A stretch of DNA of 64,000 nt from an uncultured Prevotellaceae bacterium (GTDB taxonomy: Bacteria > Bacteroidota > Bacteroidia > Bacteroidales > Bacteroidaceae), in the NCBI GenBank assembly GCA_900319225.1, contig ONNV01000003.1, forward strand, positions 1 to 64,000, in the 5' to 3' direction. The notes below the pieces were generated by a model that worked only from the letters and a program-made list of their open reading frames with translations, made no database searches and was not told the origin of the DNA. The translations under genes were made by a program, and so were the position numbers. Positions 1-64,000 of this stretch are shown in pieces (position 1 is the first letter of the stretch; each line of letters starts with the position of its first letter).

Positions 1-65
1 TACTTGTCTGTATGAAATCTTTTCAATGTTCGTCTTTCTGTGCTGTTCCTTTCGGAAAGCGGATG

Positions 66-97
66 CAAAGGTAGAGGTTCTTGGGATTCCCACCAAA
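66..97 (-). promoter_or_regulatory. Bacteroidetes-type promoter pointing out of the window
   Basis: On the minus strand there is a -7 box TACCTTTG (66-73) and a -33 box TTTG (94-97), 20 bases apart. This matches the Bacteroidetes consensus. It would drive a minus-strand gene lying to the left of base 1, which is not visible here. Confidence 0.7.
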
Positions 98-179
98 CAT
101 TCTGAGGACTTTTTTCTTAGTTTTTTTGTTAATAAATATAACTTGCTGGTTTTGACGGGGATTAAAGTTGGCACATAAG

Positions 180-515
180 AGGCTCGACGCGTAGCGGCTC
201 GGGATTTTTGGACTTTTATGGCCCTTGGGGCCTTGAAAGCCGCTAACTGGAAACCGATTTTTGGATTAGGATCTTCTTACCTTTTTTTAGTTTGGGGCGG
301 CGACGCCCCAAACCCGCTGCATTCCATTCCATTTCATTCCATTCCGCTCTGCCGGCCTTCCAGGCCGGGTAAAACAACGCCCTCGCTAGCTTCGCTCGCG
401 AGGGTGTTGTTTTACTGAACTGCAACTGGGGACCGTGCTGGTGTGTGCAAGTGGAAACCTTGTGCGGATTAGGGACACGCACGGGGATACGCAGGTGCGA
501 TGGTATTGTTATATA
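180..515. repeat. Composite extragenic hairpin-repeat region A
   Basis: This non-coding stretch follows the ribosomal operon and shares several blocks with 32880-33305. Visible parts: a hairpin at 290-313 (GTTTGGGGCG / CGCCCCAAAC), tandem ATTCC pentamers at about 321-345, a GCCGGCCTtccAGGCCGG hairpin at about 351-368, a long hairpin at 369-415 with GTAAAAC/GTTTTAC ends, and a block beginning GGAAACCTTGTGCGGATTAGG at about 453 that ends in ACGCAGGTGCGATGGTATTG. The ORFs crossing it are composed of these repeats and do not look like genes. Confidence 0.75.
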
Positions 516-522
516 TAAAAAG

Positions 523-559
523 GAAAGAGGTGCAGCCCGGACGGGGTGCACCTCTTTTC
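523..559 (-). terminator. Terminator of the ribosomal protein operon
   Basis: A strong hairpin with GAAAGAGGTGCA paired to TGCACCTCTTTTC. On the minus strand it is followed by a T-rich run (CCTTTTTATATAT). It lies 16 bases beyond the rplQ stop codon, so it should end the long operon. Confidence 0.85.
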
Positions 560-575
560 TTTTCGCGTGAGAGAA

Positions 576-1070
576 TTACTCTGCAGCGGGAGCCTCAGCA
601 GCAGGAGCCTCCTGTACAGGAGCCTCAGCAGCGGGAGCAGCAGCCTTCTCAGCGGCGGGCTTACGTGAACGACGGGTCTTAGCGGCCTTCTTCACGGTCT
701 TAGCCATATTCTCATCATAATCAACGAACTCGATGAAAGCCATCTCTGTAGCATCGCTCTTACGGATACCCAGCTTGATGATACGCAGGTAGCCACCGGG
801 ACGATCTGCGATCTTCTGTGATATCTCCTTGAAGAGTTCTGTTACAGCCTCCTTGTTCTGGAGATAGCTGAACACTACGCGGCGTGAGTTTGTATCATCC
901 TTCTTGGCACGGTTGATGATAGGCTCAGCGTAAACGCGCAAAGCCTTAGCCTTGGCCAGTGTGGTCTCGATTCTCTTATGCATGATAAGAGAGATGGTCA
1001 TGTTGGCCAGCATTGAGCTCCTATGAGCGGCTTTACGGCTCAGATGATTGAATTTCTTAATATGTCTCAT
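576..1070 (-). CDS. rplQ: 50S ribosomal protein bL17
   Basis: bL17 sits near the exit of the peptide tunnel in the large subunit. The conserved N-terminal region ([17 protein letters not shown], then the [18 protein letters not shown] segment) is clear. The protein is 164 residues. After the folded part, at about residue 130, comes a basic stretch and then a low-complexity tail of Ala, Pro and Glu with repeated APAAE/EAPV units; such tails occur in Bacteroidetes bL17. It is the last gene of the operon, two bases after rpoA, and is followed by a terminator. Confidence 0.97.
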
Positions 1071-1072
1071 TG

Positions 1073-2065
1073 TTAGTCTTTGTCTAATTTATACCTTGAA
1101 ATATCGGTTCCAAATGAAAGATTCAAGCTTTCCAGCAGATCATCCAATTCAGTGAGAGACTTCTTACCAAAGTTGCGGAACTTAAGCAGGTCTGTCTTGT
1201 TGTACTGAACGAGATCGCCGAGAGTCTCAACATCGGCAGCCTTGAGGCAGTTGAGAGCACGTACTGACAGGTTCATATCAGCAAGCTTAGTCTTAAGCAG
1301 CTGACGCATGTGCAGTACCTCCTCATCAAATTCCTCATTACCGTCAAGATCAACATTCTCAATGGTAATCTTATCATCTGAGAAGAGCATGAAGTGGTAG
1401 ATAAGAATCTTAGCTGCCTCCTTCAGGGCATCCTTAGGATGAATAGAACCATCGGTTGTAATCTCGAGGACAAGCTTGTCATAGTCAGTCTTCTGCTCAA
1501 CGCGGTAAGGCTCAACAACATACTTGACGTTACGGATGGGGGTGTAGATTGAGTCGATAGGAATTGTGTTCACCTCAGTGCAGAACTCCTTGTTCTCATC
1601 GGCAGGAACGTAACCACGTCCCTTGTTGATGGAGATCTCAATCTGCATGGTAGCTTTTGAATCAAGATGGCAAATGACCAGTTCAGGATTTAACACTTCA
1701 AATCCGGTCAGACACTTACCAATATCACCGGCCTTGAACTCCTTGGTATTCTCGACCTTGATGCTGACTGTTTCGCTCTCATACTCTTCTACGATCTGCT
1801 TGAAACGCACCTGCTTGAGGTTAAGAATGATGTTTGTAACATCCTCCTTAACGCCGGGAATGGTAGCGAATTCATGCTCGACACCCTCTATCTTGATGGT
1901 ATTGATGGCAAAACCCTCAAGAGTAGAGAGAAGGATACGACGAAGAGCGTTTCCGATGGTGATTCCGAATCCGGGCTCCAAAGGACGGAACTCGAACTTG
2001 CCGAACTTGGAGTCGGCCTCCACCATTATAACCTTATCAGGTTTTTGAAATGCTAATATTGCCAT
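1073..2065 (-). CDS. rpoA: DNA-directed RNA polymerase alpha subunit
   Basis: Alpha forms the dimer on which the polymerase core assembles; its C-terminal domain contacts upstream DNA and activators. The 330-residue length is usual. The N-terminal domain (about 1-230) contains the conserved [17 protein letters not shown] segment. After an acidic linker the C-terminal domain (about 250-330) has the [16 protein letters not shown] and [12 protein letters not shown] helix-hairpin-helix motifs. The gene lies between rpsD and rplQ, the normal place, so polymerase and ribosome synthesis share transcription. Confidence 0.98.
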
Positions 2066-2080
2066 TTAACCTCTTATTTT

Positions 2081-2686
2081 TTATTTAGAATACAATTCAA
2101 CGATCAGCTGCTCCTTGATGTTCTCAGGAATATCCTCTCTTTCAGGTTTGTGGAGGAACTTGCCAGCCTTGGCCTGCTCATCCCACTCGATCCATGCATA
2201 CTTGGCGTGATTGAAACCAGCCAGAGAATCTGCAATTACTTCAAGAGACTTGGATCTCTCACGTACACCTACGATCTGACCGGGCTTAACCTGGTAAGAA
2301 GGGATGTTGAGAACCTTGCCGTCAACAGTGATGTGTCTGTGGCTTACCAGCTGACGTGCAGCAGCACGTGTTGAAGCAAGACCAAGACGGAATACTACGT
2401 TGTCAAGACGTGACTCAAGAGCCTGCAGCAGGTTTACACCGGTAATGCCGCTCTCACGAGATGCCTTGTCAAACATGTTACGGAACTGTTTCTCAAGAAC
2501 TCCATAGGTATATTTAGCCTTCTGCTTCTCAGCAAGCATGACACCATACTCAGAGGTCTTGCGGCGACGGCTGTTACCGTGCTGACCGGGAGCGTACTTT
2601 CTCTTCTCGAAAGCCTTGTCTGCTCCAAAAATTGCTTCGCCGAACTTACGGGCGATACGGGTTTTAGGTCCAGTATATCTAGCCAT
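2081..2686 (-). CDS. rpsD: 30S ribosomal protein uS4
   Basis: uS4 binds 16S rRNA early in small-subunit assembly and helps translational accuracy. It is 201 residues with the S4 RNA-binding fold around 90-150 ([29 protein letters not shown]). The N-terminal part lacks the four-cysteine zinc site found in some bacteria, having instead [14 protein letters not shown]. That zinc-free form is usual in Bacteroidetes. In E. coli uS4 is also an autogenous regulator; no control site is evident here. It lies between rpsK and rpoA. Confidence 0.97.
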
Positions 2687-2704
2687 AATCTTCTCGTTTT
2701 AAAA

Positions 2705-3094
2705 TTAAACTCTTCTTCTCTTCGGCGGACGGCAACCGTTATGCGGCAGCGGAGTCACGTCAATGATCTCGATAACTTCAATACCGGCACCATGCACGGC
2801 ACGGATGGCTGATTCACGACCATTTCCCGGGCCTTTAACATATGCCTTAACCTTTCTCAGGCCAAGGTCGTAAGCTACCTTTGAGCAATCCTCTGCTGCC
2901 ATCTGTGCTGCATACGGAGTGTTCTTCTTGGAACCACGGAAACCCATCTTGCCTGCTGATGACCAGGAGATAACCTGACCCTCACTGTTAGCAAGAGTAA
3001 CAATGATGTTGTTGAAGGATGAATGTACGTGCAACTGTCCCATTGCATCTACCTTCACATTTCTCTTCTTAGCTGCAACTGTTTTCTTTGCCAT
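2705..3094 (-). CDS. rpsK: 30S ribosomal protein uS11
   Basis: uS11 lies on the platform of the small subunit and contacts mRNA near the exit site. The 129-residue product has a short basic N-terminal extension ([19 protein letters not shown]) and the conserved [28 protein letters not shown] and [18 protein letters not shown] segments. It is eight bases beyond rpsM and 18 before rpsD in the operon direction. Confidence 0.97.
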
Positions 3095-3101
3095 AGTTCA
3101 A

Positions 3102-3482
3102 TTATTTAGTAGCCTTTTTCTTATTAGCAACAGTCTTCTTGCGACCCTTACGTGTACGTGCATTGTTCTTAGTGCTCTGACCACGTACAGGAAGTCCGAT
3201 ACGGTGACGGATACCACGATAACAACCAATATCCATCAGACGCTTAATGTTGAGCTGAACCTCACTGCGGAGGTCGCCCTCTACCTTATACTCTGCACCG
3301 ATAACCTCACGGATGCGGGCTGCCATATCGTCAGTCCAATCCTGGGCCTTGATGTCTTTATCCACACCAGCCTTAGCCAAAATCTTGACTGCGCTGCTGC
3401 GACCAATACCAAAAATGTAGGTTAACGCGATTTCACCCCTTTTGTTCTGCGGGATGTCAACGCCTGCGATTCTTATTGCCAT
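3102..3482 (-). CDS. rpsM: 30S ribosomal protein uS13
   Basis: uS13 is in the head of the small subunit and forms bridges to the large subunit; its tail reaches the P-site tRNA. The 126-residue product starts with [20 protein letters not shown], has the helix-hairpin-helix region around [16 protein letters not shown], and ends in the basic tRNA-contacting tail with [17 protein letters not shown]. It follows rpmJ in the operon. Confidence 0.97.
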
Positions 3483-3508
3483 ATATTAATTTGTTTGTTT
3501 ACTCGAAT

Positions 3509-3625
3509 TTATCCCTGACGCAGTTTCATCTTGGGATTCTTCTTATTGATTAAATACAGACGTCCCTTGCGACGTACGATCTTGCAGTCGGCTGAACGTT
3601 TCTTCAATGAAACTCTAACTTTCAT
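3509..3625 (-). CDS. rpmJ: 50S ribosomal protein bL36, zinc-free form
   Basis: A 38-residue gene between infA and rpsM, its usual place. It starts [19 protein letters not shown] and ends [12 protein letters not shown]. bL36 of the zinc-binding type carries three Cys and one His; here only C14 remains, the other positions being S11, N27 and M33. This is the C-minus form that is normal in Bacteroidetes and probably folds without zinc. The start is the ATG at 3625; the stop is TAA at 3509-3511. Confidence 0.95.
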
Positions 3626-3636
3626 ATTCTATTGTT

Positions 3637-3855
3637 TTATTTGTACCTGAATACTATCCTACCCTTGGTAAGGTCATACGGAGACATCTCCACCTTAACC
3701 TTATCACCAGGAAGGATCTTGATAAAATGCATTCTCATCTTACCGGAAATATGACCGGTAATCTCGTGTCCGTTCTCCAGCTGGATGCGGAACATTGCGT
3801 TGGACAATGCCTCAACTATTGTTCCGTCCTGTTCTATTGCGGATTGTTTTGCCAT
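3637..3855 (-). CDS. infA: Translation initiation factor IF-1
   Basis: IF-1 blocks the ribosomal A site during initiation and assists IF-2 and IF-3. The 72-residue product is a single OB (S1-like) fold and has the full family pattern: [20 protein letters not shown], a central [19 protein letters not shown] and the ending [13 protein letters not shown]. It starts one base after the map stop codon and is followed by rpmJ. Confidence 0.97.
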
Positions 3856-3856
3856 A

Positions 3857-4654
3857 TTAAAACTCCTTATCTCCTAAAACTTCTGCAATATAGTCAAATG
3901 TGGAGAGTATCTCAGCCTTACCATTGCAGATGGCGATGGTGTGCTCAAAATGAGCAGCAGGCTTATGGTCGCGGGTGCGTACACTCCAACCGTCATTCTC
4001 CATATAAACCCTTCTGTCACCCAATGTGATCATAGGCTCGATTGCGATACACATACCCTTCTTGAGCTGGGTACCGTAACCGCGACGACCGTAATTGGGA
4101 ACGCAGGGATCCTCATGCATCTCACGACCTATGCCATGACCGACAAACTCACGAACTACGCCATATCCATGGCTCTCGCAGTGAGACTGTACGGCAAAAC
4201 CTATGTCACCGAGACGCTTACCGGCTACAGCCTGTTCTATACCAAGATAGAGAGACTCCTTAGTGACCTTGAGCAATTCCCTTACCTTAGGATCTATCTC
4301 ACCTACTGCAAAAGTGTATGCTGAATCACCATTGAAACCGTTGAGGAGTGTTCCACAGTCAACCGAAACGATGTCACCCTCTTTCAAGGGTTCATCGTTC
4401 GGAATTCCGTGTACAACCATCTCATTGACCGATGTGCAGAGAGCTGCCGGGAAAGGAACATCATCCTGGTTGGGATAACCCTTGAAAGTAGGTTCTGCTC
4501 CGTTATCGCGGATGAATTCCTCAGCGACACGCGTCAGCTCATTGGTGGTCACACCAGGCTTGATAAGCTTGGCAACTTCACCAAGAGTTTTGCCGACCAG
4601 TTGGTTAGCGGCCCGCATCAACGCAATCTCTTCGTCAGTCTTAAGAAATATCAT
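3857..4654 (-). CDS. map: Type I methionine aminopeptidase
   Basis: Removes the initiator methionine from new proteins when the second residue is small. The 265-residue protein has the pita-bread fold with the expected metal ligands: two Asp in [19 protein letters not shown], His in [12 protein letters not shown], and two Glu in AIEPMITLG and FEHTIAI. It has no N-terminal zinc-finger extension, so it is the short bacterial form. It sits between secY and infA, the conserved Bacteroidetes order, which couples maturation to ribosome and translocon synthesis. Confidence 0.97.
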
Positions 4655-4664
4655 TTCAATACAA

Positions 4665-6065
4665 TCAATAAGCGTTCAATCCTGAGCGACCCTTGATGCG
4701 TCCGGTCTTGAGAAGACCGTCATAGTGACGCATGAGAAGGTGGCTCTCAATCTGCTGAAGTGTGTCGAGAACGACACCGACAAGAATGATGAGCGATGTA
4801 CCTCCAAAGAACTGTGCAAATGCCTGGTTAACGCCGAAAAGACGTGCAAAAGCAGGCATAACAGCTACGAGTGTGAGGAACAGGGCTCCAGGCCAAGTAA
4901 TGCGTGACATCACAGTGTCAATGTAATCAGCGGTGGGTTTACCGGGCTTGACACCGGGAATGAAACCGTTGTTACGCTTCAGATCATCAGCCATCTGCTG
5001 CGGGTTAACCGTAACAGCTGTATAGAAGATTGTGAAGACAATGATCAGCACTGCATAAATGACATTGTACACCCAACCGTCTGTATCCATCAGCTTGAAG
5101 GCAAAACCTGACTGAGTACCTGTACCATAAATGGCGATAGGAATAAACATCAGAGCCTGAGCAAAGATGATAGGCATTACGTTTGCAGCATTAACCTTAA
5201 GGGGTATATACTGACGGGCACCTCCAATCTGACGACCGCCCTCGATACGCTTTGCATACTGTACAGGAACCTTACGTACACCCTGAACAAGCATGATTGT
5301 ACCGGCAGTAGCCAGAAGAAGTACAACAATCTCAAAGAGGAACATGACAAGACCACCACCTGTTGCACCGAGAGCATTGATACGGGAAACGAATTCCTGC
5401 ATGAATGCAGACGGGAAACGAGCTATGATACCTACCATGATGATGAAAGATACACCGTTTCCGATACCCTTGTCGGTGATACGCTCACCCAACCAAAGGA
5501 TGAAGGAGCTACCGGCAGCAAGGATAATGGTTGATGTTACCCAGAACCATCCCCACTCTACAGGAATAACATCCGGACCGACCTGCTGTCTGAGGTTAAG
5601 CAGATAAGACGGACCCTGAAGAACAAGGATAAACAGTGTCAGATAACGGGTATACTGATTGATTTTCATTCGGCCGCTCTCACCCTCTTTCTGAAGCTTC
5701 TGGAAACTGGGAACTGCTATGGTGAGCAGCTGCAGTACGATAGAAGCTGAGATGTAAGGCATGATTCCCAATGCAAAGATAGAAGCATTGGAGAAAGCAC
5801 CTCCTGAGAACATATCCAGCAGAGAAAGCAGACCTGACTCAGTCTGCTGCTGCAGGCCTTTCAGCATATCTGCATCAATACCGGGCAACAGGATGTGTGA
5901 TCCCAAACGGTATACTGCGATAAACAGTACCGTTGTGAGAAGACGCTTCCTGAGGTCCTCAATCTTTGAGATGTTCTTGAGTGTCTCCCAGTTCTTAACG
6001 ACAACGTAGACAATCAGTGCAACAACCGCAAAGATTACTATGTATTTGAGAACATCTGCGCCCAT
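4665..6065 (-). CDS. secY: Preprotein translocase SecY with an extra N-terminal hydrophobic segment
   Basis: SecY forms the protein-conducting channel of the inner membrane. Family marks are clear: RLGSHILLPGID near transmembrane 1, the plug-region LLDMFSGGAFSNASIFALGIMPYISASIVLQLL, GESGRMKINQYTRYLT, and ADDLKRNNGFIPGVKPGKPT. At 466 residues it is about 20 longer than I expect for Bacteroidetes SecY. The excess is N-terminal: residues about 7-25 (KYIVIFAVVALIVYVVV) form a hydrophobic helix before the usual NWETLKNISKIEDLRKR start. No ATG or GTG codon inside would remove it, and the ATG at 6065 lies five bases after the rplO stop. Confidence 0.95.
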   Translation of the reverse strand: MGADVLKYIVIFAVVALIVYVVVKNWETLKNISKIEDLRKRLLTTVLFIAVYRLGSHILLPGIDADMLKGLQQQTESGLLSLLDMFSGGAFSNASIFALGIMPYISASIVLQLLTIAVPSFQKLQKEGESGRMKINQYTRYLTLFILVLQGPSYLLNLRQQVGPDVIPVEWGWFWVTSTIILAAGSSFILWLGERITDKGIGNGVSFIIMVGIIARFPSAFMQEFVSRINALGATGGGLVMFLFEIVVLLLATAGTIMLVQGVRKVPVQYAKRIEGGRQIGGARQYIPLKVNAANVMPIIFAQALMFIPIAIYGTGTQSGFAFKLMDTDGWVYNVIYAVLIIVFTIFYTAVTVNPQQMADDLKRNNGFIPGVKPGKPTADYIDTVMSRITWPGALFLTLVAVMPAFARLFGVNQAFAQFFGGTSLIILVGVVLDTLQQIESHLLMRHYDGLLKTGRIKGRSGLNAY

Positions 6066-6070
6066 TTCTC

Positions 6071-6517
6071 TTAGAGTTTGATAACTGTTCCACCTACGGC
6101 CTCAATGGCAGCGGTAGCACTCTTTGAGAATGCGTGAGCCTCAACATCAACCTTTTTGGTGAGCTGGCCGTTACCCAGGATCTTGACAAGCTGCTTTGAA
6201 GAAACGAAACCGGCAGCAATCAGGTCTGCAACGGCAACCTTCTCAAGGTTGTTCTTCTCAGCCAGTGTCTGGATGATATCCAGGTTGATAGCCTTATACT
6301 CTACATGGTTGATGTTCTTGAATCCGAACTTAGGAACAAGACGCTGAAGAGGCATCTGACCACCTTCAAAACCAATTTTTCTAGCATAACCGGAACGAGA
6401 CTTAGCACCCTTGCTACCACGGGTAGAAGTACCGCCCAGACCTGAACCAGGTCCACGGCCGATTCTCTTACGTGACTGGGTTGAGCCCTCTGCCGGTTTC
6501 AATGTATTTAACTTCAT
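6071..6517 (-). CDS. rplO: 50S ribosomal protein uL15
   Basis: uL15 is a late-assembly large-subunit protein. The 148-residue product starts MKLNTLKPAEGSTQSRKRIG, has the glycine-rich RGPGSGLGGTSTRGSKGAKSRSG region that threads into 23S rRNA, then the RLVPKFGFKN segment and a globular C-terminal half ending AVGGTVIKL. It lies between rpmD and secY. Confidence 0.97.
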   Translation of the reverse strand: MKLNTLKPAEGSTQSRKRIGRGPGSGLGGTSTRGSKGAKSRSGYARKIGFEGGQMPLQRLVPKFGFKNINHVEYKAINLDIIQTLAEKNNLEKVAVADLIAAGFVSSKQLVKILGNGQLTKKVDVEAHAFSKSATAAIEAVGGTVIKL

Positions 6518-6533
6518 AGTTCTCTGACTTTAA

Positions 6534-6710
6534 TTATTTAATTACGGTTACCAGGTGATTCACCTTGTTGATCATACCTCTGATTGAAGCATTGTCCTCG
6601 AGTTCAACAACATTGTTGAGCTTACGAAGTCCCAGTGCATCGAGAGTTCTTCTCTGATCTACGGGAGCACCAATACGACTCTTGGTCTGTTTGATCTTGA
6701 TTGTTGCCAT
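6534..6710 (-). CDS. rpmD: 50S ribosomal protein uL30
   Basis: A 58-residue large-subunit protein. The ATG at 6710 gives the family start [16 protein letters not shown]; an upstream in-frame start would add 16 residues overlapping the end of rpsE and unlike the family. The [20 protein letters not shown] segment is diagnostic. It lies 13 bases beyond rpsE. Confidence 0.95.
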
Positions 6711-6723
6711 ATCTGTAACCTCC

Positions 6724-7233
6724 TTATCCATTAAATACCTTACTAACACTGATTCCACGGTTCTGAGCTACAGTCTTGGCATCACGCATCTCTGAGAGAG
6801 CCTTAAGGGTAGCCTTAACCAGATTGTGGGGGTTGGATGAGCCCTTAGACTTAGCCAACACGTCAGTAATACCAACACTCTCAAGAACGGCACGCATAGC
6901 ACCACCTGCTACTACTCCGGTACCGGGAGCAGCGGGCTTCATGAATACCTCAGCACCACCGTAACGAGCGGTCTGATCGTGAGGAATAGTGCCCTTGAGT
7001 ACCGGAACCTTGATGAGTTCCTTCTTGGCAGCCTCAACGCCCTTAGCGATAGCTGCGGTAACCTCGCTGGCCTTACCCAGACCAAGACCGATGATACCGT
7101 TGCCGTCACCTACTACTACGATAGCGGCGAAACTGAATGTACGACCACCCTTTGTAACCTTAGTTACGCGGTTGATAGCAACGAGCCTGTCTTTCAGCTC
7201 GACATCGTTTGTAACCTTAACTTTATTTGTCAT
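6724..7233 (-). CDS. rpsE: 30S ribosomal protein uS5
   Basis: uS5 lines the mRNA entry channel and affects decoding accuracy. It is 169 residues: an N-terminal double-stranded RNA-binding-like domain ([25 protein letters not shown]) and a C-terminal ribosomal domain ([34 protein letters not shown]). Both are complete. It is the usual neighbour of rplR and rpmD. Confidence 0.97.
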
Positions 7234-7245
7234 AGCAATCGTAGT

Positions 7246-7587
7246 TTAAAATGTGAGACCGCTCTTACGTGCGGCATCTGCCAATTCCTTAACTCTACCA
7301 TGGTACAGGAAACCGTTACGGTCAAATACGACTGTGGTGATACCTGCCTCCTTGGCATTCTTTGCAATAAGCTCACCTACCTTGGCAGCCTGCTCCTTAC
7401 CTGACATCTTCTCCATGCCAAGTGATGAAGCTGCAGCCAGAGTCTTGCCGGCCAGATCATCAATGATCTGAACGTAAATCTGCTTGTTGCTTCTGAAAAC
7501 GCTCATGCGCGGACGCTCAGCTGTACCTGAAATCTTGTTGCGAACGCGGAACTTGATCTTATTTCGTCTTTCTGTTTTTGCTGACAT
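7246..7587 (-). CDS. rplR: 50S ribosomal protein uL18
   Basis: uL18 binds 5S rRNA and, with uL5, joins it to the large subunit. The 113-residue product shows [21 protein letters not shown] near the N-terminus and ends [26 protein letters not shown], both typical. The start at 7587 follows rplF after about 20 bases. Confidence 0.97.
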
Positions 7588-7608
7588 AATCTTACTTCTT
7601 TAAAAGTT

Positions 7609-8178
7609 TTACTTGGCAGCGGCTGACTTACCCGACTTACGACGGAGTACCTCATCCACAAACTTAATACCCTTACCCTTGTAAGGCTCAGGCTTACGGA
7701 AAGAACGAATCTTGGCACATACCTGACCCAGAAGCTGTTTGTCGCAGCATTCCAGAGTGATGAGCGGGTTCTTGTTTCTCTCTGACTTGGTCTCAACCTT
7801 TATCTCTGCGGGCAGAACCAATACTATTGAGTGAGAGTGCAGAAGCTCGAAGGTGATGACGTTACCCTGGTTTGATACACGGTAACCTACACCGACAACC
7901 TCCATCTCTTTCTTATAACCTTCAGATACACCAACAACCATGTTGTTTACCAGAGCGCGATACAGGCCGTGGAAGGCATGACGCTGCTTAGGATTGTCCT
8001 GAAGCATATCGGGATTCTCCTCAAGAGTGATAACCCCGTTCTCGATTGACACTTTGATAGAAGGATCAATGCTCTGTGACAGTGAACCCTTGGGGCCCTT
8101 CACTGCAACCACGCCATCCTGAAAGGTGACAGTAACACCGGCAGGAATATGAATAGGTAATTTTCCGATTCTTGACAT
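7609..8178 (-). CDS. rplF: 50S ribosomal protein uL6
   Basis: uL6 lies near the factor-binding site of the large subunit and has two similar domains that bind 23S rRNA. The 189-residue product begins MSRIGKLPIHIPAGVTV, contains VGVGYRVSNQGNVITF between the two domains, and has the C-terminal IRSFRKPEPYKGKGIKF signature. It lies between rpsH and rplR. Confidence 0.97.
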   Translation of the reverse strand: MSRIGKLPIHIPAGVTVTFQDGVVAVKGPKGSLSQSIDPSIKVSIENGVITLEENPDMLQDNPKQRHAFHGLYRALVNNMVVGVSEGYKKEMEVVGVGYRVSNQGNVITFELLHSHSIVLVLPAEIKVETKSERNKNPLITLECCDKQLLGQVCAKIRSFRKPEPYKGKGIKFVDEVLRRKSGKSAAAK

Positions 8179-8194
8179 AGCTTTTCTCCTTCAA

Positions 8195-8590
8195 TTAATA
8201 GACGTAGCAAAGTACCTCACCGCCGATCTTGAGCTGTGAAGCCTCCTTGTCTGTCATAACACCTTTTGATGTGGATATAATAGCTATACCCAGACCATTG
8301 ATAACTCTCGGCATTTCACGATAACCGGTGTACTGACGCAGACCGGGAGAAGAAATTCTCACCAGTTTCTTGATTGCGTTGCACTTGTTTACCGGGTCGT
8401 ATTTCAGAGCAACCTTGATAGTGCCCTGAGGTCCATCCTCAACGAACTTGTAGTTCAGGATGTAACCCTTCTCAAAAAGAATCTTTGTGATGTCTTTTTT
8501 GAGATTTGAGGCGGGTATCTCTACCACCTTGTGCTTTGCCTGGATGGCATTGCGAAGCCTCGTCAGATAATCTGCAATAGGATCTGTCAT
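8195..8590 (-). CDS. rpsH: 30S ribosomal protein uS8
   Basis: uS8 binds the central domain of 16S rRNA and is a key early assembly protein. The start taken is the ATG at 8590, giving MTDPIADYLTRLRNAIQAKH, the family start; an upstream in-frame codon would add 12 unrelated residues. The resulting 131 residues are the usual length. The C-terminal part has VINGLGIAIISTSKGVMTDKEA. A gap of 68 bases without a gene precedes it. Confidence 0.95.
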   Translation of the reverse strand: MTDPIADYLTRLRNAIQAKHKVVEIPASNLKKDITKILFEKGYILNYKFVEDGPQGTIKVALKYDPVNKCNAIKKLVRISSPGLRQYTGYREMPRVINGLGIAIISTSKGVMTDKEASQLKIGGEVLCYVY

Positions 8591-8658
8591 AAAATTGTTT
8601 TTAAATTGATCAGGACTCCCTGACAATATTTAATTAACACTCACTAGCTTATTAATAA

Positions 8659-8958
8659 TTACCAGCTTGCCTTACGTACGCCCGGGATCAGACCCTGAGA
8701 TGCCATCTCACGGAACTGGATACGGGAAAGACCGAACATGCGGATGTAACCTTTGGGACGTCCGGTCAGTTTGCAACGGTTGTGCTGACGGATAGGATTT
8801 GCGTTGTAGGGCAGATCCTGGAGCTTCTGAGCAGCCTCATAAGCAGCCTCGGGCTCACCCTTACGAACGATCTCCTTGAGAGCAGCACGCTTGTTTGCGT
8901 ACTTGGCAGCCATCTTGGCGCGCTTAACCTCGCGGGCCTTCATTGATTCTTTTGCCAT
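8659..8958 (-). CDS. rpsN: 30S ribosomal protein uS14, zinc-free form
   Basis: uS14 is in the head of the small subunit and is needed for late assembly. This is the long form (99 residues) without the CxxC zinc pairs; only one Cys remains in [18 protein letters not shown]. It ends [11 protein letters not shown], as the family does. With bL36 and uS4 it makes the set of ribosomal proteins in this window that are often zinc-bound elsewhere but are zinc-free here. Confidence 0.97.
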
Positions 8959-8969
8959 ATCTCTATTAT

Positions 8970-9524
8970 TTATTTTTCATTCTTGAACGGCAGACCGAAC
9001 TCCTTAAGCAGAGCGTAACCCTCCTCATCAGTCTTGGCTGATGTTACGAAGGTGATGTTCATACCAAGGATGTGTGATATGCTGTCGATGTTGATCTCGG
9101 GGAAGATAATCTGCTCCTGGATACCCAGTGAGTAGTTACCCATGCCGTCAAACTTACTCTCGATACCCTTGAAGTCACGGATACGGGGCAGAGCCACGCG
9201 GATGAGACGCTCAAGGAACTCATACATACGCTCACGACGGAGAGTTACCATAACGCCGATAGGCATTTTCTTACGCAGCTTGAAGTTTGCGATATCCTTC
9301 TTTGATACGGTAGCTACAGCCTTCTGACCAGTAATGGTGGTGAGCTCATTGATAGCGGTATCGATAATCTTCTTGTCAGCGATGGCAAGCTTACCCATAC
9401 CCTGATTGATCACGATCTTCTTCAGGACAGGAACCTGCATTGAAGAAGTATAGTGGAATTTCTCCTTAAGTGCCGGAGCGATACGCTCGGCATACTCTTT
9501 CTTAAGATTTGCAGTAGTGCTCAT
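8970..9524 (-). CDS. rplE: 50S ribosomal protein uL5
   Basis: uL5 binds 5S rRNA and contacts the P-site tRNA and the head of the small subunit. The 184-residue product has [17 protein letters not shown], the [24 protein letters not shown] segment and the [18 protein letters not shown] region typical of the family. Its start overlaps the rplX stop codon by one base (TAATG), which suggests translational coupling. Confidence 0.97.
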
Positions 9525-9844
9525 TACTTGATCTCCTCTCCTGATTTCTTGGAATAACGTACTGTCTTACCCTCAGCGTCTTTCTTACGGCCGATACGAG
9601 CAGGAGCTCCGGTCTTGGGATCAACGGGATTGAGGTTTGAAATGTGGATAGGCGCCTCCTGCTTGATGATACCACCCTGAGGATTCTTGGCGCTGGGCTT
9701 GGTGTGCTTGGAGACGAAATTCACGCCTTCAACAATAGCCCTCTGTTCCTTAACGAGCACCTTGAGAACCTTACCGGTCTTGCCTTTATCCTCGCCGGCA
9801 TTGACGAAGACGGTGTCGTTCTTTTTAATATGTAATTTACTCAT
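9524..9844 (-). CDS. rplX: 50S ribosomal protein uL24
   Basis: uL24 starts assembly of the large subunit and lies at the tunnel exit. The 106-residue product has the KOW motif in [20 protein letters not shown], then [20 protein letters not shown] and the ending with [20 protein letters not shown]. It is coupled to rplE by a shared base. Confidence 0.97.
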
Positions 9845-9863
9845 TACTCTTTACTTTTTTTGA

Positions 9864-10229
9864 TTAAAGTACTTCAGGAGCCAATGAAACCACCTTCATG
9901 TTCACGGCACGCAGTTCACGTGCAACGGGACCGAAGATACGGCTTCCCTTAATTTCACCTGTATTAGCCAGAAGCACGCAGGCATTGTCGTCGAAACGGA
10001 TGTAAGAACCGTCAGCGCGACGGATCTCCTTCTTGGTACGAACTACCAGTGCCTTAGAAACGGTACCCTTCTTCATATCGCTTGAAGGGATAACGCTCTT
10101 AACGGTAACAACGATGGTGTCACCTACGGTAGCGTAACGCTTCTTGGTTCCGCCAAGTACACGGATGCAGAGGCACTCCTTGGCGCCGCTGTTGTCACAA
10201 ACTGTGAGTCTGGATTCTGTCTGTATCAT
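9864..10229 (-). CDS. rplN: 50S ribosomal protein uL14
   Basis: uL14 forms an intersubunit bridge and is the docking site for ribosome silencing factor RsfS. The 121-residue product starts [19 protein letters not shown] and ends [20 protein letters not shown], both highly conserved. It lies between rpsQ and rplX. Confidence 0.97.
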
Positions 10230-10231
10230 GA

Positions 10232-10489
10232 TTACTTAGCCTTTTCAACGATTTCTTTTAATCTCCATCTCTTAGTCTTGCTCAGAGGACGAGTCTCCAT
10301 AATGCGAACGGTATCGCCGATACCACACTCGTTGTTCTCGTCATGAACATGGTACTTCTTTGTCTTGCGGACAAACTTACCATATATAGGGTGCTTCTCC
10401 TTGAAGACTGACAGAACCACAACGGTCTTGTCCATCTTGTCGCTGATTACGACACCCTGGCGCTCTTTGCGCAAATTTCTATCATTCAT
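10232..10489 (-). CDS. rpsQ: 30S ribosomal protein uS17
   Basis: uS17 is a small OB-fold protein that binds 16S rRNA early. It is 85 residues: [20 protein letters not shown], then [21 protein letters not shown], then [20 protein letters not shown], the family signature. It follows rpmC and precedes rplN by two bases. Confidence 0.97.
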
Positions 10490-10501
10490 AGAACCTCTTT
10501 T

Positions 10502-10696
10502 TTACTTGTTAAGTTCCCTCTTTCTCAGCTCAGTCTTCATTCTGGCGATTGTCTTGCGGAGCTTGGCAATCTGAGAAGGATTCTCCAGCGGAGAAATGGC
10601 GTGATTCAAACCCATCACCTTGTAGTTGGCTGACTCGGTCTCGATACGCTCGGTCAGCTCCTGAGTTGACAACTCTCTGATTTCAGTATTCTTCAT
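10502..10696 (-). CDS. rpmC: 50S ribosomal protein uL29
   Basis: uL29 is a two-helix protein at the tunnel exit, near the docking site for trigger factor and SRP. It is 64 residues, starting MKNTEIRELSTQELTERIE and carrying the pattern AISPLENPSQIAKLRKTIAR followed by MKTELRKRELNK. It is located between rplP and rpsQ as usual. Confidence 0.96.
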   Translation of the reverse strand: MKNTEIRELSTQELTERIETESANYKVMGLNHAISPLENPSQIAKLRKTIARMKTELRKRELNK

Positions 10697-10711
10697 AATG
10701 AACGGGCTTGA

Positions 10712-11143
10712 TTAGTTTTCATTCTTAAAATCATAGTCGCGTCTTACAACAAACTTTGTTGTGACGGGAAGCTTCTGGGCTGCCAGACGGAGTGCCTCCT
10801 TAGCGATTGCGAAGGGTACGCCATCGGCCTCGATGATGATACGACCGGGAGTGATGGGGAATACGTAACCTTCTACGTCACCCTTACCTTTACCCATACG
10901 TACATCGAGCGGCTTCTTAGTGATAGGTTTGTCCGGGAAGATTCTGATCCAGATCTGACCCTGACGCTGCATGTAACGTGTTACTGCGACACGAGCAGCC
11001 TCAATCTGCCTACCGGTGATCCAGCAGGTGTCAAGAGACTTGATGCCGAATGAACCGAAAGCAAGCTGGTTGCCACGCATGGCATTGCCCTTGCAACGGC
11101 CTTTCTGCATTCTTCTGTATTTTGTCCTCTTAGGCTGTAACAT
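10712..11143 (-). CDS. rplP: 50S ribosomal protein uL16
   Basis: uL16 is a late-assembly protein close to the A site and peptidyl transferase centre. The 143-residue product has [39 protein letters not shown] and the [20 protein letters not shown] segments. The gene is preceded by rpsC and followed by rpmC. Confidence 0.97.
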
Positions 11144-11178
11144 AATTCAATCTTAATGTTTCAGTTTGACAATTGCAA

Positions 11179-11898
11179 TCAGCGATTGCTTCTGTTTCTC
11201 TTCTTGAAAGGTTTTCCACCACGCTCGCCACCACGACTCATCTCCTTAGTCTGAGTGAAGTTGGGGGCAAGATCCTTCTTACCATAAACCTCTCCACGGC
11301 AAATCCATACCTTGATTCCGTGAACACCAACCTTGGTGATGGCACCAACCTGGCAGTAATCAATATCGGCACGGAAAGTGTGCAGAGGAGTACGACCCTC
11401 CTTGTACATCTCTGAACGTGCAATCTCAGCACCGTTAAGACGGCCTGAAATCTGGATCTTGATACCCTCGGCACCCATACGCATTGTGTTCTGGATAGCC
11501 ATCTTGATGGCACGGCGGTATGCAATCTTACCTTCTACCTGGCGAGCGATGTTGTTAGCTACGATAACAGCGTCGAGCTCAGGCTTCTTAACCTCAAAAA
11601 TGTTGATCTGAATCTCCTTATCGGTGATCTTCTTCAACTCCTCCTTAAGCTTGTCAACCTCAGAGCCGTTCTTACCGATGATCAGACCCGGACGGGCTGT
11701 GCAAACGGTGATGGTAACGAGCTTGAGTGTACGCTCAATGACAATACGGGATATGCTGGCCTTTGCCAGACGGGCATTCAGATACTTGCGGATCTCGTTG
11801 TCCTCAACCAGACGCTCGTCATACTTGCCGAACCAACTGGAATCCCAACCTCTGATTATTCCCAAACGGTTACTGATCGGATTAACTTTCTGTCCCAT
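11179..11898 (-). CDS. rpsC: 30S ribosomal protein uS3
   Basis: uS3 lies at the mRNA entry site and contributes to mRNA helicase activity. It is 239 residues: N-terminal [20 protein letters not shown], a KH domain around [21 protein letters not shown], and a C-terminal domain with [19 protein letters not shown]. It ends in a basic tail ([13 protein letters not shown]). The start is three bases beyond rplV. Confidence 0.97.
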
Positions 11899-11901
11899 TT
11901 C

Positions 11902-12324
11902 TTACTCCTGATTGTCGTTAGTATTCGTTGCAGCTACCTTAGTATCTACGAAAAGCGAAATATGATTTGAACGCTTGCGGATACGGTAACCTCTACCCTG
12001 CGGGGCGGGTCTCAATCTCTTAAGGGTTACACCCTCATCGACGTAGACTTTGGTGATGAACAGTTCGCCTGCCTCTGCCTTACGCTCATTCTTCTGCTCC
12101 CAATTGGCAATAGCGGAACGAAGCACCTTCTCTACATCCTTAGAAGCAGCCTTATTTGAATAACGCAGTGTGCCAAGTGCACGGTTTACCTCCATACCAC
12201 GAATCATATCGGCCACAAGACGCATCTTGCGGGGTGATGAAGGAACATCGTTCAGTTTGGCAAAGTACTGGGTCTTTTTAGCCTCTTTGATCTTCTCGGC
12301 TGCCAAATGTTTTCTATTTCCCAT
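11902..12324 (-). CDS. rplV: 50S ribosomal protein uL22
   Basis: uL22 reaches into the peptide tunnel, forming part of its constriction; changes in its loop give macrolide resistance. The 140-residue product has [20 protein letters not shown], the [17 protein letters not shown] segment and the tunnel-loop signature [20 protein letters not shown], followed by a short acidic tail (TNTNDNQE). Confidence 0.97.
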
Positions 12325-12359
12325 TATCTTTATTTATTTATTTCAAATAAACATGAAGC

Positions 12360-12626
12360 TTATTTCCTGTTGCCTGAGTGGCCGCGGAAAGTACGGGTGG
12401 GAGCAAACTCGCCGAGCTTGTGTCCAACCATGTTCTCCGTGATGTAAACAGGGATAAACTTATTACCATTATGAACTGCGATGGTATGGCCCACGAAGTC
12501 GGGGGATATCATCGATGCCCTAGCCCAAGTCTTAACAACGACCTTCTTGCCGCTTTCGTTCATGGCAAGCACCTTGTCCTCGAGCTTCTTGTAAATATAC
12601 GGACCTTTTTTAAGTGAACGTGTCAT
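12360..12626 (-). CDS. rpsS: 30S ribosomal protein uS19
   Basis: uS19 is in the small-subunit head and forms a bridge with the large subunit. The 88-residue product starts [19 protein letters not shown] and ends [20 protein letters not shown], both conserved. It lies between rplB and rplV. Confidence 0.97.
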
Positions 12627-12645
12627 TTTGTACTCAGGTTAAATG

Positions 12646-13473
12646 TTACTTCTTATTGGCTCTCTCGATGATATACTTCGTTGAGCTCTTCTTGGGATGT
12701 CTGGTCTTGAGACCCTTAGCGTACAGACCCTTACGTGAACGCGGATGTCCACCTGACTGACGGCCTTCACCACCACCCATCGGGTGATCGTGCGGGTTCA
12801 TAACGACACCACGGTTGTGAGGACGACGTCCTAACCAACGTGAACGACCGGCCTTACCTGACTGCTCAAGAGCGTGATCAGAGTTGCCGACGCTGCCGAT
12901 AGTAGCCTTGCAGGCTCCCAGTATTCTGCGAACCTCACCTGAAGGAAGCTTGATTACACAGTAGTCACCTTCCTTAGAAGTCAGCTGGGCAAAATTTCCG
13001 GCTGAACGGACGAGAGCTGCACCCTGACCGGGACGCAGTTCGATGTTGTGGATCACGGTACCAACGGGGATATCCTTGAGCTGAAGAGCGTTACCGATTT
13101 CAGGAGCTGCTTTCTCTCCTGACATCAGTGTAGCGCCTACCTCAAGACCGTTAGGTGCAATGATATACCTCTTCTCTCCGTCTGCATAGAACAACAGAGC
13201 GATACGAGCTGAACGGTTCGGATCGTACTCGATTGTCTTGACAGTTGCCGGAACCCCATCCTTATTTCTCTTGAAATCTATGATACGGAACTTGCGCTTG
13301 TGACCACCGCCGATGTAGCGGGCAGTCATCTTACCGTCGTTGTTACGACCGCCGGTAGCGAGTTTTCCGAATACAAGAGACTTTTCTGGTACCGATGCAG
13401 TAATCTCCTCGAAAGTACCAATAATCTTGTGTCTTTGACCCGGGGTTGTGGGTTTGAATTTACGTACTGCCAT
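12646..13473 (-). CDS. rplB: 50S ribosomal protein uL2
   Basis: uL2 is needed for subunit association and peptidyl transferase activity. The 275-residue product starts [19 protein letters not shown], has an OB-like first domain ([21 protein letters not shown]) and an SH3-like second domain, and carries the functionally important [20 protein letters not shown] loop with its conserved His. It lies between rplW and rpsS. Confidence 0.98.
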
Positions 13474-13478
13474 CTCTA

Positions 13479-13772
13479 TTAAATGTTGCTATAAAAATCA
13501 ATTGTATCACCCTCCTTCAGAGTTACGATAGCCTTCTTGTAGGCGTTAGCCTGGCCTTTCGAAAGACCTCTGCGGGTATAACGGGACTTGGTCTTGCCCA
13601 TGTAGTAAGATGTGTTAACATCAACTACAGTGACATTATACAGGTCCTCAATCTCCTTCTTAATCTCCAGTTTGTTGGCTTCAGGGCGAACGATGAAACC
13701 GAACCTGTTGGGGAACTTCTCAGTAATGGAGTTCATTTTCTCCGTTACAAGGGGTTTAACTATATATCCCAT
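13479..13772 (-). CDS. rplW: 50S ribosomal protein uL23
   Basis: uL23 is the main docking site for trigger factor and SRP at the tunnel exit. The start is set at the ATG at 13772, with GGAGG seven bases upstream; an in-frame TTG two codons earlier is less likely. This gives 97 residues starting [19 protein letters not shown], with the [20 protein letters not shown] loop that contacts 23S rRNA. Confidence 0.93.
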
Positions 13773-13784
13773 GATCAAGCCTCC

Positions 13785-14414
13785 TTATTTGTCTAATATA
13801 CCGTTGATGACGTTAATCGCATTCTCAGTCACAACAAGAGCGTCAGCGTTCAGAATACTGTAAGTATTTACTGAAGAAGCGTTGACGACCTTAGTACCCT
13901 GTAAATTACGGGCCGACAAAGATACGACATTATTGCTCTCGGGCAGGACGAACAGAGATTTCTTATCACAAACTTTAAGATTGTTTAAGATTTCTATGAA
14001 ACTCTTGGTCTTGGGAGCCTCGAATGCGAAGTCCTCAACTACTATAAGAGCGTTCTCCTGAACTTTGTATGAAAGGGCAGACTTGCGGGCAAGCTGCTTC
14101 TCCTTCTTGTTTACCTTGAAGCTGTAATCACGGGGCTTGGGACCGAATACGCGGGCACCACCTACCAATACAGGTGAGTTGATATCACCGCGACGAGCAC
14201 CGCCACCACCTTTCTGACGGCCCAGCTTCTTGGTTGAACCGCTGATCTCACTTCTCTCTTTCGACTTGTGTGTACCCTGGCGCTGGTTGGCCATAAACTG
14301 CTTCACATCCAGGTAGATGGCGTGATCGTTGGGCTCAATGCCGAAAATAGCATCGTTAAGGACTACCTTTCTGCCGGTATCCTCACCTTTTATATTTAAT
14401 ACACTTACTTCCAT
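13785..14414 (-). CDS. rplD: 50S ribosomal protein uL4
   Basis: uL4 lines the peptide tunnel with uL22, and in E. coli it regulates the S10 operon. The 209-residue product starts [19 protein letters not shown] and has the long loop rich in Lys, Arg and Gly ([20 protein letters not shown]) that reaches the tunnel. Its ATG shares one base with the rplC stop (TAATG). Confidence 0.96.
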
Positions 14415-15031
14415 TACCTCAGAATTGAAACGATTGAACCTTTATAACCCGGAATAGAACCCTTGATAAGAAGGAGGTTGTGCTCCGGAATAACCTTAAG
14501 AACCTGGAGGTTCTGAGTAGTCACACGCTCATTACCCATGTGACCGGCCATACGCATGCCCTTGAATACCTTTGCAGGATAAGAGCAGGCACCGATTGAA
14601 CCGGGCTTACGACCGCGGTTGTGCTGACCGTGGGTCTGCTGACCTACACCACCAAAACCGTGTCTCTTAACAACACCCTGGTAACCGTGACCTTTTGATA
14701 CTGCAATAACGTCAACGAATGAAGCGTCATTGAACAACTCGACGGTAAGAACATCACCCAGATTGAGTGAACCGTCAAAATCCTTGAACTCGGCCAAGTG
14801 TCTCTTGGGAGTTACACCAGCTTTCTTGAAGTGTCCCATGAGGGCGTTAGTGGTGTTCTTCTCCTTGGCATCCTCGAAGCCAAGCTGAACTGCCTCATAG
14901 CCATCCTTCTCAACACTCTTGATCTGGGTAACCACGCAAGGACCAACTTCGATAACGGTGCATGGAACATTCTTTCCATCAGCACCGAAGACCGATGTCA
15001 TACCGATCTTTTTTCCTAATAATCCTGGCAT
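14414..15031 (-). CDS. rplC: 50S ribosomal protein uL3
   Basis: uL3 is an early-assembly protein whose central loop approaches the peptidyl transferase centre. It is 205 residues, beginning [19 protein letters not shown], with [20 protein letters not shown] in the central extension and [18 protein letters not shown] later. It is coupled to rplD by a one-base overlap. Confidence 0.97.
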
Positions 15032-15082
15032 TTCAAATATTAATTTAGTTAATGTAAATAATTTGTTACTCGCCTTTTAATA

Positions 15083-15388
15083 TCAAACCTTGATCTCTAC
15101 CTCAACACCGCTGGGAAGCTCGAGCTTCATCAGAGCGTCAACAGTCTTAGCAGTTGAGCTGTAGATATCGATCAGTCTCTTGAATGAAGAGAGCTGGAAC
15201 TGCTCACGTGACTTCTTGTTTACGAATGTTGAACGGTTAACAGTGAAGATACGCTTGTGTGTTGGAAGTGGAATAGGACCGCTTACTACAGCACCGGTAG
15301 CCTTAACTGTCTTAACGATCTTCTCTGCACTCTTGTCTACGAGATTGTGGTCGTAAGACTTCAGTTTGATTCTGATTTTCTGACTCAT
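15083..15388 (-). CDS. rpsJ: 30S ribosomal protein uS10 (NusE)
   Basis: uS10 is in the small-subunit head and also acts as NusE in transcription antitermination, where it links NusG and NusB to the ribosome. The 101-residue product begins [20 protein letters not shown] and has [20 protein letters not shown], the signature. It follows fusA after 98 bases that hold no gene. Confidence 0.97.
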
Positions 15389-15486
15389 TGTCTTTGTTTT
15401 AATTGTTTGTATTATTTTTTATGTAAGCGGCTCCGGTAAGAGTCATTTGCTATCGAAGCCGCCCTTTCTCTCTTTTACCTTATATA

Positions 15487-17604
15487 TTAAAGGAGTGATA
15501 CGTTACCGCCGTTCTCCTCAACAACCTGACGGGCCAGAGCCTTGGAAACCTCGGCATGACGCTCGTAAGACATTGAAGAAGTAGCACGACCTGAAGTGAT
15601 TGTACGCAGAGCGGTTACGTAACCGAACATCTCGGCCAGAGGTACATGAGCCTTAACGACCTTGGCACCTGAGTGGTTTGTCTCCATACCCTCAACCTGG
15701 CCACGACGCTTGTTAAGGTCACCGATAACGCTACCCATGCTCTCCTCGGGAGTTACAACCTCAAGTGCCATGATAGGCTCGGTAAGACCGGGAGCGGCCT
15801 TAACGCAAGCGTTACGGAAGGCGTTGGTTGCGCAAACCTCGAATGAGAGGGCATCTGAGTCAACCGGGTGATACTTACCATCCAGAACGGTAACCTTGAG
15901 AGACTCCATGGGAGCACCCATCAGAACGCCGTTCTTCATAGCGTTGATAAAGCCCTTCTCGATAGCAGGCAGGTAGGTCTTAGGCAGAGCCTCACCCTTG
16001 GTAGCATCGATGAACTGGAGGCCGCCCTTCCAATCGGGATCAGCGGGACCGATTTCAACGACGATGCAAGCGTAGTGACCCTTACCACCAGTCTGCTTCT
16101 TGTACTCTTCACGCAGCTGAACTGTCTGTGAGATAGACTCCTTGTAGCTAACCTGGGGACGACCCTGGTTGCACTCTACGCCGAACTCACGCTTAAGACG
16201 GTCTATAATAATATCAAGGTGGAGCTCACCCATACCTGAGATCAGAGTCTGACCTGAATCCTCATCAACCTTAACGGTGAATGTGGGATCCTCCTCGGCC
16301 AGGCGTGCCAGACCGTCAGAGAGCTTGCTCATATCCTTCTCGGTCTTAGGCTCAACAGCGATGCTGATAACGGGATCCGGGAAGTCCATGCTCTCCAATA
16401 CCAACGGTGCATCCTCATCGCAGAGGGTATCACCGGTACGGATATCCTTAAGAGCAACAACTGCACCTATATCGCCGGCTGCAACCTCATCAACCTGGAT
16501 CTGCTTCTTTGAGTACATCTGGAACAGACGGCTTACACGCTCCTTCTTGCCTGAACGGCTGTTGAATATGTAGCTTCCGGCAGTTACCTTACCTGAATAT
16601 ACGCGGAAGAAGATAAGACGGCCTACATAGGGGTCTACAGCGATCTTGAATGCGAGAGCTGCAGTCTTCTCATCTGAGCGGGGATCACGGTGAGTGGTCT
16701 CATCCTCAGAACCGGGCAGGAAACCGTCTACACCACCGCAGTCGATAGGTGAAGGCAGGAATGCGCATACATAGTCAAGCAGAGGCTGAACACCCTTGTT
16801 GCGGAAAGAAGTACCGCAAACAACAGGAACGAGCTTCTGACTGATGCAACCCTTGCGGACAGCACGGAGGATCTCCTCCTCAGTGATGGTTGAAGCATCA
16901 TCAAGATACTTCATCATCATCTCATCATCAAAATCTGAAGCCTTCTCAAGAAGGTTATCACGCCACTGCTGTGCATCGTTCATCAGCTCAGCGGGGATAT
17001 CCTCAACAGAATACTCAGCGCCAAGTGACTCATCGTGCCAGTAGATGGCCTTCATTTTAATAAGGTCTATAACACCCTTGAAAGACTCCTCCTGACCGAT
17101 AGGAATCTCAATCGGGCAAGCGTTAGCCTTAAGGATCTCCTTCATCTGGTTGATTACGCCAAAGAAGTCAGCACCTGAGCGGTCCATCTTGTTGACATAG
17201 CCCAGACGGGGAACGCCGTACTTGCTGGCCTGATGCCAAACGGTCTCAGACTGAGGCTGTACGCCGCCTACTGCGCAGAATACTGCAACAGCGCCGTCAA
17301 GAACACGGAGTGAACGCTCAACCTCGGCGGTGAAGTCCACGTGTCCCGGAGTGTCAATCAGATTGATCTTATATGTGTTTCCCTGCCATTTCCAGTGTGT
17401 GGTAACGGCAGCTGAGGTAATAGTGATACCGCGCTCCTGCTCCTGAACCATCCAGTCCATAGTAGCGGAACCGTCATGAACCTCACCTATTTTATGTGTT
17501 AATCCCGTATAATAGAGAATACGCTCTGAGGTCGTAGTCTTTCCGGCATCGATGTGAGCCATGATGCCGATGTTTCTCGTGAGATGTAAATCCTGATCTG
17601 CCAT
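15487..17604 (-). CDS. fusA: Elongation factor G
   Basis: EF-G is the GTPase that drives translocation and, with RRF, ribosome recycling. The 705-residue protein is complete. G motifs: AHIDAGKTT at residues 16-24, [10 protein letters not shown] near 58, DTPGHVDF near 84 and NKMDRSGAD near 138. Domain II, the III-IV region ([20 protein letters not shown]) and the C-terminal EF-G fold ([20 protein letters not shown]) all follow. It lies between rpsG and rpsJ, so it is part of the str-type portion of the operon. A second EF-G paralogue elsewhere in the genome would be normal for this group. Confidence 0.97.
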
Positions 17605-17607
17605 TTA

Positions 17608-18084
17608 TTAGAATCTGAAGTGTGCAAAAGCTCTGTTGGCCTCGGCCATACGATGCATGTCCTCTTTACGCTTGAAAGCGCCACCGGTGCTGTTGAATGC
17701 GTCAACGATCTCGGCTGAAAGCTTATCTGACATAGACTTGCCACCGCGCTTACGTGCAAATGAAATAAGGTTCTTCATTGAGATTGACTCCTTGCGGTCT
17801 GCACGGATCTCAGTAGGAACCTGGAAGGTAGCACCACCAATACGGCGGGACTTTACCTCAACCTGAGGTGTTACGTTATCAAGAGCCTTCTTCCAAATCT
17901 CAAGGGCTGACATCTCCTCGTTGGGCATCTTAGCCTTTACCTTGTCCAGGCTCTCGTAGAAAATCTCGAAAGATGTGTTCTTCTTACCATCGTACATGAG
18001 ATGGTTAACGAACTTTGTCACTGCAACGTCGCCGAATACGGGATCCGGGAGGATGACGTGCTTTCTAGGTTTTGCTTTTCTCAT
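17608..18084 (-). CDS. rpsG: 30S ribosomal protein uS7
   Basis: uS7 nucleates assembly of the small-subunit head and lies at the E site. The 158-residue product starts [19 protein letters not shown] and has the [20 protein letters not shown] signature, then [20 protein letters not shown] and [16 protein letters not shown] at the end. It is three bases before fusA. In E. coli uS7 regulates the str operon. Confidence 0.97.
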
Positions 18085-18181
18085 TTTAAGTTGTTTGTTT
18101 TGTTCAGGTTGTCATTCTGATTCTTCAACGTCCACGCTTGGACATTTACTCAACCTCACTCTAACCAAAACTTGTTATTGA

Positions 18182-18565
18182 TTACTTCTTAGCTGCTTTA
18201 GGACGTTTTGCACCATACTTGGAACGTCTCTGAAGACGACCGTTAACGCCGGCGGTATCAAGTGTACCGCGAATGATGTGGTAACGTACACCAGGGAGAT
18301 CCTTTACACGACCGCCACGTACGAGCACGATTGAGTGCTCCTGCAGGTTGTGACCCTCACCGGGGATGTAGGAGTTAACCTCCTTCTGGTTGGTAAGACG
18401 AACACGGGCAACCTTTCTCATGGCTGAGTTAGGCTTCTTAGGTGTTGTTGTGTAAACTCTCACGCAAACGCCTCTTCTCTGAGGGCAGGAATCAAGGGCC
18501 GGAGACTTACTCTTGTCGTCCAGAACCTGACGTCCTTTGCGTACTAACTGCTGAATTGTTGGCAT
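18182..18565 (-). CDS. rpsL: 30S ribosomal protein uS12
   Basis: uS12 is at the decoding centre and is the classic site of streptomycin resistance. The 127-residue product starts [20 protein letters not shown] and has [19 protein letters not shown], then the [16 protein letters not shown] segment. The lysines at the usual resistance positions are wild type. It is the first gene of the operon, with a clear promoter upstream; rpoBC is not next to it in this window. Confidence 0.97.
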
Positions 18566-18621
18566 GTTTGTTTGTTTTTAATTATTATATATTAAATAGT
18601 AAATCCAGAATTTTTGGCGTG

Positions 18622-18652
18622 CAAAGATACGGCTATTATTTTATAACGCAAG
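18622..18652 (-). promoter_or_regulatory. Promoter of the rpsL ribosomal operon
   Basis: On the minus strand the -7 box is TATCTTTG (18622-18629) and the -33 box is CTTG (18649-18652), 19 bases apart, about 55-85 bases upstream of the rpsL start. It fits the Bacteroidetes sigma-ABfr consensus. It is the only strong promoter seen upstream of the 18-kb block. Confidence 0.75.
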
Positions 18653-18691
18653 CGAAAATGACTGGTTTTTGATAAATTAACCGCAAAAAGG

Positions 18692-18729
18692 CAAAAAAGA
18701 GGGCGGAAGTCATAAAAAACAACCGCCCT
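18692..18729 (-). terminator. Terminator after the DUF3467 gene
   Basis: On the minus strand a hairpin AGGGCGG ... CCGCCCT is followed by CTTTTTTG. It separates the DUF3467 transcript from the rpsL operon promoter. Confidence 0.7.
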
Positions 18730-18751
18730 AAGTCAGAAAAACAGCGACCCG

Positions 18752-19069
18752 TCAGGCCTCACCGTGGAAGTCGGAGATGGGAGGCATGTATGTCCCCTTC
18801 TGAGCCTTCATCTCAATCTTTCCGAACGCATTCTCATACTTGGCCACATTGTCCTGCAAAGCCAGCAGAAGACGCTTGGCATGCTCGGGTGACATGATGA
18901 CGCGGGACTTGACCTGAGCCTTAGCCATACCGGGAAGAATACTTATAAAATCCATTACGAACTCAGATGACGAGTGGGTTATCATGGCGAGGTTGGAATA
19001 TACACCCTGAGCCGTCTCCTCCTTAAGCTCTATCTGAAGCTGTTTCTGTCCGTTTCCGTTCTGTTCCAT
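18752..19069 (-). CDS. DUF3467 family protein
   Basis: A 105-residue cytoplasmic protein of unknown function. It matches the DUF3467 pattern: an N-terminal LQIELKEETAQGVYSNLAMI segment, SSEFVMDFISILPGMAKAQV, then SRVIMSPEHAKRLLLALQDN. In Bacteroidetes this gene is commonly found beside rpoC or rpsL, as it is next to rpsL here. It has its own promoter (19095-19125) and terminator, so it is probably a separate transcript. No catalytic motif is visible. Confidence 0.85.
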   Translation of the reverse strand: MEQNGNGQKQLQIELKEETAQGVYSNLAMITHSSSEFVMDFISILPGMAKAQVKSRVIMSPEHAKRLLLALQDNVAKYENAFGKIEMKAQKGTYMPPISDFHGEA

Positions 19070-19094
19070 ATTGTGCGTTGATTTGATTTCTACG

Positions 19095-19125
19095 CGAAGG
19101 TAGTGTCATTTACCGAAACTGCAAA
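19095..19125 (-). promoter_or_regulatory. Promoter of the DUF3467 gene
   Basis: Minus-strand -33 box TTTG (19122-19125) and -7 box TACCTTCG (19095-19102), 19 bases apart. One base departs from TAnnTTTG. It lies about 26 bases upstream of the start codon. Confidence 0.55.
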
Positions 19126-19238
19126 CTCCATCCCTACAAATCATGATCCGCGCCACAAAAAAAGAGTCCGCAAGCCGGCCTGCATGTAAACGGTCTCTTT
19201 CCCAAATGACCTGTCAAAGCCGATGAGCAGACGCGTAA

Positions 19239-19269
19239 AAATGATAATATTTCTTTACATATTACATTT
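19239..19269. promoter_or_regulatory. Possible operator upstream of the sugar porter
   Basis: An inverted repeat, AAATGATAATAT (19239-19250) and ATATTACATTT (19259-19269), the arms differing by one inserted base. It lies in the 347-base intergenic region 19070-19416, which holds no gene. TAnnTTTG-like boxes occur at 19263-19270 (overlapping the right arm) and 19343-19350, but neither has a good -33 partner. The pairing with a sugar-responsive regulator is inference. Confidence 0.35.
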
Positions 19270-19416
19270 GTAGCAAAAACCCGACTCTTAAAAATACGTA
19301 AATAAAATTGACCTTATCCGATAGCATTTGTCTACTAATTACTATATTTGCCTACTTTGCAAAAAGGAGCCCGAACAGGCAAACATGACAGATATTACAA
19401 ACCAATTATTATACTT

Positions 19417-20862
19417 ATGAGCAATTACAAAGAGACAGGTAGCAAAGCCTACCTTTACGGAATCTGCGCAGTAGCCGTCATAGGCGGTCTGCTGTTCGGA
19501 TATGACACCGCTGTCATTTCCGGTGCCGAGCAGGCATTGCAGGCATTTTTCGTAAGCGGACTTGGAGATTATTATTCAACAGGAATGCACGGATTCGTGA
19601 CCTCATCCGCTCTTATCGGATGCATCATCGGAGGTCTGATTTCGGGTATCATGGCAACAAGACTGGGCCGCAGAAACGCGCTTATTTTTGCGTCTGTGCT
19701 GTTTTTCCTGTCAGCCCTGGGCAGTTATATGCCTGAGTTCCTTTTCCGCCCCAATTTTGAGTTCTTCCAGCCCGGCGAGGCCACCAAGAGCCTTATGTGG
19801 GCATTCATCCTTTACAGGGTACTTGGAGGTATCGGCGTAGGTATGGCATCGGCCATCTGCCCCATGTATATAGCAGAGGTAGCGCCCGCGCAGATACGTG
19901 GAACACTGGTATCATGCAACCAGTTCGCCATCATATTCGGACAGCTGGTGGTTTACGCCATCAACGCCCTTATCCGCAGCGGTCTGGCCGATACACCCGA
20001 CCTGATCCAGGCTGCCATGGTTGACATAGGCTGGCGTAAGATGTTCGTAAGCGAGGCCTTCCCGGCAGGTTCATTCGGACTGCTTCTGCTGCTTGTTCCC
20101 AAGACCCCGCGTTACCTGGTTATGCGTGGCAACACCCAGAAGGCTATGGACGTACTTACCCGTATTAACGGAGAGGGACGCGCCAAGGAGATTCTGCAGG
20201 AGATCAAGGACACTCTGGTAGAGAAGAAGGAGAGCCTGTTCTCATACGGTATCCTGGTTATCATAGTAGGTGTGCTGCTGTCATTCTTCCAGCAGGCCGT
20301 TGGTATCAACGTGGTTCTGTACTACGCTCCGCGAATATTCCAGAACATGGGTTCAAGCGGTGACGCTGCAATGATACAGACCGTCGTTATGGGCGTTGTG
20401 AACATCCTGTTTACCGTAGTAGCTATCCTGACAGTCGACAAGTGGGGACGCAGACCTCTGCTTATCGTAGGTTCAATAGGCATGGCAATAGGTATGATCG
20501 CCCTGAGTATCCTGTCATTCTGCGACGTGATTGGAATTGCCGCTCTGGTATTCATCATCATCTATACCGCTTCATTCATGATGTCATGGGGTCCCATCTG
20601 CTGGGTTCTCATATCCGAGATATTCCCCAACACCATCCGCAGTAACGCCGTGGCAATAGCCGTAGCAGCACAGTGGATTTCAAACTACGTGATATCATCC
20701 ACATTCCCGTCACTCTGCGACTGGAGCATAGGTGGAACATACCTCATCTACGCCGGATTCTCAGTTCTCTCAGCACTGTTCGTACTGAAGATGGTTCCCG
20801 AGACCAAGGGCAAGACCCTGGAGGAGATGAGCGCTCTGTGGAAGAGCAAGATGAAGAAGTGA
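19417..20862 (+). CDS. xylE: Sugar porter of the major facilitator superfamily, xylose:H+ symporter-like
   Basis: Inner-membrane symporter expected to bring a pentose or hexose into the cell with a proton. The start taken is ATG 19417 (MSNYKETGSKAYLYGI); 23 upstream in-frame codons are not family-like. The 481 residues give 12 transmembrane helices with sugar-porter motifs: GGLLFGYDTAVISG in helix 1, GRRNAL and GRRPLL loops, PKTPRYLV, QQAVGINVVLYYAPRIF in helix 7, and PETKGKTLEEM at the end. The sequence resembles XylE most, but substrate cannot be set from sequence alone. It stands alone, with a palindromic operator-like site upstream. Confidence 0.85.
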   Translation: MSNYKETGSKAYLYGICAVAVIGGLLFGYDTAVISGAEQALQAFFVSGLGDYYSTGMHGFVTSSALIGCIIGGLISGIMATRLGRRNALIFASVLFFLSALGSYMPEFLFRPNFEFFQPGEATKSLMWAFILYRVLGGIGVGMASAICPMYIAEVAPAQIRGTLVSCNQFAIIFGQLVVYAINALIRSGLADTPDLIQAAMVDIGWRKMFVSEAFPAGSFGLLLLLVPKTPRYLVMRGNTQKAMDVLTRINGEGRAKEILQEIKDTLVEKKESLFSYGILVIIVGVLLSFFQQAVGINVVLYYAPRIFQNMGSSGDAAMIQTVVMGVVNILFTVVAILTVDKWGRRPLLIVGSIGMAIGMIALSILSFCDVIGIAALVFIIIYTASFMMSWGPICWVLISEIFPNTIRSNAVAIAVAAQWISNYVISSTFPSLCDWSIGGTYLIYAGFSVLSALFVLKMVPETKGKTLEEMSALWKSKMKK

Positions 20863-20875
20863 TACCAATCACCAT

Positions 20876-20914
20876 AAAAAAGGAAAGGCCCGCAAATGCG
20901 AGCCTTTCTTTTTA
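20876..20914. terminator. Bidirectional terminator between the sugar porter and asd
   Basis: Hairpin GAAAGGC..CGCaaaTGCG..GCCTTTC with A-rich sequence on the left and TTCTTTTT on the right. It can serve the two convergent genes. Confidence 0.75.
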
Positions 20915-20929
20915 TACAGTAGCGTCTGA

Positions 20930-21940
20930 TTACTTAACTACCCCCTGCTTGATCAGGTACTCTGCAATCTGAACGGCGTTCAGGGCAGCACCCTTACGGA
21001 TCTGGTCACCTACGATCCAGAAACACATTACGTTAGGATTAGCTATATCCTTGCGGATACGACCTACGTATACGGGATCTGTACCTGCCAGGAAGAGAGG
21101 CATAGGATACTCCTTCTTGGCGGGATCATCCATCAGGACAAGGCCCTCACCCTTCTTTACAGCCTCACGGAATGCCTCAACTGATACAGGCTGCTCAGTC
21201 TCTGCCCAGATAGCCTCTGAGTGGCAACGGAGAGCAGGAACGCGAACGCAGGTTGCGCTGCACTTGATATCGTTGTGGAACATCTTACGTGTCTCATAGA
21301 ACATCTTCTCCTCCTCCTTGGTATAACCGCTCTCCTTGAAGACGTCAATATGAGGAATCAGGTTGAAAGCAAGCTGATAGGCAAACTTGTTTACAGTTAC
21401 CTCCTCGCCGGCAAGAGCCTGACGATACTGCTGCTCAAGCTCAGCCATGGCAGCTGCACCGGCACCGCTGGCAGCCTGATATGTAGAAACCTGTACGTTC
21501 TTTACGGGTGAAAGGTCATTGAGGACCTTAAGAGCCACAATCATCATGATTGTTGAGCAGTTAGGATTGGCAATGATGCCTTTGGGACGAACCAGTGCAT
21601 CCTCAGGGTTAACCTCGGGAACTACCAGGGGAACCTGCGGATCCATACGGAAAGCGCTGGAGTTGTCTATCATGATTGCACCGTACTTGGTGATGGTCTC
21701 AGCAAACTCCTCGGATGTGCCGCCACCAGCTGATACGAATGCGATATCAATGCCTTTGAAATCATCGTTATGCTGGAGTAACTTGACCTGAATCTTCTTA
21801 CCGCCATAGGTGTAATAAGATCCGGCACTACGGGATGACCCGAACAAAACCAACTCATCGAGCGGGAATTTACGCTCTTCCAGCACACGCAGGAACTCCT
21901 GTCCTACTGCTCCGCTGGCTCCAACAATTGCTACTCGCAT
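20930..21940 (-). CDS. asd: Aspartate-semialdehyde dehydrogenase
   Basis: Reduces aspartyl phosphate to aspartate semialdehyde with NADPH, the branch-point step for lysine/diaminopimelate, threonine and methionine. The 336-residue protein has the nucleotide-binding [10 protein letters not shown] at the N-terminus, the catalytic Cys at 128 in NPNCSTIMM and the [18 protein letters not shown] segment. The downstream steps to threonine (thrA, thrC) are encoded at 55010-59970. A -7 box TAATTTTG is seen at 21975-21982 on the minus strand, without a good -33 partner. Confidence 0.97.
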
Positions 21941-22099
21941 ATGATTTTTAATTAGTTAAAGTATAAATCGGGCGCAAAATTAGTGTTTCCTAGCCAAATA
22001 GAACTCCTTAAAAGCATAAAATCTCATAATATTAAGGCAAATTCGGCGGGAAGCGTATATTTTTGCAATCAGAATCAGGTATTCCTAAATCTAGAGACA

Positions 22100-22753
22100 A
22101 TGATTGAACTGGACAACATAACTAGAAGTTTCGGCACGCTCCAGGTGCTCAAAGGTATAAGTCTGAACGTAGACCGAGGTGAGGTAATAAGCATTACCGG
22201 CCCCAGCGGTGCAGGCAAGACCACCCTACTCCAGATCATGGGATCACTTGACAAGCCTGACGGCGGACGTATCCTGTATGACGGACAGGACATAACCCGC
22301 ATGGATGAGAAGGAGCTCTCCGCTTTCCGCGGCAAACATATAGGATTCGTATTCCAGTTCCATCAGCTGCTGCCTGAATTCACAGCACAGGAGAACATAA
22401 TGATTCCCATGCTCATAGCCGGAACCGGCATGAAACAGGCATCATCCAGGGCCACAGAACTGCTGGGACTGCTGGGACTGAGTGAGAGAGCCCAGCACAA
22501 GCCCTCAGAGCTGTCAGGAGGCGAAAAACAGAGAATAGCCGTAGCCCGTGCGCTGGCCAACCAACCGGATGTGATACTGGCCGATGAGCCATCGGGCAGT
22601 CTGGATACAAAAAATAAGGAGGAGCTGCACAAGCTGTTCTTCAATCTGAGAGACCAGCTGGGACAGACATTCGTGATAGTGACCCATGACGAGTCACTTG
22701 CCGCAATGACGGACCGCACCATCCACCTGCTGGACGGCGCCATAAAGCCCTGA
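22100..22753 (+). CDS. lolD: ABC transporter ATPase, LolD-like
   Basis: Probably the ATPase of the LolCDE complex, which releases lipoproteins from the inner membrane for transfer to the outer membrane. The start is set at ATG 22100 ([19 protein letters not shown]); 39 upstream in-frame codons are not conserved and overlap the asd promoter region. Of 217 residues, Walker A is GPSGAGKTT (34-42), the Q-loop region is [19 protein letters not shown], the signature is [10 protein letters not shown] and Walker B is [12 protein letters not shown]. LolC/E permeases are not adjacent. The related MacB/FtsE group is a less likely alternative; the LLPEFTA motif favours LolD. Confidence 0.85.
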
Positions 22754-22755
22754 CA

Positions 22756-23175
22756 TCACCACTTTTTGAATCTGAGCGTAGCCTTACCGGAGGTGAGCAC
22801 AAGACGGTCTTTGGGGTAATCCACCTTGAAGGTCGTGACAAGGCTGTCCATACCGCATTTTCCCAGTCCTTCCAGGATGACATCCGTTTCTGAAGCCGGA
22901 TACATGGAGAAATCCAGTTTAAGGGAATCGCCCGTATCAGTGGTAACACCATGACGGTAGAAACCGTTTGTAATATCCTCAATCAGCACCATGTGGCGTG
23001 CAAAACCGAACATGATATCACCCTTGACCTGCTCTGTCTGACCGGATGCATACTCTATGGTCTGCAGGCGCCAATAGAAATCAAGGTCATCATTGGGGAA
23101 AGCATGCTCACATGAACTTACGCCTAAGACCAGCAATATCAGCGCAGACAACGTAACGAATATCTTTCTGTTCAT
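22756..23175 (-). CDS. Small lipocalin-like lipoprotein
   Basis: A 139-residue predicted lipoprotein: MNRKIFVTLSALILLVLGVSSC with the lipobox ending at Cys22. The rest is beta-rich and recalls the lipocalin-like DUF4847 families of Bacteroidetes, but I do not recognise it firmly. The start is ATG 23175, which overlaps the stop of the upstream Wzi-like gene (ATGA). That coupling suggests the two envelope proteins act together. Confidence 0.7.
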   Translation of the reverse strand: MNRKIFVTLSALILLVLGVSSCEHAFPNDDLDFYWRLQTIEYASGQTEQVKGDIMFGFARHMVLIEDITNGFYRHGVTTDTGDSLKLDFSMYPASETDVILEGLGKCGMDSLVTTFKVDYPKDRLVLTSGKATLRFKKW

Positions 23176-24704
23176 AGTAATTTCCACTGTTTTGAGATAG
23201 TAAACATCACACCCCTGTTTTTTCCAATCAGGTCACCGCTGTCAAAGTCCATGGAACCGGACAGACTGACTTTCCAGTCATAAGCGCCGCCCAGACGGTA
23301 AGAGAGTTCAAGCATGACCGATGTCACGCTCTCAATATCCTTAAGAGGAGCCCCATAACAACCCCAGTGACGCGTAGTGGTGGCAAGCACACGGTAGTCA
23401 ATCTGATGGGTAATGCCGCCGTCCACACCCAGATGGAACATCTGAACGCGGTTGCTGCGGAACGTGTTTGCACCGTTGTCACCGTTATATGCCGGCGATA
23501 TAAGAACCGGATTACCCATGGCATAACCGTGATGTGAATATGTAGAATAGATACCGTGATTGTACATGCCGTCACGACCATCCACCTCCTCTATCACATA
23601 CATGCCCTCAGTATTGCATGCAGTGCTGTGGCAGATAGGACCGCAAAGCCCGCGGGTGTTCATGAACTCCAGGACTGCATTGCGGAAATAACGCACGTTA
23701 TCAGGCGCGTTGACCTCAATCCCGAACAGACCGTCAAACCAGTTGCGGCGAAACCCGAAGAATATAAAGTCCTTATCACCCTGGGTATCATTCTTGTACT
23801 CTATGCCCAGCATTGACGAATGGTCCTCATAGAAGTGCTCGTAATAGGCCCCGATATGCCAATCATTAAGATTGTAGTCAAAGTTAAGATGCCAACTGCC
23901 CAGATTGTCGCCATCCTCATTTCCCTGCTGCTCCACATGATGGAACGGGAACAAAGCAGTCCAGTAAGCCGCGGCATCTGAAGGCATCGGGGACTCAACT
24001 CCGCCATTAATCCTGGTTCCTCCGAACAGGTTGTTCATCTCAAGCCCTACTGTAACCTGGAGCGGGAATCTATCATCATCGCCAAAACGCAGAAAGGCCG
24101 ATTTGCTATGAAACAGTATGCCGTCCACATAAGAACCGCCGCCGTGTTCCCTGCGCCATTTGTCATCGGTCATACGGCCATATCCTACATGTCCCTTGAC
24201 TGAGAACCAGCCGCCGAGCAGAGGAATCCTCACGTACTCCGGAATGCCCACGCGAACCTCAGGCAGAGGCTTGCTGTTACCGGACCATGTCAGCGCACCG
24301 GTGCTCAGATATCGGTTCTTGTCATTCCAACGCTCTTTCATGCCAACCGACATGCCCAGCCACTTGTAATCCAGGTCTACATAGAGCTGATGCACATACC
24401 AGTCACTCTCCAGGCCTGTTCCAAACCCCAGATCCACTCCGTATCCCGCATCAAGGTCTCCGGGCAGTCCGATGCCGCCCAAAGCCGCAAAATGCATATA
24501 TCCGTTTGACGGTTTTACGGAAGGCAGTCCCTGACGGTTGGAGGTGTGCCAGAAAGGTGCATGGTCTCCGCTGCCGGCTATTCCGGCCGCCTCAATCCTG
24601 AACTCAAGATCATGTTCAATCTCTGCTCCGGATTGAGCTGCCGCGCCCAAAGGCAGAAGAGTCAGGGCCATAGCGGCCGATATCCTTCTCAACAATAATG
24701 ACAT
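23172..24704 (-). CDS. Outer-membrane beta-barrel protein, Wzi/capsule-assembly-like
   Basis: A 510-residue secreted protein with a signal peptide (MSLLLRRISAAMALTLLPLGAAAQ). The start ATG 24704 is chosen because it begins the signal sequence. The body alternates aromatic and polar residues as in a beta barrel, with HAPFWHTSNRQGLPS near residue 48 and YGRMTDDKWRREHG later, resembling Bacteroidetes capsule assembly Wzi family proteins. Wzi in E. coli anchors capsule at the surface; a similar role here is inference, as no capsule genes are nearby. A -7 box TACCTTTG lies at 24724-24731. It overlaps the next gene by four bases. Confidence 0.75.
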   Translation of the reverse strand: MSLLLRRISAAMALTLLPLGAAAQSGAEIEHDLEFRIEAAGIAGSGDHAPFWHTSNRQGLPSVKPSNGYMHFAALGGIGLPGDLDAGYGVDLGFGTGLESDWYVHQLYVDLDYKWLGMSVGMKERWNDKNRYLSTGALTWSGNSKPLPEVRVGIPEYVRIPLLGGWFSVKGHVGYGRMTDDKWRREHGGGSYVDGILFHSKSAFLRFGDDDRFPLQVTVGLEMNNLFGGTRINGGVESPMPSDAAAYWTALFPFHHVEQQGNEDGDNLGSWHLNFDYNLNDWHIGAYYEHFYEDHSSMLGIEYKNDTQGDKDFIFFGFRRNWFDGLFGIEVNAPDNVRYFRNAVLEFMNTRGLCGPICHSTACNTEGMYVIEEVDGRDGMYNHGIYSTYSHHGYAMGNPVLISPAYNGDNGANTFRSNRVQMFHLGVDGGITHQIDYRVLATTTRHWGCYGAPLKDIESVTSVMLELSYRLGGAYDWKVSLSGSMDFDSGDLIGKNRGVMFTISKQWKLL

Positions 24705-24730
24705 GCTACTCAAATTAATGAGACAAAGGT

Positions 24731-24766
24731 AATAAAAAAGAACGGCAGCCATACGGTTGCCGTTCC
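24731..24766 (-). terminator. Terminator of rplS
   Basis: Hairpin GAACGGCA-GCC-atac-GGT-TGCCGTTC followed on the minus strand by TTTTTTATT. It lies 21 bases beyond the rplS stop and directly next to the -7 box of the Wzi-like gene. Confidence 0.85.
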
Positions 24767-24786
24767 TTATAAGTTTATTCCCTGAA

Positions 24787-25146
24787 TCAGGCGTTAGCTC
24801 TCTTTTCACGGATACGAGCCTTCTTACCTGTGAGGTTACGCAGGTAGTACAGCTTAGCGCGACGAACCTTACCGATCTTGTTCACCTCAATGCTGTCGAT
24901 AGCCGGTGAGCTGATGGGGAATATACGCTCAACACCTACGGTGCCTGACATCTTACGAACGGTGAAACGACGGTTGTCACCATGTCCGCAGATCTTGATT
25001 ACAACACCACGATAGAGCTGGATACGCTCCTTGTTACCCTCAACGATACGGTATGCTACTGTTACGGTGTCACCAGACTTGAATGCGGGGAACTTACCCT
25101 CATTACCGGTAGCAAATGCCTGTTCTGCAATTTTGATTAAATCCAT
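24787..25146 (-). CDS. rplS: 50S ribosomal protein bL19
   Basis: bL19 lies at the subunit interface. The start is ATG 25146, giving [20 protein letters not shown], the usual Bacteroidetes beginning; an in-frame ATG nine codons upstream (25173) is possible but not family-like. Length is 119 residues. Signatures: [20 protein letters not shown] and [20 protein letters not shown]. It is transcribed alone from a good promoter and has its own terminator. Confidence 0.95.
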
Positions 25147-25229
25147 TGTTCTGGAATTTTCAATGTTTGTCATATGCTAGAGCGACATACCAAGTTACTC
25201 TTCCTTGACAGCGATCGCATAAAGCGGCG

Positions 25230-25260
25230 CAAAGATAGTATCTTTTTCTTTCAGAGCAAA
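25230..25260 (-). promoter_or_regulatory. Promoter of rplS
   Basis: Minus-strand -33 box TTTG (25257-25260) and -7 box TATCTTTG (25230-25237), 19 bases apart, about 84 bases upstream of the rplS start codon. Confidence 0.8.
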
Positions 25261-25300
25261 ATAATTGCGATGTAAATTCTTAAGCATGTCCGGAAAGAGA

Positions 25301-26044
25301 CTACTCAAAATAGAGAGTAAAGACCACCATGGCGTTCTGGGCCTTATCTACGCTGTCATTGTATTTGAGCAGTGAGCGGTCCTTGAGATCAGTACGGTTC
25401 TTGTCCAGGACGTTGTTGAGTCCGAAACAGAACTTAATCTCCGGTATCATCTTAAAGAAAGGATAATAAAGGTCCAGACCCATTCCTATCTCAAACATCA
25501 GATCGGAACGTTTTACCAGCAACTCCTTTCCGCGCTTGACTGTAAGGTCAAACGTAGGAGCTATACCGGTAACCACATAAGGACGGTAGTTATTGAATCG
25601 GGCCGCACTTATCTTAAGGTCAATAGGGAAAGAGAGCAGAGTGGACTTGATATACTGGTCAACACTCATTCCGCTGCGCTGGTCCTTGAACACCACCCTC
25701 TTGTCTCCGAAATGCATGGTAGGTATCAGTCTGATTGACAGCCAGTCATTAGCCTTGAGCTCACCCAGCACGCCCACACTGAATCCCGGGGTGTATTCGG
25801 GGACATCGGCATACCACTGCTCAAGCTTACCGCTATTATTGACGTAATAGGCGCCGTTGTTGGCCAGGCGGATATCCTGAATGTTCAAACCCACCAGAAA
25901 ACCGTAATGCCACACCCTGTCATCCAGATAGGGACGGTTCTGTATCTTGCGTTCCTGCGCACAGAGAGAGCCCGCCCCAAGCACCGGGACGAGCAACAGG
26001 GCGGCTATTATCAGAGCCGATACTCTATTGAGGTATTTCATCAT
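25301..26044 (-). CDS. PorT-like outer-membrane beta-barrel protein
   Basis: A 247-residue protein with a signal peptide ending near LCAQ (residue 30). The mature part has the pattern of PorT/SprT: VWHYGFLVGLNIQDIRL at the start of the barrel, STLLSFPIDLKISAARFNNY in the middle and the ending MVVFTLYFE. PorT is a part of the type IX secretion system in Porphyromonas and Flavobacterium, but homologues occur in gut Bacteroidales that lack the full system. No other type IX gene is in the window, so the role here is open. Confidence 0.7.
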   Translation of the reverse strand: MMKYLNRVSALIIAALLLVPVLGAGSLCAQERKIQNRPYLDDRVWHYGFLVGLNIQDIRLANNGAYYVNNSGKLEQWYADVPEYTPGFSVGVLGELKANDWLSIRLIPTMHFGDKRVVFKDQRSGMSVDQYIKSTLLSFPIDLKISAARFNNYRPYVVTGIAPTFDLTVKRGKELLVKRSDLMFEIGMGLDLYYPFFKMIPEIKFCFGLNNVLDKNRTDLKDRSLLKYNDSVDKAQNAMVVFTLYFE

Positions 26045-26094
26045 CCCTATTAAAACGTACCAACCGCGCAGTTATTGTAAAAAATCGCAAGCCA

Positions 26095-26126
26095 TTTGGT
26101 AGAGAACTCAAAAGATTGTAATTTTG
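26095..26126 (+). promoter_or_regulatory. Promoter of the ferredoxin gene
   Basis: -33 box TTTG (26095-26098) and -7 box TAATTTTG (26119-26126), 20 bases apart, about 30 bases upstream of the start codon. Confidence 0.8.
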
Positions 26127-26156
26127 CGGCACACAAACCAAAAACAAAGAACGACT

Positions 26157-26327
26157 ATGGCATACGTAATCAGTGACGACTGCATCGCTTGCGGAACTTG
26201 CATCGATGAGTGTCCGTCTGAGGCTATCTCTGAGGGCGATAAGTATTCAATCAACCCTGATCTGTGCGTAGACTGCGGCACATGCGCCGGTGTCTGCCCG
26301 TCAGAGGCTATCCACCCGGGAGAATAA
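26157..26327 (+). CDS. Ferredoxin with two [4Fe-4S] clusters
   Basis: A 56-residue clostridial-type ferredoxin. It has two complete cluster motifs: C9-x2-C12-x2-C15-x3-C19-P and C37-x2-C40-x2-C43-x3-C47-P. Each ends in PSEAI, reflecting the internal duplication of the family. It would carry low-potential electrons in anaerobic metabolism, for instance for pyruvate:ferredoxin oxidoreductase. The start ATG 26157 gives MAYVISDDCIACG. It is transcribed alone, with its own promoter and terminator. Confidence 0.96.
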   Translation: MAYVISDDCIACGTCIDECPSEAISEGDKYSINPDLCVDCGTCAGVCPSEAIHPGE

Positions 26328-26344
26328 TCTCCGGTCAAAAAACA

Positions 26345-26382
26345 AAAAGCAGGGGTTCCGATTTGGAGCCCCTGCTTTTTTA
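26345..26382 (+). terminator. Terminator of the ferredoxin gene
   Basis: Hairpin AGCAGGGG..TCC-gattt-GGA..CCCCTGCT followed by TTTTTTAG. It directly abuts the large palindrome at 26383. Confidence 0.85.
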
Positions 26383-26451
26383 GTGACCCAAAAGGGACAG
26401 TCCCCCTGTGCCATCTTGCATGGCACAGGGGGACTGTCCCTTTTGGGTCAC
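26383..26451. repeat. Perfect 69-base palindrome, GGGACAGTCCC family
   Basis: Two perfect 32-base arms (26383-26414 and 26420-26451) separated by five bases. The arm contains CCAAAAGGGACAGTCCCC followed by a specific segment CTGTGCCAT. It lies eight bases from the stop codon of the aminotransferase gene. Related palindromes are at 44989-45118, 52817-53121 and 54954-55010. Confidence 0.9.
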
Positions 26452-26458
26452 TTTTGGG

Positions 26459-27649
26459 TTATTTCAGGTTGGCAAGTGCCTCCTTGATACGACGGAATGC
26501 CTCAATGATCTTATCCTCGCTGGTGGCATAGCTGAAACGGATGCACTCAGGTGAACCAAATGCGGTACCGCCAACGGTAGCCACGTGACCTACCTCAAGA
26601 AGATACATAGCCAGGTCCTCGGCGCTGTTTATCACCTTGTCGCCGTAACGCTTGCCAAAGTAAGAATCGCACTTGGGGAAGAGATAGAAGGCACCCTGAG
26701 GATTGTTAACCTCAAAGCCGGGAATCTCCTTAGCCAGAGATACAATCAGGTCGCGACGCTTCTGGAATACCTGACGCATCTTCTCAACATCATCCTGCGG
26801 ACCGTCAAATGCGACCTGGGCAGCCTTCTGGGCAACTGAGCAGGTACCGCTGGTATACTGACCCTGCAGCTTGTTGCAGGCCTTTACAAGCCACTCGGGG
26901 CCGGCCATGAAACCGATACGCCATCCGGTCATTGCATAAGCCTTGGAGACACCGTTGATGACTGCGATACGATCCTTATCAACGAACTGAGCCAGACTCT
27001 GATGACCGCCGATGAAGTTGATGTGCTCATAAATCTCATCAGATACGATGAATACATCGGGATACTTGGCAAGCATCTTACCGATTGACTCCAGCTCATC
27101 CTTGCTGTATACTGAACCTGTAGGATTGGAGGGAGAGCAGATCATGATTGCCTTGGTCTTGGGAGTGATGGCAGCCTCAATCTGAGCGGCTGTTACCTTG
27201 AAATCCTGCTCAATACCGGCCTTGATTACAACAGGGACACCACCGGCCAGCTTAACCATCTCAGGATAGCTTACCCAGCAGGGTGAAGGCAACAGCACCT
27301 CGTCACCCGGGTTGATGATAGCCATGATGACATTGCACAGTGACTGCTTAGCACCGGTTGAAACCAGAATCTCGGCAGGAGCATAGTCAAGATTGTTCTC
27401 ACGCTTGAGTTTGTCGGCGCAGGCCTTACGCAGCCACATATAACCCGGAACGGGAGAATACTTGGAGTAGTTCTGCTCTACAGCCTCAACAGCAGCCTTC
27501 TTTATGTAATCAGGAGTGTTGAAGTCGGGCTCACCCACGCTCATGTTGACTACATCGACACCCTGTGCCGACAGTTCATTGCTCTTCTGCAGCATGGCGA
27601 ATGTAGCCGATGCCGCGAGTCTGTTGACTCGATCTGAAATTTGTGCCAT
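26459..27649 (-). CDS. aspC: Pyridoxal-phosphate aminotransferase, aspartate aminotransferase-like
   Basis: Class I fold aminotransferase, probably aspartate:2-oxoglutarate. The 396-residue protein is complete. Family marks: VGEPDFNTPDYIKKAA near residue 40, STGAKQSLCNVIMAII, CSPSNPTGSVYSKDEL, DEIYEHINF, the cofactor Lys in INGVSKAYAMTGWRIG near 235, and the C-terminal Arg in ECIRFSYATSE that binds the substrate carboxylate. These features fit subgroup I-beta (thermophile-type) enzymes. It starts one base after the upstream permease gene stops, so the two are probably cotranscribed, though no functional link is known. Confidence 0.92.
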   Translation of the reverse strand: MAQISDRVNRLAASATFAMLQKSNELSAQGVDVVNMSVGEPDFNTPDYIKKAAVEAVEQNYSKYSPVPGYMWLRKACADKLKRENNLDYAPAEILVSTGAKQSLCNVIMAIINPGDEVLLPSPCWVSYPEMVKLAGGVPVVIKAGIEQDFKVTAAQIEAAITPKTKAIMICSPSNPTGSVYSKDELESIGKMLAKYPDVFIVSDEIYEHINFIGGHQSLAQFVDKDRIAVINGVSKAYAMTGWRIGFMAGPEWLVKACNKLQGQYTSGTCSVAQKAAQVAFDGPQDDVEKMRQVFQKRRDLIVSLAKEIPGFEVNNPQGAFYLFPKCDSYFGKRYGDKVINSAEDLAMYLLEVGHVATVGGTAFGSPECIRFSYATSEDKIIEAFRRIKEALANLK

Positions 27650-27650
27650 T

Positions 27651-29540
27651 TTATTGTTTGTTGTTTGCTATATATTCAATCAAATTCTCTGCCGTCTGTG
27701 ATGTCTTGACCATCTGACGGTTAAGCTTGCGCGTAAACAGCCACGCACGCAGATAGAACAGCAGTCCCAGAGGGAACAGGATTCCCACCATACGGTTGGC
27801 CCACTGCTTGGCGAACGGAGGTTGTACACCATGAACCTGCAGGATGGGGAAACCGTTAAGCATATCCAGCTCCACGCGGTCACGGCTGTTACCCAGTTCG
27901 GTGACAAGAGCCTCAAGTTCAACGTTCAGGCTGTTGAGTTCCTGCGCATCGACACTGCCAAAGAAGAGGTTTGCGTAATTGGGCAACCTTGAGAGCAGAT
28001 TCGTCTCCGGCAGTTCCCGGCTCATACGCAGGATGTTATCCAGCTCCTCACTGCACTTGGTGCGGTCAGCATCCTCAATCACCACATCCTTCCTCACAAT
28101 ATTACGGCTGACCTTGGTTCCGAACCAGTAACGGAAGAACTCCGTTATGACATCAAACTGGAACAGGGTGGAATCACCGTTAGCCTTTATCGTAAAGAAT
28201 ACGCTCAGAGGCGTAAGCACCATCACGCTCAGCCAACAGCCCACTATACTCCACTCGCCCTGTTTATACATCTTATCGCCCGATACGGACGTAATATAGA
28301 AAAGGATGAATGTAAATACCGATACCAACACCGGCACACCCAGTCCGCCTTTACGGATGATCGCGCCCAGCGGCGCTCCGATAAAGAAGAATATGAGGAT
28401 AGACAGAGAGTTGGTTATCTTTTTCATCCACTCTATCCAGTGCTTGCGGATAGTCCTGTCACCATAAAACATATTGGTGCTCTTGATAGCCAGGTCACTG
28501 GCCTGAGTCTGTATCTTGGAGCGCATGTTGTTCTTTATGTCAACCTGCTTGCTGCGGCTTGAGACAAAGAACACGCTGTCTGCACTGATGGTTTTGGAAG
28601 GCAGTTTGTCATATGCTATAGAGTCAGACTTCTGCATACGGTAGGTATTGAGCGCACTCACCTTGAACTCATTCATATTACCGCGCCCTATGCTGTCCTG
28701 ACTGTTTGAAAGAGAATCAATGGTATGCTTGATCTCATTCATATTCTTACTCATGGCCTGTGAGCTGACCAGGCCCTCAGGAGCCTGTTTCATATCGGAG
28801 TTGAATTCCAGCAGGATATGCTTCTCGCGGAACTCCTCACGGGTATAGGGTTTACCCTTGCTGTTAAGGTCCATGCTGCCGTTCTGACCGAACTGCTCGC
28901 CGCTGAAAAGATGCAGGTACAGATGCTGCTTATCGGCCGTGGTCTCAAGAGTGGCCGAATCAGAGACATATACGCTCAGATTGTCATACCCTTCACTATG
29001 GTCGTAAATGGTAACATCATACAACAAGCCGGTATCAAAATCCTTATGCTTGACGTACATGTTATAGCCCTTGATCTGGTTATAGAACACGCCCTCAGGT
29101 ATCTCCAGCTCAGGACTCTTCTCATTTATGGAGTATATCAGCGCATAGAGATTCTTGGCTGCCTTGGGCACCGTAACGTTCTGGAAATAGAACGATACTC
29201 CCGCCAGAATGATTGAGAATATCATTACCGGACGCATGATACGCAGCAACGGGATGCCGGCGGTCTTCATGGCAAGCAGTTCCAGACGCTCGCCAAAGTT
29301 TCCGAACGTGATGAGTGATGCCATCAGTACAGCCAGAGGCAGAGCCTGCGGCACCAGGGTAAGTGCAAACTCCCAGAAGAATTTGGCCAGGAACCAGAAC
29401 TTGAGTCCCTTACCTACTATATCCTCGGCATAACGCCAAAGGACGTTCATGAGGAGCACGAAAAGACATATGGCAAAAGCCGCCACAAAAAGCAGCAGAA
29501 AGCTTTTGAGTATGAATATATCAAGTCTTTTTGGCCTCAT
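27651..29540 (-). CDS. lptG: LptF/LptG family lipopolysaccharide export permease
   Basis: Inner-membrane part of the LptBFG complex, which lifts lipopolysaccharide from the inner membrane. It is 629 residues, with N-terminal transmembrane helices (FILKSFLLLFVAAFAICLFV; then around 60-80 and 100-120), a large periplasmic domain (about 130-370) and further helices (SLSILIFFFIGAPLGAIIRK and on). It is longer than the proteobacterial proteins because of a C-terminal cytoplasmic extension of about 170 residues ending in paired hydrophobic stretches. LptF and LptG are hard to tell apart by eye. A clear promoter lies upstream at 29570-29601. Confidence 0.85.
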   Translation of the reverse strand: MRPKRLDIFILKSFLLLFVAAFAICLFVLLMNVLWRYAEDIVGKGLKFWFLAKFFWEFALTLVPQALPLAVLMASLITFGNFGERLELLAMKTAGIPLLRIMRPVMIFSIILAGVSFYFQNVTVPKAAKNLYALIYSINEKSPELEIPEGVFYNQIKGYNMYVKHKDFDTGLLYDVTIYDHSEGYDNLSVYVSDSATLETTADKQHLYLHLFSGEQFGQNGSMDLNSKGKPYTREEFREKHILLEFNSDMKQAPEGLVSSQAMSKNMNEIKHTIDSLSNSQDSIGRGNMNEFKVSALNTYRMQKSDSIAYDKLPSKTISADSVFFVSSRSKQVDIKNNMRSKIQTQASDLAIKSTNMFYGDRTIRKHWIEWMKKITNSLSILIFFFIGAPLGAIIRKGGLGVPVLVSVFTFILFYITSVSGDKMYKQGEWSIVGCWLSVMVLTPLSVFFTIKANGDSTLFQFDVITEFFRYWFGTKVSRNIVRKDVVIEDADRTKCSEELDNILRMSRELPETNLLSRLPNYANLFFGSVDAQELNSLNVELEALVTELGNSRDRVELDMLNGFPILQVHGVQPPFAKQWANRMVGILFPLGLLFYLRAWLFTRKLNRQMVKTSQTAENLIEYIANNKQ

Positions 29541-29569
29541 CTATTATACGTGCAGAAATTACCAACCTG

Positions 29570-29601
29570 CAAAATTAGTACAATTGACAGATTTCTGCAA
29601 A
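29570..29601 (-). promoter_or_regulatory. Promoter of the lptG-aspC operon
   Basis: Minus-strand -33 box TTTG (29598-29601) and -7 box TAATTTTG (29570-29577), 20 bases apart, 30 bases upstream of the lptG start. Confidence 0.8.
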
Positions 29602-29654
29602 AATAGAAGGCCCCTGTTTGAAATTGTTACGATAACAGTGAAAAAAGGATAATA

Positions 29655-30056
29655 TCAGATGCCGCAACGGTGCAGGGCATCAATGGATGTGTCCCAAAGA
29701 TTACGTACATCCTCCTCATCATCAGAGTCCGCAAAATCCGTGATTTCAAGTGAATAGGTCAATGTGAGCTCATTCTTAAGGATACGCATCTCAAAGTAGG
29801 TGCCGGGATCCTCATCCAACCAATGAAAACGCACGTATGTATTCTGGCGGCAGTTGATCAGTTCCGCCTCACGGGACTCATTCTTTCCCCAAGTGAAACT
29901 GAATATCTTACCCTTGGCATTGACGTCGTCGGCAAACCACGAAGTCAAGCCGGGAGCGGTAGCTATCGCATCCCAAATCATAGGTACTGACTGTGAACTC
30001 AATCCGTATTCCAGAACGACCTTGGTCTTAGCTGGTATATTCTTATCTGTAGACAT
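29655..30056 (-). CDS. START-like domain protein
   Basis: A 133-residue cytoplasmic protein of the SRPBCC (START/Bet v1) fold, in the Bacteroidetes START-like family related to AHSA1. Visible pattern: PMIWDAIATAPGLTSWFADD, FTWGKNESREAELI, and VRFHWLDEDPGTYFEMRILK. The start ATG 30056 gives MSTDKNIPAKTKVVLEYGL; a start 12 codons upstream is less likely. No ligand or partner can be named. It stands alone between lptG and the tRNA gene. Confidence 0.8.
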   Translation of the reverse strand: MSTDKNIPAKTKVVLEYGLSSQSVPMIWDAIATAPGLTSWFADDVNAKGKIFSFTWGKNESREAELINCRQNTYVRFHWLDEDPGTYFEMRILKNELTLTYSLEITDFADSDDEEDVRNLWDTSIDALHRCGI

Positions 30057-30192
30057 AGCATTACGTTTTATGGTTACGACACCTGACGTCACATCCAGGC
30101 TTCGCTTAGGTTCTAATGCAAAGAAATATTAAAATCAATTAATTTCCAAATGAATGGGAGATAATTTTATAACAAAATTAGCAACCAAATTG

Positions 30193-30223
30193 TTGCAGGT
30201 ATCAAAAAACGGCATTACCTTTG
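30193..30223 (+). promoter_or_regulatory. Promoter of the tRNA-Met gene
   Basis: -33 box TTGC (30193-30196) and -7 box TACCTTTG (30216-30223), 19 bases apart, 20 bases upstream of the tRNA. Confidence 0.75.
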
Positions 30224-30242
30224 CACCCGCTTACAGAGCGAT

Positions 30243-30316
30243 GGCGGGATAGCTCAGCTGGTTAGAGCGCATGATTCATAATCATGAGGTCCCCGGTTCA
30301 ATCCCGGGTCCCGCTA
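30243..30316 (+). tRNA. tRNA-Met, anticodon CAT
   Basis: A full cloverleaf can be drawn: acceptor GGCGGGA/TCCCGCT (pair 1-72 is G-T), D stem GCTC/GAGC, anticodon stem CATGA/TCATG with loop TTCATAA, T stem CCCGG/CCGGG with loop TTCAATC, discriminator A. CCA is not encoded. The anticodon stem lacks the three G-C pairs of initiators, so it is the elongator or, less likely, the CAT-type isoleucine tRNA. Confidence 0.95.
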
Positions 30317-30317
30317 C

Positions 30318-30354
30318 AAAGATTAGGAGGTCTCGATGACCTCCTAATCTTTTT
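30318..30354 (+). terminator. Terminator of the tRNA gene, within a larger inverted repeat
   Basis: Hairpin AAGATTAGGAGGTC-tcgat-GACCTCCTAATCTTTTT. The pairing continues outward: GGGTCCCGCTACA in the tRNA 3' end (30306-30318) matches TGTAGCGGGACCC at 30354-30366, so the whole inverted repeat spans 30306-30366 with two extra T bases. Confidence 0.85.
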
Positions 30355-30366
30355 GTAGCGGGACCC

Positions 30367-30540
30367 AACCTTATTTTAGTTTGCTACGCAAACGCGCTCC
30401 ATTTCATTTCGCTTGGCGGCCCTCCGGGACCGCGGTCTCGCTCCAAGCATTCGCTCGCACCAATACGCTGTACCTGCGTTCATTTGATTCATACATTTTT
30501 AATACGCAGGTGCGAATCATTTCATCCAATCGCCAACAGT
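30367..30540. repeat. Extragenic hairpin-repeat region downstream of the tRNA
   Basis: Non-coding. It has the block CCTTATTTTAGTTT also seen at about 281-293 and 33043-33056, a hairpin GTTTGCtacGCAAAC (30379-30393), GCTTGG..CCAAGC around 30410-30448, and ACCTGCGT (30472-30479) paired with ACGCAGGT (30504-30511). It belongs to the same repeat family as regions A and B. Confidence 0.65.
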
Positions 30541-30640
30541 ATTGTCAATCATTTATTATTAATTAAGGTGCGGGTATTGGGAAAAAGTGTAATTTTGTGG
30601 CGCTTTTGCTAAGTGGAGTTTACAATTTTAATATATAGTT

Positions 30641-31654
30641 ATGGAATTAATGGAGCAGATTATTGCGCGTGCTAAGCAGAACAAGCAGCGCATTGTGTTG
30701 CCCGAGGGTACCGAGGAGCGTACACTCAAGGCAGCCGACAAGGTTCTGGCCGACGGTGTGGCAGACCTTATCATATTGGGTAACAAACAGGAGATTGAGG
30801 GACTTGCCGCACAGTGGGGACTCAACAACATCTCAAAGGCCACAATTATTGACCCCGAGACCAACCCCAAGAAGGATGAGTACGCAAACCTGCTGTTTGA
30901 GCTGCGCAAGAACAAGGGAATGACAATTGAGGAGGCTCAGAAGAAGGTGCTTGATCCCCTCTACCTGGGATGCCTCATCATCAAGAGCGGTAACGCCGAC
31001 GGTCAGCTGGCCGGTGCCCGCAACACCACAGGCAACGTTCTGCGTCCTGCACTCCAGATAATCAAGACCGCTCCCGGCATATCAGTGGTATCAGGTGCAT
31101 TCATCATGCTCACCAAGACCCCGCAGTACGGCGAGAACGGAATTATGGTATTTGCTGACTGCGCCGTAACTCCGGTGCCTGATGCAGACCAGCTGGCTCA
31201 GATTGCCGTAGCATCGGCCGGAACCGCTACCGCAGTAGCAGGATTCGCCGAACCCCGCGTGGCAATGCTCAGTTTCTCAACCAAGGGATCTGCCAAGCAT
31301 GAGGTTGTAGACAAGGTAACCACAGCCCTGGCCAAAGCCAAGGAACTGGCACCCGACCTCAAGATTGACGGTGAACTCCAGGCCGATGCAGCCATCGTAC
31401 CATCAGTAGGTGCAAGCAAGGCTCCCGGATCAGAGATTGCAGGCCGTGCCAACGTACTTGTATTCCCCAACCTCGAGGTAGGCAACATAGCCTATAAGCT
31501 GGTTCAGCGCATAGGTAACGCCGAGGCCATCGGCCCTATCCTTCAGGGTATTGCACGCCCCGTAAACGACCTGTCACGCGGATGCTCAGTAGACGATGTA
31601 TATAAAATGATCGCAGTTACCGCCAACCAGGCAATGGCTGCCAAGAAAGCATAA
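30641..31654 (+). CDS. pta: Phosphate acetyltransferase
   Basis: Converts acetyl-CoA and phosphate to acetyl phosphate, the first step of acetate formation. The 337-residue protein is the short form, without the N-terminal regulatory domains of E. coli Pta. Marks: [77 protein letters not shown], and [17 protein letters not shown] near the end. A -7 box TAATTTTG lies at 30590-30597 without a clear -33 partner. ackA follows after seven bases, so acetate and ATP production are encoded together. Confidence 0.97.
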
Positions 31655-31661
31655 CACGGAT

Positions 31662-32861
31662 ATGAAGATTCTGGTTCTTAACTGCGGCAGCTCGTCTATC
31701 AAGTACAAGCTGTTTGACATGGATAGCAATGACGTCATTGCACAGGGTGGTATAGAGAAAATAGGCATGAAGGGCTCTTTCCTCAAGCTCACTGACAAGA
31801 ACGGCGAGAAGGTAATCATTGAGAAAGAAATTCCCGAGCATACCGTAGGCGTAAAGTTCATATTCGAGATACTTACCGGCAGCCAGTACGGCGTAATCAA
31901 GTCTCTTGACGAGATTAACGCTGTAGGTCACCGCATGGTACACGGAGGCGAGAAGTTCAACAAGAGCGTTATCCTTACTCCCGATGTACTGGAGGCATTC
32001 GCAGCCTGCAATGACCTGGCTCCGCTGCACAACCCTGCCAACCTTAAGGGTGTGAACGCAGTAAGCGAACTGCTGCCCAACGTACCGCAGGTAGGCGTGT
32101 TTGATACCGCATTCCATCAGACCATGCCTGATTACGCATATCTGTACGCCATCCCCTACGAGCTCTATCAGAAGTATGGCGTTCGCCGTTACGGATTCCA
32201 CGGAACATCACACCGTTTTGTATCGGGCGAGATCTGCAAGTACCTGGGCATTAAGCCCGAGGGCTCAAAGATCATTACCTGCCACATAGGAAACGGCGGT
32301 TCAATCACTGCTGTAAAGGACGGCAAGAGTGTGGACACCACAATGGGTCTGACTCCGCTGGAGGGCATCATGATGGGTACACGCAGCGGTGACATTGACG
32401 CAGGTGCCGTTACATTCCTTATGGAGAAGGAACACCTGGACAGCACTGGCATGTCAAACCTGCTGAACAAGAAGTCAGGCCTGCTGGGTATATCAGGCGC
32501 TTCAAGCGATATGCGTGAGGTTACCGCATCAATGGAGGCCGGCAACGAGCGTGCCGCTCTGGCCAAGAAGATGTATGCTTACCGCATCAAGAAATACATC
32601 GGCGCATTCGCTGCTGCAATGGGTGGCGTTGACGTGGTTGTATTTACCGGAGGCGTCGGTGAGAACCGTCATGAGGTTCGCGAGGCCGTTTGCGAAGGTC
32701 TGGAGTTCCTGGGCATTAAGCTGGACAAGGAGCAGAATGCCAAGATTATGTTCGGTAAGGATGGAATCATCAGCACGGCTGACTCTAAGGTTAAGGTGGT
32801 TGTGCTGCCTACGGATGAGGAGCTGATGATTGCTCAGGATACTATGGCGTTGGTGAAATAA
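31662..32861 (+). CDS. ackA: Acetate kinase
   Basis: Makes ATP and acetate from acetyl phosphate, completing the pathway begun by Pta. The 399-residue protein has the start MKILVLNCGSSSIKYKLFD, the catalytic region VFDTAFHQTMPDYAYLYAIP, then RYGFHGTSHRFVS, HIGNGGSITAVKDGKSVDTT and VVFTGGVGENRHEVREAV. All the ASKHA-fold phosphate motifs are present. It is directly behind pta; a hairpin-rich non-coding region of 444 bases follows. Confidence 0.98.
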   Translation: MKILVLNCGSSSIKYKLFDMDSNDVIAQGGIEKIGMKGSFLKLTDKNGEKVIIEKEIPEHTVGVKFIFEILTGSQYGVIKSLDEINAVGHRMVHGGEKFNKSVILTPDVLEAFAACNDLAPLHNPANLKGVNAVSELLPNVPQVGVFDTAFHQTMPDYAYLYAIPYELYQKYGVRRYGFHGTSHRFVSGEICKYLGIKPEGSKIITCHIGNGGSITAVKDGKSVDTTMGLTPLEGIMMGTRSGDIDAGAVTFLMEKEHLDSTGMSNLLNKKSGLLGISGASSDMREVTASMEAGNERAALAKKMYAYRIKKYIGAFAAAMGGVDVVVFTGGVGENRHEVREAVCEGLEFLGIKLDKEQNAKIMFGKDGIISTADSKVKVVVLPTDEELMIAQDTMALVK

Positions 32862-33305
32862 TAAGCTAAAGCCATCCGGCGGGTTACTCGCCGCTTCGCG
32901 GCTCGGTAGTTTTTGACTTTTTTGGCCCGTAGGGCCTCAAAAGTCGCTAGCTGGAATGTCAAGACATTCCTTGACCTCATTTTAGTTTCCTTCGGAAACA
33001 CCCATCTTCCAGATGGGTTAATTTTGTATTAGGAGCATTTTACCTTATTTTAGTTTGGGGCGGCGACGCCCCAAACCCGTTTCGCGGGACATGGTCCCGC
33101 TCCACTCTGCCGGCCTTCCAGGCCGGGTAAAACGAAACCCCGACAACGCTTTGCTGTCGGGGTTCCGTTTTACTGGGTGCAGCTGGAAACCTTTGTGCAC
33201 CTAGGTATACCAAGCTGGAAACCTTTGTGCACCTTGGTGTAGCTAACTGGAAACCTTGTGCGGATTAGGGTTACGCACGGGGAAACGCAGGTGCAATGGT
33301 ATTGT
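32862..33305. repeat. Composite extragenic hairpin array, region B
   Basis: Non-coding. Back-to-back hairpins: GCCGCttcGCGGC (32890-32902), GACTTTT..GGCCCgtaGGGCC..AAAAGTC (32915-32945), GGAATGTCaaGACATTCC (32953-32970), GTTTCCttcGGAAAC (32985-32999), ACCCATCTtccAGATGGGT (33000-33018), GTTTGGGGCG/CGCCCCAAAC (33053-33076), GCGGGACatgGTCCCGC (33084-33100), CCGGCCTtccAGGCCGG (33110-33126), and a long hairpin with GTAAAAC/GTTTTAC ends (33127-33173). Then three direct repeats of the CTGGAAACCTTTGTGCACC type start at 33183, 33215 and 33247 (period 32). Several blocks match 180-515. Confidence 0.85.
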
Positions 33306-34070
33306 TTAGGGATTGGATTCTCCTTCCAGGTAGTTGTGCATGGTGAGGGTTTTGCCGTCGAATATGGCGTAGGTGTATTGGGTGATCCAATCTCCTATTA
33401 TCAGGAGGCGGCTGGTGCAGGTGAGCATCAGGTCAAGTTCTATGTGACGGTGACCGAATATGAAATAGTTTATGTCGGGATGTGACTTGAGATAATCCTT
33501 GGCATAGAGCACCTGGAACTCCTTATCCTCACCCAGGTACTTGTCAACACCGTTCAGACGGTGGTCCTGCATGCTTTTCTTGGCCCATTTAAGACCCAGA
33601 CTCATGCTCCAGCGGGTTGGAAGGAGCGAATAGAGGAACTGACAGAACCGGCTGCGGAATATGCCGCGCATGAAACGGAACACAGGATCGGGATCACCCA
33701 TCCCGTCGCCATGGGCCAGATAGAACTCCTTACCCATAATCTCAACGGTAACAGGCTCCTTGTGCAGTATAACGCCGCACTCACGCTCCAGATACCCGAA
33801 CATCCAGATGTCATGGTTACCTATAAAGTAATGCACCTCGACACCGCTGTCAGTCAGTTCCGATATCTTACCCAGGAAACGGGTATAACCTTTGGGGACC
33901 ACATATTTGTACTCATACCAGAAATCAAACATATCGCCCAGCATATATACAGCCTGAGCCTTATCCTTGATATCATCAAGGAAACGCACAAGACGACGTT
34001 CCTGCATGCGGCGGTGGTCAATAGCCCACGACCCCAGATGCGCATCGGATATGAAGTAAACGTTTTTCAT
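33306..34070 (-). CDS. lpxH: UDP-2,3-diacylglucosamine diphosphatase, LpxH type
   Basis: Metallophosphoesterase expected to cleave UDP-2,3-diacylglucosamine to lipid X in lipid A synthesis. The 254-residue protein has the calcineurin-like metal motifs in order: YFISDAHLG (D9, H11), MLGDMFDFWYEY, FIGNHDIWMFGYL, LAHGDGMGD and FGHRHIELD. The WYEYKYVVPKGYTRFL insert is common in Bacteroidetes homologues. It is last in an operon efp-radC-MIP18-lpxH with gaps of 6-7 bases. Confidence 0.88.
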   Translation of the reverse strand: MKNVYFISDAHLGSWAIDHRRMQERRLVRFLDDIKDKAQAVYMLGDMFDFWYEYKYVVPKGYTRFLGKISELTDSGVEVHYFIGNHDIWMFGYLERECGVILHKEPVTVEIMGKEFYLAHGDGMGDPDPVFRFMRGIFRSRFCQFLYSLLPTRWSMSLGLKWAKKSMQDHRLNGVDKYLGEDKEFQVLYAKDYLKSHPDINYFIFGHRHIELDLMLTCTSRLLIIGDWITQYTYAIFDGKTLTMHNYLEGESNP

Positions 34071-34076
34071 AACGCC

Positions 34077-34391
34077 TTAAATTAGTCCCAGTTCAAGTTT
34101 GGCCTCCTCACTCATCATGTCCTTGTCCCATTCCGGCTCAAAGACAAGATTTACGGTAGCGGACTTGACACACTCCAGACCCTCAACCCTAAGGCGGACA
34201 TCCTCAACGATAAAGTCTGCCAGAGAGCATCCGGGTGCGGTCAGTGTCATGTCAATCACCACATTGGCATCATCATCGACATCCACCTTATATATAAGGC
34301 CCAGATTATAGATGTCAACAGGTATCTCAGGATCATAAACGGTCTTGAGTACCTCAACAACTTTCTCCTCTATCTCAAACTTCTGTGCCAT
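34077..34391 (-). CDS. MIP18/DUF59 family iron-sulfur assembly protein
   Basis: A 104-residue cytoplasmic protein. The family pattern DPEIPVDIYNLGLIYKVDVD and MTLTAPGCSLADFIVEDV is present, with the conserved Cys in APGC. Relatives (SufT, PaaD, eukaryotic MIP18) help mature iron-sulfur proteins. Which targets it serves here is unknown. It lies seven bases after radC and six before lpxH. Confidence 0.88.
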   Translation of the reverse strand: MAQKFEIEEKVVEVLKTVYDPEIPVDIYNLGLIYKVDVDDDANVVIDMTLTAPGCSLADFIVEDVRLRVEGLECVKSATVNLVFEPEWDKDMMSEEAKLELGLI

Positions 34392-34398
34392 CCTTCTT

Positions 34399-35094
34399 TC
34401 AAAGCCGACCGTGGTCAGCGTAACTGTAATAACCGTTATCCGTGAATATCACATGATCCAGCAATGAGATATCCATCGTGTAACATGCCTGCCGGACTGC
34501 GGTTGTGAGCCCGTCATCCTGATGACTGGGCATCAGGTTGCCCGACGGATGATTATGACACAACGCTACTGCCGTGGCCCTGCGCACAATCGCCTCACGA
34601 ACTATTACCCGGACATCGACCGATGCACTTGACAATCCGCCCTGACTTATCAGCATGCTGTCTATCACCTTGCTGGCCTGGTTGAGCAGAAGCGCGTGGC
34701 ACTCCTCAACCTGCTTATCGGCCAGGACGGGATAGAACCAGTCATAGATATCACGCGATGTCCTTATGACGGGCTTACGCTCAGGATCCTCCTCCTTGCG
34801 GCGTCTGCCCAGCTCACATGCGGCCAGGATCGTAATTGCCTTGGCCTCACCTATTCCTTTAAAAGAGCAAAGCTCCCCGACGCTAAGTTTTCCAAGTTCG
34901 GAAAGACTGTTGCGGCAGGAAGCCATCACTTTTTGTGTCAAAGCCACCACCGAATCTTCAGTGTTTCCAGTGTGTATCAGAATCGCCAATAACTCAGCGT
35001 TTGTAAGCGCACCTGCGCCCTTTTGCTTCATCTTTTCACGGGGGCGATCCTCTTTGGCCCACTGCTTAAGATTCAGCTTGTCCGGCTTATCCAT
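34399..35094 (-). CDS. radC: RadC family JAB-domain protein
   Basis: The 231-residue protein has an N-terminal helix-hairpin-helix part (LSVGELCSFKGIGEAKAITI) and a C-terminal MPN/JAB metalloprotease-like domain with the zinc motif HNHPSGNLMPSHQD. The biochemical function of chromosomal RadC is not settled; the name comes from an E. coli repair phenotype later assigned to another gene. The order efp-radC-MIP18-lpxH with tight spacing suggests one transcript. Confidence 0.93.
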   Translation of the reverse strand: MDKPDKLNLKQWAKEDRPREKMKQKGAGALTNAELLAILIHTGNTEDSVVALTQKVMASCRNSLSELGKLSVGELCSFKGIGEAKAITILAACELGRRRKEEDPERKPVIRTSRDIYDWFYPVLADKQVEECHALLLNQASKVIDSMLISQGGLSSASVDVRVIVREAIVRRATAVALCHNHPSGNLMPSHQDDGLTTAVRQACYTMDISLLDHVIFTDNGYYSYADHGRL

Positions 35095-35101
35095 TCATTT
35101 C

Positions 35102-35668
35102 TTATGCCTTTACGCGGCCCTGGTATGATCCGTCGCGGGTATCAACCTCAATAAGCTCACCTTCATTGATGAACAGAGGTACGCGAACCTCGCAACCGGT
35201 CTCAACCTTGGCGGGCTTGGTAGCGTTGGTAGCTGTATCGCCCTTAAGGCCGGGTTCTGTGTATGTAACCTTAAGTACAACCTTTACAGGCAGATCAGCG
35301 AACAGGATCTCACCGGTATTGGCGTTTGTAACTACATCAACAACCTCACCCTCCTTGAGGTAATCAACACCGTTGATAAGGTCCTTGATGATAGTAACCT
35401 GCTCATAGTTCTCCTGGTTCATGAAAATGTAACCCATGTCATCCTGGTACAGATACTGGTAGGGACGACGCTCTACACGAACATCCTCAAGCTTGAAACC
35501 GATCTGGAAAGTACGCTCCAGTACGCGGCCGTTAACCACGTTCTTAAGTTTGGTACGTACGAATGTGTTTCCCTTACCGGGCTTTACATGAAGGAAATCG
35601 ATGCAGAAATAAAGCTGGCCCTCCAGGTTAATGCAGGTACCGATCTTGATGTCTTGACAAAGAATCAT
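35102..35668 (-). CDS. efp: Elongation factor P
   Basis: EF-P rescues ribosomes stalled at proline runs. The 188 residues hold the three domains; the loop that carries the functional Lys is [17 protein letters not shown]. The C-terminal end [13 protein letters not shown] is typical. No EpmA/EpmB modification genes are nearby, as expected for this phylum. Promoter boxes lie at 35716-35746. Confidence 0.97.
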
Positions 35669-35715
35669 AAATAACTATTTGTTCTATTATTAATAATAAA
35701 ATACTTTTCGGACTA

Positions 35716-35746
35716 CAAAAGTAGTGCAATGGGACAAATAGACAAA
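35716..35746 (-). promoter_or_regulatory. Promoter of the efp operon
   Basis: Minus-strand -33 box TTTG (35743-35746) and -7 box TACTTTTG (35716-35723), 19 bases apart. It is divergent from the rpmH promoter just to its right. Confidence 0.75.
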
Positions 35747-35771
35747 ACTTTAGACAAAAAAAGAGATGCAA

Positions 35772-35803
35772 TTTGCATATTAAGAAAAAAGAAAGTACCT
35801 TTG
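35772..35803 (+). promoter_or_regulatory. Promoter of rpmH
   Basis: -33 box TTTG (35772-35775) and -7 box TACCTTTG (35796-35803), 20 bases apart, 47 bases upstream of the rpmH start. A textbook Bacteroidetes promoter. Confidence 0.85.
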
Positions 35804-35850
35804 CCCTCCGATTCCAAAAACCGACAGGAAAACAATAAAAATATATAACG

Positions 35851-36012
35851 ATGAAAAGAACATTTCAGCCTTCCAACAGGAAGAGAAAAAACAAGCACGG
35901 TTTCCGTGAGAGAATGGCCACAGCTAATGGCCGTCGTGTACTTGCATCACGCAGAGCTAAGGGCCGCAAGAAACTGACAGTATCTGACGAGTACTGCGGA
36001 ACCAAGAAGTAA
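35851..36012 (+). CDS. rpmH: 50S ribosomal protein bL34
   Basis: A 53-residue basic protein of the large subunit. It starts [20 protein letters not shown], continues [20 protein letters not shown], and ends in a short extension ([13 protein letters not shown]) as in other Bacteroidetes. In many bacteria it lies next to rnpA and dnaA; here it stands alone between divergent efp and convergent radA. Confidence 0.96.
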
Positions 36013-36035
36013 CCCTTAGTTACCAGTAATAGAAT

Positions 36036-36064
36036 AAGAGCCGGACAATTTGTTCGGCTCTTTT
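36036..36064. terminator. Bidirectional terminator between rpmH and radA
   Basis: Hairpin AAGAGCCG..ACAA-tt-TGTT..CGGCTCTT followed by TT and CTGTTT. It ends rpmH and may also end radA on the other strand. Confidence 0.75.
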
Positions 36065-36079
36065 CTGTTTCCGGTCATA

Positions 36080-37486
36080 TCAACCGAACAGATGTTTGAA
36101 AGCCTCCTCGACCTTGGTTACGGGAACCAGTTCGATTCCCAGCTTGCGTTTCTCAAGGCCGTGCATGTTGCTCTTGGGTATGATGATGCGTTCAAATCCC
36201 AGCTTTGCGGCCTCTGATATGCGCTGCTCTATACGGCTTACGGGGCGGATTTCACCCGACAGGCCAACCTCACCGGTCATGCAGACGGTACGGTCAACCG
36301 CGATGTCAAGACTACTGGAGAGAATGGCGCTTATTACGGCCAGGTCAATTGCGGGATCGCTAACCTTCAGACCGCCGGCAATGTTCAGAAACACGTCCTT
36401 CTGGCCCAGTTTGAATCCCACACGTTTCTCCAGAACAGCCAGCAGCATGTTCATGCGGCGTACATCAAAGCCTATGGCACTGCGTTGAGGCGTTCCGTAT
36501 ACGGCAGTGCTTGCCAGTGCCTGAACCTCAATCAGGAACGGACGCACGCCCTCAATGGTGCAAGCTATGGATACTCCGCTCATGCCCTGATGGCTATCGG
36601 TAAGCAGCAGCTCACTGGGATTGCTCACCTGACGCAGTCCATCCTCACGCATCTCATAGATACCCAGCTCGGCAGTGCTTCCAAAACGGTTCTTGATGGG
36701 GCGCAGTATGCGGTACAGGTAATGCTGGTCACCCTCAAACTGCAGCACAGCATCAACGATATGCTCCAGAATCTTGGGACCGGCTATCGTTCCGTCCTTG
36801 GTGATATGTCCTATCAGCAGCACCGGAGTTCCGCTCTCCTTGGCGAACTTGAGCAGTGAAGCGGCGCACTCACGCACCTGCGTGATACTTCCGGCCGATG
36901 AATCCACATACTCGCTGCTTATGGTCTGGATGGAGTCAATCACTACCAGTTCCGGTTTCTGTTTCTTTATCTGTTCGTAGATATTTTCAAGCGATGTCTC
37001 ACAGAGAACAAGCAGATTATCACTCAATCCGCCACCACCGCCGGCCGATGCCAGACGCTCGGCACGCATCTTTATCTGGCGTGCACTCTCCTCGCCCGAT
37101 ACATAGAGCACCTTTAGGTCCTCCAGACGCATCACGGTCTGCAGCGTCAGAGTGGATTTGCCTATTCCCGGCTCACCTCCCAGCAAGACCAGAGATCCCT
37201 GTACCAGTCCGCCTCCAAGCACGCGGTTCAGCTCATCATCATGCATGTCAATGCGCGGATAATCTGAGCTCTGTATCTCACCCAGGGTGTGGGGCTTGCT
37301 GTCATCGGTCTTGCCCGATGCCTCCTTCCTGGCAGTGACGCTTGCGTTTTGAGTAGCCTGCGGCTTTACGGTTATCTCCTTCATGGTGTTCCATCGGCCG
37401 CAAGAGGGACATTTGCCGCTCCATTTGGGAGAGTCAAATCCGCACTCGGTGCAGACAAACATGGTCTTATCCTTGGTCTGTGCCAT
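36080..37486 (-). CDS. radA: DNA repair ATPase RadA
   Basis: RadA (Sms) is a RecA-like hexameric helicase that promotes branch migration in recombination. The 468-residue protein has the zinc finger C12-x2-C15 ... C26-x2-C29, the ATPase core with Walker A GGEPGIGKST near residue 105, the RadA-specific RPIKNRFGS motif, and a C-terminal Lon-protease-like domain (EKRVGFKLGQKDVFLNIAGG). It lies three bases downstream of pnuC and convergent with rpmH. Confidence 0.96.
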   Translation of the reverse strand: MAQTKDKTMFVCTECGFDSPKWSGKCPSCGRWNTMKEITVKPQATQNASVTARKEASGKTDDSKPHTLGEIQSSDYPRIDMHDDELNRVLGGGLVQGSLVLLGGEPGIGKSTLTLQTVMRLEDLKVLYVSGEESARQIKMRAERLASAGGGGGLSDNLLVLCETSLENIYEQIKKQKPELVVIDSIQTISSEYVDSSAGSITQVRECAASLLKFAKESGTPVLLIGHITKDGTIAGPKILEHIVDAVLQFEGDQHYLYRILRPIKNRFGSTAELGIYEMREDGLRQVSNPSELLLTDSHQGMSGVSIACTIEGVRPFLIEVQALASTAVYGTPQRSAIGFDVRRMNMLLAVLEKRVGFKLGQKDVFLNIAGGLKVSDPAIDLAVISAILSSSLDIAVDRTVCMTGEVGLSGEIRPVSRIEQRISEAAKLGFERIIIPKSNMHGLEKRKLGIELVPVTKVEEAFKHLFG

Positions 37487-37489
37487 ATG

Positions 37490-38176
37490 CTATGCCTTTT
37501 TTGACATTTTGCTCCACCATACTATTCCGTAGATGGAGTTCATCATGTAGAATACGTATTGAACCACCATGATGGGTGCAAACTGCACGCCGCGGGTGGC
37601 GGCAATAGCCCACATGACCAGATTGGCGCCGTTTACCACAATCCACATGAACCACTGCTCTATGAATGCAAAGGTAAGCAGGAACTGGGCACCCACGGCA
37701 ACTGTCATGGCCAGTGCATCCGATACGGGCTGGGGGTCATCGGTCTTAAGCAGAAGACGGCTGATTCCCCATACGGCAGCGGTGCAGAGTACAACCAGCA
37801 GTATTCGCTGCGGCCAGGTCATCCAGCGGGTCTTGATACCCTCATGACCTCCGCTCAGCGCACGCTTGCGCCATTGGGCCCATCCGATGAACTGCATGGG
37901 TACGTTGTAAAGCAGGAACAGGGCGGCGTTGGCATAGAGTCCGCTGCGCAGTGCCATATAACCCTGGATGCATGAGCCCAGGAATCCGAACAGGAAGTTC
38001 AGCACACTACCCTTAACGCCGAATATCACGCAGAGCACGCTGCAGGTACCTGCAATGAAACTCAGTACGCTGAAATTCCCCCTCAACACACTGACAGCCA
38101 CGCTCACACTAATGAATCCAACTATCAGAAACCAGTCCCACCAACTGAATTTTGGTATCTCTATCTTTCCTTTCAT
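37490..38176 (-). CDS. pnuC: PnuC-family nicotinamide mononucleoside transporter
   Basis: Membrane transporter expected to take up a vitamin nucleoside, most often nicotinamide riboside, by facilitated diffusion. The 228-residue protein starts at ATG 38176 (MKGKIEIPKFSWWDWF); 24 upstream in-frame codons are not family-like. It has 7 or so transmembrane helices and conserved aromatic patches: NVPMQFIGWAQWRKR, EQWFMWIVVNGANLVMWA, and QYVFYMMNSIYGIVWW. Some PnuC relatives carry riboflavin or thiamine, so the substrate is not certain. No TPP-riboswitch core was found upstream. Confidence 0.85.
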   Translation of the reverse strand: MKGKIEIPKFSWWDWFLIVGFISVSVAVSVLRGNFSVLSFIAGTCSVLCVIFGVKGSVLNFLFGFLGSCIQGYMALRSGLYANAALFLLYNVPMQFIGWAQWRKRALSGGHEGIKTRWMTWPQRILLVVLCTAAVWGISRLLLKTDDPQPVSDALAMTVAVGAQFLLTFAFIEQWFMWIVVNGANLVMWAIAATRGVQFAPIMVVQYVFYMMNSIYGIVWWSKMSKKA

Positions 38177-38252
38177 ATGTTCAGTTTCTACAAAGATAAT
38201 GCAAACAGGGCAGACCAAAGCCACGTCCGCCACAGTATTTTTAAGCACCCCT

Positions 38253-38391
38253 CACCTTAGGGAAGAAATGGCCCGCACCTGCGTTCCAGTTCCCTAAGGT
38301 CAGGGGGCAACGCAGGTTCTAGCGTATTTCCTACTCACCTTAGGGATGAAAATGCCCCCACCTGCGTTCTGACTCCCTAAGGTCAGGGGGG
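38253..38391. repeat. Two direct copies of a palindrome-bearing repeat
   Basis: Copies at 38253-38307 and 38336-38391. Each reads CACCTTAGGGA, a short spacer, a CCC-rich stretch with CACCTGCGTTC, then TCCCTAAGGTCAGGGGG. CCTTAGGGA pairs with TCCCTAAGG in each copy. They lie in the 231-base gap between the DUF2461 gene and pnuC, which has no gene. Confidence 0.8.
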
Positions 38392-38407
38392 GGGATCGCT
38401 AAAGGTA

Positions 38408-39094
38408 CTAACGTTCCTCCTCGCGGGACCAGCTGACGGCGCGGTTAATGAAGTCCAGGAATGGTTTGGTGGTCTTGAAGAGGGCTGCTACACGCTCCGC
38501 CAGATTGGGTGCAAGGACGAAATCATCATCGGGCATGTATGCTATGCAGAAACGTTTCAATCTGTAATAGTCTGAGTCAGGGGTATCGGCAGGGAATCCG
38601 GCCGGCACTTTCTTGAGCGCACCCTCATAGTCCAGCTCAAATCCGGGAGCGGCCTGGGAGAGTATCTTGCGGAATCCGCCGTCACTCATCTCGATATCCT
38701 CACGCAGGATGGCCAGCACCTTGGGGTCACACCAGTAATCACCGGCAGCCAGCATATGGGTTCCCTCCCAGCTATCCTTGGCCGATGCACTCACCTGGAA
38801 ATAGTATCCGCTGTAAGGTGACTTCTTGCCGCCCGGGCAGATGTACACGCCCATGTGGGTCTTGTACGGGGACTTATCGGCCGAGAAGCGTACATCACGG
38901 TATATGCGGTAGGTTATGTCATTAAGCTGCAGATCGCCTATTGAAGGGTCAAACTTACGGATAGCGGCCAGCAGTTCCAGCGCAAAGGCATCAAACCGCT
39001 CCTTTGCTCTCTTGTACTCATCCTTGTGAGCCATGAACCAGTCACGCTCATTATTGCAGCTCAACTGCTTAAGAAAATCCAGAATCTCTTTCAT
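38408..39094 (-). CDS. DUF2461 family protein
   Basis: A 228-residue cytoplasmic protein of unknown function (TIGR02453/DUF2461). The pattern is clear: NNERDWFMAHKDEYKRAKER near the start, NDITYRIYRDVRFSADKSPY, then THMGVYICPGGKKSPYSGYY. The ATG at 39094 shares a base with the stop of the upstream lipoprotein gene (TGATG); a GTG one codon earlier is also in frame. The coupling suggests one transcript. Confidence 0.88.
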   Translation of the reverse strand: MKEILDFLKQLSCNNERDWFMAHKDEYKRAKERFDAFALELLAAIRKFDPSIGDLQLNDITYRIYRDVRFSADKSPYKTHMGVYICPGGKKSPYSGYYFQVSASAKDSWEGTHMLAAGDYWCDPKVLAILREDIEMSDGGFRKILSQAAPGFELDYEGALKKVPAGFPADTPDSDYYRLKRFCIAYMPDDDFVLAPNLAERVAALFKTTKPFLDFINRAVSWSREEER

Positions 39095-40131
39095 CACTCG
39101 GGTCTGTAAACTGATATCTGAGCCTGAATGGATTTACCGGCGGACTCTGCCTCAAGCAGGTCTTGAGCCAGTATGACCAATACTATCCTACCACCAGTCT
39201 GATAAATCTGGAAGCGCTGGGTCACATATTGGCTATGTCCCATGGCAAGCAGACCGCCATCTCTGTCAAACCATGCAAAAGTGGGTTTGAAGTTACACCT
39301 GTATCCTACCAGTACCTTTCCGTTTACAGACAAGGCCTTGGCTACACCGACACCACGGGTATCGGCCAGGTCATCATCGGGCTTGATCGTTGATTGCAGG
39401 GTAAGCGTCTTGCCGTCATAGAGATATATCTCATTGGCATTGGGATAGTAGCATTCAATCTTTCCGTCTGCATTGGGAAAGAAACAGTTATCGGTGTAGA
39501 CCACGCGGAACACCTCCTCACCTTCCGTGTATACGGGTTCCTCCTTCAACTCCAGGAAAGAGGCCTTCTTAACTCCCCTATTGTCTGTTACCACGAATGC
39601 GCCTATCTGCGTATCCTCGGCCGAATTAAGGAACATGAAACCATCTTTTGTCTTTAGGAATGATGAAGGAGACGGTATATACTCCACATTGAACGCATCC
39701 TGATGATTAAGGTCCAGGTCATAGACATGTACCCTCTTGCTCATATGGTCCAGCAGGTACAGATGCTCATCGTCACCGGTTATATTCACGGCTCTAAGAT
39801 AATCCTGAGGGCCACGGCCCACCTGGCATAACTGCTTCACAATCTCACCGGTCTTAAGGTTAACCTTTGAGACAGCCTGACGTGAATCAAGCAGGAATAT
39901 ATAATCATCAGAAAGGAATACATCGGTCACATCTGACAGGAAAGTATCACCCTGATCGCTTATATCCGTCTTACTCTCCAGACTGAAATGATCAGATATG
40001 GGGAAAACGTTCTCACCGGGATCCCGGAATCTGACAGTCACCTCATCAGCAACATTCCTGTTCCCGCCGCAACCGGTCATTACGCTCACCAGCAATGACA
40101 AAAGCAATACCGGAAATACAATCCTTTTCAT
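39094..40131 (-). CDS. 6-bladed beta-propeller lipoprotein
   Basis: A 345-residue predicted lipoprotein (MKRIVFPVLLLSLLVSVMTGC, lipobox Cys21). The body has repeated propeller-like blades: DVFLSDDYIFLLDSRQAVSK followed by KLCQVG-type RGPQDYLRAVNITGD, and LYLLDHMSKRVHVYDLDL. This is the 6-bladed propeller family common in Bacteroidetes. Its binding partner or substrate is unknown. A clear promoter is at 40158-40189. Confidence 0.82.
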   Translation of the reverse strand: MKRIVFPVLLLSLLVSVMTGCGGNRNVADEVTVRFRDPGENVFPISDHFSLESKTDISDQGDTFLSDVTDVFLSDDYIFLLDSRQAVSKVNLKTGEIVKQLCQVGRGPQDYLRAVNITGDDEHLYLLDHMSKRVHVYDLDLNHQDAFNVEYIPSPSSFLKTKDGFMFLNSAEDTQIGAFVVTDNRGVKKASFLELKEEPVYTEGEEVFRVVYTDNCFFPNADGKIECYYPNANEIYLYDGKTLTLQSTIKPDDDLADTRGVGVAKALSVNGKVLVGYRCNFKPTFAWFDRDGGLLAMGHSQYVTQRFQIYQTGGRIVLVILAQDLLEAESAGKSIQAQISVYRPE

Positions 40132-40157
40132 GTCCGTAATTATAATTGTTTATGGTT

Positions 40158-40189
40158 CAAAGATATTACACTATCCTCTGCTTTCCAAA
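40158..40189 (-). promoter_or_regulatory. Promoter of the beta-propeller lipoprotein operon
   Basis: Minus-strand -33 box TTTG (40186-40189) and -7 box TATCTTTG (40158-40165), 20 bases apart, 27 bases upstream of the start codon. A plus-strand -7 box TAAATTTG for the divergent oxidoreductase gene lies at 40199-40206. Confidence 0.75.
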
Positions 40190-40223
40190 CAGAAATAGTA
40201 AATTTGCATTGTTTTACGTTAAT

Positions 40224-41795
40224 ATGGTAAAGGAGATTCAACTTAGGGTAGAACCGCAGTTTGCTTACAATGAGCAGGTGCTCAAGCAGACCGTTTCAAG
40301 GCAATGTGCTATTGATGTGCGCACCATCAATGCAATCCACACACTTAAGCGCAGCATTGATGCACGTCAGCGTACCATATTCATAAATCTAACGTTACGT
40401 GTCTTTATTGGAGAGGAGCCACCCAAGACCCAATACACCCCTATTGAGTACTATCCCGTTGATGACAAGCCCGCAGTGATTGTAGTTGGAGCCGGCCCCG
40501 GAGGACTCTTTGCGGCCCTGCACCTGATTGAGCTTGGACTGCGCCCCATCGTGATAGAGCGCGGCAAGAACGTACGTGACCGCAAGGTTGACATAGCCGC
40601 CATAAGCCGCACCCATAAGGTAAACCCGGAGTCAAACTACAGCTTTGGCGAGGGCGGTGCCGGCGCCTACTCTGACGGTAAGCTCTACACCCGCAGCAAG
40701 AAACGCGGCAATACGGACCGCATACTGAACATATTCTGCCAGCACGGAGCCAGTGAATCCATACTGTCCGATGCGCACCCCCACATAGGCACCGACCGCC
40801 TGCCCCGTGTGATTGAGAACATGCGCGGCACCATACTGCGCTGCGGCGGTGAGGTCCATTTTGAGACCCTCATGACCGGATTCATACTGGACGGCAATAA
40901 GGTGATAGGCATTGAGGCCACACATGCCGGAGAGCAGTGCCGCTTTATGGGTCCGGTAATCATGGCCACCGGTCACAGCGCCCGTGACGTTTACCGTTAC
41001 ATGGCCGCCCAAGGGTTCAACATTGAGGCCAAGGCGCTGGCCGTAGGTTGCCGTCTGGAACATCCTTCACAGCTTATTGACAGCATACAATACCATAACC
41101 GTGCCGGCCGCGGCAAGTATCTGCCTGCAGCAGAGTACAGTTTTGTAACCCAGGTTGACGGCCGCGGCGTATATAGTTTCTGCATGTGTCCTGGCGGATT
41201 CGTGGTTCCGGCGGCATCGGGACCGCAGCAGATTGTGGTAAACGGCATGTCACCGTCGGGCCGAAACTCCCGCTGGAGCAACTCAGGCATGGTGGTGGAG
41301 ACCCGCATTGAGGATGTAGCCAAGAGTGATGCCGATATGCATGACCCGCTCCTTATGATGCGGTTCCAGGAGCAGCTGGAACATGACTGCTGGCAGGCCG
41401 GAAATATGCGTCAGACCGCACCGGCCCAGCGAATGGCCGATTTCGTGAACCGCCGTCTTAGCTATGACCTGCCTGAGAGCTCCTACTCGCCCGGCCTCAT
41501 ATCATCACCCCTGCATTTCTGGATGCCGGAATTCATAACCGAGCGCCTTAAGCAGGGATTCCTGCAGTTTGGCAAAAGCAGCCACGGGTTCCTTACCAAT
41601 GATGCCGTAATGATTGCGGTAGAGACCCGTACATCATCACCCGTACGCATACCGCGTGACGGCGATACGTTACAGCATCTGGGCCTGGAGGGACTGTTCC
41701 CCTGTGGCGAGGGTGCCGGATATGCCGGCGGAATAGTATCATCGGCCATAGACGGTGAGCGCTGTGCCGACTCAGTAAAAGCCTACCTTTCATGA
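40224..41795 (+). CDS. FAD-dependent oxidoreductase (COG2509 type)
   Basis: A 523-residue flavoprotein. The start ATG 40224 gives MVKEIQLRVEPQFAYNEQVL, the start of the small N-terminal domain of this family. The FAD-binding motif is VIVVGAGPGGLFAALHLIEL near residue 92, followed by ERGKNVRDRKVDIAAI, NYSFGEGGAGAYSDGKLYTR, and a C-terminal GLFPCGEGAGYAGGIVSSA. The substrate is unknown. Its stop overlaps the next gene (ATGA), so it may be the first gene of the cassette to 44977; but this family is widespread as a solitary gene, so membership in the pathway is only suggested. Confidence 0.88.
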   Translation: MVKEIQLRVEPQFAYNEQVLKQTVSRQCAIDVRTINAIHTLKRSIDARQRTIFINLTLRVFIGEEPPKTQYTPIEYYPVDDKPAVIVVGAGPGGLFAALHLIELGLRPIVIERGKNVRDRKVDIAAISRTHKVNPESNYSFGEGGAGAYSDGKLYTRSKKRGNTDRILNIFCQHGASESILSDAHPHIGTDRLPRVIENMRGTILRCGGEVHFETLMTGFILDGNKVIGIEATHAGEQCRFMGPVIMATGHSARDVYRYMAAQGFNIEAKALAVGCRLEHPSQLIDSIQYHNRAGRGKYLPAAEYSFVTQVDGRGVYSFCMCPGGFVVPAASGPQQIVVNGMSPSGRNSRWSNSGMVVETRIEDVAKSDADMHDPLLMMRFQEQLEHDCWQAGNMRQTAPAQRMADFVNRRLSYDLPESSYSPGLISSPLHFWMPEFITERLKQGFLQFGKSSHGFLTNDAVMIAVETRTSSPVRIPRDGDTLQHLGLEGLFPCGEGAGYAGGIVSSAIDGERCADSVKAYLS

Positions 41796-42655
41796 CCGAT
41801 ACAGGGTATTACATAGTAGCTGAGCATCTGTTCGGCGTGGAGGCCGATGAGAGTATGCTTGCTCTCATGACCAACTATGCTCCGTTCAAAGTTGGACAGT
41901 CTGACAATCAGGATGTGCTGTTCTACGTCTCTATTGTTCAGGGAGAACCTGTAAGCTACGTTGAGGAGTGGCGACAGGATGAGGAGGGACAGGATACCAT
42001 TTGCGGACATACAGAGGATGGCAATCCGGTGTTTGAGTTCCGGTTTGGAGGCAAGACTGCCGGATGGCTGGTCTGCACGCCGGGATATCGTAGCGGTATA
42101 CTCCATTTGAGCGGATTCCACTCAAAGGCTGCACTTGACAATGCGCTCATGATACTGTTTGCCATGGCATCGGCCTGTACAGGGACGGTTCTTTTCCATT
42201 CGGCTGTGGTTAGTCTGGATGGGCGCGGGTACATGTTCCTGGGCAAGAGCGGTACGGGCAAGAGCACACATGCCAGACTGTGGCTCCAGAACATTCCCGG
42301 AACTGAGCTGATGAATGATGACAACCCCGCCGTACGCGTAAAGCCGGACGGTACGGCTGTGGTTTATGGCACTCCCTGGAGCGGCAAGACCCCCTGCTAC
42401 CGCAACGTAAGCGCCCCGCTTGGAGGCATTGTGCTTCTGAGCCAGGCACCTTACAACCGCATTACAAGGCTTAATGGTATAGGTGCATACGCCGCCGTGG
42501 TGCCAAGCATATCGGGTAAACGTTGGGATGCACGCATTGCAGATGGCTTGCATGAGACAGAAAATGCGCTGGCCACATACATACCGGTTTGGCATCTGGA
42601 CTGCCTGCCCGATGCCGATGCCGCACACCTGTGTAAACAAACGATAGCCCTATGA
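41792..42655 (+). CDS. HprK-related P-loop kinase
   Basis: A 287-residue protein whose C-terminal half resembles the HPr kinase/PEP carboxykinase fold: HSAVV at 136-140, Walker A FLGKSGTGKST (149-159), then LMNDDNPAVRV (173-183) and a VYGTPWSGKTPCYRN strand. The N-terminal 120 residues are not recognised. Such proteins occur in RiPP clusters; some in lasso-peptide clusters phosphorylate the precursor. It has no HPr-type signature context here. It overlaps both neighbours by four bases, indicating tight coupling with the S26-like peptidase and PqqD genes. Confidence 0.8.
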   Translation: MTDTGYYIVAEHLFGVEADESMLALMTNYAPFKVGQSDNQDVLFYVSIVQGEPVSYVEEWRQDEEGQDTICGHTEDGNPVFEFRFGGKTAGWLVCTPGYRSGILHLSGFHSKAALDNALMILFAMASACTGTVLFHSAVVSLDGRGYMFLGKSGTGKSTHARLWLQNIPGTELMNDDNPAVRVKPDGTAVVYGTPWSGKTPCYRNVSAPLGGIVLLSQAPYNRITRLNGIGAYAAVVPSISGKRWDARIADGLHETENALATYIPVWHLDCLPDADAAHLCKQTIAL

Positions 42656-43101
42656 CCGATGAGCAGATCATACAGGAGGCCGTGCGCCTGGTGCAGGATG
42701 GCGTGAGCGTGACATTCCCCGTCAAGGGCCGCAGCATGCTTCCGTTCATCATTGGCGGACGCGAAAGTGTGGTTTTGCAAAAGCCCGATGAGCTCAAGGT
42801 GGGAGATGTGGTGCTGGCTGAGATTGCTCCTGAGCATTATGTGGTGCATCGTATTATACGCATCGGTCCCGATGACCGAATTACCCTGATGGGTGACGGC
42901 AATATACGTGGCACAGAGAGCTGCACACGTGAACATGTGCTGGCACGCGCCACACATGTGGTAAATGCAAAGGGAGAGCGCCGCTCATTGGATTCAAAGG
43001 GACAGATGTTCAAGGCCAGGGTATGGTATCGGATACGTCCGCTGCGCAGGATCATACTGGCTGTACTTAGAAGAACAATAAAGAAATACGCGATAATATG
43101 A
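42652..43101 (+). CDS. S24/S26 signal-peptidase-like serine protease
   Basis: A 149-residue protein with the S26 fold. The likely nucleophile is Ser28 in VKGRSMLPF. The second catalytic residue appears to be His66 in HYVVHRIIR rather than Lys, as in the S26B (SipW/ER signal peptidase) type; LMGDGN (79-84) is the next conserved box. There is no N-terminal membrane anchor; a basic stretch near the C-terminus (RIRPLRRIILAVLRR) could bind the membrane. In this cassette it could cleave a leader peptide, as the exporter has no C39 domain; that is inference. Confidence 0.82.
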   Translation: MTDEQIIQEAVRLVQDGVSVTFPVKGRSMLPFIIGGRESVVLQKPDELKVGDVVLAEIAPEHYVVHRIIRIGPDDRITLMGDGNIRGTESCTREHVLARATHVVNAKGERRSLDSKGQMFKARVWYRIRPLRRIILAVLRRTIKKYAII

Positions 43102-43367
43102 AGATAAAGAAAGGATATATACTGCGCACAGTGTGCGGTGAGAACGTAATAGTTGGTGAGGGCCTGGATGCCATCAATTTCGGGCGTATGCTCTCTCTGA
43201 ACGAGACCGCCGCCTGGCTCTGGAAACAGGCTGTCGAGCAGGGTGATTTCACCGCTGAGAGTCTGGCAAACGCGCTGTGTGATGAGTATGAGGTAACTCC
43301 TGATCAGGCATTGGCCGATGTAAAGGAGACCATAAACCAATGGACCGAACTTAAAGTTGTAGAGTGA
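43098..43367 (+). CDS. PqqD family peptide chaperone (RiPP recognition element)
   Basis: An 89-residue PqqD-fold protein, starting MKIKKGYILRTVCGENVIVG, with LSLNETAAWLWKQA and a C-terminal helical part ending INQWTELKVVE. PqqD domains bind the leader of a precursor peptide and present it to the modifying enzymes. A stand-alone PqqD beside a kinase, protease and exporter is a strong sign of a peptide pathway. It overlaps both neighbouring genes by four bases. Confidence 0.9.
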   Translation: MKIKKGYILRTVCGENVIVGEGLDAINFGRMLSLNETAAWLWKQAVEQGDFTAESLANALCDEYEVTPDQALADVKETINQWTELKVVE

Positions 43368-44977
43368 AGTATTCAGGCTGGATATGGCGTAACACACAGG
43401 GTATCCGCCTTAACACTGCGGTACGAATTGTGGCAGGCACGGCGCAGGTTGCCATGGGCCTGCTCATGGTATGGCTCAGCCGCCGCTTCATTGATGAGAC
43501 TATCCGTACCGGCACCACACGTGATGTCATTGTCATGGTCACATGGCTGGTACTGACCGTAGTGGGCGGTGTGCTGCTGCGTCAGGTCTATTTCCTGCTC
43601 ACTACAAAGGCAGGAATCCGCCAGACCAACGCCATCCGCCTGCGCATGTTCAGCGGGCTGTTCCGCCGCCAGCTCTATGACGAGAAAGAGATACACTCGG
43701 GTGATATCAGTTCCCGTCTTACCAAGGATATCGAAGTGGTATCTGAGACCACTACCGATACCCTGCCCCAGATGTGCATCACCGGCATACAGCTTATAGG
43801 AGCATTCCTACTGCTCCATTATTTTGACCGATGGCTGGCCTGGGCACTGCTCATAATGACCCCGCTTGCCATACTGATGGCCAAGTTCATAGGCCGCCGC
43901 CTGCGTCAGATGACGCTTGACATACGTCAGGACGAAAGCCGCATTCAGATGCAGGTTCAGGAGGGCATGGAGAACAACGCCGTACTGCGTGCCATGGGCA
44001 GCCAGGAGTGGATGACCGGCCGTCTGGACACCATGCAGCAGAAGCTCAAGGGCAACATAATGCGCCGCACCCGCTTTACCATAATGATACGTATCATACT
44101 GGGCAGCGCATTCGGCCTGGGATACCTGCTGGCATTCGTATGGGGAGGCCTTCAACTGCGCAATGGCGCCATCACATTCGGTATCATGACATCGTTCCTG
44201 CAATTGGTAGGCCAGATCCAGCATCCCGTAATGCAGCTGCTAAACCTGGTTCCGCAGGTGATACACTCCACCGCCAGCATAGACCGTCTGGCCGAGCTTG
44301 AGAGCAACGCCGTGGCCGATACAGGCACGCTGCACCCCACTCTGCGCGGAATAAAATTTGAGAATGTGAACTTCCAGTATGCAGGCGGTGACCGCCAGAT
44401 AATGACCGGTTTCAGTCATGATTTCCGGCCCGGCACCAAGACCGCCCTCATGGGTGAGACCGGCATAGGCAAGACCACCCTGTTCCGCCTGATGCTTGGA
44501 TTCATAAGTCCTGACAGCGGCAGCATAAATCTTTATGGTGATAATGAAAGTTTGACGGCAGGAGCAGAGACCCGTCCCGACTTTGTGTTCGTGCCACAGG
44601 GCAACACACTCATGAGCGGCACCATCCGCTTCAACCTGCAGGTGGCCGATCCGGATGCATCGGACGAAAAACTAAAAGAGGCCCTTCATACCGCCTGCGC
44701 CGATTTTGTGCAGGAACTCCCCGACGGTCTTGATACCCTGCTCGGTGAGCGCGGCAGCGGACTGAGCGAAGGCCAGGCCCAAAGAATAGCAATAGCCCGG
44801 GGCTTGCTGCGCCCGGGCTCCATACTGCTCCTTGATGAGATAAGTTCATCACTCGATCCCGAAACGGAGACAGAGCTTTACCGCCGCCTCTTTAAGGCTT
44901 ATCCCGACAAGACTATGATCTTCATCACTCACCGCACCGCTGTCACCACGCTCTGCGACTCGGTGCTCAATCTCTAG
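43364..44977 (+). CDS. ABC exporter with fused membrane and ATPase domains
   Basis: A 537-residue half-transporter of the ABC exporter type. Six transmembrane helices (residues about 1-310) come first, with no C39 peptidase domain. The ATPase part has Walker A MGETGIGKTTLF, signature LSEGQAQRIAIARGLL, Walker B ILLLDEISSSLD and the switch His in FITHRT. It probably works as a homodimer and exports a peptide. It is the last gene of the coupled set and ends 11 bases before a long inverted repeat. Confidence 0.92.
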   Translation: MKYSGWIWRNTQGIRLNTAVRIVAGTAQVAMGLLMVWLSRRFIDETIRTGTTRDVIVMVTWLVLTVVGGVLLRQVYFLLTTKAGIRQTNAIRLRMFSGLFRRQLYDEKEIHSGDISSRLTKDIEVVSETTTDTLPQMCITGIQLIGAFLLLHYFDRWLAWALLIMTPLAILMAKFIGRRLRQMTLDIRQDESRIQMQVQEGMENNAVLRAMGSQEWMTGRLDTMQQKLKGNIMRRTRFTIMIRIILGSAFGLGYLLAFVWGGLQLRNGAITFGIMTSFLQLVGQIQHPVMQLLNLVPQVIHSTASIDRLAELESNAVADTGTLHPTLRGIKFENVNFQYAGGDRQIMTGFSHDFRPGTKTALMGETGIGKTTLFRLMLGFISPDSGSINLYGDNESLTAGAETRPDFVFVPQGNTLMSGTIRFNLQVADPDASDEKLKEALHTACADFVQELPDGLDTLLGERGSGLSEGQAQRIAIARGLLRPGSILLLDEISSSLDPETETELYRRLFKAYPDKTMIFITHRTAVTTLCDSVLNL

Positions 44978-44988
44978 TTGAGCAAAAG

Positions 44989-45118
44989 GGGGCCAAAGGG
45001 GACGGTTCCGTTTGGCTCTTTTGCAGTAACCTAAAAAGAAGCAGTAAAGGCTAACACTTTCACTGCTTCTTAATTATGTGCAAAGGGGGAGCCAAACGGA
45101 ACCGTCCCCTTTGGCCCC
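44989..45118. repeat. Long inverted repeat, GGGACGGTTCC family
   Basis: Perfect 30-base arms at 44989-45018 and 45089-45118 (GGGGCCAAAGGGGACGGTTC and on), extended by TTTTGCA / TGCAAA. The loop holds a further hairpin (45037-45072). The right arm touches the stop codon of the 36-codon peptide gene, and the left arm lies 11 bases past the ABC exporter stop. Confidence 0.9.
45037..45072. terminator. Hairpin inside the inverted repeat, likely bidirectional terminator
   Basis: AAGAAGCAGT..AAAG ... CTTT..ACTGCTTCTT with an A-rich flank on the left and TAATTA on the right. It lies between two convergent transcription units. Confidence 0.6.
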
Positions 45119-45228
45119 TAGCCGAGCAAGTCACCCCACTCCAGGGGGATTTCTTCACTACCAACAAGAACTTGCGGAGCCTGTATCTTGATTTCTTCTG
45201 TACTGGGTTTGATATATGTCTTTTTCAT
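45118..45228 (-). CDS. 36-residue peptide with a YxxP leader motif; candidate RiPP precursor
   Basis: ATG at 45228, TAG at 45118-45120, only 10 bases after the stop of the giant secreted protein. The product begins MKKTYIKPSTEEIKIQ, with Y5-x-x-P8 and alternating Ile/Lys, as in leader peptides bound by PqqD-type recognition domains (for example the KKQYSKPSLEV type of lasso leaders). The remainder is LVG followed by SEEIPLEWGDLLG. If cut before G23, an acidic residue (E30) falls at core position 8. A PqqD/kinase/peptidase/exporter cassette is encoded convergently just beyond. Short peptides of this type are common near surface proteins in Bacteroidetes; expression is not proven. Confidence 0.65.
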   Translation of the reverse strand: MKKTYIKPSTEEIKIQAPQVLVGSEEIPLEWGDLLG

Positions 45229-45238
45229 ATTCTGCTTC

Positions 45239-48200
45239 TTATTCTGTTATCATCACTTTCTTGCCATCTGAGTTAAGGTACAGGCCAGGAGCGGTGGGAG
45301 TGCCCTCAACAGGCTGGCCGTTCAGGTAGTACCACTGATCTATTGTTATCTCACCGGTATTCATGTTTATGGTTCCGGTGGCGGTTGTAGCGCCGTCACT
45401 GCTCAGCAGACGCACCTTGATACGGTCAGGTATGGCAGGTATTTCTGCCGTGCCCCTTCCGGGAGCCTTCAGAGCGGTGTTACTGCCGGAATATGTAAGG
45501 TATGCGCGGAACGGCAGTATGTAAGCGCCGTTGCCAGCCTTCACGAACTGGCCGGCCTCAACATCGGTCACACCATCTGTAGCCTTACCATTTTTGCCGG
45601 CAAATCCGAATACGTTACCGGAGAACCCTTCATCACCGTAATCCTTACGACTGTAGGTGCCGTGGAATGTCCAGTCACCGCTGGTGGTTGCTCCTGCAAC
45701 TGGCGATATATCGTCCGGTACCCTACCCACAAATGACCATGTACCTGTATAAAATGGTAGGAAGAGATAAGGTTTACCTGCCTCCGTTTCAATATCCAGA
45801 TTACCCTCGTTATCTATTTCAATCTCCTCCATAGTCGCAATCCAACCTTCCTGGATATTGTAAGTTACATCAACAAACTTGAAGAGATTACCGACAAGCA
45901 GATTTGAAATACTGAACGGCAAGCATATAGTGGTAGCTATGTCTTCTGTATAATCACGGCTGAAACTAACCAATCTTCCTGCTATATCATCAACATTAGC
46001 ATCAGTAATGCCATCAGACTCCGTGATATTGTATGACTGGTAAGGCATTAAAGTCTTTCCCGACAGTTCATCAATCTGGGGATCATCCAAATAACCATAA
46101 TAAAAATCATTTCCGTCAGTAAACACCTGTCCCGGATAGATGACGAAGTAATTGCTGCGATAACCGCCAGCAGTTACACGATCTGTAGTATTTCGCCATC
46201 CAAGCGCCATCATATCACAAATAATACTGTCACCCATGGTATTGATGATTCCGCTGTACAATATCAAATTATCAGCAATTATTCCAATTCCTTTGAATTT
46301 TTCAATATCTGTCTTTTTTGTCGTTATTTTACCACCATTGATCGTAAGATAATCATCGACATATAGAGCAGAGTTGATGCAACCCATATCATCACCACTG
46401 CTTTGAGCATAAATGGTAATATCATTGTATTCAACAATAATAGCATCTGCAGTAAGTGTAGCTCCATCACATAGTATCAGATGGGTTTCTCCTTCAAAGC
46501 AAATCGTTCCATTGACCGTCACCTGACCGTCCACAAAAAACCAACCACTACCCTCATATTCAATATCACCTTCATGATCAGTAATTGGTACAGCGGCAGG
46601 ACAAACATGAATTGTCCCAATTGAATCAATATAGCTGATATTAGGCTTGCCCATCATGGCATAGATGGTATCATTGTCATATACTAGCAATGTGTATGAA
46701 TTGTCTGTTCTACTCAATGAGCCACCGTTTGCAAAGAATACAGGCACATTACCCTCCGGCACTGTGCCGGTATAACTCAAATCAAGACTGACATTAGCAT
46801 TTTCAGGAAAATACAATACTCCTTTATATTCAAAGGCTCTGTCATAGCTGTTTATACTCAACAAGACATCAGTTCCTGAAGTGATGGTGTATATGTCCTT
46901 ACTGGTAAAACCTGAATCCGAATGGGTATTGCAGCAATTAAGATAATGGCAATTAATTCTTAATGAACCCCAATCATAATCACCCCAAATTATGCCTACC
47001 CATATCTTACCTGAAACTAAGGTTTCGACCACAAAACAGTTCTCCAATATGCCATAGATTTTTCCCACAACACCACCGACATAATTATTACCCCTAATAT
47101 CGGCACCTTGGATAACAACATTCCTGACTACGCCACCCGATTCTACCACGCCAAAAAGACCTTGATAACTCTCATTGGATTGGATGTTTATACCGCTTAC
47201 TGTATATCCATTTCCGTCAAAGATACCTTCAAAAGGATTTGAATCAGTTCCGATAGCCGTATAGTTATTCTCTATACTGCTGTCATACTCTATATTTCCA
47301 CCCAACTTGAAATACTTGCCGTTATAGTCGTTGCCATCGTTCACCAACGTAGCCAGCAAGTTTAGACCGGCTGTGGTGGTGATGGTGTAGGCTTTGTCGG
47401 CTGTACTGCCGTCTTTACCTGCGCCAATGCCCCAAAGGTCGGTGACGGTTGCGCTGACAGTAACATTCTGAGTCGGCACGGTGAAGGTGTAGGTTTCATC
47501 ACCATTGTCGGTAGCGGTCACACCTGCAACTGCCACACCGCTCATTTTGCAACCCATCCTGGCTCTCAGAGTAATGACACTTTCAGGCAGCGCGTAGGCC
47601 GTGATACCATCTTGACTTATAACACCTGTGGCGACGACATGCTCCGGCAAAGCAATAATGCAGCAAGGCTGCAGAGTCTTGCCTGCAATGGCAGTCTTCT
47701 CGGAATCGGTGAGCGTGCCGGTGTAGACTGCTGTGCCGTCGGTTAATGCCTGGCCAGATTTCACGTTGATGGTGCCGCCAAGTGCTTTGTAACTGCTGGC
47801 GGTTATGCGGTCAGAGGTATTTCGCCACCCTAGGGTGATGTTTCTTGAGCTAATACCCTCGTCACCATTAACATTCACAATGCCTCCGTTTATAGTAAAG
47901 CTGAAACCAACCTTGATACACCATATTGTAGGTACACCGCTCAGATTACCAGAATTGTCGAAAGCCACATTTATGTTACCGCCGTTGATAGTGAATTCAG
48001 AACTTAAAGAAAAGCAAGATTGGAAACCACCACAAGTAACGTTAATACTACCGGAACCTAGTCTTTGGCCATAAATGGAAAGGTTTCTGCCACATATAAC
48101 ATCCCCGAAATGCCTGGTTAGGTTAAGAGTGGCTCCATCACAAAGAATCAGATGGATGTTTGACTGTTCAAAATTCAATCCCTCATCGATTGTTATATCA

Positions 48201-51200
48201 CCACGAACCACATACCAACCTTCATCAAGTTGACCGCCGCTACTGAGCAGAGTGTAGTTGGTACATTGCTGTTCTACACCATCGGCGTCAATGTAAGGCA
48301 CGCTGTACCTGCAGGTGACGGTGGCATCAGCAGCAGGCATGGTAACGATCCAGTTGAAGCCTTCGTCTGAGGAGGTGGCGGGGATGTCATCCACCTTCAC
48401 ATCTGTGATTTTATAGCCTTGGTCATGACTAAGAGTGACCTGCACATCCGAAGCATAGTAAGTAGTTGTGCCTATGGTCACCGTATCGGAGCTGCTGGCT
48501 GTGACATGCTCAGGCAACGTGAGGGTGTAGACGCTGCGGACACCATCAAGGTCGTTACTGCTAACACCTATGTTGGTGGTGTATGTGGTTTCGCCTATGG
48601 TGACTGTGCAGTTTTTGTAGTGGTTGTTGGTGAGGGTTAAAGAGCCTCCGCTGAAGCCATATACACCACATTTGTTGCCACTCGTAACAGTTATGCTTGT
48701 GTTCATAACCAAGCAGTTGCTAATAGTGGTTTTATACAAATAACCTATAATACCGCCGACATAGTTCTTTCCGGTAATGCTTGCACCATCGATGATTAGG
48801 TTCTTGACAGTTCCCTCAGAGATGTGACCAAAAAAGCCGACAACGTCAGAGTCGTTGCTCCTGTCGATTGTAACATTGCTGATGGTATGGCCGTCGCCAT
48901 CGAAAGTACCCTCGAAGTAATTAAGACGAGAGCCTATTCCGTCGAAGGCCACACCGTTCATATCAATATCGTTGTCCAACTTGATGAACAGACCTGTACA
49001 TTTGTTGCCTCCGTTCACATAGTTGGAGAGTTTCACAAGTTGTGATGCGAATTTAATAAGGTATGGATCGTTCTCGCTGGTACCGGTACCCGTCCAATCG
49101 ATGAGGCTCCACTGGGCGTAGAGAGTTATCACGCCGTTTAACTCAGTGGTAAGGTTTTTCACACTCTGTCCGTCAGTATAGACATCACCGTTGCCCTCAG
49201 GTTGGGTGTTCCATCCTGCGAAGGTGTAGCCCTCGCGGATGAAGGCGTTTGTGGTGAGGTTTTGTGCTTGGTCGTAAGTAAGCACTTGGTCATCCATCGT
49301 GCCGGTGGCGTTGATGCCGTTGGTGGCGTTGGCGTTAAAGTGCACGGTGTAGGTGTTGGCCTCTCTTGTGGCGGCCACTGTGGTGTTGGCTGTCGGCATG
49401 CTGAAGCTCCACACGCCTTGCTCAGCGTTGATGGTGGTAGCCGAGCCGCCCACAGGGGTGTAGCTCGCGCTGGTGATGTGATAGCCAGCGTCAGTGAGCA
49501 GCGTCACCACCTCGCCCGCCGGAGCGTAGCCATGATGGGCGGTGGTGCCTGTCACTGTGAAGTCGTCAAGCAGCGTGATGCTGTATGCCGGCTGGAGGGT
49601 AACTTCGTGGAGGTTGAGATAATTTATTCCATTGCTATAAAGGTAGCCTGCACCGTCGGTGAGTGTCAGCCCGGCTTTCACGGTGAGGGAGCCGCAGTTA
49701 TAACTCGAAGCGGTGATGCGGTTGGCGGGGGCGGTGTAGCCGAGGGTGATGGGATAGTAGCTTGCATCTATGCCTTCGTTGGTACCAGAAGCGCTTATGA
49801 TGCCGCCATAAAATCCCAAGGCACAAGAACTGATGCCATTATTAACTGAAGCAGTGGCATTCAAGGTGCCGTTGCCGTTGGATTGACCAAAGATATTGAG
49901 GTCATTGGCAATAACAGCATCATGATTATTATAATTGTAGTTGTTAACAGTGAGTGTGGCGCCGTCGCAAAGGATGAGGTTGGCGGTGGCATCAAGAAGC
50001 GATAGAACTCCATTGATAGTGGCGTTGCTGCTCACCACATACCAATGGGTCTTGCCCGAGTCACCCAATTGGATATAGTCGTTGAAGCTGGTGATGACGG
50101 TGTAGTCATTGCATTGCTGCTCGTTGCCGTCGGCATCTAGGTAAGTCACCACAGGCAGTAGGGTGGCGTTCACGGCAACATCATAATAAGGCATGGTGAG
50201 GACGTTGACGTTAATATCGGAAAAGGTGATGTCGCCGCTGCTGGTAGTGGCGGTGTATTTCACGAACGAGCCTGAGGGCACGCTTTCGCTGTAGCCCAAG
50301 GTGATGTCGATGTTAGGAGTGTAGTATTCTTCGCCGCTCAGCGTGATACCGTCGCCATAAGTGGTCAGCGTGGTGTTGACGGTTGTGCCACCTGTTCGGG
50401 TGACGGTGGCGTTTTCGTTTAAGGTAAGTTTCACGATGTTGTGGTAGCCTCCGACGCTGCCAAACATGCAGTCTTTATAATAGGCGCGGGTGACGGTGCC
50501 GCTGCCGGAGCCTCTAATAATGTCCCTTGACGAGCCTGAATTAGCTTGGATACGTGAATTATAGACGTAGCAGTCCTGGATGGTGCCGCCAGCGCTGCCC
50601 GCTACGACACCCACCTGGTTTTTACCCACGATATTGATGTCATAAAGAACTAGGTTCTTCACCATACTACCGGAATAGGTCAAGCCGAAGAGTCCTTGGC
50701 ATTCGTCAGTATTGGCGCTGCCGCTCTTATAGATACGGATGCCGCTGATGCTGTGTCCGTCGCCGTCGAAAGTGCCTTTGAACGAATTGCCCCAGCCGCC
50801 GATGGATGTAAAGTTACTGGTAAAGCTTGTGGTCTTATCCCAAGTGTCGTCATTGCTGTGGCTATATTCTATGTCGGAACCTAGTTTGAAATATATGTCT
50901 CTGAAACTCTTTCCATCCGGGTTGCCGGTATAGCCACCCCACACTTCCTTGGCAAGACAGTCTAGCTGCCAAGTGCTGCTGATGATATATGGATCGCTCT
51001 CGGTGCCGCTACCCGTCCAGGGGCTTACCACAGTTAGGCTGCTGAAGCTCTTATTGATGGAGGTGCTGGTGTTATACAAGTTGCCAGCCAAGTCTTTCAC
51101 GGTGCCGCTGATGCTGTTTACGGTTAAAGATGTACCTTCATTGGCAGAAATTACACCGCTAAATGTAAGTACGTTACTGCCCGAGCCGGAGTAGTAGCTG

Positions 51201-52465
51201 AGCGTGCCCCAGGTGGTACTGAGTGTCGGGGTGCCGCTCACGGTCACGACCTCGTTGAACGGCACGGAGATATACACCGTGTTGCCGTAGCCATAGATGC
51301 CACCGGCCACTTTGATGTCGTTATTGATGATGGTGGGGGCGGTACCATCAACAAGAGCCATACGGACAAATAAGTCCTTGTACCCCCAGGTATCGTCATT
51401 ATCGCCACCGGCATCAAAGCGGGTGGTGATGTTGCCGACGGTGGGATCCAGTACTATCGCTCCAGAGCCATTATAGTCGTCGGACTTGAACTTCTGCTGC
51501 CAGAGTTTGCCAGTGGAGAGGCTGAACTCGCTGGTGGTTGTGCCGCGATGAGGGAAGTAGGCCTTGCCCTCGGCGTTGCTGCTTGTGGAAAGCTCGAAAC
51601 AGGTCTTATAAACAGAATTCACAGGATTATTGACGCTCTTATCTGGGTCGTAGCCGGTATCGTAGCTAGCGCTGCTGTTGCCTGCAATAATCTGAATATA
51701 CTGGTAGCCGTCGTCCTTTTCTTTCTCGGTGAAACAGACTGTGGCGTAGATTTTGTAGCCAATGCTGTTGAGGTAAGTAGCATCAGCACCGGTAGTATTG
51801 ATGAGGTCGCTGGTGCTGACAGTGGCAGGCTTCTGTGCGTAGTCGTAGCCGTCATCGATGAGGACGTAGCCATTTAGAGTACCGCTGGTTTCCACCTGGC
51901 TGGTGGGCGGGGTGTAATTGACATCCAAGTATTTGCTGCTGCTGACATCGCTAGTATAGTTGCCGCTGCTGTTAAAATAGACCAAGTCCGTGATGCTCTT
52001 GCTCACTTTTGTAGTAGAAAACTTCGTACCTGTGGTGAAACTGCGGGTCTTATCGGCCAAGAAGAAACCTCCGTCATCAGTGACCTCCAGTTTGTAACTG
52101 CGGTCGATGCCATTATGGTAATTGTAGGCATCGGTATTGGCAGAGGTATATTCCGTTACTAGAATGGTTTTCTTGTCGTCACCTGCTGCGAAGGTCAGGT
52201 TGCCGCTCAGCGCACTGGAACTCTGGCCGTTAACTTTGGTCACATTGTAATGCTGCCCGGCATAGGCGCTCAGGTTAACCAGACGGTACTTTACCGTCTC
52301 GGCCACAGTCTTGTTGGTGCGGGAAATGGTAAACGTGGTGGTGGTGCCGCTGGTGGTAGCCTCAACTTTCCAACCATTGACGGCCCAGACATTCTGTCCT
52401 ACTGCCAAGCTCAGAACTATGAGCATGGATTTGATGATTCTCCTTAGAACTAAGTCTCTTTTCAT
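45239..52465 (-). CDS. Giant secreted repeat protein with GLUG and bacterial repeat domains
   Basis: 2408 residues with a signal peptide (LIVLSLAVGQNVWAVNGW). After a unique N-terminal part (about 30-480) come three similar modules, each with a GLUG-type region (about 560-640, 1170-1260, 1745-1815; pattern GTFDGDGHTISNV and YVGGIIGYL) and then a region with LILCDGATL, an IYGQ/IFGQ strand and an LGWRNTSDRITA strand. One List-Bact-type repeat with GYTFAGWNTQPEGNGDVYT and ITLYAQWS lies near 1030-1120. The end (IDQWYYLNGQPVEG, then APGLYLNSDGKKVMITE) is the tail seen on many Bacteroidales surface proteins. Likely an adhesin-like or matrix protein; no enzyme domain is seen. Base composition varies strongly along the gene. 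Confidence 0.85.
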   Translation of the reverse strand: MKRDLVLRRIIKSMLIVLSLAVGQNVWAVNGWKVEATTSGTTTTFTISRTNKTVAETVKYRLVNLSAYAGQHYNVTKVNGQSSSALSGNLTFAAGDDKKTILVTEYTSANTDAYNYHNGIDRSYKLEVTDDGGFFLADKTRSFTTGTKFSTTKVSKSITDLVYFNSSGNYTSDVSSSKYLDVNYTPPTSQVETSGTLNGYVLIDDGYDYAQKPATVSTSDLINTTGADATYLNSIGYKIYATVCFTEKEKDDGYQYIQIIAGNSSASYDTGYDPDKSVNNPVNSVYKTCFELSTSSNAEGKAYFPHRGTTTSEFSLSTGKLWQQKFKSDDYNGSGAIVLDPTVGNITTRFDAGGDNDDTWGYKDLFVRMALVDGTAPTIINNDIKVAGGIYGYGNTVYISVPFNEVVTVSGTPTLSTTWGTLSYYSGSGSNVLTFSGVISANEGTSLTVNSISGTVKDLAGNLYNTSTSINKSFSSLTVVSPWTGSGTESDPYIISSTWQLDCLAKEVWGGYTGNPDGKSFRDIYFKLGSDIEYSHSNDDTWDKTTSFTSNFTSIGGWGNSFKGTFDGDGHSISGIRIYKSGSANTDECQGLFGLTYSGSMVKNLVLYDINIVGKNQVGVVAGSAGGTIQDCYVYNSRIQANSGSSRDIIRGSGSGTVTRAYYKDCMFGSVGGYHNIVKLTLNENATVTRTGGTTVNTTLTTYGDGITLSGEEYYTPNIDITLGYSESVPSGSFVKYTATTSSGDITFSDINVNVLTMPYYDVAVNATLLPVVTYLDADGNEQQCNDYTVITSFNDYIQLGDSGKTHWYVVSSNATINGVLSLLDATANLILCDGATLTVNNYNYNNHDAVIANDLNIFGQSNGNGTLNATASVNNGISSCALGFYGGIISASGTNEGIDASYYPITLGYTAPANRITASSYNCGSLTVKAGLTLTDGAGYLYSNGINYLNLHEVTLQPAYSITLLDDFTVTGTTAHHGYAPAGEVVTLLTDAGYHITSASYTPVGGSATTINAEQGVWSFSMPTANTTVAATREANTYTVHFNANATNGINATGTMDDQVLTYDQAQNLTTNAFIREGYTFAGWNTQPEGNGDVYTDGQSVKNLTTELNGVITLYAQWSLIDWTGTGTSENDPYLIKFASQLVKLSNYVNGGNKCTGLFIKLDNDIDMNGVAFDGIGSRLNYFEGTFDGDGHTISNVTIDRSNDSDVVGFFGHISEGTVKNLIIDGASITGKNYVGGIIGYLYKTTISNCLVMNTSITVTSGNKCGVYGFSGGSLTLTNNHYKNCTVTIGETTYTTNIGVSSNDLDGVRSVYTLTLPEHVTASSSDTVTIGTTTYYASDVQVTLSHDQGYKITDVKVDDIPATSSDEGFNWIVTMPAADATVTCRYSVPYIDADGVEQQCTNYTLLSSGGQLDEGWYVVRGDITIDEGLNFEQSNIHLILCDGATLNLTRHFGDVICGRNLSIYGQRLGSGSINVTCGGFQSCFSLSSEFTINGGNINVAFDNSGNLSGVPTIWCIKVGFSFTINGGIVNVNGDEGISSRNITLGWRNTSDRITASSYKALGGTINVKSGQALTDGTAVYTGTLTDSEKTAIAGKTLQPCCIIALPEHVVATGVISQDGITAYALPESVITLRARMGCKMSGVAVAGVTATDNGDETYTFTVPTQNVTVSATVTDLWGIGAGKDGSTADKAYTITTTAGLNLLATLVNDGNDYNGKYFKLGGNIEYDSSIENNYTAIGTDSNPFEGIFDGNGYTVSGINIQSNESYQGLFGVVESGGVVRNVVIQGADIRGNNYVGGVVGKIYGILENCFVVETLVSGKIWVGIIWGDYDWGSLRINCHYLNCCNTHSDSGFTSKDIYTITSGTDVLLSINSYDRAFEYKGVLYFPENANVSLDLSYTGTVPEGNVPVFFANGGSLSRTDNSYTLLVYDNDTIYAMMGKPNISYIDSIGTIHVCPAAVPITDHEGDIEYEGSGWFFVDGQVTVNGTICFEGETHLILCDGATLTADAIIVEYNDITIYAQSSGDDMGCINSALYVDDYLTINGGKITTKKTDIEKFKGIGIIADNLILYSGIINTMGDSIICDMMALGWRNTTDRVTAGGYRSNYFVIYPGQVFTDGNDFYYGYLDDPQIDELSGKTLMPYQSYNITESDGITDANVDDIAGRLVSFSRDYTEDIATTICLPFSISNLLVGNLFKFVDVTYNIQEGWIATMEEIEIDNEGNLDIETEAGKPYLFLPFYTGTWSFVGRVPDDISPVAGATTSGDWTFHGTYSRKDYGDEGFSGNVFGFAGKNGKATDGVTDVEAGQFVKAGNGAYILPFRAYLTYSGSNTALKAPGRGTAEIPAIPDRIKVRLLSSDGATTATGTINMNTGEITIDQWYYLNGQPVEGTPTAPGLYLNSDGKKVMITE

Positions 52466-52713
52466 ATCTGTTTGTTTCTTCTTTTTCTGTAAGACGGATT
52501 AGACGGAGCATCGGGCCAGCGCAGATTCTCCGGATGCTCACGCAAATATCTGGAGGTCTTGTACAGGCACCATATGATGTATGCCGCACAGACCACCAGG
52601 ATAATTGTCATGATGATTTCAAGGGTTTTGATTTGGGGAGATACGGGCATACCCTCCCCTGTCTCGGGATGGAAAGGACTAATAGAACGAGAGATATAAT
52701 TAAATAAGCCCAT
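52462..52713 (-). CDS. Small single-pass membrane protein
   Basis: An 83-residue product, MGLFNYISRSISPFHPETGE at the start, one transmembrane helix at about 33-50 (IIMTIILVVCAAYIIWCLY), and a basic C-terminal tail with PSYRKRRNKQI. I do not recognise the family. Its stop overlaps the start of the giant gene (ATGA), so the two are translationally coupled and it may act in the export or anchoring of the giant protein; that is inference. Confidence 0.7.
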   Translation of the reverse strand: MGLFNYISRSISPFHPETGEGMPVSPQIKTLEIIMTIILVVCAAYIIWCLYKTSRYLREHPENLRWPDAPSNPSYRKRRNKQI

Positions 52714-52757
52714 TGCTTTTTAAACGCGAACAAAGTTCGCTCGCAAACGGACACACC

Positions 52758-52808
52758 TTGTCAAAATCAGTAAAATTCTTGGGGTGGTTTTGTCAAAATC
52801 AGTAAAAA
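52758..52808 (-). promoter_or_regulatory. Two 18-base direct repeats upstream of the giant-protein operon
   Basis: TTGTCAAAATCAGTAAAA occurs at 52758-52775 and again at about 52790-52807, about 32 bases (three helical turns) apart. A weak -7 like box GAACTTTG lies at 52731-52738 on the minus strand. The spacing suits a regulator that binds direct repeats, such as the AraC-type protein encoded at 53122-54246. No protein binding is shown. Confidence 0.5.
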
Positions 52809-52816
52809 TTTTCAGA

Positions 52817-53121
52817 GGGGCACAAAGGGGACGGTTCTATCTGTGCCCTTGTGAAAAGAATCCTAGGTGTACAGAACTTTTGGGGTATCGGTATCGGAAA
52901 CCATGGCCGCCCGTGGGCTTGTGAACCGACGAACGAAGAGAAAGTAGAGAAAGCTAGCTTACTCTACCGAACGAGGAGGAGGTCTAGAACGTAGTTCTTA
53001 ACGGGAGGGGCCCGCTCCGAAGGAGTGGGAGGGATAGCGCGAAGCGCGTAGTTTCAGATACTGATACCCCAAAAGTTCTCCTGGAAAAAGGGCACAGATA
53101 GAACCGTCCCCTTTGTGCCCC
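52817..53121. mobile_element. 305-base structured element with nested long inverted repeats
   Basis: Outer arms of 34 bases are perfect (52817-52850 and 53088-53121; GGGGCACAAAGGGGACGGTT and on). Inner arms of 29 bases (52873-52901 and 53051-53079) differ at two positions. The 149 bases inside hold more hairpins: GTAGAG..CTCTAC (52944-52967), GAACgtaGTTC (52987-52997), CCCGCTCCgaaGGAGTGGG and GCGCgaaGCGC. No ORF of note is inside. It abuts the AraC gene stop codon. It may be a MITE-like element, a structured RNA or both. Confidence 0.65.
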
Positions 53122-54246
53122 TTATTCCAGCTGGCGGCGGACGTTGTAGTATGATTGGCGGGAGCCGAATCCCGAGGCAGTCACAATCTCCTCGATCGAT
53201 GCGTCGGGCTGCTGGACCTTGAGGCGTGCCACATGAGCCAGGCGGCAGCGGTTTACGTAGTTGTAGAAGCCGCCCATGCTGTCGGTTATGACCTGTGAAA
53301 GGTATGTGCGGTTTACGCCGCAGATGCGTGACAGGCTGTTGAGTGTCAGATGGCTGTCAAGATAGGCCTGATCATCCTCAACGCAGCGGCGTACTATGCC
53401 GGCAATCTCATCCTTACGCTCCTGTGACAGAGTCTCCTCTGCAGGCTCAGGCTGGGCATCGGGCTCAGGAAGTGAAGGCTCAGGAACATCGACCGTCTCC
53501 ACCTGCAGTTCTCCTGACTCCAGGCGCTCCACATCGAGCGTGCGGTGAGGTGTAAGTGCGCCTATTATGAACGCCACTCCCAGGACGGAGAGCAGCAGCA
53601 TACCGATGGAGAGCGAGTTGTAAGTTCCGATAAATGTAGTTACCCAACTGATGGTGAGATGGATTACAGGAACCCATATTATACCTTTGGCAAACTGGCG
53701 CGGAAAGTCCTCAGGATTGGAATAGTTATCCTCAGAGTAACGGCGAATGGCACAGGTTATCATGCTGATTGCCATCACGAAACAGAGCAGGTAGATCAGT
53801 GCCATAATACCCGCAATGCTGAAAAACCACTTGCAGAACGATCCCTTCAGCTGCGTGCCCGGAATAAGCGTCAGCACAAGCGCTGTCAGTACCATCAAGT
53901 CAAACGGGATATAGAGTGCATGTACGGGATTGCGCCACCACCCCACATTCAGCACCTTGCCAAAGTAGCTGAACAGCACCACCGCACAGAAAAACGGCGA
54001 TGCCAAGATGAGCAGCATACGCAGATAAAGGACCGCATCGGTATCCTGAGGCATGAATACGATGGGCAGAAGCAGGACATCCATTCCAAAACAGAACACT
54101 AGCGTCTTCCATGCCGGGTAATAATAATCGGCATGACGTGCGTAGGGTTGGCACTTGTGGCCCCATCGGATAGCGGCAATCGCCAGACTGATAGCTACAT
54201 AAACTGCAACAGATACGCTAAAGAACAGTTCCTCTCCTGAATACAT
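53122..54246 (-). CDS. Membrane-anchored AraC-family transcriptional regulator
   Basis: A 374-residue protein: an N-terminal membrane part of about six or seven helices (FFSVSVAVYVAISLAIAAIR to SIGMLLLSVLGVAFIIGAL, residues about 8-225), a Pro/Glu-rich linker, then a C-terminal AraC helix-turn-helix domain (SLSRICGVNRTYLSQVI and IVTASGFGSRQSYYNVRRQL). Such proteins can sense an envelope signal and bind DNA from the membrane. The likely target is the operon just downstream, which has direct repeats in front. Its ATG shares a base with the stop of the MetH-activation gene (TAATG). Confidence 0.85.
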   Translation of the reverse strand: MYSGEELFFSVSVAVYVAISLAIAAIRWGHKCQPYARHADYYYPAWKTLVFCFGMDVLLLPIVFMPQDTDAVLYLRMLLILASPFFCAVVLFSYFGKVLNVGWWRNPVHALYIPFDLMVLTALVLTLIPGTQLKGSFCKWFFSIAGIMALIYLLCFVMAISMITCAIRRYSEDNYSNPEDFPRQFAKGIIWVPVIHLTISWVTTFIGTYNSLSIGMLLLSVLGVAFIIGALTPHRTLDVERLESGELQVETVDVPEPSLPEPDAQPEPAEETLSQERKDEIAGIVRRCVEDDQAYLDSHLTLNSLSRICGVNRTYLSQVITDSMGGFYNYVNRCRLAHVARLKVQQPDASIEEIVTASGFGSRQSYYNVRRQLE

Positions 54247-54941
54247 TATTTAGTCCTTCTCTTGTAACAATCCTTTTTATCACATATACCGCATGTATAG
54301 GGCAGATATCTTACATCGGGGCCGATGCCAATGACGCCGCTCACCGATTTCATGGGCAGCATCAGACAGGACTCCGTGAGTTCTATGCCGCAGGGGTTCT
54401 TATCAGGGAACAGGCTGAAAAGGGCAGGTTGAGCCGATACATGCCAGCCGCAGTAACCCGGGCTGAAACGGTTGGTGCGCTTGAATCCGGCAGGATCGAT
54501 CTCGGCCTGCAGCACCGTCTCCATATAATCGGCCACGCTCTCTACGATCTGGCTGCCCACGCAGTCCATTGCGTAGGTCTGGAACATGTCGTCACGGCGC
54601 TTTACAGCATCAGACCACTGGAAATAGCCGGTGCCCACTGTTGCCACGAACACCGCGTATTTCTGTGCTCCACGCAGTTGTCGGCAGATTATCTTGCCTG
54701 CATCAAATGTTACGGGGCCCTTCTCCCCTATCAACGTAAATTTATTTTCCTCCAGGTCAAGCGTTCCGTCCACGATCACATACTTGAACTGGGGGCGCAG
54801 GAACTGGGCCGATTCACGCAGCAGATACTCGGTGGTACGCACGGTCTGAGCATCGGGCTCACCGTCCTTGTACCCCATGAATGAATAGACCTCCTTTAAG
54901 GGGATGTCCAATCTATTCATATCAATCTGCTGCCAGCTCAT
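54246..54941 (-). CDS. Stand-alone methionine synthase activation-domain protein
   Basis: A 231-residue protein resembling the C-terminal activation domain of cobalamin-dependent methionine synthase, which binds S-adenosylmethionine during reductive reactivation. The diagnostic part is NRFSPGYCGWHVSAQPALFS, then GIELTESCLMLPMKSVSGVI. It ends with Cys-rich CGICDKKDCYKRRTK, not part of the classical domain. Bacteroidetes often encode this domain apart from MetH, so it may act in trans. It overlaps the AraC gene by one base and follows thrC after a palindrome. Confidence 0.85.
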   Translation of the reverse strand: MSWQQIDMNRLDIPLKEVYSFMGYKDGEPDAQTVRTTEYLLRESAQFLRPQFKYVIVDGTLDLEENKFTLIGEKGPVTFDAGKIICRQLRGAQKYAVFVATVGTGYFQWSDAVKRRDDMFQTYAMDCVGSQIVESVADYMETVLQAEIDPAGFKRTNRFSPGYCGWHVSAQPALFSLFPDKNPCGIELTESCLMLPMKSVSGVIGIGPDVRYLPYTCGICDKKDCYKRRTK

Positions 54942-54953
54942 TTTGAAGTCCCA

Positions 54954-55012
54954 TTGGGGACAGTCCCCTTTGGGACATTTTCGAGAAAATGCCCCAAAAG
55001 GGACAGTCCCTA
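54954..55012. repeat. Imperfect palindrome, GGGACAGTCCC family, overlapping the thrC stop
   Basis: Left arm GGGGACAGTCCCCTTTGGGA (from 54956), inner hairpin CATTTTCgaGAAAATG (54976-54991), right arm CCCCAAAAGGGACAGTCCC (54992-55010). The thrC stop codon is at 55010-55012, so the right arm meets it. The arms have three mismatches, one at the palindromic core. Confidence 0.8.
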
Positions 55013-56308
55013 TTGTGCCATTAGGAAGTTGCGGAAGTCTGTATAGTCCTTGCTTATCTCAACGCTCTGCTTGGTGCCCTTCATGAAGGCCTGCAGGCGG
55101 GCGGGAATCTCCACATCCCCGCCGGTGATGGCATCAACCTTTTCCTTGAACTTGGCGGGATGCGCGGTCTCCAGGAACACACCGTACTCACCAGGTTGCA
55201 GCTGCTCACGCAGAGCGCGGTAACCGCATGTTCCGTGCGGGTCAAGCAGGTAACCGGTACGCTCAAAGCACTCCTTAAGGGTCTCCTTGATCTGCTCATC
55301 GGTATAGGTTGCACCGCCTATATGACTTGCGATATCCTTGTGTGAGCCGCCGTACAGGGCAAGCACACGTGCAAAGTTGCTGGGATCGCCCACATCCATT
55401 GCGTTGGCCAGAGTCTGGACCGATGGTTTGGGGCTGTATACTCCTGTCTGGAGATAGTTGTAGAATATGTCGTTGGCGTTGTTGGCGGCGATGAAACGCT
55501 TTACGGGCAGTCCCATGAACCAACCGAACAGACCGGCCGTGATATTGCCAAAGTTACCGCTGGGCACGCAGATTACCAGGTTATCGGCCTTACCCATTGC
55601 CTTCATCTGTGCGTAGGCGTTGAAGTAGTAGAATGCCTGCGGCAGGAAACGGGCCACGTTGATAGAGTTGGCCGATGTCAACTTCATGCGCTGGTTGAGT
55701 TCTGCATCCATAAAGGCATTCTTGACCAGAGCCTGGCAGTCATCAAACACGCCGTCAACCTCAACAGCAGTGATATTCTTACCCAGAGTGGTGAACTGAC
55801 ACTCCTGGATGGGGCTTACCTTGCCTTTGGGATAGAGCACATACACATGCACACCCTCCACGCCCAGGAATCCGTTTGCAACGGCGCTTCCGGTATCGCC
55901 CGATGTAGCCACCAGCACGTTCACAAGTTGTTTCTCATCCTTGTTGAAGTAACCCAGCAGGCGGGCCATAAAGCGTGCGCCTACATCCTTGAACGCAAGT
56001 GTGGGACCATGGAAAAGCTCCAGTGAGTAGATGTTCTCATCAACCTTGACAACGGGTGTGGGGAATGCCAGGGTGTCATAGACAATCTTTTTGAGGTCAG
56101 CCTCCGGGATATCCTCGCCAAAGAATGCCTTGGCAACCTCAAATGACATCTCCTGGAATGTCATCTTGTCGATATTGTCAAAGAACTCCTTGCTCAGTTT
56201 GTTCAAGCGCTCCGGCATGTAAAGGCCGCGGTCAGGTGCCAGTCCGCGAACCACTGCATCACGCAGGGTCACGTCATCGGACTTATGGTTTGTGCTGTAG
56301 TATTTCAT
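55010..56308 (-). CDS. thrC: Threonine synthase
   Basis: Converts O-phosphohomoserine to threonine with pyridoxal phosphate. The 432-residue protein has YYSTNHKSDDVTLRDAVV at the start, ELFHGPTLAFKDVGARFMAR with the cofactor Lys at about 107, ATSGDTGSAVANGF and CVPSGNFGNITAGLFG. It overlaps the preceding PGM-like gene by four bases and completes the threonine operon with thrA. A palindrome of the stop-codon family meets its stop. Confidence 0.97.
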   Translation of the reverse strand: MKYYSTNHKSDDVTLRDAVVRGLAPDRGLYMPERLNKLSKEFFDNIDKMTFQEMSFEVAKAFFGEDIPEADLKKIVYDTLAFPTPVVKVDENIYSLELFHGPTLAFKDVGARFMARLLGYFNKDEKQLVNVLVATSGDTGSAVANGFLGVEGVHVYVLYPKGKVSPIQECQFTTLGKNITAVEVDGVFDDCQALVKNAFMDAELNQRMKLTSANSINVARFLPQAFYYFNAYAQMKAMGKADNLVICVPSGNFGNITAGLFGWFMGLPVKRFIAANNANDIFYNYLQTGVYSPKPSVQTLANAMDVGDPSNFARVLALYGGSHKDIASHIGGATYTDEQIKETLKECFERTGYLLDPHGTCGYRALREQLQPGEYGVFLETAHPAKFKEKVDAITGGDVEIPARLQAFMKGTKQSVEISKDYTDFRNFLMAQ

Positions 56309-57519
56309 TTAAGTGAAAGAAAAATCTTAGTGAATTCAATGCCCTCAATGTTGCCGTAAGCGCCCTGCTTGCAACTCTCCTCGTCAAAAGCGGTAACGCC
56401 GTCAGGCTCCATTCCCGGAGCATAGATCAGGAACGGAATGGGGTCCGATGTGTGCGTGCGGTGTGCGCAAGGCGTGGGGTGGTCAGGCAGCACGGCAATC
56501 GCCACCGGCTCGTCCCACTTGGAGACCTCCTCATAGATGGGACCTATCAGGCGGCTGTCCAGATCCTCGACGGTGCGGTTCTTGAGGGTGAAATTGCCCT
56601 CATGTCCGGCCTCATCGGGGGCCTCCACGTGCAGATACACAAAGTCATCGGTCTTAAGGGCATCGATGGCAGCCTGTGCCTTGCCCTCATAGTTGGTATC
56701 GAACAGACCGGTCGCACCCTCTACGTCAATCACCTTCATGCCGGCATAGTGGCCCAATCCCTTGATAAGGTCTACGGCCGATATCACCGAACTCTTGCGA
56801 ATGTTGGGGTACAGCTCACTGATGGGCTGCATGGCCGGACGGTAACCGGGTGACCAGGGCCAGATGCTGTTGGCAGGATCCTTACCCTCGGCTATGCGCT
56901 TAAGGTTTACGGGATGCTTGGCCAGAATCTCCTGTGAACGCAGTATCAGGTCGTTCAGAAGCTGTGCTGTAGGCTCTGCCTCAGGGGTAGCAGCCTTGAT
57001 CATGAGGTCCTTGAACGGCTGTCCCGGCACGTCATGAGGCGGGGTGCAGATAAGCTCCTTGCGGCCTCCGTCAATCACCAGCAGGTGACGGTACTGGATG
57101 CCGGTATAGAAATGGACCTTATCGTTGCCAAGTTCCTGCTCCAGGGTCTTGATTATCTCATCGGCCTCAGGGGTTGAGATATGACCTGCCGAGTGGTTCT
57201 TGATAAGTCCGTTCTCAATGCAGATTATGTTGCAGCGCATGCCCATCTGTCCGGGTTTGATGTCTACGCCTATGTTGGCGGCCTCAAGTACGCCACGGCC
57301 CTCAAATGACTTTGTCACGTCATAACCCATAACGGTCATGTTGGCCACCTCGCTGCCGGGGTGGAATCCGTCGGGCACGGTCTTGAGCATGCCGGTACGG
57401 CCTTTGCGGGCCAGCATGTCCATGTATGGTTTGCGGGCGTTTTGCAGTATGGTCTTATTGCCAAACTCTTTAACGGGCCAGTCGGCCATTCCGTCGCCTA
57501 GTATGATGATATATTTCAT
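56305..57519 (-). CDS. Phosphoglycerate-mutase-like enzyme, probable homoserine kinase
   Basis: A 404-residue alkaline-phosphatase-fold enzyme of the archaeal-type cofactor-independent phosphoglycerate mutase family (ApgM). Marks: IIILGDGMADWPVKEFGNKT with the first metal Asp, HPGSEVANMTVMGYD with the catalytic Ser, VHVEAPDEAGHEGNF and VLPDHPTPCAHRTHTSDPIP with metal ligands. It sits between thrA and thrC, overlapping thrC by four bases, where thrB would be expected; no GHMP-type homoserine kinase is in the operon. This family has been proposed as a homoserine kinase substitute, so that role is likely here, but a true mutase cannot be excluded by sequence. Confidence 0.8.
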   Translation of the reverse strand: MKYIIILGDGMADWPVKEFGNKTILQNARKPYMDMLARKGRTGMLKTVPDGFHPGSEVANMTVMGYDVTKSFEGRGVLEAANIGVDIKPGQMGMRCNIICIENGLIKNHSAGHISTPEADEIIKTLEQELGNDKVHFYTGIQYRHLLVIDGGRKELICTPPHDVPGQPFKDLMIKAATPEAEPTAQLLNDLILRSQEILAKHPVNLKRIAEGKDPANSIWPWSPGYRPAMQPISELYPNIRKSSVISAVDLIKGLGHYAGMKVIDVEGATGLFDTNYEGKAQAAIDALKTDDFVYLHVEAPDEAGHEGNFTLKNRTVEDLDSRLIGPIYEEVSKWDEPVAIAVLPDHPTPCAHRTHTSDPIPFLIYAPGMEPDGVTAFDEESCKQGAYGNIEGIEFTKIFLSLK

Positions 57520-57522
57520 TGT

Positions 57523-59970
57523 TTAGATATTAGCTATACTCATGATATCGGCAAATACACCTGCTGCAGTGACGGCGGCACCGGCACCGTATCCCTGGAT
57601 CATCATGGGATACTCCTTGTAGCGCTCCGTGGTGAGCAGGATTATGTTGTTGCTGCCCTGCAGGTTGTAGAACGGATGGTACTTATCAACCTCGGCAAGT
57701 GATATGCTTGCCTTGCCGTCCTCAAGCTTGGCTACAAAACGCATGCGTTTGCCGTCCTTCTCAACACGTGCACGACGTGCCTCGAACTCGGCATCCAGCT
57801 GCGGGAGCTTTTTCCAGAACTCATCAATAGTGCCGTCAAACAGCTCCTGCGGTATGAACAGGTCACTCTTGACATCGCTCTGTTCAATGGCGTAACCGCT
57901 CTCACGGGCCAGAATGACCAGCTTACGCAGCACGTCCTTACCGCACAGGTCAATGCGCGGATCGGGCTCACTGTAACCCTTCTCCTTGGCCAGGCGTATG
58001 GTCTCGCTCAGCGGGCAGTCGGCACTCAGGGTGCTGAATATGAAGTTGAGCGTACCGCTTACCACAGCCTCAATCTTGAGAATGCGGTCACCGCTGTTTA
58101 TCAGGTCATTGATAGTGTTGATGATAGGCAGTCCGGCGCCCACATTGGTCTCAAACAGATACTTGACACCACGGCGGCGTGCGGTCTGCTTAAGGGCCTG
58201 GTATTTCTCATACTCCGATGAAGCGGCAATCTTGTTGGCTGCCACAACTGATATGTTATGGTCCAGGAAATCCTGATAGAGGCTGGCCACATCGGCACTT
58301 GCGGTACAATCCACAAATACGGAGTTGAATATGTTCATGCCGATAACCTCGTCATGCAGGGTCTTGAGGTTGCTGGCAGGAGCCTTGTCAAGTTCCTCGC
58401 GGTAGGTGTCCAGATTTATACCCTCACGGCAGAACATGGCCTTGCTTCCGCGTGCTATACCAACCACGTTGAGCTTGAGGCCGCGCTCCTGCATCAGTTT
58501 CTCGCGCTGGCCGCGGATCTGCTCCAGCAGGCTGCCGCCCACGGTACCCACACCACAGATGAACAGGTTGAGCACCTGATACTCTGACAGGAAGAACGAG
58601 TCATGGATTACGTTCAGTGACTTGCGCAGTGAGCTCTTCTGTACCACGAATGATATGTTGGTCTCGGATGCACCCTGAGCGCAGGCAATAACGTTGATAC
58701 CGTTTCGGCCCAGCACGCTGAAAAGCTTACCCGCAATACCGGGGCTGCGTTTCATGTTCTCACCCACGATGGCAATGGTTGCCAGGTCCATCTCGGCCGA
58801 TATGGGGAATATGGCACCCAGCGCAATCTCCTTGCTGAACTCACGGTTCAGGAGCTCGCAGGCGGGAGCTGCATCCTGGTTACGTACGCCGATAGATGTA
58901 CTGTTCTCGGACGATGCCTGTGACACCATGAACACGCTGATTCCGTTCTCGGCCAGCGTCTTGAATATGCGGTAGTTTACACCTATTACGCCTACCATAC
59001 CCAGACCGCGCATGGTGATCAGGGCGGTGTCACTTATGCTTGATATACCCTTGATGGCCTTGGTTCCGGCGGGGAGCTCGTTCACGATCTCGGTGCCGCG
59101 GGCCGTGGGGTTGAATGTATTCTTTATCAGGATGGGTATGTTCTTCTGGCAAACCGGGTAGATGGTGGGCGGATAGACCACCTTGGCGCCAAAGTTACAC
59201 AACTCCATTGCCTCCACGTAACTCAGTTCATCAATGGTGTAGGCGGTTGATATCACGCGTGGATCGGCCGTCATGAATCCGTCCACATCGGTCCATATCT
59301 CAAGCACGCTGGCATCAAGTGCAGCAGCAATGAGTGATGCGGTATAGTCCGAGCCGCCTCGGCCCAGGTTGGTTATCTCACCTGTCTGGGCATCGGACGA
59401 AATGAATCCGGGTGCCAGGGCCTTGACCTTCTCCTTACCCGACTTCTTGAACAGAGGCTGGAAGGTCTCACGGATGAGACGGTAGGTAAGGTCGCTGTCT
59501 ATGGTGTGTGTGGTAGTCTTGTGTTCTGTCTTTATGAACTGGCGGGAGTCATACAACTTGATATCGTCAATAAGCTGGGCCACAATCTGTGATGACAGGC
59601 GCTCGCCGTAGCTTACTATGATATCCATGGTCTTCTCTGACAGGTCATGCAGCAGGTAGAGTCCCTGCATGATCTCCTTGAGTTCACCGAACAGGCCGTG
59701 CACGCCGTCAAGCGCGACGGCTCTGCGCTGCGGGATGATCACGTCACTTATCATGTTCTCATGACGGGTGAGCATGGCATCAATCTCGGCCTCATACTGA
59801 CGGTCGCCGCCTGCAGCCATACGGGCTGTGGCAATAAGCCTGTCAGTGATTCCGCCAAGTGCCGAAACCACTACAATCACATCATCCTTCTGTGACTCAA
59901 CAATCTGTTTCAGGTTGGTGATGCTCTCCTTGGATCCCACGGACGAGCCACCGAATTTAAGTACTTTCAC
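57523..59970 (-). CDS. thrA: Bifunctional aspartokinase/homoserine dehydrogenase
   Basis: Catalyses the first and third steps of threonine synthesis. The 815-residue protein has the aspartokinase domain (VLKFGGSSVGSKESITNL at the start, LGRGGSDYTASLIAAALDAS), two ACT domains (about 310-460, GLGMVGVIGVNYRIFKTLAE), and the homoserine dehydrogenase domain (LFICGVGTVGGSLLEQI near 470, KEKGYSEPDPRIDLCGKDVL). The ACT domains suggest feedback by threonine. The middle step, Asd, is encoded at 20930. Operon order is thrA, PGM-like, thrC. Confidence 0.97.
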   Translation of the reverse strand: MKVLKFGGSSVGSKESITNLKQIVESQKDDVIVVVSALGGITDRLIATARMAAGGDRQYEAEIDAMLTRHENMISDVIIPQRRAVALDGVHGLFGELKEIMQGLYLLHDLSEKTMDIIVSYGERLSSQIVAQLIDDIKLYDSRQFIKTEHKTTTHTIDSDLTYRLIRETFQPLFKKSGKEKVKALAPGFISSDAQTGEITNLGRGGSDYTASLIAAALDASVLEIWTDVDGFMTADPRVISTAYTIDELSYVEAMELCNFGAKVVYPPTIYPVCQKNIPILIKNTFNPTARGTEIVNELPAGTKAIKGISSISDTALITMRGLGMVGVIGVNYRIFKTLAENGISVFMVSQASSENSTSIGVRNQDAAPACELLNREFSKEIALGAIFPISAEMDLATIAIVGENMKRSPGIAGKLFSVLGRNGINVIACAQGASETNISFVVQKSSLRKSLNVIHDSFFLSEYQVLNLFICGVGTVGGSLLEQIRGQREKLMQERGLKLNVVGIARGSKAMFCREGINLDTYREELDKAPASNLKTLHDEVIGMNIFNSVFVDCTASADVASLYQDFLDHNISVVAANKIAASSEYEKYQALKQTARRRGVKYLFETNVGAGLPIINTINDLINSGDRILKIEAVVSGTLNFIFSTLSADCPLSETIRLAKEKGYSEPDPRIDLCGKDVLRKLVILARESGYAIEQSDVKSDLFIPQELFDGTIDEFWKKLPQLDAEFEARRARVEKDGKRMRFVAKLEDGKASISLAEVDKYHPFYNLQGSNNIILLTTERYKEYPMMIQGYGAGAAVTAAGVFADIMSIANI

Positions 59971-60036
59971 AGCAAAACTAATTTTCCGACTGCGAAATTA
60001 CTCCTTTTTCAGCAAACTACACAATCCGCATACGTG

Positions 60037-60069
60037 TTTGTTCCTTAAACAAAAAATATACTACCTTTG
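60037..60069 (+). promoter_or_regulatory. Promoter of the PASTA-rluD-ddl operon
   Basis: -33 box TTTG (60037-60040) and -7 box TACCTTTG (60062-60069), 21 bases apart, 21 bases upstream of the start codon. Confidence 0.8.
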
Positions 60070-60090
60070 TGTACTCAAACATAAGTAGAC

Positions 60091-60696
60091 ATGACAAAGG
60101 ACAAGAAGCACTCCATAGGTTGGCTGCTGCTCAACATACTCATCATGGTTGCAGTATCCATCATACTGATTGTCATAACATTCCGTTGGATGCAGTCATA
60201 CACCCGCCACGGGCAGTACATAACCGTGCCCGATGTGTCAGGCATGTATGAGGAGGAGGCTGGACAGGCCCTTGCAGCCGCAGGACTCAGGTATGAGGTA
60301 TCGGACTACAAGTTTGACAAGAGCATGGTTGAGGGCGGAGTCATAGAACAGAACCCCAAAGCCGGTGCATATGTAAAGCAGGAGCGCAAGATATACCTGA
60401 CCCTCAACTCCGGAAAGGAGCCCGTGAAAGCGGTTCCTGACCTGGCCGATAACAGCTCACTGCGCGCCGCAGAGTCACAGCTGCGGGCTGCCGGATTCAA
60501 GCTCTCACCCACCGTCTATGTGGACGGAGACCTGGACTGGGTTTATGAGATCCGCTACAAGGGAGCGGTGATTGAGGCCGGAACCGAGATTCCCGAGGGC
60601 TCCGTGCTGACTATCGTAGCCGGTAACGGCAATCCCGTTGAGATAATTGAGGAGGTTGATTCAACCACAATAGTAGACTCCGACTTTTTTGAGTAA
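60091..60696 (+). CDS. Membrane-anchored PASTA domain protein
   Basis: A 201-residue protein with one N-terminal transmembrane helix (about 11-31, WLLLNILIMVAVSIILIVIT) and two PASTA domains outside (about 45-107 and 113-180: VPDVSGMYEEEAGQALAAAG and VPDLADNSSLRAAESQLRAA). PASTA domains bind peptidoglycan fragments in Ser/Thr kinases and penicillin-binding proteins, but no kinase or transpeptidase domain is attached here. Its stop and the rluD start share a base (TAATG). With ddl nearby, a cell-wall role is plausible. Confidence 0.9.
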   Translation: MTKDKKHSIGWLLLNILIMVAVSIILIVITFRWMQSYTRHGQYITVPDVSGMYEEEAGQALAAAGLRYEVSDYKFDKSMVEGGVIEQNPKAGAYVKQERKIYLTLNSGKEPVKAVPDLADNSSLRAAESQLRAAGFKLSPTVYVDGDLDWVYEIRYKGAVIEAGTEIPEGSVLTIVAGNGNPVEIIEEVDSTTIVDSDFFE

Positions 60697-61766
60697 TGCT
60701 GGACCTGGAGGACGAGATTGAGGAGTCACTTGATGACCTGGAACCTACGCCCGATGCGGCCCAGCTGTTTGAGCATTTCCGTGTCGTAGCCGATAAGGGG
60801 CAGTCGCTGCTCCGTGTGGACAAGTTCCTGTTTGACCATCTGGAGCACTCGTCACGTAACCGCATCCAGAAGGCGGCCGATGCCGGAATGGTGATGGCAA
60901 ACGGCCGTCCGGTCAAGAGCAACTACAAGGTAAAACCGCTGGACGTGATTACGGTCATGATGGACCGTCCGCGTTACAGCAGCGATATAGAACCCGAGGA
61001 TATTCCCCTGGACATAGTCTATGAGGACGAATGCCTGATGGTGGTCAACAAGCCGGCCGGACTGGTGGTTCACCCGGGATGCGGCAACTTTCACGGCACG
61101 CTGGTAAATGCCGTGGCCTGGCATCTGCGTGACAACCCCGATTATGATCCCAACAGCCCGCAGGTAGGTCTTGTACACCGCATAGACAAGGACACGAGCG
61201 GTCTGCTGGTGGTGGCCAAGACCCCCGATGCCAAGACCAGCCTGGGCAAGCAGTTCTTTAACAAGACCACAAAACGCGCCTATCAGGCACTGGTTTGGGG
61301 CGTTCCCCAGCCGGCCGAGGGTACCGTTGAGAGCCAGATAACCCGCAACCCCAAGGACCGCCTGCAGATGACCGTATCATTTGACCCCGAGGTGGGCAAG
61401 CATGCCGTCACTCACTACACGGTACTGGAGAGGTTCGGATACACATCACTTGTGGAGTGCCGTCTGGAGACCGGCCGTACACACCAGATAAGGGTGCATA
61501 TGAAACACCTGGGGCATCCGCTGTTCAGCGACGAGCGTTACGGCGGTGACCAGATTCTCAAGGGCACCACATACAGCCGCTACCGCCAGTTCGTGCAGAA
61601 CTGCTTTGAGATCTGTCCGCGTCAGGCTCTGCACGCCAAGACACTTGGTTTTGTGCACCCCATAACAGGTAAGGAGATGTTCTTCAATTCAGAGCTGCCC
61701 AGTGACATGGCCACTCTCATTGACAAGTGGAGGGCATACGTAAGTTCAAGAGACTTTGAAAAATAA
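60696..61766 (+). CDS. rluD: RluA-family 23S rRNA pseudouridine synthase, RluD-like
   Basis: Makes pseudouridine in rRNA. The 356-residue protein has an acidic N-terminal tail (DLEDEIEESLDDLEPTPDAA), an S4 domain (about 50-100, LRVDKFLFDHLEHSSRNRIQ) and the catalytic domain with the Asp in GLVHRIDKDTSGLLVV. LVECRLETGRTHQIRVHMKH completes the signature. RluD modifies helix 69 in E. coli; the exact positions here cannot be read from sequence. It lies between the PASTA gene and ddl. Confidence 0.92.
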   Translation: MLDLEDEIEESLDDLEPTPDAAQLFEHFRVVADKGQSLLRVDKFLFDHLEHSSRNRIQKAADAGMVMANGRPVKSNYKVKPLDVITVMMDRPRYSSDIEPEDIPLDIVYEDECLMVVNKPAGLVVHPGCGNFHGTLVNAVAWHLRDNPDYDPNSPQVGLVHRIDKDTSGLLVVAKTPDAKTSLGKQFFNKTTKRAYQALVWGVPQPAEGTVESQITRNPKDRLQMTVSFDPEVGKHAVTHYTVLERFGYTSLVECRLETGRTHQIRVHMKHLGHPLFSDERYGGDQILKGTTYSRYRQFVQNCFEICPRQALHAKTLGFVHPITGKEMFFNSELPSDMATLIDKWRAYVSSRDFEK

Positions 61767-61775
61767 CATATAAGA

Positions 61776-62750
61776 ATGAAACGCATCATTGCAATCGTGG
61801 CAGGCGGTGACTCAAGCGAGAACCCCGTATCTCTGCGCAGCGCCGCAACAATCCTTGAGTACATGGACAAGGATAAGTACGAACCCTATATCCTGGAGAT
61901 TGAAGGAAAGAAATGGCAGGTTCACGTAAAGGAGGGCGTTACCGCTCCCGTAGACCTGAATGATTTCAGCTTCACGTTCCAGGGCAAGAAGACGGTATTT
62001 GACTACGCATACATAATCATCCACGGAACACCCGGTGAGAACGGCGTACTGGAGGGTTACCTGCGCCTTATGCGCATACCCTTCTCCACATGTGACGTAT
62101 TGCCGTCGGCCCTTACGTTCAACAAGTTCGTGCTCAACAAGACCATGAAGAGCTGCAAGGTGAACGTATCGGACTCAGTTCGTCTGCGTAAAGGCGATGA
62201 GATTGATACCGACAAGATTGTACGCAAGGTGGGACTCCCCTGCTTTATCAAGCCCACTGACGGAGGTTCCAGCTTCGGCACCACCAAGGTAAAGAGCGTA
62301 GAGCAGATCATCCCCGCCATAAACGACGCATTCAAGGAGAACAGTGAGATCATGATTGAGTCATTCATGCAGGGCATAGAGGTTACCAACGGCTATTTCA
62401 AGACCCGCAAGCGTGAGGTCAAGCTGCCTGTGACCGAGGTGGTTCCCAAGACTGATTTCTTTGACTATGACGCCAAGTACAACGGCAAGGTTGAGGAGAT
62501 TACCCCCGCCCGCATTCCCGATGAACTGCGTGACCGCATCCAGGATCTCACAGCCAGGATCTATGACCTGCTGGGTTGCCACGGAATAATACGTAACGAC
62601 TACATAATCACTGACGGTGACAAGATAAACCTGCTGGAGGTGAACACCACCCCCGGCATGACAGCCACCAGTTTCATACCGCAGCAGATCCGTGCCGCCG
62701 GTCTGAACCTGACCGATGTACTGACAGAGATTATTGAGGACAGTTTCTAA
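61776..62750 (+). CDS. ddl: D-alanine--D-alanine ligase
   Basis: Joins two D-alanines for the peptidoglycan stem peptide. The 324-residue protein has the ATP-grasp layout: AIVAGGDSSENPVSLRSA at the start, IIHGTPGENGVLEGYLRLMR, KPTDGGSSFGTTKVKSVEQI, and the metal-binding NLLEVNTTPGMTATSFIPQQ near the C-terminus. The gene is nine bases after rluD. Its length is near the usual 320-360. Confidence 0.97.
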   Translation: MKRIIAIVAGGDSSENPVSLRSAATILEYMDKDKYEPYILEIEGKKWQVHVKEGVTAPVDLNDFSFTFQGKKTVFDYAYIIIHGTPGENGVLEGYLRLMRIPFSTCDVLPSALTFNKFVLNKTMKSCKVNVSDSVRLRKGDEIDTDKIVRKVGLPCFIKPTDGGSSFGTTKVKSVEQIIPAINDAFKENSEIMIESFMQGIEVTNGYFKTRKREVKLPVTEVVPKTDFFDYDAKYNGKVEEITPARIPDELRDRIQDLTARIYDLLGCHGIIRNDYIITDGDKINLLEVNTTPGMTATSFIPQQIRAAGLNLTDVLTEIIEDSF

Positions 62751-62761
62751 ACTTAAGGACT

Positions 62762-63919
62762 ATGATCATACCTGCCGAATTTGAAAAGATGCGCTCCTTT
62801 GAGGATGATGAGGTGCGCAGTGCCATACTCTCGCTTCTGGATGACCGCTCATTCAGGAAGATTGTAAAGGCCAATGTCAAGTTTATCCCTATCTGGCTGC
62901 TTAAGTTCTACACAAAGCGTTTCAAGACAGTAAACAGCTTCCAGCTGGGTATGATCTATCCCATACTTAAGAGGATACTCAGGAAAGCAACTACCGGATA
63001 CTCGGCAGACTTTGCGGCTCTGCCCCAGGGACGCGAGGACTTTATCTACCTCTCCAACCACAGGGACATAGTTCTGGACTCTGCTTTCCTGGATTACCAC
63101 CTTCTGCTCTCGGGCATGAAATCCGTTGAGATAGGCATAGGCAACAACCTGCTCATACACCCCTGGATTGAGACTCTGGTCCGCCTGAACCGCAGTTTTG
63201 TGGTAAACCGCTCCGCCACCGCGACTGAATTGCTGGAGTCTTCACAGCAGCTTTCACGCTACATCCGGTTTGTAATTGAGCAGAAAAAGGCTCCCGTCTG
63301 GCTTGCACAGCGTGAAGGACGTGCCAAGGATTCCGATGACCGCACACAGAAGAGCGTACTCAAGATGCTGGCCATGTCGGGCGATGACAGCATGACACTG
63401 TCAGAAAAACTGCAGTCGCTGCACATATGTCCGCTCACCATTAGCTATGAGTATGACCCCTGTGACTGGCTCAAGGCAACAGAGTTCCAGATGAAACGTG
63501 ACAACCCCGGATTCAGGAAGAGCAAGCAGGATGACCTGATAAACATGAAGACCGGTATTTGGGGATTCAAAGGCCATATGCACTATCATGTAGCCGCTCC
63601 CATAGACTCTGAGATTGCCGCGCTTGACACATCGGTTCCGCGCAACCAGTTCCTGGACCAGGTGGCACAGATCATAGACCGTCACATATTTGAGGGATAC
63701 CGCATATATCCCTGCAACCGCATAGCACTTGACATGCTCAGGGGCGATAATGCCCAATCTGCCAACTACACTCCGGATCAGAAGAGGGAGTTTGAGAACT
63801 ATCTGGAGGGTCAGCTCAAGAAAATCAGGATTCCCAATCCTGACTGGGATTACCTTAAGGAGCGCATACTCACCATGTATGCAAACCCGCTTATCAACCA
63901 GAAAAGCGTCATGCAATAA
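62762..63919 (+). CDS. PlsC-like glycerolipid acyltransferase
   Basis: A 385-residue protein with an acyltransferase domain of the PlsC superfamily. The catalytic H-x4-D motif is in YLSNHRDIVLDSAFLD near residue 101; the substrate block appears as WLAQREGRAKDSDDRTQKSV. The N-terminal part is basic with a weak hydrophobic patch and no clear transmembrane helix. It is longer than PlsC (about 240) and may act on lysophosphatidate or another lipid acceptor. It lies 11 bases after ddl and shares one base with the next gene. Confidence 0.82.
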   Translation: MIIPAEFEKMRSFEDDEVRSAILSLLDDRSFRKIVKANVKFIPIWLLKFYTKRFKTVNSFQLGMIYPILKRILRKATTGYSADFAALPQGREDFIYLSNHRDIVLDSAFLDYHLLLSGMKSVEIGIGNNLLIHPWIETLVRLNRSFVVNRSATATELLESSQQLSRYIRFVIEQKKAPVWLAQREGRAKDSDDRTQKSVLKMLAMSGDDSMTLSEKLQSLHICPLTISYEYDPCDWLKATEFQMKRDNPGFRKSKQDDLINMKTGIWGFKGHMHYHVAAPIDSEIAALDTSVPRNQFLDQVAQIIDRHIFEGYRIYPCNRIALDMLRGDNAQSANYTPDQKREFENYLEGQLKKIRIPNPDWDYLKERILTMYANPLINQKSVMQ

Positions 63920-64000
63920 TGAGAAGACCCCCTATCCTGCTCTCCGTCATCCTGTCATGTCTCATGGCGGGTGCCGTATCGTGCGATAAGGCCGATGAAG
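63919..64000 (+). CDS. Lipoprotein, N-terminal part only (runs off the window)
   Basis: Begins MRRPPILLSVILSCLMAGA followed by VSCDKADE, a lipoprotein signal with the lipobox Cys at residue 22. Only 27 codons are visible, so the family cannot be named. The ATG overlaps the acyltransferase stop by one base (TAATG), so it belongs to the same operon. Confidence 0.75.
   Translation, partial: MRRPPILLSVILSCLMAGAVSCDKADE

What the first reader, a model, noticed from the sequence alone, without database searches (positions are those of the whole stretch)
41792..44977. Minimal peptide-maturation cassette: HprK-like kinase, S26-type protease, PqqD, ABC exporter
Four genes overlap each other by four bases. 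PqqD domains bind leader peptides; HprK-like kinases occur in some lasso clusters; the exporter lacks a C39 protease while a separate S26B-like protease (S28, H66) is present. No asparagine-synthetase-like cyclase, transglutaminase-like protease, radical SAM or lanthionine enzyme is seen. This would be a RiPP-type pathway in which phosphorylation and cleavage are the only visible modifications.
Basis: partly seen in the sequence, partly recalled or inferred. Interest (0 to 1): 0.8.

Follow-up and report, generated by a model that had tools for sequence, protein, structure and literature searches.

The report
Phosphopeptide factory for cell-surface peptides
Four overlapping genes in a gut-type bacterium most likely trim, phosphorylate and export short peptides whose own genes are scattered over the genome, usually next to the gene of a large surface protein, which would be a new use for enzymes known from lasso-peptide antibiotics.

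Summary
In detail: kinase, S26-like protease, PqqD and ABC exporter overlap by 4 bp each. All four lie together in 72 of 80 related loci. The likely substrate was missed: a 36-aa YxxP peptide gene at 45118-45228 (-), 140 bp past the exporter and 10 bp behind a 2408-aa protein gene. It belongs to a peptide family with a lasso-like leader (YxxP...VVxL...LLxGS). Peptide and kinase occur together: both/kinase only/peptide only/neither = 211/30/16/44 of 301 family genomes, 21/7/1/31 of 60 in one genus, 4/6/0/385 of 395 in the phylum. Of 74 distinct peptides, 67 adjoin a tailed-protein (39) or lipoprotein-like (28) gene. The PqqD model matches lasso B1-leader complexes; invariant kinase residues correspond to those tested in BsfK, a peptide Ser kinase stimulated by its RRE. 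No lasso cyclase or B2 was found in the genome, 85% complete. Best reading: a lasso-type tailoring set without cyclization, acting in trans on dispersed precursors paired with surface proteins. Phosphorylation, cleavage site, export and function are inferred.

The parts
41792..42655 (+). HprK/BsfK-like peptide kinase (KIN), 287 aa; H136, P-loop G151-K157-S158, D176 D177
   Evidence: Those residues invariant in 76 of 76 relatives; model pLDDT 92.7, fold PEPCK/HprK (1jb1 prob 1.00, rank 45)
42652..43101 (+). S26-like leader protease (PEP), 149 aa; S28, H66, D82; no N-terminal membrane helix apparent by eye, basic C-terminus
   Evidence: weak SPase I/S24 hits; S28, H66, D82 invariant in 78 of 78
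43098..43367 (+). PqqD/RRE leader-binding protein, 89 aa
   Evidence: PF05402 E 1.4e-14; model pLDDT 88; best PDB matches lasso B1-leader complexes
43364..44977 (+). ABC exporter (GTG start), 537 aa, no C39 peptidase domain
   Evidence: ABC_membrane 22-289, ABC_tran 349-493
45118..45228 (-). Precursor peptide gene: MKKTYIKPSTEEIKIQAPQVLVGSEEIPLEWGDLLG (36 aa)
   Evidence: found by a profile built without it, E 1.4e-6, next best of 947 window ORFs 0.2; two further copies in the genome
45205..45216 (-). YIKP (YxxP) leader motif, Y5-P8
   Evidence: Y5 and P8 invariant in 27 aligned peptides
45157..45159 (-). Junction serine S24, the only Ser/Thr/Tyr after residue 10; proposed phosphorylation and cleavage point
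   Evidence: S24 at least 90% conserved; Ser 70/73, Thr 3/73, 19-20 residues after Tyr in 70/73; role inferred
45239..52465 (-). Partner: 2408-aa protein with a signal-peptide-like start (by eye), Flg_new repeat (E 1.2e-8) and a sub-threshold GLUG hit; peptide gene follows 10 bp behind
45248..46021 (-). C-terminal module (residues 2149-2406) and GLYLNSDGKKVMI tail shared by partner proteins
   Evidence: 251.5 bits (the window protein is one of the 40 training rows)
44989..45118 (.). Perfect 30-nt inverted repeat (arms 44989-45018 and 45089-45118) between the convergent exporter and peptide genes; possible terminator or repeat element
   Evidence: an 18-base core matches exactly only in L012 and the window's own L192 among 255 loci

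Best explanation
The four genes encode a RiPP-type maturation and export set. PqqD binds the YxxP...VVxL leader of short precursor peptides (shown here: fold, motif, co-occurrence; inferred: binding). The HprK/BsfK-like kinase phosphorylates the conserved serine at the leader/core junction (inferred from BsfK and conservation). The S26-like protease removes the leader near (G/A)-S (inferred), and the ABC exporter moves the acidic core out (inferred). Precursor genes are not confined to the cassette: they are dispersed (3 matches in this genome) and most sit beside a gene for a large surface-type protein, so the product most likely works at the cell envelope with that partner (inferred).
For: Co-occurrence of peptide and kinase in three genome samples; in genus g2 it holds without the six genomes that gave rows to the peptide profile (15/7/1/31, p 2.6e-7). 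Peptides in 26 of 80 PqqD-selected loci. Leave-one-out detection of the window peptide. Coding constraint: pS 0.48 vs pN 0.17, pS>pN in 101 of 102 pairs. PqqD fold = leader-bound lasso B1. Kinase residues corresponding to those tested in BsfK, and RRE-stimulated Ser3 phosphorylation by BsfK (PMC10368454). Kinase-protease fusions in 3 of 80. Neighbour pairing 67 of 74; 20 of 22 proteins with the full C-terminal module in PqqD-selected loci plus window have a peptide right behind.
Against: 30 of 241 kinase-positive family genomes have no peptide at E<=0.01, and 16 peptide-positive genomes have no kinase; of those 16 plus G720, only 4 of 17 have a PqqD, while 5 of 12 genomes with neither do. Three of the 16 (G457, G469, G502) are at least 93% complete. 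54 of 80 PqqD-selected loci show no peptide on the stretch fetched. In BsfA, mutating Y, P and L of the leader motif did not stop phosphorylation. Only 14 of 73 cores have the junction Ser/Thr as sole hydroxyl residue. Phylogenetic non-independence inflates the p-values, and some genomes sampled gave rows to the profiles. Some genus matches are weak (G698 E 0.006, G742 0.0016). No structure was made for the protease or a complex.
Confidence: 0.75

Rival explanations
1. The product is a diffusible bacteriocin or signal peptide; the neighbouring surface proteins are incidental or serve as receptors.
For: The enzymes' lasso relatives tailor lasso natural products (PMC9266682, passage); cores vary within and between genomes.
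Against: Kinase in 241 of 301 sampled family genomes is unlike sporadic bacteriocin clusters (general knowledge); 67 of 74 peptides pair with tailed-protein or lipoprotein-like genes; apart from the four genes and the nucleotidyltransferase, no gene family recurs beside the cassette in more than 14 of 81 loci, so no conserved immunity gene is apparent.
Confidence: 0.25
2. The cassette serves polysaccharide export: the kinase and PF14907 pair put phospho-sugar on a peptide or glycan for capsule assembly, and the YxxP peptides are a side branch.
For: In 13 fetched relatives the kinase lies near genes of two families whose scanned representatives are Poly_export/SLBB and GNVR/AAA_31 (Wzc-like) (L101, L102, L104, L111, L154, L163, L164, L166-L168, L172, L178, L179); PsmN, an annotated nucleotidyltransferase, is needed for hexose on phospho-Ser (whether it is PF14907 was not checked).
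Against: The window's genome has no PF14907 match, and I saw no such gene among the 40 most shared neighbour families of the close relatives. Six of the 7 kinase-only genomes of genus g2 have the polysaccharide-type locus, so that type looks like a separate branch.
Confidence: 0.15
3. The short ORFs are not substrates but small regulatory or leader ORFs of surface-protein operons; the correlation with the kinase is shared ancestry.
For: Correlations were not corrected for phylogeny; 16 peptide-only genomes.
Against: Within one genus 21/7/1/31; YxxP leader as in lasso precursors; the ORFs lie downstream of partners in most Prevotella-like loci and upstream in genus g2 loci, which fits no single cis-regulatory role.
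Confidence: 0.1

Closest known systems
Kinase-bearing lasso peptide clusters (bsf, paeninodin, pseudomycoidin)
   Same: YxxP leader; discrete PqqD-type RRE (B1); HprK-like Ser kinase with corresponding catalytic residues; ABC exporter; nucleotidyltransferase in some relatives
   Different: No lasso cyclase and no B2 protease found; S26-like protease instead; precursors dispersed and paired with surface-type proteins; the Gly1 to Asp/Glu ring rule (recalled) is not evident by eye
SynChlorMet cassette (ScmC, ScmD)
   Same: HprK-like kinase (best NCBIfam hit of the kinase, 1.1e-5) plus PqqD; some distant relatives add genes of a radical SAM family (L150, L151, L167, L185, L186; one representative scanned)
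   Different: Scores far below cut-off (24.9 of 125 bits); the four cassette genes include no radical SAM enzyme
HPr kinase/phosphorylase
   Same: P-loop, DD pair and PEPCK-like fold
   Different: Far below NCBIfam and Pfam cut-offs; linked to a peptide cassette
Surface proteins of the type IX secretion route (recalled)
   Same: C-terminal GxYIxNGKKVxIK tail looks like a sorting tail (recalled)
   Different: No NCBIfam match to 7 tails even at E<=10; type IX machinery not searched

Membership tests
RRE-dependent RiPP pathway | Leader-binding PqqD/RRE protein | tested here: met
   PF05402 over cut-off; fold of B1-leader complexes. Binding itself not tested
RRE-dependent RiPP pathway | Ribosomal precursor with conserved leader and variable core | tested here: met
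RRE-dependent RiPP pathway | Post-translational modification of the core shown | not testable with these tools
   Needs mass spectrometry
Lasso peptide cluster | Asn-synthetase-like cyclase (C) | tested here: not met
   PF00733 in own genome: four matches in three frames, which NCBIfam names asparagine synthase B (911.8 bits; lasso cyclase model only 140.2 of 525), MnmA and TilS. Genome 84.7% complete
Lasso peptide cluster | Transglutaminase-like leader protease (B2) | tested here: not met
   PF13471: one match, E 0.08, below cut-off
Lasso peptide cluster | YxxP leader and B1 | tested here: met
Peptide Ser kinase of BsfK type | Catalytic H, P-loop G/K/S and DD residues | tested here: met
   H136, G151, K157, S158, D176, D177 invariant in 76 of 76, same order and similar spacing as BsfK H148, G163, K169, S170, D186, D187; no direct alignment to BsfK made
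Signal peptidase S26 | Catalytic Ser with His (or Lys) and GD box (recalled) | tested here: met
   S28, H66, G81-D82 invariant, 78 of 78; profile hits below cut-off
Signal peptidase S26 | Cleavage activity and fold | not tested
C39-type peptide exporter | N-terminal C39 peptidase domain | tested here: not met
Type IX secretion cargo (partner protein) | Curated sorting-domain match | tested here: not met

The most novel reading that the evidence does not exclude
A RiPP-type pathway whose purpose is cell-envelope assembly rather than a diffusible natural product: one core cassette in trans phosphorylates, trims and exports many short peptides, each of which is a dedicated partner (cofactor, anchor or assembly tag) of the giant surface protein or lipoprotein encoded beside it.
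Probability: 0.45. Interest if true: 0.92.

Novelty: new variant of a known kind. Interest (0 to 1): 0.8.

Why it matters
It gives a candidate substrate, and so a test, to a cassette whose kinase is in 241 of 301 sampled genomes of its bacterial family. It suggests lasso-type tailoring enzymes working without the cyclase, on precursors dispersed over the genome, which cluster-based mining would miss. If the peptides act with surface proteins, it links RiPP chemistry to the surface of abundant rumen and gut bacteria (abundance recalled).

Tried and rejected
Conserved neighbours of the cassette as substrates: apart from the four genes and the nucleotidyltransferase family (10 loci), no neighbour family occurs in more than 14 of 81 loci; the most frequent look like leucine-biosynthesis genes (names recalled) and sit in close kin. 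FAD gene 40146-41795: no hit in the relatives. Radical SAM or polysaccharide genes: seen only in the more distant fetched loci. Lasso cyclase and B2: searched, not found. PF14907 in the own genome: not found. NCBIfam and Pfam for 8 peptides: no NCBIfam family; two chance-level Pfam lines at E 0.14 and 0.26. NCBIfam for 7 surface-protein tails: nothing. Sequence search of solved structures: nothing for kinase and protease; for PqqD only TAL-effector repeats with no stretch significant on its own and one line at E 0.69, judged artefacts. The second small-ORF group (14 loci) was judged to be flank or repeat conservation of close kin and dropped.

Rows dropped and biases: alignment A4 uses 26 of the 35 motif hits plus the window peptide; 4 were judged spurious (L008 6127, L014, L031 1486, L187) and 5 near-duplicates (L012, L019, L020 6420, L032, L059) were left out. 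Six of the 21 both-positive genomes in genus g2 (G539, G696, G697, G703, G706, G739) gave rows to A4; without them 15/7/1/31. G000 and other family genomes also gave rows to A1 or A4; that was not removed from the family count. The junction-Ser rule looked for S/T, so its 73 of 73 is partly built in; the spacing and one search are the independent support. One of 74 peptides lacked YxxP (L061) and was left out of the position counts. Pairs were limited to at least 60% aa identity, which lowers pN, and are not independent. The tail and lipobox rules are my own regular expressions. Peptide loci were chosen in three ways (PqqD, kinase and peptide searches), so 67 of 74 is not an unbiased rate.

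Papers: PMC10368454, passages and the whole of section 25; PMC7533575, PMC9266682, PMC10352776, passages only; PMC7470986 and PMC12710340, term searches with no occurrence; all others, search listings. No description of this system was seen in searches (listings capped in 77: 20 of 46, 88: 15 of 63, 90: 15 of 471) or; the library lacks most subscription journals and preprints.
Full report
The four genes are as described: kinase 41792-42655, S26-like protease 42652-43101, PqqD 43098-43367, ABC exporter 43364-44977, all on the + strand with 4-bp overlaps. PqqD is over its Pfam cut-off; kinase and protease are recognisable only weakly by profiles. In a scan of genome contigs, the best 80 of 167 loci encoding PqqD relatives were kept, titled mostly Bacteroidales, Bacteroidaceae, Prevotellaceae or Prevotella, with one titled Fibrobacter. 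All four genes lie together in 72 of 80, in the same order in 70; two have protease before kinase, three fuse kinase and protease, and 12 of the 80 carry a nucleotidyltransferase nearby (PF14907 in the one of them scanned, L045). The immediate flanks differ between most loci, so the cassette is a unit.

Catalytic residues hold. In the kinase H136, G151, K157, S158, D176, D177 are invariant in 76 of 76 sequences; in the protease S28, H66, D82 in 78 of 78. The kinase model (pLDDT 92.7) matches PEPCK structures first and HprK/P 1jb1 at rank 45 with probability 1.00; HprK and PEPCK are known to share this fold (recalled). The PqqD model (pLDDT 88) matches the lasso protein TbiB1 bound to its leader first and another B1-leader complex (6jx3) next.

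The substrate. Clustering 1596 small ORFs around the core genes of 129 loci gave, as the largest group, a peptide family in 20 loci. The window has one at 45118-45228 (-): MKKTYIKPSTEEIKIQAPQVLVGSEEIPLEWGDLLG, below the 40-aa limit of my first listing. A profile built from 26 other peptides finds it at E 1.4e-6; the next of 947 window ORFs is at 0.2 and reversed proteins give nothing better than 1.6. In one search, 78 peptide ORFs at E<0.01 were found in the window and fetched loci (74 distinct); 26 of the 80 PqqD-selected loci hold at least one. The whole genome has three matches, the other two not in the profile: MDMKKKIYSKPSTTVYEIKMHSNLLVVSDLDGDNPLDWGNPLIDL and MKKRQYTKPSTDIIKLSNTTSLLQASNLDSNIPLDWGVPVFDR. 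All three cores share PL(D/E)WG. The ORFs are under coding constraint, with the bias stated under Tried and rejected.

Co-occurrence. Kinase profile A1 (E<=1e-10) and peptide profile A4 (E<=0.01) were run on the same genome samples. Family, 301 genomes: 211 both, 30 kinase only, 16 peptide only, 44 neither (Fisher p 6e-20). One genus (g2), 60 genomes: 21, 7, 1, 31 (p 2.7e-9), or 15, 7, 1, 31 without the six genomes that gave rows to A4 (p 2.6e-7). Phylum, 395 genomes: 4, 6, 0, 385 (one of the four is the window's own genome). The samples are related genomes, many of them incomplete, so the p-values are too small; the within-genus result is the best guard. Six of the seven kinase-only genomes in g2 have the kinase in a polysaccharide-export locus, which suggests two branches of the kinase. 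Against: of the 17 peptide-only genomes (16 in the family sample plus G720) only 4 have any PqqD, while 5 of 12 genomes with neither do; three of the 17 that lack PqqD are at least 93% complete.

Surface partner. Of 74 distinct peptides, 39 lie within 150 bp behind a same-strand gene whose product ends in a GxYI..GKK-like tail, 28 within 150 bp before a same-strand gene with a lipobox-like start, 6 elsewhere, 1 at a contig edge. Among 787 genes of those loci 47 have the tail and 87 a lipobox-like start, the partners included. A profile of the last 260 residues of 40 partners scores above 100 bits in 22 proteins of the PqqD-selected loci and window, and 20 of these have a peptide directly behind; of 9 lower-scoring proteins there, 2 do. 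The two exceptions are L002 7815 and L035 6012; the profile was trained on partners, so this shows that the module is shared, not an unbiased rate. The tail looks like a type IX sorting tail from memory, but no curated model matched. In genus g2 loci the usual order is peptide, then a large lipoprotein-like gene. In G539, 9 peptides lie within 51 kb around the kinase.

Mechanism. In the lasso pathway of BsfA, a discrete RRE (BsfB1) strongly raises phosphorylation of core Ser3 by an HprK-like kinase on the precursor (PMC10368454, passages and section 25). PsmK phosphorylates and PsmN, annotated as a nucleotidyltransferase, is responsible for hexose on the phospho-Ser (PMC9266682, passage). The present peptides have YxxP, a hydrophobic stretch and, 19 or 20 residues after Tyr in 70 of 73, a Ser or Thr (Ser 70, Thr 3 of all 73), preceded by Gly or Ala in 51. 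In the window peptide S24 is the only hydroxyl residue after position 10. I therefore propose: PqqD holds the leader, the kinase phosphorylates S24, the S26-like protease cuts next to S24, and the exporter releases the core; relatives with PF14907 may add sugar. The order and sites are inferred.

Membership. It is an RRE-type RiPP-like pathway by parts and precursor. It is not a lasso cluster as tested: the four Asn_synthase matches fall in asparagine synthase B, MnmA and TilS, and no B2 is over cut-off in this 84.7%-complete genome, although it works like the early, tailoring half of one. The exporter has no C39 domain.

Verdict. Most likely a family-wide, in-trans maturation set for phosphopeptides paired with surface proteins: a new variant of a known kind, with a bolder reading (envelope assembly) still open.

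Noticed in passing
window 44989-45118: Perfect 30-nt inverted repeat with 70-nt spacer between the convergent exporter and peptide genes; its core pattern occurs only here in the window and, among 255 loci, in L012 and the window's own L192.
   Followed up: partly
window 40146-41795: FAD-dependent protein gene overlaps the kinase by 4 bp but has no hit in the 80 relatives.
   Followed up: partly
L002:7815-9998: A 727-aa protein with the partner C-terminal module sits inside the cassette, between protease and PqqD genes.
   Followed up: no
L101, L102, L104, L111, L154, L163, L164, L166-L168, L172, L178, L179: Kinase relatives lie near genes of Wza-like (Poly_export/SLBB) and Wzc-like families (one representative of each scanned): an apparently separate branch with unknown substrate.
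   Followed up: partly
L150, L151, L167, L185, L186: Kinase and PqqD-like genes next to genes of a radical SAM family, resembling the SynChlorMet arrangement.
   Followed up: no
G539 C1:1797294-1848319 (L153, L226, L227): Nine YxxP peptides within 51 kb around the kinase, each 6-89 bp before a large same-strand, lipoprotein-like gene: possibly a repertoire of surface proteins.
   Followed up: partly
L108, L109, L110: Two PqqD-like genes flank the exporter-protease-kinase block; the second scores low (28-39 bits) and may have another role.
   Followed up: no
G678, G684: Sixteen peptide matches in one genome, against one kinase match in G678 and two in G684.
   Followed up: no
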